Assembly (NCBI GenBank): GCA_937888775.1
Contig: CALAQT010000567.1
Span: forward strand, 1 to 11,110
Source: an uncultured Actinomycetes bacterium
GTDB taxonomy: Bacteria > Actinomycetota > Thermoleophilia > Solirubrobacterales > Solirubrobacteraceae
DNA: 11,110 nucleotides
Reading direction: 5' to 3'
Shown here: positions 1 to 11,110 of the stretch, one piece after another
Layout: every line of letters begins with the position of its first letter
Numbering within the stretch: position 1 is the first letter of the stretch
Made by a program: the position numbers and the translations under genes
The notes under the pieces: generated by a model
Databases searched by the model: none
The model's input: only the letters and a program-made list of their open reading frames with translations
What the model was told of the DNA's origin: nothing

Positions 1-2
1 AG

Positions 3-722
3 CGGTGGCGCGGGCGCAGCCGGCGGCTGGTCATCGAGCTCGGCCGCGAGCGGCGCGCTCGGAAGCCCAAGCGCCTCCAGCGTGGATGAGCCCACTTCGA
101 TCTGGTCTCCTTCTCTCAGCGCACGCCCGTGGCCAACGCGCACGCCGTTGATCATCGTTCCGTTCGATGACCCGGTGTCCTCGATGAAGAACAGTCCGCC
201 CGGGCCGCGGGCGATCCGGGCGTGGCGCCGTGACAGCCGCTTGTCGCCCCCCAGGGCGCCAGGCTCGCCGAAGCCCCGGCCGATCAGCAGCTCATCGACC
301 AGCATTATCTCCTCGCCCTTGGTGGGTCCCGCGACGACCCGCAGCCTAGGTCCTGGGCTCGGCACTTCCGCGACCGTTGGCGCTGCGATCGGCACGGCGG
401 TGGCCAGACGGGTCGCGGCCGGGGCGGCGGGGACCTCGATCTCGAACGTCGTCTGTCCGACCCTGAGAACGTCTCCGCTCGCGACGATCCGGGCGTCCGT
501 CAGCCGCTGTTCGTTGATCCACGTCCCGTTCGTCGACCCCAGGTCCTCGACCGTCGGGCGCCCGGCGCCGTCGATGAACACCCTGGCGTGACGCCGCGAG
601 AGCCGCTCGTCCCCCCCGAGGCGCCCCTGCTCAGACGCCTCTCGCCCGAGCACCAGCTCGGAATCGACCGTGATCGTCTCGCCGGTACACGGCCCCCCCG
701 TGCATCGCAGCACTATGTTCAA
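3..722 (-). CDS. Tandem FHA-domain protein, C-terminus cut by window edge
   Basis: Phosphothreonine-reading adaptor, presumably cytosolic. The visible 240 residues hold two FHA domains: about 1-97 (GR at 26-27, LSRRHAR at 41-47, LGSTNGT at 61-67) and about 126-217 (IGRG at 147-150, LSRRHAR at 163-169, TGSSNGT at 183-189), joined by a Pro/Ala linker and followed by another Pro/Ala-rich stretch still open at the left edge. Each domain keeps the Gly-Arg, Ser-Arg-x-His and Asn-Gly residues that contact phospho-Thr in this fold. The start is a TTG at 722, chosen because it gives the usual FHA opening strand (MNIVLRCTGG) and has GAGGAA about 12 nt upstream; an in-frame stop lies about 30 nt upstream. 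It sits 46 nt behind the zinc-ribbon membrane protein, probably in one operon, and near a divergent Ser/Thr kinase that could supply its ligands. FHA assignment is secure; the partner is inferred. Confidence 0.88.
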   Translation of the reverse strand, partial: MNIVLRCTGGPCTGETITVDSELVLGREASEQGRLGGDERLSRRHARVFIDGAGRPTVEDLGSTNGTWINEQRLTDARIVASGDVLRVGQTTFEIEVPAAPAATRLATAVPIAAPTVAEVPSPGPRLRVVAGPTKGEEIMLVDELLIGRGFGEPGALGGDKRLSRRHARIARGPGGLFFIEDTGSSNGTMINGVRVGHGRALREGDQIEVGSSTLEALGLPSAPLAAELDDQPPAAPAPP

Positions 723-768
723 TTTGCGCCCCGATTCCTCGCTTCGGCCTCAGCGACCCGGCGGCAGC

Positions 769-2001
769 TTACTGCCTGGCGCCGGAGGATTGGGCCGGCG
801 GCGAGACGCCGACCGACGAGCGGCTCCCCGGCAAAGCGGCCAGTGCGATACCGCAGCTCTCACAAAAGGCGCCGCGCCGTGTGCGATGACCGCAATTGGC
901 GCACGTAATGATCGGCGCATCCTCGATCAGCAGTGCCTCCTCGAGCAGCCCGACGTGAATCACCTGTCGCAACCACAGGAGCGCCAGCACCGCCAGCACC
1001 GCAATGATCGCGAGCGCGAGGCCGCTGGCCACCGTGATCTGCACCACCGCCGTGACGACCAGAAACGCGGCGCCCGCTGAAATCGCGATGTACAGGGATC
1101 CGAGACGGCCGAGCGCTCGTCGATCTCGGATCGGAGCGCGCAGCTTCAGCCATACGGCGCCTGCGCTCGCACCCATCGCCGCCATCGTCGCGAGCGGAAG
1201 CGCGATCGCGATGACCGCCAGCTGTACCAGCCACGGGATGACGGAACCGGGTGGACGGAGCCCGTGGCCGAACGCCGACAGCGCTTGCACGATGACCTCG
1301 GCAGCCACGAAGGCGGACGCGCTCGCGGCGGCGAACGTGGCGCCGTCGAGAACCGTCGAGAAGCGCGGATATCTCAACATCGCCAGCGGCCCAAGCAGGA
1401 TCAATGCGACGCTGATCAGCGGGATCACAACGCCGCGGGTAAGGACGAAGGTGCCGTGGCCGCCCACGAACACCTGACTGCCGGACGGCGACAGGCCCTT
1501 GGCGATCAGCGCGGTCACCACTCCGGCGGCGAGGCCCCACACTAGCGTGGCGCCGATGACCGGTAGCGACTGGTCCTCGAACACGTTGATGTCGACCATG
1601 TACAGCACGACCAGTACCGGCAGCAGCACCGCTCCGGCGATCAGGGCGACGGGGTAAAGCTTGGCTAGCCCGAGCACGAGCACCGTGGCCAGGCCGAGAC
1701 CCAGGCAGGTCCGAAACATGGCCATCGACGGACGCGGCAGCTGCGGGAAGATCGTCGAGACGATCGTCGGGCGCAGGACGCTTTCGTTCGGGGCGGCCGC
1801 GAACGCGCGCCGCACACCTGAAAGTGAGGACGGGTCGATCCTCAGCACGCCCGACAGACCTCGTCCCACTGCCGAAGCACCGGGCACCCGGCTGATCCCC
1901 GACAGCGCCGACACGCCACCCTCGTGCTCGTGACCACAGCGGATGCAGAATCGGCTCGCCGGAACCTCGTTGCCGCAGTGCTCGCACGTTCTAAGTGCCA
2001 T
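769..2001 (-). CDS. Polytopic membrane protein with a zinc ribbon at each end, PrsW-like core
   Basis: 410 residues. An N-terminal zinc ribbon (C6-x2-C9, C19-x2-C22) and a second near the C-terminus (C367-x2-C370, C380-x2-C383) bracket about eight hydrophobic segments between roughly residues 90 and 350. The stretch TVLDGATFAAASASAFVAAE at about 215-235 recalls the PrsW intramembrane protease motif in which DG and small residues lead to a membrane Glu, but I do not see the EExxK motif, so it may be a catalytically dead relative or only a look-alike. The ATG at 2001 is preferred over the in-frame TTG at 2007 because it directly begins the zinc ribbon (MALRTCEHCG). A TAGGAT -10-like box at 2011-2016 suggests a nearly leaderless transcript. 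It is divergent from the kinase and upstream of the tandem-FHA gene. The function is unknown; a membrane platform or pseudo-protease partner of the kinase is an inference. Confidence 0.8.
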   Translation of the reverse strand: MALRTCEHCGNEVPASRFCIRCGHEHEGGVSALSGISRVPGASAVGRGLSGVLRIDPSSLSGVRRAFAAAPNESVLRPTIVSTIFPQLPRPSMAMFRTCLGLGLATVLVLGLAKLYPVALIAGAVLLPVLVVLYMVDINVFEDQSLPVIGATLVWGLAAGVVTALIAKGLSPSGSQVFVGGHGTFVLTRGVVIPLISVALILLGPLAMLRYPRFSTVLDGATFAAASASAFVAAEVIVQALSAFGHGLRPPGSVIPWLVQLAVIAIALPLATMAAMGASAGAVWLKLRAPIRDRRALGRLGSLYIAISAGAAFLVVTAVVQITVASGLALAIIAVLAVLALLWLRQVIHVGLLEEALLIEDAPIITCANCGHRTRRGAFCESCGIALAALPGSRSSVGVSPPAQSSGARQ

Positions 2002-2065
2002 GCGCAAACGATCCTAACCAGCGGGCGCCAGAAACGCGACCGCTTGGCGCTTTGCGCTTCAGGTG

Positions 2066-2101
2066 TGGACAGAGTTGGGCCTTCGCCGTAGTCTGGCGCG
2101 C
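2066..2101 (+). promoter_or_regulatory. Probable leaderless promoter of the Ser/Thr kinase
   Basis: TGGACA at 2066-2071 (one mismatch to TTGACA) is followed after 17 nt by TAGTCT at 2089-2094, and the GTG at 2102 lies 7 nt beyond that, where transcription should begin. There is no Shine-Dalgarno sequence before this GTG. This fits a leaderless mRNA, common in actinobacteria. It also argues against the longer in-frame start at 2063, which would place the promoter inside the coding region. The divergent gene has its own TAGGAT box (2011-2016, minus strand), so the 100-bp gap probably holds back-to-back promoters. Confidence 0.5.
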
Positions 2102-3802
2102 GTGCGACAGCTGGGGCCTGGGGATGAGATAGCCGGCTACCGGATCGAGGCGATCGCCGGACGCGGGGGCATGGGACTTGTGTACCGCGCCCGCCAGCGG
2201 CGGCCCGACCGGACCGTCGCGATCAAGGTGATCGCGCCCGAGCTGGCGGCCGATCCGGGGTTCCGGGCCCGCTTTGAGCAGGAGTCGGCGACCGCCGCCG
2301 AGATCGAGCATCCGAACGTGATCCCGGTATACGAAGTGGGTGAGGAAGACGGGCTGCTGTTCATCTCGATGCGGTTCGTTCACGGGGTCGACCTCGGCCG
2401 CCTGCTGGCGCAGAGCGGTCGGCTCGATCCGGAGCGCGCGGCGCGCCTGATCTCGCAGGTGGCGGATGCGCTCGATGCCGCCCACGCGCGCGGGCTGGTG
2501 CACCGCGACGTGAAGCCGGGCAACATCCTCGTCACCGACCGTGACCACGTGTATCTGACCGACTTCGGCCTCACGAAGCGCACGACGGATTCGCACGGGA
2601 TGACACGGACGGGGATGTTCGTCGGCACCGTCGACTACATCGCTCCCGAGCAGGTCGAGGGTCGCCGGATCGACGCGCGCGCCGACGTCTATGCGCTGGG
2701 ATGTGTGACCTATGAGCTGCTGTCGGGCACGGTGCCGTTCCCCCGTGATTCCGACGTCGCCAAGATCTTCGCGCACGTCAACGACCCCCCTCCGCGGCTG
2801 CTCGGCGTTCCCGAGCCGCTGGCCGCGGCCGTCGAACGGGCGATGGCCAAGCGCCCGGAGGACCGGTTCCTCTCCGCCGGCGACTTCGGCCGTGCCGTGC
2901 GTGCCGGTGCCGCGGGCCGCATTATCGCGGACGGGGATCGCACGGTCGCCACCGGCGATGCGGCGATCGCCGGGGCGCACGCGCCGACCGAGCTCGCCGG
3001 ATACCCGCCGGCGACGATCGGGCCGGGCGCGCCGACCGAGACCGACCGGCCGACGCCGGCCCAATACGCGCCGACCCCGACCCCGACGGCGCACTCGGAG
3101 CCGACGGCTGGGACCCAACCGTCGCGCCGAAGGTGGACGCTGGGGGCTGGGGCCGCCGCGCTCGTGGCGGTCATCGGCGTCGGTGTGGCGATCGCGCTCG
3201 GCGCGAGCGGCTCGGGCCCGGCGACCACCACCACCACGACGACGACCACGACGCCCCGGACCACGTCCTCGACCTCGACCTCGATTTCGACCACGAGCAC
3301 CGCGCAGCCGACGGCAAAGCAGATCTATAGCCCCGCGAACGCGAGCGGCGGTCTTGCGGTGTCCGCACGCTCGGAGGGGGGCTCGTGCTTCGGCAGCTCA
3401 AACGTCACCACGCGCACCGACGCGTACCGCTGCATGTCGGGCAACCAGATCTACGACCCCTGCTTCTTCGTTAATCAAACCCAGGTTCTGTGCCCGAACA
3501 GTGGGCCATGGACGAATCGCGGCCTGTTGCTGAACGTTGGCACGCTGCCCAGCGCCCCCGGCACCCAGGATCAGGGGACCAATGGCCAACCTTGGGCGAT
3601 CCAGCTAGGCACCGGCACCAACTGCGTGGCGATCAGCGGCGCCACGGACGTGATCGCCGGTCAGCGGCTTGGCTACGACTGCTCGGGCGGAGTCGGCCTG
3701 TACGGCAACGTCCAGCGCTCGGGCCCCGCCTGGACGATCTACGTCGGCACCCCGCACAGCGCCACGCTGTCCCTGCGCCCGATCGCGGTCGCGTGGTTTT
3801 GA
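2102..3802 (+). CDS. Transmembrane Hanks-type Ser/Thr protein kinase with Cys-rich ectodomain
   Basis: PknB-class kinase, 566 residues from GTG 2102. The kinase domain (about 10-265) has the Gly loop GRGGMG at 20-25, the ATP-binding Lys in AIKVI at 42, catalytic HRDVKPGN at 134-141, DFG at 154-156 and APE at 181-183, with several Ser/Thr between DFG and APE for autophosphorylation, so it should be active. A Pro/Thr/Ala-rich juxtamembrane region (about 275-342) leads to one membrane helix (345-367), a Thr-rich linker with ten Thr in a row (375-384), and an extracytoplasmic domain (about 404-566) with six Cys. There are no PASTA repeats. The neighbouring FHA proteins are natural readers of its products. 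The gene is convergent with the cyclic-nucleotide-binding gene, 44 bp away. The kinase call is secure; the ectodomain ligand is unknown. Confidence 0.96.
   Translation: MRQLGPGDEIAGYRIEAIAGRGGMGLVYRARQRRPDRTVAIKVIAPELAADPGFRARFEQESATAAEIEHPNVIPVYEVGEEDGLLFISMRFVHGVDLGRLLAQSGRLDPERAARLISQVADALDAAHARGLVHRDVKPGNILVTDRDHVYLTDFGLTKRTTDSHGMTRTGMFVGTVDYIAPEQVEGRRIDARADVYALGCVTYELLSGTVPFPRDSDVAKIFAHVNDPPPRLLGVPEPLAAAVERAMAKRPEDRFLSAGDFGRAVRAGAAGRIIADGDRTVATGDAAIAGAHAPTELAGYPPATIGPGAPTETDRPTPAQYAPTPTPTAHSEPTAGTQPSRRRWTLGAGAAALVAVIGVGVAIALGASGSGPATTTTTTTTTTPRTTSSTSTSISTTSTAQPTAKQIYSPANASGGLAVSARSEGGSCFGSSNVTTRTDAYRCMSGNQIYDPCFFVNQTQVLCPNSGPWTNRGLLLNVGTLPSAPGTQDQGTNGQPWAIQLGTGTNCVAISGATDVIAGQRLGYDCSGGVGLYGNVQRSGPAWTIYVGTPHSATLSLRPIAVAWF
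3224..3253 (+). repeat. Ten-codon ACC/ACG threonine tract in the kinase gene
   Basis: Ten consecutive ACC or ACG codons encode ten Thr just outside the membrane helix of the kinase. The tract is likely a flexible, possibly O-glycosylated wall-spanning linker, and its length may vary between strains by slippage. Confidence 0.8.
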
Positions 3803-3817
3803 GCTTAAGCCTGGATC

Positions 3818-3843
3818 CGCTGCGGGGCGCTTTGGTGCAGCGC
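3818..3843. terminator. Weak hairpin between convergent genes
   Basis: The gap between the kinase stop and the convergent cyclic-nucleotide-binding gene can form CGCTGC (3818-3823) with GCAGCG (3837-3842), or a tighter GCGCT (3827-3831) with AGCGC (3839-3843) around a 7-nt loop. There is no T-run on either strand, so a classical intrinsic terminator is not shown. Position is the main argument for a shared bidirectional terminator. Confidence 0.3.
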
Positions 3844-3846
3844 TGA

Positions 3847-4293
3847 CTATGCCGAAGTCGTTCGTAGCCTCGCAGCCAGGATTCGCCCCAGGTCGAGCAG
3901 GATCCGCGTTGCCAGATGCGGGTCGCGGGCGGCGAGCGACTCGAAGGCTTCGAAGGAGAGGCGGAGCACCTCCCCGCTGGTGACCGCGCGCGCCGTTGCC
4001 GGTTGTCGGTCTCCGTCGATGAAGGCGAGCTCTCCGAGCTGCGCCGGCGCTTGAACGGTGGCCGGCGGCGACTGTGTTCCGGACAGCTCGACCAGGCCGA
4101 CGGTGAGCAGGTAGAGCGCGCGGTCGAGGTCGCCCTCAGCGAACACGATCTCCCCAGCACGGATGTTTCTGGTCTGCATGTGTGAAAGCAATGTGTTCCA
4201 CTCGCGTTCGCTGCAGTGGTCCAGGAAGCCCGTCTCGGACGCTGCCGGCTCCGCGGCAGCGGTCGGGTACGTGAAGAAGACTCGCGTGTCCAT
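3847..4293 (-). CDS. Stand-alone cyclic-nucleotide-binding (Crp/Fnr-type) domain protein
   Basis: 148 residues, almost entirely one cNMP-binding beta-roll. IRAGEIVFAEGDLDRALYLL matches the opening strands, GELAFIDGDRQPATARA at about 92-108 is the phosphate-binding cassette, and EVLRLS plus the last helices close the fold. There is no helix-turn-helix, so it is not a transcription factor, and no catalytic domain is attached. The cassette keeps Gly-Glu but has Arg-Gln-Pro where cAMP binders usually have Pro-Arg-Ser/Ala, so the ligand may differ or binding may be weak. Its ATG lies 9 nt past the stop of the FHA-redox gene, and its ribosome binding site GAAAGG overlaps that TGA, so the two should be translationally coupled and made together. 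It probably acts as a small regulatory subunit of the redox protein; that role is inference. Confidence 0.9.
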   Translation of the reverse strand: MDTRVFFTYPTAAAEPAASETGFLDHCSEREWNTLLSHMQTRNIRAGEIVFAEGDLDRALYLLTVGLVELSGTQSPPATVQAPAQLGELAFIDGDRQPATARAVTSGEVLRLSFEAFESLAARDPHLATRILLDLGRILAARLRTTSA

Positions 4294-4302
4294 GATCGCC
4301 TT

Positions 4303-7300
4303 TCAGCTCGCTCCGAGACCGACGACGCTGACGGGAGCGAGGGTCTTGCCCCGACCCACTCGCTCGAGCGCGGCCCACCTTCCGGCCCGGAGATCCTCGA
4401 TAACGGGGTTCACGTCCCATCCTTGCTTGACTGCACTCGTCACATGCGATACCTCCTGCGAGTAGCCCAACAGGATCGCCCCGGTGACACGGCCATCGGA
4501 GATCACCAGCTTGCCGTAACGGAGCGCACTGTCGTCATCTTGCACGATCACCTCATCGCGGTCGCTGGCGGGCTCGATCTGTCCGATCGAGGTCAGCTCA
4601 ACGCCAACGACCTTCAGCACCGTCACGGGGATCGTCCCGCGATACGGGTTGGTGCTTTCGAGCACCGCCGCCTCAGCCGCGACCCGCGCCTGCTCGACCG
4701 CGGCGGGCCACAGCCCCGCTACCTGCCCCTCGAACTCGGCGACGTCGCCGGCTGCGAAGACCCGATCGTCGCTGGTCTTCATGTGCTCGTCGACGACCAC
4801 GCCGCGCCGGACGTCGAGTTGCGCTTGATCAGCGAGCGCGACGTTGGGGGCAATACCCGCGGCCGCGACGATAACGTCGGCCGGTGCACTCCGAGCGTCC
4901 TTGAGGACGACCTCGCTCACGCTACCGCTGCTGGCGACCGCGGCGGTCTCGGCCCGCGTCCAGACTTTGATCCCGAGCCCCTCGATGTATCGGAGCAGCA
5001 GCTCCGCGGCCCGCTCGTCGAGCTGGCGGCGCAGCAGCCGGTCCGAGCGCTCCAGAACGGTCGTCGCGAGCCCGAGCTTGTGTAGCGCGTACGCGGCCTC
5101 GAGGCCGAGCAGTCCACCGCCGGCGACCACCGCACGGCGGGCACCGTGCACCTGGATGAACGCCCGCAGCTCCAGCGCGTCGTCCGCGGAGCGCAGCACG
5201 AACGTCCCCGGTGCACCCCAGCCGTCGATCGGCGGAACGAAGCTCGAGCTGCCGGTGGCGAGGATCAAGCGATCGTATGCGAGCCTCTCCTGGGTTCCCA
5301 GCAGCACTTCACGTTCGTCGCGGTCGATCGCCTTCGCGCGCGTGTTGAGCCACAGCGTGATGTCGCGCGACTCGCACCAGGAGTCGGGGTTCAGGTACAG
5401 CCCCTGCATTGCCGAGCGGCCGTACACGAGGCGGGTGATCGCCATCCGGTTGTACAGCTGATGGATCTCGTCCGCGACGATGTCGATTGCGCACTCGGGG
5501 TGGTTGCGACGCACGTAGTCGGCGGCAGTGATGCCGGCGATCCCGTTGCCGATCACGACCACTCGTTGCACCGAGCGGTCGAAGTTCAGGCGCGCGATCT
5601 TGCTCGGCGACGGCTGCGAAGCTGTCTCGGGGTCGAGCGAGACGGAGATCGGGCCCTTGATCCGGCAGCAGCAGGCCATGCGCGTGTTCTCGGCGAGGCC
5701 GAGGCGTTCGAGCGTTGCGGCTTCGTCGTCGGAGACCTCTGAGATGTTCTGCATCCCGTCCACGATCGCAACCGGGTCAGCGCCGCATACCCCCATGCGG
5801 CAACCCGCCTCGATCTGCAGCCCGTTGGCCTCGGCCACTTCGAGTACGGTCTGGCCGCGCTCGACCACGATCCGCTTGTCGTCGGGAACGAATCGGACTT
5901 CGGGCTTCCCGATCCCCGCGGCGGAGTGGCTTGCGATCGACCGCTGTCCGGCGCCCGCCACGGGCTTGGCGGCGCCGGCTTTCTTGAGAAACGCGCCCTC
6001 CTTGATGTAGGTACGAGCCACCCATAGCGCGGTCAGGCTGAACAGCACCACGCGCGCGACCCACGTGAGAGCGGTGGGCGACGACTCGCTGGCGAACGAT
6101 TTGAAGATCGTCGGGAAAGCGAACCAGTAGAAGATGTTGATCGCGGTGGCGCCGTAGATCGTCGTCAGCTTGTGCGTCGTTACGCCGACGAACGCATCGA
6201 GCAGGGAGAAGACCGTGACGCCGGCCGCCGCGTACAGAGCAAGCTCGCCGTACATGAGCCCAACCGAGATCTTCGGCACGTCGGGGACCTTGAAGAACCC
6301 GAGCACGAGCCCCGGGAAAGCGGCGATGAAGAACTTGCGCCCGGCGCTCCAGCTCGGGTCATCGTCGTTGAGGTCGGCCAGGTAGGCGACGCGCGGATTG
6401 AAGTCGTAGCAGTTCTTGGTGCAACCCACGCACGGCTGGCAGTGACTGTTCCCGACCAGCGCGAACGGCGTCTGACCGTAGATGCGCTGCACCGGCAACA
6501 GCGGACAGATCGAGCTGCACCATCCACTCTTGCCCTTCAGGAACATCCCCCCCAGAAACGCGCTGGCGAGCGCGTACACCAGAAGCAGCGCGCTCAGCGG
6601 ACCATTGGTCTGGAGCCCCACCTTACGCAGCGTTATGAAGACGACGAACCCGGTGATCGCAACGCCGTAGCCGTAGCGCTTGAGCCACGCGGGGGGCTCG
6701 AGTGCGCGCGTGATCCCGAGCACACGAGGGGTCTGGTTCGACGCCGCAAGCGGGCAGATGTTGCGCCACAAGCCCGGCGCGACGAAGAACAGGATCGGCA
6801 GCAGCGGGATGCCGATCCCCCACATGATCTTCAGCCCGGTCTTCGGAACCACAAACAGGAGCACAATCACGATCCAGGTCGCAAGCAGTCCGGCCCCGCG
6901 GACCACCCACCACGGGCGGATCGAGAGTAGAGACGGGATCTGCGTGTAATTCGGGAACGGGGGAAGGCCGGCACGCTGCGTTCTCAGCGCCCTCCAGCGG
7001 TCGACGAGGCCGGGCTGGCGGGGCCGGGGTGGCCTCGGCACGCGGACCTCCCGGCGCTCTGCGGCCGGAGCCGGAGCGTCAGCGGAGGCCGCCACCAGCT
7101 CGAGCATCGTCGCGCTGAGCCGTATCTGGTCGCCGAGAGCGAGCCGGCATGCCCGGTCGATCCGCGCCCCGTTGACGAACGTTCCGTTGGTCGACCCCAG
7201 GTCTTGCACCCAGACTCGGCCGTCACCGTCGAAGTAGAAGCGAGCGTGCTGACGCGACATCTTCTCGTCCTCAAGCGCAGCCCTACCGAGCGAAGTGCGG

Positions 7301-7380
7301 CCAAGCGTCAGCTCGTCGTTGAACGCAAGCGTCTCACCAGGCGCGCCGCGAGGTCGCAGACGTAGGTAGGCGATGGCCAT
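4303..7380 (-). CDS. FHA / membrane [4Fe-4S] / [2Fe-2S] ferredoxin / NirB-like FAD reductase fusion
   Basis: 1025 residues with four modules. (1) FHA domain, 1-97: LGR 26-28, SRQHAR 42-47, LGSTNGT 61-67. (2) Membrane module, about 155-460, with roughly eight helices. NICP at 208, CSSIC at 288-292 and CQPCVGCTKNC at 314-324 give seven Cys, arranged like the NapH/NosR-type polyferredoxins. (3) Plant-type ferredoxin, about 495-585: C527, C532 and C570-572, with Asp535 where the third Cys ligand is expected. (4) FAD/NAD(P)H oxidoreductase, about 603-1000: GNGIAG 611-616, YNRMAITRLVYG, GGGLLG 754-759 and AAGDVAEF 876-883, closest in style to the NirB N-terminal half. Together these suggest electron flow between NAD(P)H and a membrane or quinone partner via FAD, [2Fe-2S] and [4Fe-4S], gated by phospho-Thr binding. 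Start ATG 7380 has AGGA 11 nt upstream and begins the FHA strand. Domain calls are strong; direction and acceptor are unknown. Confidence 0.92.
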   Translation of the reverse strand: MAIAYLRLRPRGAPGETLAFNDELTLGRTSLGRAALEDEKMSRQHARFYFDGDGRVWVQDLGSTNGTFVNGARIDRACRLALGDQIRLSATMLELVAASADAPAPAAERREVRVPRPPRPRQPGLVDRWRALRTQRAGLPPFPNYTQIPSLLSIRPWWVVRGAGLLATWIVIVLLFVVPKTGLKIMWGIGIPLLPILFFVAPGLWRNICPLAASNQTPRVLGITRALEPPAWLKRYGYGVAITGFVVFITLRKVGLQTNGPLSALLLVYALASAFLGGMFLKGKSGWCSSICPLLPVQRIYGQTPFALVGNSHCQPCVGCTKNCYDFNPRVAYLADLNDDDPSWSAGRKFFIAAFPGLVLGFFKVPDVPKISVGLMYGELALYAAAGVTVFSLLDAFVGVTTHKLTTIYGATAINIFYWFAFPTIFKSFASESSPTALTWVARVVLFSLTALWVARTYIKEGAFLKKAGAAKPVAGAGQRSIASHSAAGIGKPEVRFVPDDKRIVVERGQTVLEVAEANGLQIEAGCRMGVCGADPVAIVDGMQNISEVSDDEAATLERLGLAENTRMACCCRIKGPISVSLDPETASQPSPSKIARLNFDRSVQRVVVIGNGIAGITAADYVRRNHPECAIDIVADEIHQLYNRMAITRLVYGRSAMQGLYLNPDSWCESRDITLWLNTRAKAIDRDEREVLLGTQERLAYDRLILATGSSSFVPPIDGWGAPGTFVLRSADDALELRAFIQVHGARRAVVAGGGLLGLEAAYALHKLGLATTVLERSDRLLRRQLDERAAELLLRYIEGLGIKVWTRAETAAVASSGSVSEVVLKDARSAPADVIVAAAGIAPNVALADQAQLDVRRGVVVDEHMKTSDDRVFAAGDVAEFEGQVAGLWPAAVEQARVAAEAAVLESTNPYRGTIPVTVLKVVGVELTSIGQIEPASDRDEVIVQDDDSALRYGKLVISDGRVTGAILLGYSQEVSHVTSAVKQGWDVNPVIEDLRAGRWAALERVGRGKTLAPVSVVGLGAS

Positions 7381-7692
7381 CGCTAGGGGCGTCCTGGAGT
7401 CGTGGTTTCGGCGGCCCTGAGGTCGGCCATTTTCGCGATCGTATTCGATCTAAGCCAACGCGGACGCGCTTTTGCGGACGGCACGAGCAACCGGCTGGCT
7501 GGGTCTCAGCCAGATGGCGCGGCCGCGCGTGAGGTCACCCCCGCGTTAGCAGGGCTTTCCCCATATCGGGGAGGCAGGATTTGAAGCTGCGACCGCCATT
7601 TGATGAGCGACTCGCCGACCCGAAGCTGGTCTCGCTGAGCTGGCCACCGATCAGAGCGCCGCCTGGGTTCCGCGGTGGTTTTGCGGCGCCGC
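7381..7692. other. Non-coding gap with hairpin and tRNA-like relic
   Basis: No convincing gene is present. It should hold the promoter of the FHA-redox gene (minus strand), but I could not fix good -35/-10 boxes. A perfect 7-bp stem with a 5-nt loop lies at 7495-7513 (CTGGCTG / CAGCCAG). CCCC and GGGG flank ATATC at 7559-7571, next to the tRNA-like segment. In minus-strand sense, CCCTGC-TAAC-GCGGGG just beyond could form another small hairpin. The gap marks the edge between the intact redox operon and decayed DNA. Confidence 0.5.
7566..7650 (-). pseudogene. tRNA-like relic (T-arm and 3' acceptor resemblance)
   Basis: On the minus strand, GCAGC-TTCAAAT-CCTGC (7590 down to 7574) has a canonical 7-nt T-loop and a 5-bp T-stem with one C-C clash at the closing pair, followed by CTCCCCGA as a would-be 3' acceptor strand. 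Upstream, CAGCTCAG recalls a D-arm and TCGGTGG can pair with TCCCCGA at six of seven positions (one G-T). I could not form a believable anticodon arm, so a working tRNA is unlikely. It may be a decayed tRNA or the 3' copy left by an integrated element, or chance. Confidence 0.25.
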
Positions 7693-8548
7693 TGGTCAGC
7701 GTGCGTAGAGGTCGTCGAAGACGTTCGCGAGGATCTCCAGCGCGATCGGCGCGCCGCCAGATAGCGCCTCGCGCAGGTTGCCGCCAAAGAGAGCCCGGAC
7801 CCTGGAGAAGACGTGCTCGTCGGCACGCTCGAAGGGCTCGCGCAGGTCGGCGGGCACGGGCTCGCCCCGGGCCTCCAGCGCGCGGACCCGCACGCCGAGC
7901 TGCACGGCACGGCACGGCGGAGATCCTCGCGCTGCTCGGGCGGAACTTGTGTCATCGCCAGCGCCTAGAGCTGCTCGAAGATGCGCGGCACCGACGGGAC
8001 GTAGTCGGGATGCACCTCCATCAGCTCGGGGATGATCTGCCTGGTGTCACCGCCGTAGTAGGCCAGCGCGGCGCCGACCCGGAAGGCCGCGAGCTGTGCG
8101 ATCTGCGCGAACACATGCGCGAGAGGGAGATAGAGGTAGGCAACCTCGCCTGGCAGCAGCGTCTCGATCTCCACGACGATCGAGCAGAGCGACATCGCGT
8201 TGCGGTGCGACAGCACGCAACCCTTCGGTGGGCCTGTCGTGCTCGACGTGCAGATGATCAGCGCGGGATCGTCGGGACCCCGGCGTCGCGGCGACGCGAG
8301 AGCTCCTCGCGGTCGCCGCCCGACGCCGCGATGGCGTCCATTGCGACCACTCCCTCGGCGGCGTCGCGACCCTCGATGACCAAGACGCTGCGCAGCACCG
8401 GGAGCGCCTCGCGGACCGCGTCGATCTTGGCGAGCTGCGCCGCGTTCTCGACGATCACCGCAACCGCTCCGGAGTTCCCAGCGACCCACTCGCATTCCTC
8501 GGGCGAGTTCGTCGGGTAGATCGGTGCTGTTCTGATCAAGCCGGCGCG
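7693..8548 (-). pseudogene. Broken long-chain acyl-CoA synthetase (FadD-type AMP-binding)
   Basis: Three reading frames in order carry pieces of one adenylate-forming acyl-CoA synthetase: IYPTNSPEECEWVAGNSGAV (frame ending about 8258), then DDPALIICTSSTTGPPKGC with YLYLPLAHVFAQ (ending at 7965), then QLGVRVRALEARGEPVPADL and ALSGGAPIA (ending at 7693). Lesions visible are a 1-nt shift near 8270-8282, an in-frame TAG at 7965-7967 where the family usually has Tyr (EQL-stop-ALAMTQ), and a third copy of a CACGG unit at 7903-7917 that shifts the frame. The nucleotide-binding P-loop reads TSSTTGPPKG instead of TSGTTGxPKG. Roughly the first 80-90 residues and the whole C-terminal half of a ~600-residue enzyme are missing, so no activity is expected. 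Functional relatives activate fatty acids to acyl-CoA. Pseudogene status is clear unless the sequence has errors. Confidence 0.88.
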
Positions 8549-8615
8549 ACGGACCCGGTCGGCGCGGGTTCTTACGGATGGCAGATGCCCGGTTGCGGCC
8601 TAGAGTACTGATGTA

Positions 8616-8629
8616 CGAACATACGTTCC
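8616..8629. promoter_or_regulatory. LexA-like palindrome (SOS box candidate)
   Basis: CGAACATACGTTCC matches 13 of 14 positions of the Gram-positive/actinobacterial SOS box pattern CGAAC-RNRY-GTTCG. It is centred about 22 nt upstream of the ATG of the small helical protein, just before its ribosome binding site, and 9 nt after a TAGAGT box (8601-8606) that could be the -10. Placement at or after the transcription start would suit a repressor. It could instead be the operator of another dimeric regulator such as a TetR protein. Confidence 0.4.
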
Positions 8630-8644
8630 GAAGGGAGCGTCGAA

Positions 8645-8953
8645 ATGGCTCAGATCACCACCGAGCGTAGTCCGGTTGTGGCTCAAGCGACTCATCGGCG
8701 TGGCGTCACAGCGGCTCGTCATGTGACGGCGGTCGATCGGACCGCCGAGTTGTCCGATGACGTGTTGAAGTCGGCCGAGGCGGGTCAGCGAGCGGCGATC
8801 GAAGCGGTGCGCAAGTTTGTCGACACAGTCCTCAACTCCGCGATGGAGATGGCCGACGGGCTGGTGCACACGCAGTACGACTTCATCCGCAAGGTCATCG
8901 ACAGCGCTGCCAAGTCGCTGAGCCGCCGCGACGGCACGAAGTCAAACGGCTGA
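8645..8953 (+). CDS. Small helical, phasin-like protein of unknown function
   Basis: 102 residues from ATG 8645, with a strong ribosome binding site (AAGGGAG, 7 nt upstream). After a Thr/Arg-rich N-terminus (1-32), residues 33-95 look like two amphipathic helices (DVLKSAEAGQRAAIEAVRKF, then MEMADGLVHTQYDFIRKVID) with Ala, Glu, Lys and spaced hydrophobics. The style recalls phasins and other short surface-binding helical proteins of actinobacteria, but I cannot assign a family. There is no signal peptide, membrane helix or Cys. The neighbouring FadD pseudogene and the TetR remnant hint at a former lipid or polyhydroxyalkanoate setting, which is weak support for a granule-binding role. A LexA-like palindrome just upstream suggests possible stress control. 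Codon use is high GC3, so it is probably a real gene. Confidence 0.75.
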   Translation: MAQITTERSPVVAQATHRRGVTAARHVTAVDRTAELSDDVLKSAEAGQRAAIEAVRKFVDTVLNSAMEMADGLVHTQYDFIRKVIDSAAKSLSRRDGTKSNG

Positions 8954-9001
8954 GGTGAGCCATTGACTGCAGCAGCCAGCGCATCGGGCGCGCGACCATA
9001 A

Positions 9002-9032
9002 GAGTCGGACTCCGCCGCGATCCTCGATCGCG
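9002..9032. promoter_or_regulatory. Two dyads before the acetyltransferase gene
   Basis: GAGTC-G-GACTC at 9002-9012 is followed by CGCGATC-CTC-GATCGCG at 9016-9032, a perfect 7-bp stem with a 3-nt loop ending 20 nt before the GTG start. No T-run follows. They may be operators for the acetyltransferase gene or the end of the upstream transcript. Confidence 0.35.
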
Positions 9033-9051
9033 ACCTCACCCAAAACGAACC

Positions 9052-9723
9052 GTGACGCTACCCAGAAAGCGAACTGGACCGTTGTCTACACCACCGTTTC
9101 CCTCAACGAATGAGTTGGCTGCGCGTGGCGCGCCGGTCGAATCCCGAGACGGTGCGCACATTCGCGTGCGCCAGGGCCGCAGCTCTGACAGAGAGCTTCT
9201 GTTGCGCGGCTTTGAGCGACTCAGCAACGAGTCACGCTACCGCCGGTTCCTTGCGCCGATGCCGGAGCTCAGCGAAACGATGGTGCATTACCTGCTCGAG
9301 GTCGACCACCACAACCACGAAGCAATCATCGCTCTTGAGGAGGGAACCGGCGAAGGGATCGGGGTGGCGCGTTATATCCGCAACACCAAGTGCCCCGACA
9401 CGGCCGAGGTCGCGGTCACCGTGATCGACGACTGGCAAGCACGAGGCGTCGGCACGCTCCTGCTCGAGGTCCTCAGCGAACGAGCACGCGAGGCGAGCAT
9501 CACCACCTTCACAGCCCTGATGTTGGCCACAAACCAGGACATGATGGATGTGCTGACGAATCTCGGCCCATTCCGAATCATCGACCGCGAACTCGGCACA
9601 GTCGAGATCCAGATGCCAATCCCCGAAGTCGGGCTCTCACCCGCCCTGCGCAAGCTGCTAGGCATAGCCGCCCTCCACGACGTCGCCGTAGCGCCCGGCG
9701 CTATGACTCAAGCGACCACGTGA
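9052..9723 (+). CDS. GNAT acetyltransferase, Pat-like (protein lysine acetyltransferase type)
   Basis: 223 residues; GNAT domain from about 37 to 190. RLSNESRYRRFLAPMPELSE (56-75) followed by VDHHNHEAIIAL is the signature of the Pat-type acetyltransferases that modify lysines, for example in acyl-CoA synthetases. AEVAVTVIDDWQARGVGT gives the core strand with Glu119, the likely general base position, and the acetyl-CoA pyrophosphate loop Q129-x-x-G132-x-G134. Mycobacterial Pat carries an N-terminal cAMP-binding domain; this protein has only about 36 Pro/Arg-rich residues there. The start GTG 9052 lacks a clear ribosome binding site, and a later in-frame TTG (about 9112) would keep the whole domain, so the N-terminus is uncertain. 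A separate cNMP-binding protein and a dead acyl-CoA synthetase in the same window are suggestive but not linked by operon. The substrate is unproven. Confidence 0.88.
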   Translation: MTLPRKRTGPLSTPPFPSTNELAARGAPVESRDGAHIRVRQGRSSDRELLLRGFERLSNESRYRRFLAPMPELSETMVHYLLEVDHHNHEAIIALEEGTGEGIGVARYIRNTKCPDTAEVAVTVIDDWQARGVGTLLLEVLSERAREASITTFTALMLATNQDMMDVLTNLGPFRIIDRELGTVEIQMPIPEVGLSPALRKLLGIAALHDVAVAPGAMTQATT

Positions 9724-9998
9724 CGCATCCGGGGTCTGCTCGGAAGTCTGCGCTTCGGCGAAGAGCGTCCAGATGCCGCCGGAGACTGCTGGTTCTCCCT
9801 GAGGAGAGCAGCGGTCGCCGGCTCTCTGCGGACTGCAGCGGGCGCCCCAGTCGTTCAGGCTTTCCCGTCGGGTGCGTCCGTGTCCTCTAGCGCTGGGTGT
9901 CAGCACGAGGATGTTCGGTTGGCTGCACGCAACACGATCAGCAGCAGGAAGTCAGGATCATGAGCACGACCAGTCCGTGGGCGGACATTTGGTCAGCC
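9724..9998. other. Gap without a supported gene; one hairpin
   Basis: Open frames here have poor composition and no recognisable protein. A hairpin at 9804-9826 pairs GAGAGC with GCTCTC and, inside an AG bulge, CGG with CCG around a TCG loop (9 bp in total), about 80 nt after the acetyltransferase stop. It could end that transcript, but it has no T-run. Confidence 0.5.
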
Positions 9999-10154
9999 TC
10001 ATCGGCGGGACAAAACTGCGCGTCCGTCGAGCACGACGAGCAGAATCACGACGATCCCGACGACGGTAGTGGCCGTGTTCGACCACGATGAAAGCTGCGT
10101 GGAAAGGATCATCCAGGCGCCAACGAGTACAACAGCGATCTGAGTAAGGCTCAT
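9999..10154 (-). CDS. Small two-helix membrane protein (51 aa)
   Basis: A short gene. ATG 10154 is preceded by GAAAGGA with 8 nt spacing, a better ribosome binding site than most here. The product starts MSLTQIAVVLVGAWMIL, has a short polar turn with LSSWSN, then a second hydrophobic stretch TTVVGIVVILLVVLDGRA and ends with SRR. Two membrane helices with a Trp-containing turn and a positive tail recall one half of an SPW-repeat protein, though the match is by eye and weak. The opposite strand also has an open frame with a passable ribosome binding site (ATG 9960), but that product is polar, unremarkable and best explained as the shadow of hydrophobic codons. Function unknown. Confidence 0.6.
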   Translation of the reverse strand: MSLTQIAVVLVGAWMILSTQLSSWSNTATTVVGIVVILLVVLDGRAVLSRR

Positions 10155-10368
10155 CAGGTATTCCTTTCAGACTGGCTTTAGGCGGCGCCGCGGTCATCCA
10201 CCCAGGAAATGGATCGCCACGGCGACAGCACCCGAGGAGAACCTGCCGACGATCCCCTCACGTACACCAACTGCCGCGCCACCGCAGGGCATCGCGCCCA
10301 CTGGCTTTCAGCGAGGGTGACGAATGGCCAGCTTGGTGACGGCGAGAGCATCTTTCTGAGCTACTATT

Positions 10369-10398
10369 CTACTGGAAGGTAATATTACAATCCGGTAG
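10369..10398. promoter_or_regulatory. 30-bp AT-rich interrupted palindrome
   Basis: CTACTGGA (10369-10376) and TCCGGTAG (10391-10398) pair with one T-G wobble and enclose the perfect palindrome GTAATATTAC (10379-10388), each separated by 2 nt. A further AGCTAC (10359-10364) and GTAGCT (10395-10400) give an alternative outer pairing. The segment is strikingly AT-rich for this DNA. It could be a dimeric-regulator operator or a recombination end. Confidence 0.5.
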
Positions 10399-10516
10399 CT
10401 TATTGGCGCGATGTCTGTGGCGGTTCGTGTTGCCAGGGTCGCGAGACGCCATCGCACGGCCGAGCGGATCGGCGGGAATCCGATATGAGCGGTATTGAAC
10501 AGCGGGGCGCAGTTCT

Positions 10517-10559
10517 GATGATGGCCGCGGCTCATCTCCGATGATGGCCGCGGTTCATC
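10517..10559. repeat. Two 20-bp direct repeats, period 23 bp
   Basis: GATGATGGCCGCGG-C/T-TCATC occurs at 10517-10536 and 10540-10559 with 19 of 20 positions identical. Each copy is flanked internally by GATGA and TCATC, an inverted repeat with a CCGCGG core. The period is about two helical turns, as in paired operators. Confidence 0.6.
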
Positions 10560-10729
10560 ATTCATGAAGTGGGCTGGCCTTTCAACTTTGGGTTATGGAC
10601 CCCGGTTTGTTGGGGACCGGTTTGCTGACGGCGTTTGCGGTCAGGGAAGTGCTGCAGTCACGCGTTCGGTCGCGCCGGGTGGCCGAGAGTGTCCTGCGGT
10701 GGGCGATTCGGCGTCTTTATGCTGGTGGC

Positions 10730-10873
10730 GTGTCAGCCGAGACGCCGCGCCGCCCTGTTTCGCCGCTGCGGGGTCGCAAGAAGGTGCCCCGTGTGGTCCG
10801 CGAGCGCGAGATGCTTGAGGTGGCCGGACGCGTGTTCGCGCAGCGTGGCTTTCACGCCGCCTCGATGGATCAG
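10730..10873 (+). pseudogene. TetR-family regulator, N-terminal fragment
   Basis: From GTG 10730 the frame reads MSAETPRRPVSPLRGRKKVP and then REREMLEVAGRVFAQRGFHA ASMDQ, which is the first helix and the start of the helix-turn-helix of a TetR repressor. The expected continuation (IAxxAGVSKxxLYxYF) is missing, and after 10873 the frame turns Arg-rich and stays open to the right edge with no TetR features. TATGCT at 10718-10723 lies 6 nt before the GTG, so the gene may once have been leaderless. The same frame is open upstream to ATG 10595 (LLGTGLLTAFAVREVLQSRV), which may be chance. No ligand domain is present, so it is not a working regulator. Confidence 0.65.
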
Positions 10874-10877
10874 AGCC

Positions 10878-10973
10878 AGCGGACTCGTGTCCGGAGACGG
10901 CGACCTGACAGGCCTCGCCTCCCTTGTGCCACCGGTGCTGACGCCCGGCGCGTTCCTGGAGCTGCTTCGGTAG
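10878..10973 (+). pseudogene. Tail of an unidentified gene joined to the TetR fragment
   Basis: In a different frame from the TetR piece, about 30 codons with strong GC3 bias read LVSGDGDLTGLASLVPPVL then GAFLELLR and end at TAG 10971-10973. A perfect CGCCAG-ACCGC-CTGGCG hairpin starts 3 nt after the stop (10977-10993), as expected of a true gene end. It has no start of its own, so it looks like the 3' remnant of another gene, fused to the TetR fragment by deletion near 10873-10880. The family is not recognised. Confidence 0.35.
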
Positions 10974-10976
10974 TCG

Positions 10977-10993
10977 CGCCAGACCGCCTGGCG
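10977..10993 (+). terminator. Hairpin after the gene tail
   Basis: CGCCAG and CTGGCG form a perfect 6-bp stem around ACCGC, 3 nt past the TAG at 10971. No T-run follows. The remaining DNA to 11110 shows no supported gene. Confidence 0.35.
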
Positions 10994-11110
10994 TGGATTG
11001 CAAGACGCAGGACGTCCGCGACTCGTCGAGGCGGCAATTTGGGGCTCTCTCGGCATCGATGTGGTCAGTGTCACGGTGAGTGGTGCTCGTGCGGTAGGTG
11101 GAGGGTGATC

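Follow-up and report, generated by a model that had tools for sequence, protein, structure and literature searches.

Genes and domain order at the locus

The window, that is, the whole stretch of 11,110 nucleotides analysed here, carries on its minus strand a redox gene (4303..7380), described from ORF analysis, Pfam, homologues and AlphaFold2. The reading frame starts with an ATG at 7380 and runs uninterrupted down to 4303, giving 1025 residues, while the plus strand frame over the same span contains several stops. The earlier note had placed one intact 1025-residue frame here; both the frame and its coordinates stand, but the strand has to be corrected to minus. The gene is followed after 9 nt by a gene for a 148 aa cNMP-binding-domain protein with an FF-x-Y-P start (3847..4293, minus; Pfam and alignment), towards which a Ser/Thr kinase gene (2063..3802, plus; Pfam and motifs) converges. 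Further along lie a gene for a zinc-ribbon protein with hydrophobic stretches (769..2007, minus), seen in the translation with Pfam matches below their cut-offs, and a gene for a two-FHA protein that is cut by the window edge (3..722, minus; Pfam and FHA comparison).

The 1025-residue protein joins, in this order, an FHA domain, a membrane module, a [2Fe-2S]-type domain and an FAD domain of the NADH-ferredoxin-reductase type. Pfam matches above cut-off are FHA (residues 25–88, 6.5e-17), Fer2 (501–575, 1.9e-8), Pyr_redox_2 (606–898, 1.4e-57) and Rubredoxin_C (918–987, 2.9e-15). An AlphaFold2 model of the full chain, built from 64 sequences (mean pLDDT 83.9), contains the FHA domain, eight long helices, Fer2 and the FAD domain; its pTM is 0.54, so that the arrangement of the domains is not established by the model. 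Pfam and AlphaFold2 thus agree with the order that had been proposed for the modules within a single chain.

The homologue searches considered the best 120 of about 1500 matches per search, and frequencies drawn from them are therefore not a census. Among the best 120 of the 1516 homologues found, the top 18 are 69–98% identical with 99–100% coverage, and all of them have FHA, Fer2 and Pyr_redox_2. The earlier note had asked whether relatives share the fusion or whether separate genes had been misassembled; the 18 best relatives carry the fusion over its full length. That the fusion would be an assembly or annotation artefact joining separate genes can practically be dismissed, as it is already contradicted by relatives fused over their full length, which occur on many contigs and come from several sources, and no evidence supporting it was found. 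The lower rows among these 120 are mostly about 860–940 aa long and devoid of FHA, and by these alignments the FHA-less core is the wider family around the FHA-bearing members.

A scan of genomes gave 43 loci. L001–L035, some of them cut by contig ends, match the membrane module and are taken to be family members; they are spread over Actinomycetota, Pseudomonadota, Chloroflexota and Verrucomicrobiota. The remaining loci (L036–L043) match other parts of the redox protein and not the membrane module. The nearest named genome belongs to an order in which 38 of 232 genomes match at E 1e-60 but only seven have matches that reach the membrane module (G001, G014, G200, G201, G203, G205 and G206), besides G149, whose contig ends inside the redox gene. 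The other listed matches correspond to the FAD part, some of them also covering part of Fer2. The redox fusion is therefore rare in this order. Where the sources name family members, they mostly call them nitrite reductase, FAD-dependent oxidoreductase or 2,4-dienoyl-CoA reductase/sulfur reductase-like enzyme. A search of open-licence papers found no description of this architecture, in line with the earlier claim that no protein with this order has been characterised. The modules are known separately; their combination in one protein appears to be new.

Reductase, ferredoxin-type domain and membrane module

The FAD/NADH domain of the ferredoxin-reductase type (residues 606–987; 4420..5565, minus; Pfam and fold) retains the GxGxxG glycines of its FAD and NAD sites in 271–274 of 274 rows and superposes on TodA (3ef6), BphA4 and putidaredoxin reductase; both the fold and the dinucleotide-binding motifs of the TodA/BphA4 type are thus present. 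These enzymes are the ferredoxin-NAD reductases of oxygenase systems and share the FAD domain, whereas in the window the reductase forms one chain with a ferredoxin-like domain of its own, a membrane module and FHA. The strand of the NAD site ends in Glu-Arg (777–778), a pair conserved in at least 90% of 64 rows. By a general rule, this ending suggests that the redox protein prefers NADH over NADPH. The NirB-like FAD/NAD(P)H reductase announced by the earlier note is borne out as an NADH reductase domain of the NirB type, NirB being the large subunit of NADH nitrite reductase, with which the N-terminal FAD/NADH part is shared. The whole protein was rejected as a NirB nitrite reductase, since it reaches 294 bits against an equivalog cut-off of 578 and matches only positions 1–388 of the 794 of the profile, the C-terminal half being unmatched. 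With such a partial match below cut-off, the source name 'nitrite reductase' seems misleading.

The oxygenase-feeding kind of this FAD domain could indicate a reductase that serves a specific substrate (metal ion, desaturase, P450 or dioxygenase) rather than quinone, and CcoG-type membrane Fe-S proteins reduce copper. We consider such a substrate-specific reductase rather unlikely, because the annotated recurrent neighbour groups include no recognised oxygenase or metal gene.

The Fer2 [2Fe-2S]-type domain (residues 501–575; 5656..5880, minus; Pfam) scores 34.6 bits against a cut-off of 21 and carries the motif C527-x4-C532-x2-D535, followed by C570. The alignment sets the Asp535 codon (5776..5778, minus) against the third Cys ligand of plant-type ferredoxins. 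Asp occupies this position in all 273 covering rows (276 rows in all) and Cys in none; C570 is conserved in 272 of 273 rows, and positions 571 and 572 are variable. In the solved relatives 9i2a, 6laa and 1i7h, the aligned residue is Cys. When the Fer2 domain alone was used as query, 28 short proteins were found, 27 with the Asp motif and none with Cys; the remaining one, the ferredoxin-like P0258, shows a Ser where the third Cys ligand is expected. The family therefore shares with plant-type and ISC [2Fe-2S] ferredoxins the Fer2 profile and three of the four Cys, but has Asp for the third Cys in every covering row, and assignment to the standard plant type with four Cys ligands (C-x4-C-x2-C...C) was rejected on this ground. 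The proposed [2Fe-2S] ferredoxin module thus holds as a Fer2 domain and not as a full set of Cys ligands.

From this conservation, Asp535 most likely ligates the [2Fe-2S] cluster; alternatively, the cluster would be ligated by three Cys only, otherwise non-standard, or absent. In NsrR, a [4Fe-4S] cluster is reported to have an Asp ligand (PMC5411485). Searches of open-licence papers on Asp-ligated [2Fe-2S] clusters and on NapH-like proteins found no description of this family. An Asp fixed in a plant-type ferredoxin domain raises a separate and clean question on Fe-S ligation.

The membrane module (residues 154–468; 5977..6921, minus; AlphaFold2 and alignment) is predicted to have eight long helices and, modelled alone, gives a pLDDT of 89.3 and a pTM of 0.89. 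It carries the cluster motifs CX3CP (288–292) and CX2CX2CX3C (314–324; both within 6409..6519, minus, from the alignment), which we take to be motifs of the NapH/MauN type. Cys 209, 288, 292, 314, 317, 320 and 324 are conserved in 274 or 275 of the 275 covering rows. The Fer4_5 match of this part lies below the Pfam cut-off in the window and above it in the relative L035. NapH/MauN ferredoxin-type membrane proteins share both motifs and a weak profile match, but the window protein has eight predicted helices, one full CX3CP and a single Cys at the other site. Membership of NapH was rejected, the two profiles giving 21.7 bits (E 9e-5, cut-off 234) and 17 bits (cut-off 213). The NapH/NosR-like [4Fe-4S] module that had been suggested therefore stands as a membrane module with Cys motifs, its likeness to NapH being distant and below the family cut-offs. 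No resembling fold was found among the solved structures compared with the module; together with the weak likeness to NapH, this makes the quinone step a guess. Positive-inside reasoning and the even number of helices would put FHA, the clusters and FAD on the cytoplasmic side.

Signalling domains and neighbouring genes

The cNMP-binding domain of the small protein encoded next to the redox gene scores 53 bits against a cut-off of 27.5. Of 42 loci examined, 38 are informative, and in 34 of these such a gene stands next to the redox gene; the four uninformative loci (L005, L009, L031 and L079) are cut by contig ends. The partner, mostly 150–160 aa long, has a single cNMP-binding domain and starts with a conserved FF-x-Y-P/G; its gene mostly overlaps the redox gene or stands within about 25 nt of it, downstream in the window and L001 and upstream in the other loci. 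It is absent despite adequate flank from L006, L014, L016 and L017, all four FHA-bearing. In the loci compared, the cNMP-binding protein is a more constant partner than FHA, and it is probably the older input. At L074:4782-13088, two tandem cNMP-redox gene pairs stand behind one kinase gene.

The partner's presumed cAMP-contacting Arg was located by alignment to a CRP sequence, in which this residue touches the phosphate of cAMP. The cNMP protein of the window has QPA at this position of the phosphate-binding cassette and has lost the Arg. Of 30 FHA-less rows, 28 have it (two of these being second, non-adjacent copies); it is missing or shifted in the window, L001, L011 and L026, and retained in the FHA-bearing L022, L023 and L024. 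A degraded or absent cAMP input was found in 8 of 11 FHA rows versus 1 of 24 FHA-less rows (Fisher p 6e-5), a comparison in which relatedness leaves two independent contrasts, too few for a test, and which leaves out L005, L009, L031, L076 and the partial cores L030, L032 and L034; L034 is FHA-less and devoid of the Arg, and adding the three partial cores brings the FHA-less count to 2 of 27.

The FHA domain (residues 25–88; 7117..7308, minus; Pfam, residues and pattern) scores 62.2 bits against a cut-off of 20.7. Its GR...SRQH...STNGT sequence keeps intact, in the translation, the pThr-contact residues GR, S-R-x-H and N-G-T, so that the phospho-Thr reader that had been proposed indeed shows the canonical residues expected of one. 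The contact pattern fits 73 rows, and P0007, P0162, P0207 and P0226 are FHA rows outside it.

In the core tree, rows with an N-terminal FHA fall into two groups with FHA-less rows between them, one being the clade with the window and the other comprising Geodermatophilus, Actinomycetospora, Mycobacterium sp. and Streptosporangiaceae rows; the sequence of L009 starts inside its linker, and its FHA state is not assignable. A single clade of N-terminal FHA rows is rejected (p-AU 0.00078; 21 rows versus 25), as is a single FHA clade with P0108 added (p-AU 2e-6; 22 rows versus 25). In P0108, the FHA is C-terminal (residues 1023–1086). Acquisition of FHA thus apparently took place on more than one occasion, at the N-terminus in two groups and at the C-terminus in P0108. 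The FHA of the window is 45% and 40% identical to the two FHAs of the protein encoded at 3..722 (75 and 59 bits), 30–37% to six FHAs of the other clade (18–54 bits) and 40% to the FHA of P0108 (51 bits); among the 14 FHAs compared, those of the protein encoded at 3..722 come nearest to the redox FHA once its own clade is set aside. In P0133, P0138 and P0228, a hydrophobic N-terminal extension takes the place of FHA, and a Pfam scan of the extensions of P0133 and P0228 gave no match. The N-terminus looks like an input slot; in this redox system linked to signalling, FHA is optional and probably the younger half.

Many FHA domains do no more than dock, and FHA might only anchor the oxidoreductase in a pThr-organised membrane complex, electron flow being unregulated. 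The tandem FHAs of L026, P0129, P0134 and P0169, the fusion of FHA at either terminus and the FHA proteins encoded nearby would fit such a scaffold, which we regard as quite improbable, as it explains neither the presence of the cNMP partner at 34 of 38 loci nor the kinases that share an operon with FHA-less members.

The kinase of the window has intact HRD, DFG and APE catalytic motifs; in its translation, the kinase domain is followed by a hydrophobic and a Thr-rich stretch. No PASTA match was found in Pfam at E 0.01, and the kinase was rejected as an equivalog of the PknB/Stk1 type, with 301.6 bits against 450 for NF033483 and no PASTA. A kinase lies within 5 kb in 6 of 14 actinobacterial loci versus 0.37 expected (P=7e-7), the 14 loci being those with genome-wide kinase counts, the 5 kb distance having been chosen after the loci were seen, and L006 and L014 being congeners. 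Linkage is absent from the other 8 of the 14, three of them with short flanks. A tight kinase-cNMP-redox operon, with the kinase gene first, occurs in the FHA-less L074, L075 and L077, and the FHA-bearing L026 has the same gene order; in L076 and L078, the upstream sequence of only about 1.2 kb is too short to tell. Linkage that is absent from 8 of 14 loci and present in FHA-less ones does not by itself prove an FHA-kinase pair. The tie to protein phosphorylation that had been proposed for the redox protein finds support in the kinases encoded nearby at some of the loci.

The C-termini of the L074, L075 and L077 kinases are beta-propeller-like; such a domain was not found in the kinases of L016, L017 and L026. 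With the window kinase as query, the linked kinase ranks first in G001 (of 10 matches; 268.5 versus 268.1 bits for the next, a near tie), second in G200 (of 27) and in G203 (of 24), and third in G205 (of 37). The linked kinase of G012, identified by its coordinates, ranks third of 15 and is only 34% identical to that of the window; a linked kinase is absent from G014. A T-x-T activation loop is common to the Solirubrobacterales kinases and, by analogy with PknB and the FHA proteins that partner it, is a plausible FHA ligand.

Class III cyclase-like genes are found in 8 of 42 loci (L002, L009, L018, L022, L023, L028, L033 and L079). An FHA fused to a class III cyclase-like domain is encoded tail-to-tail with the redox gene at L009:2760-3869, L022:5787-7244 and L023:5387-6844, and a recurrent neighbour whose FHA is C-terminal, its N-terminal part being unassigned, lies at L006:13139-14539, L014:13145-14347, L016:13063-14004, L017:4979-6448 and L022:7015-8397. 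The annotated recurrent neighbours are mainly signalling proteins (kinases, FHA proteins and class III cyclase-like proteins), and no electron acceptor stood out among the annotated neighbour groups common to at least three loci. Both points would suit a redox sensor, in which the NADH/quinone state would be read at FAD/Fe-S and the kinase or neighbouring cyclases would receive it through FHA and the cNMP protein, and an Asp ligand could make the cluster sensor-like. However, FHA and cNMP domains are readers and not writers of signals, and the cNMP gene is the sole recognised signalling neighbour of many core members. Such a sensor is, in our view, unlikely.

Proposed electron transfer and its control

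The architecture, its conservation and the gene linkage are read from the sequences, which favour more than one FHA acquisition; the cofactors, cluster ligation, electron direction, acceptor and gating are those that we infer for the redox protein. We lean slightly towards a membrane flavoprotein that oxidises NADH and transfers its electrons, and cyclic-nucleotide and phospho-Thr signals would set its activity or docking. NADH would reduce FAD in the ferredoxin-reductase-type domain, and the electrons would move on to a [2Fe-2S] centre of unusual ligation (three Cys and probably one Asp), then to one or more [4Fe-4S] centres at the cytoplasmic face of the eight-helix membrane module, and finally to a membrane acceptor, most likely quinone. 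The separate cNMP-binding subunit would be the more constant, probably older, signal input on activity or docking. In the lineage of the window, in which the cNMP protein has no presumed cAMP-contacting Arg, an FHA would have been added at the N-terminus and should bind a phospho-Thr protein, most likely a nearby kinase or its substrate.

Electron flow may be controlled directly by phosphorylation, as the earlier note had it; the protein could possibly dock to a phosphorylated partner instead. The idea of gating is a reasonable one. Bacterial respiratory control is usually described at transcription, and GarA/OdhI are FHA proteins that control 2-oxoglutarate dehydrogenase. The latter share with the proposed system an FHA that reads kinase output to control metabolism, but GarA/OdhI is a separate small inhibitor, whereas here FHA is part of the redox protein itself. 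A phosphorylation reader joined to an apparent NADH electron-transfer chain, among signalling neighbours, suggests an undescribed switch of electron flow. A bolder version is tentative and somewhat improbable: the family would be undescribed membrane NADH dehydrogenases in which cNMP and later-acquired phosphorylation directly switch electron flow, the fixed-Asp [2Fe-2S] cluster being ligand- or proton-gated. With a pThr reader in the same polypeptide and a cNMP-domain partner encoded next door, direct signal control of electron transfer would be testable with two or three purified parts.

The window has two further features. At 9052–9723 (plus), a GNAT acetyltransferase devoid of any cNMP domain match resembles the catalytic part of the mycobacterial Pat (108 bits versus a cut-off of 460). 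At 7570–8540 (minus), a remnant of an acyl-CoA ligase (AMP-binding) extends across different frames, the start of its AMP-binding domain was not found, and it looks like a decayed gene.
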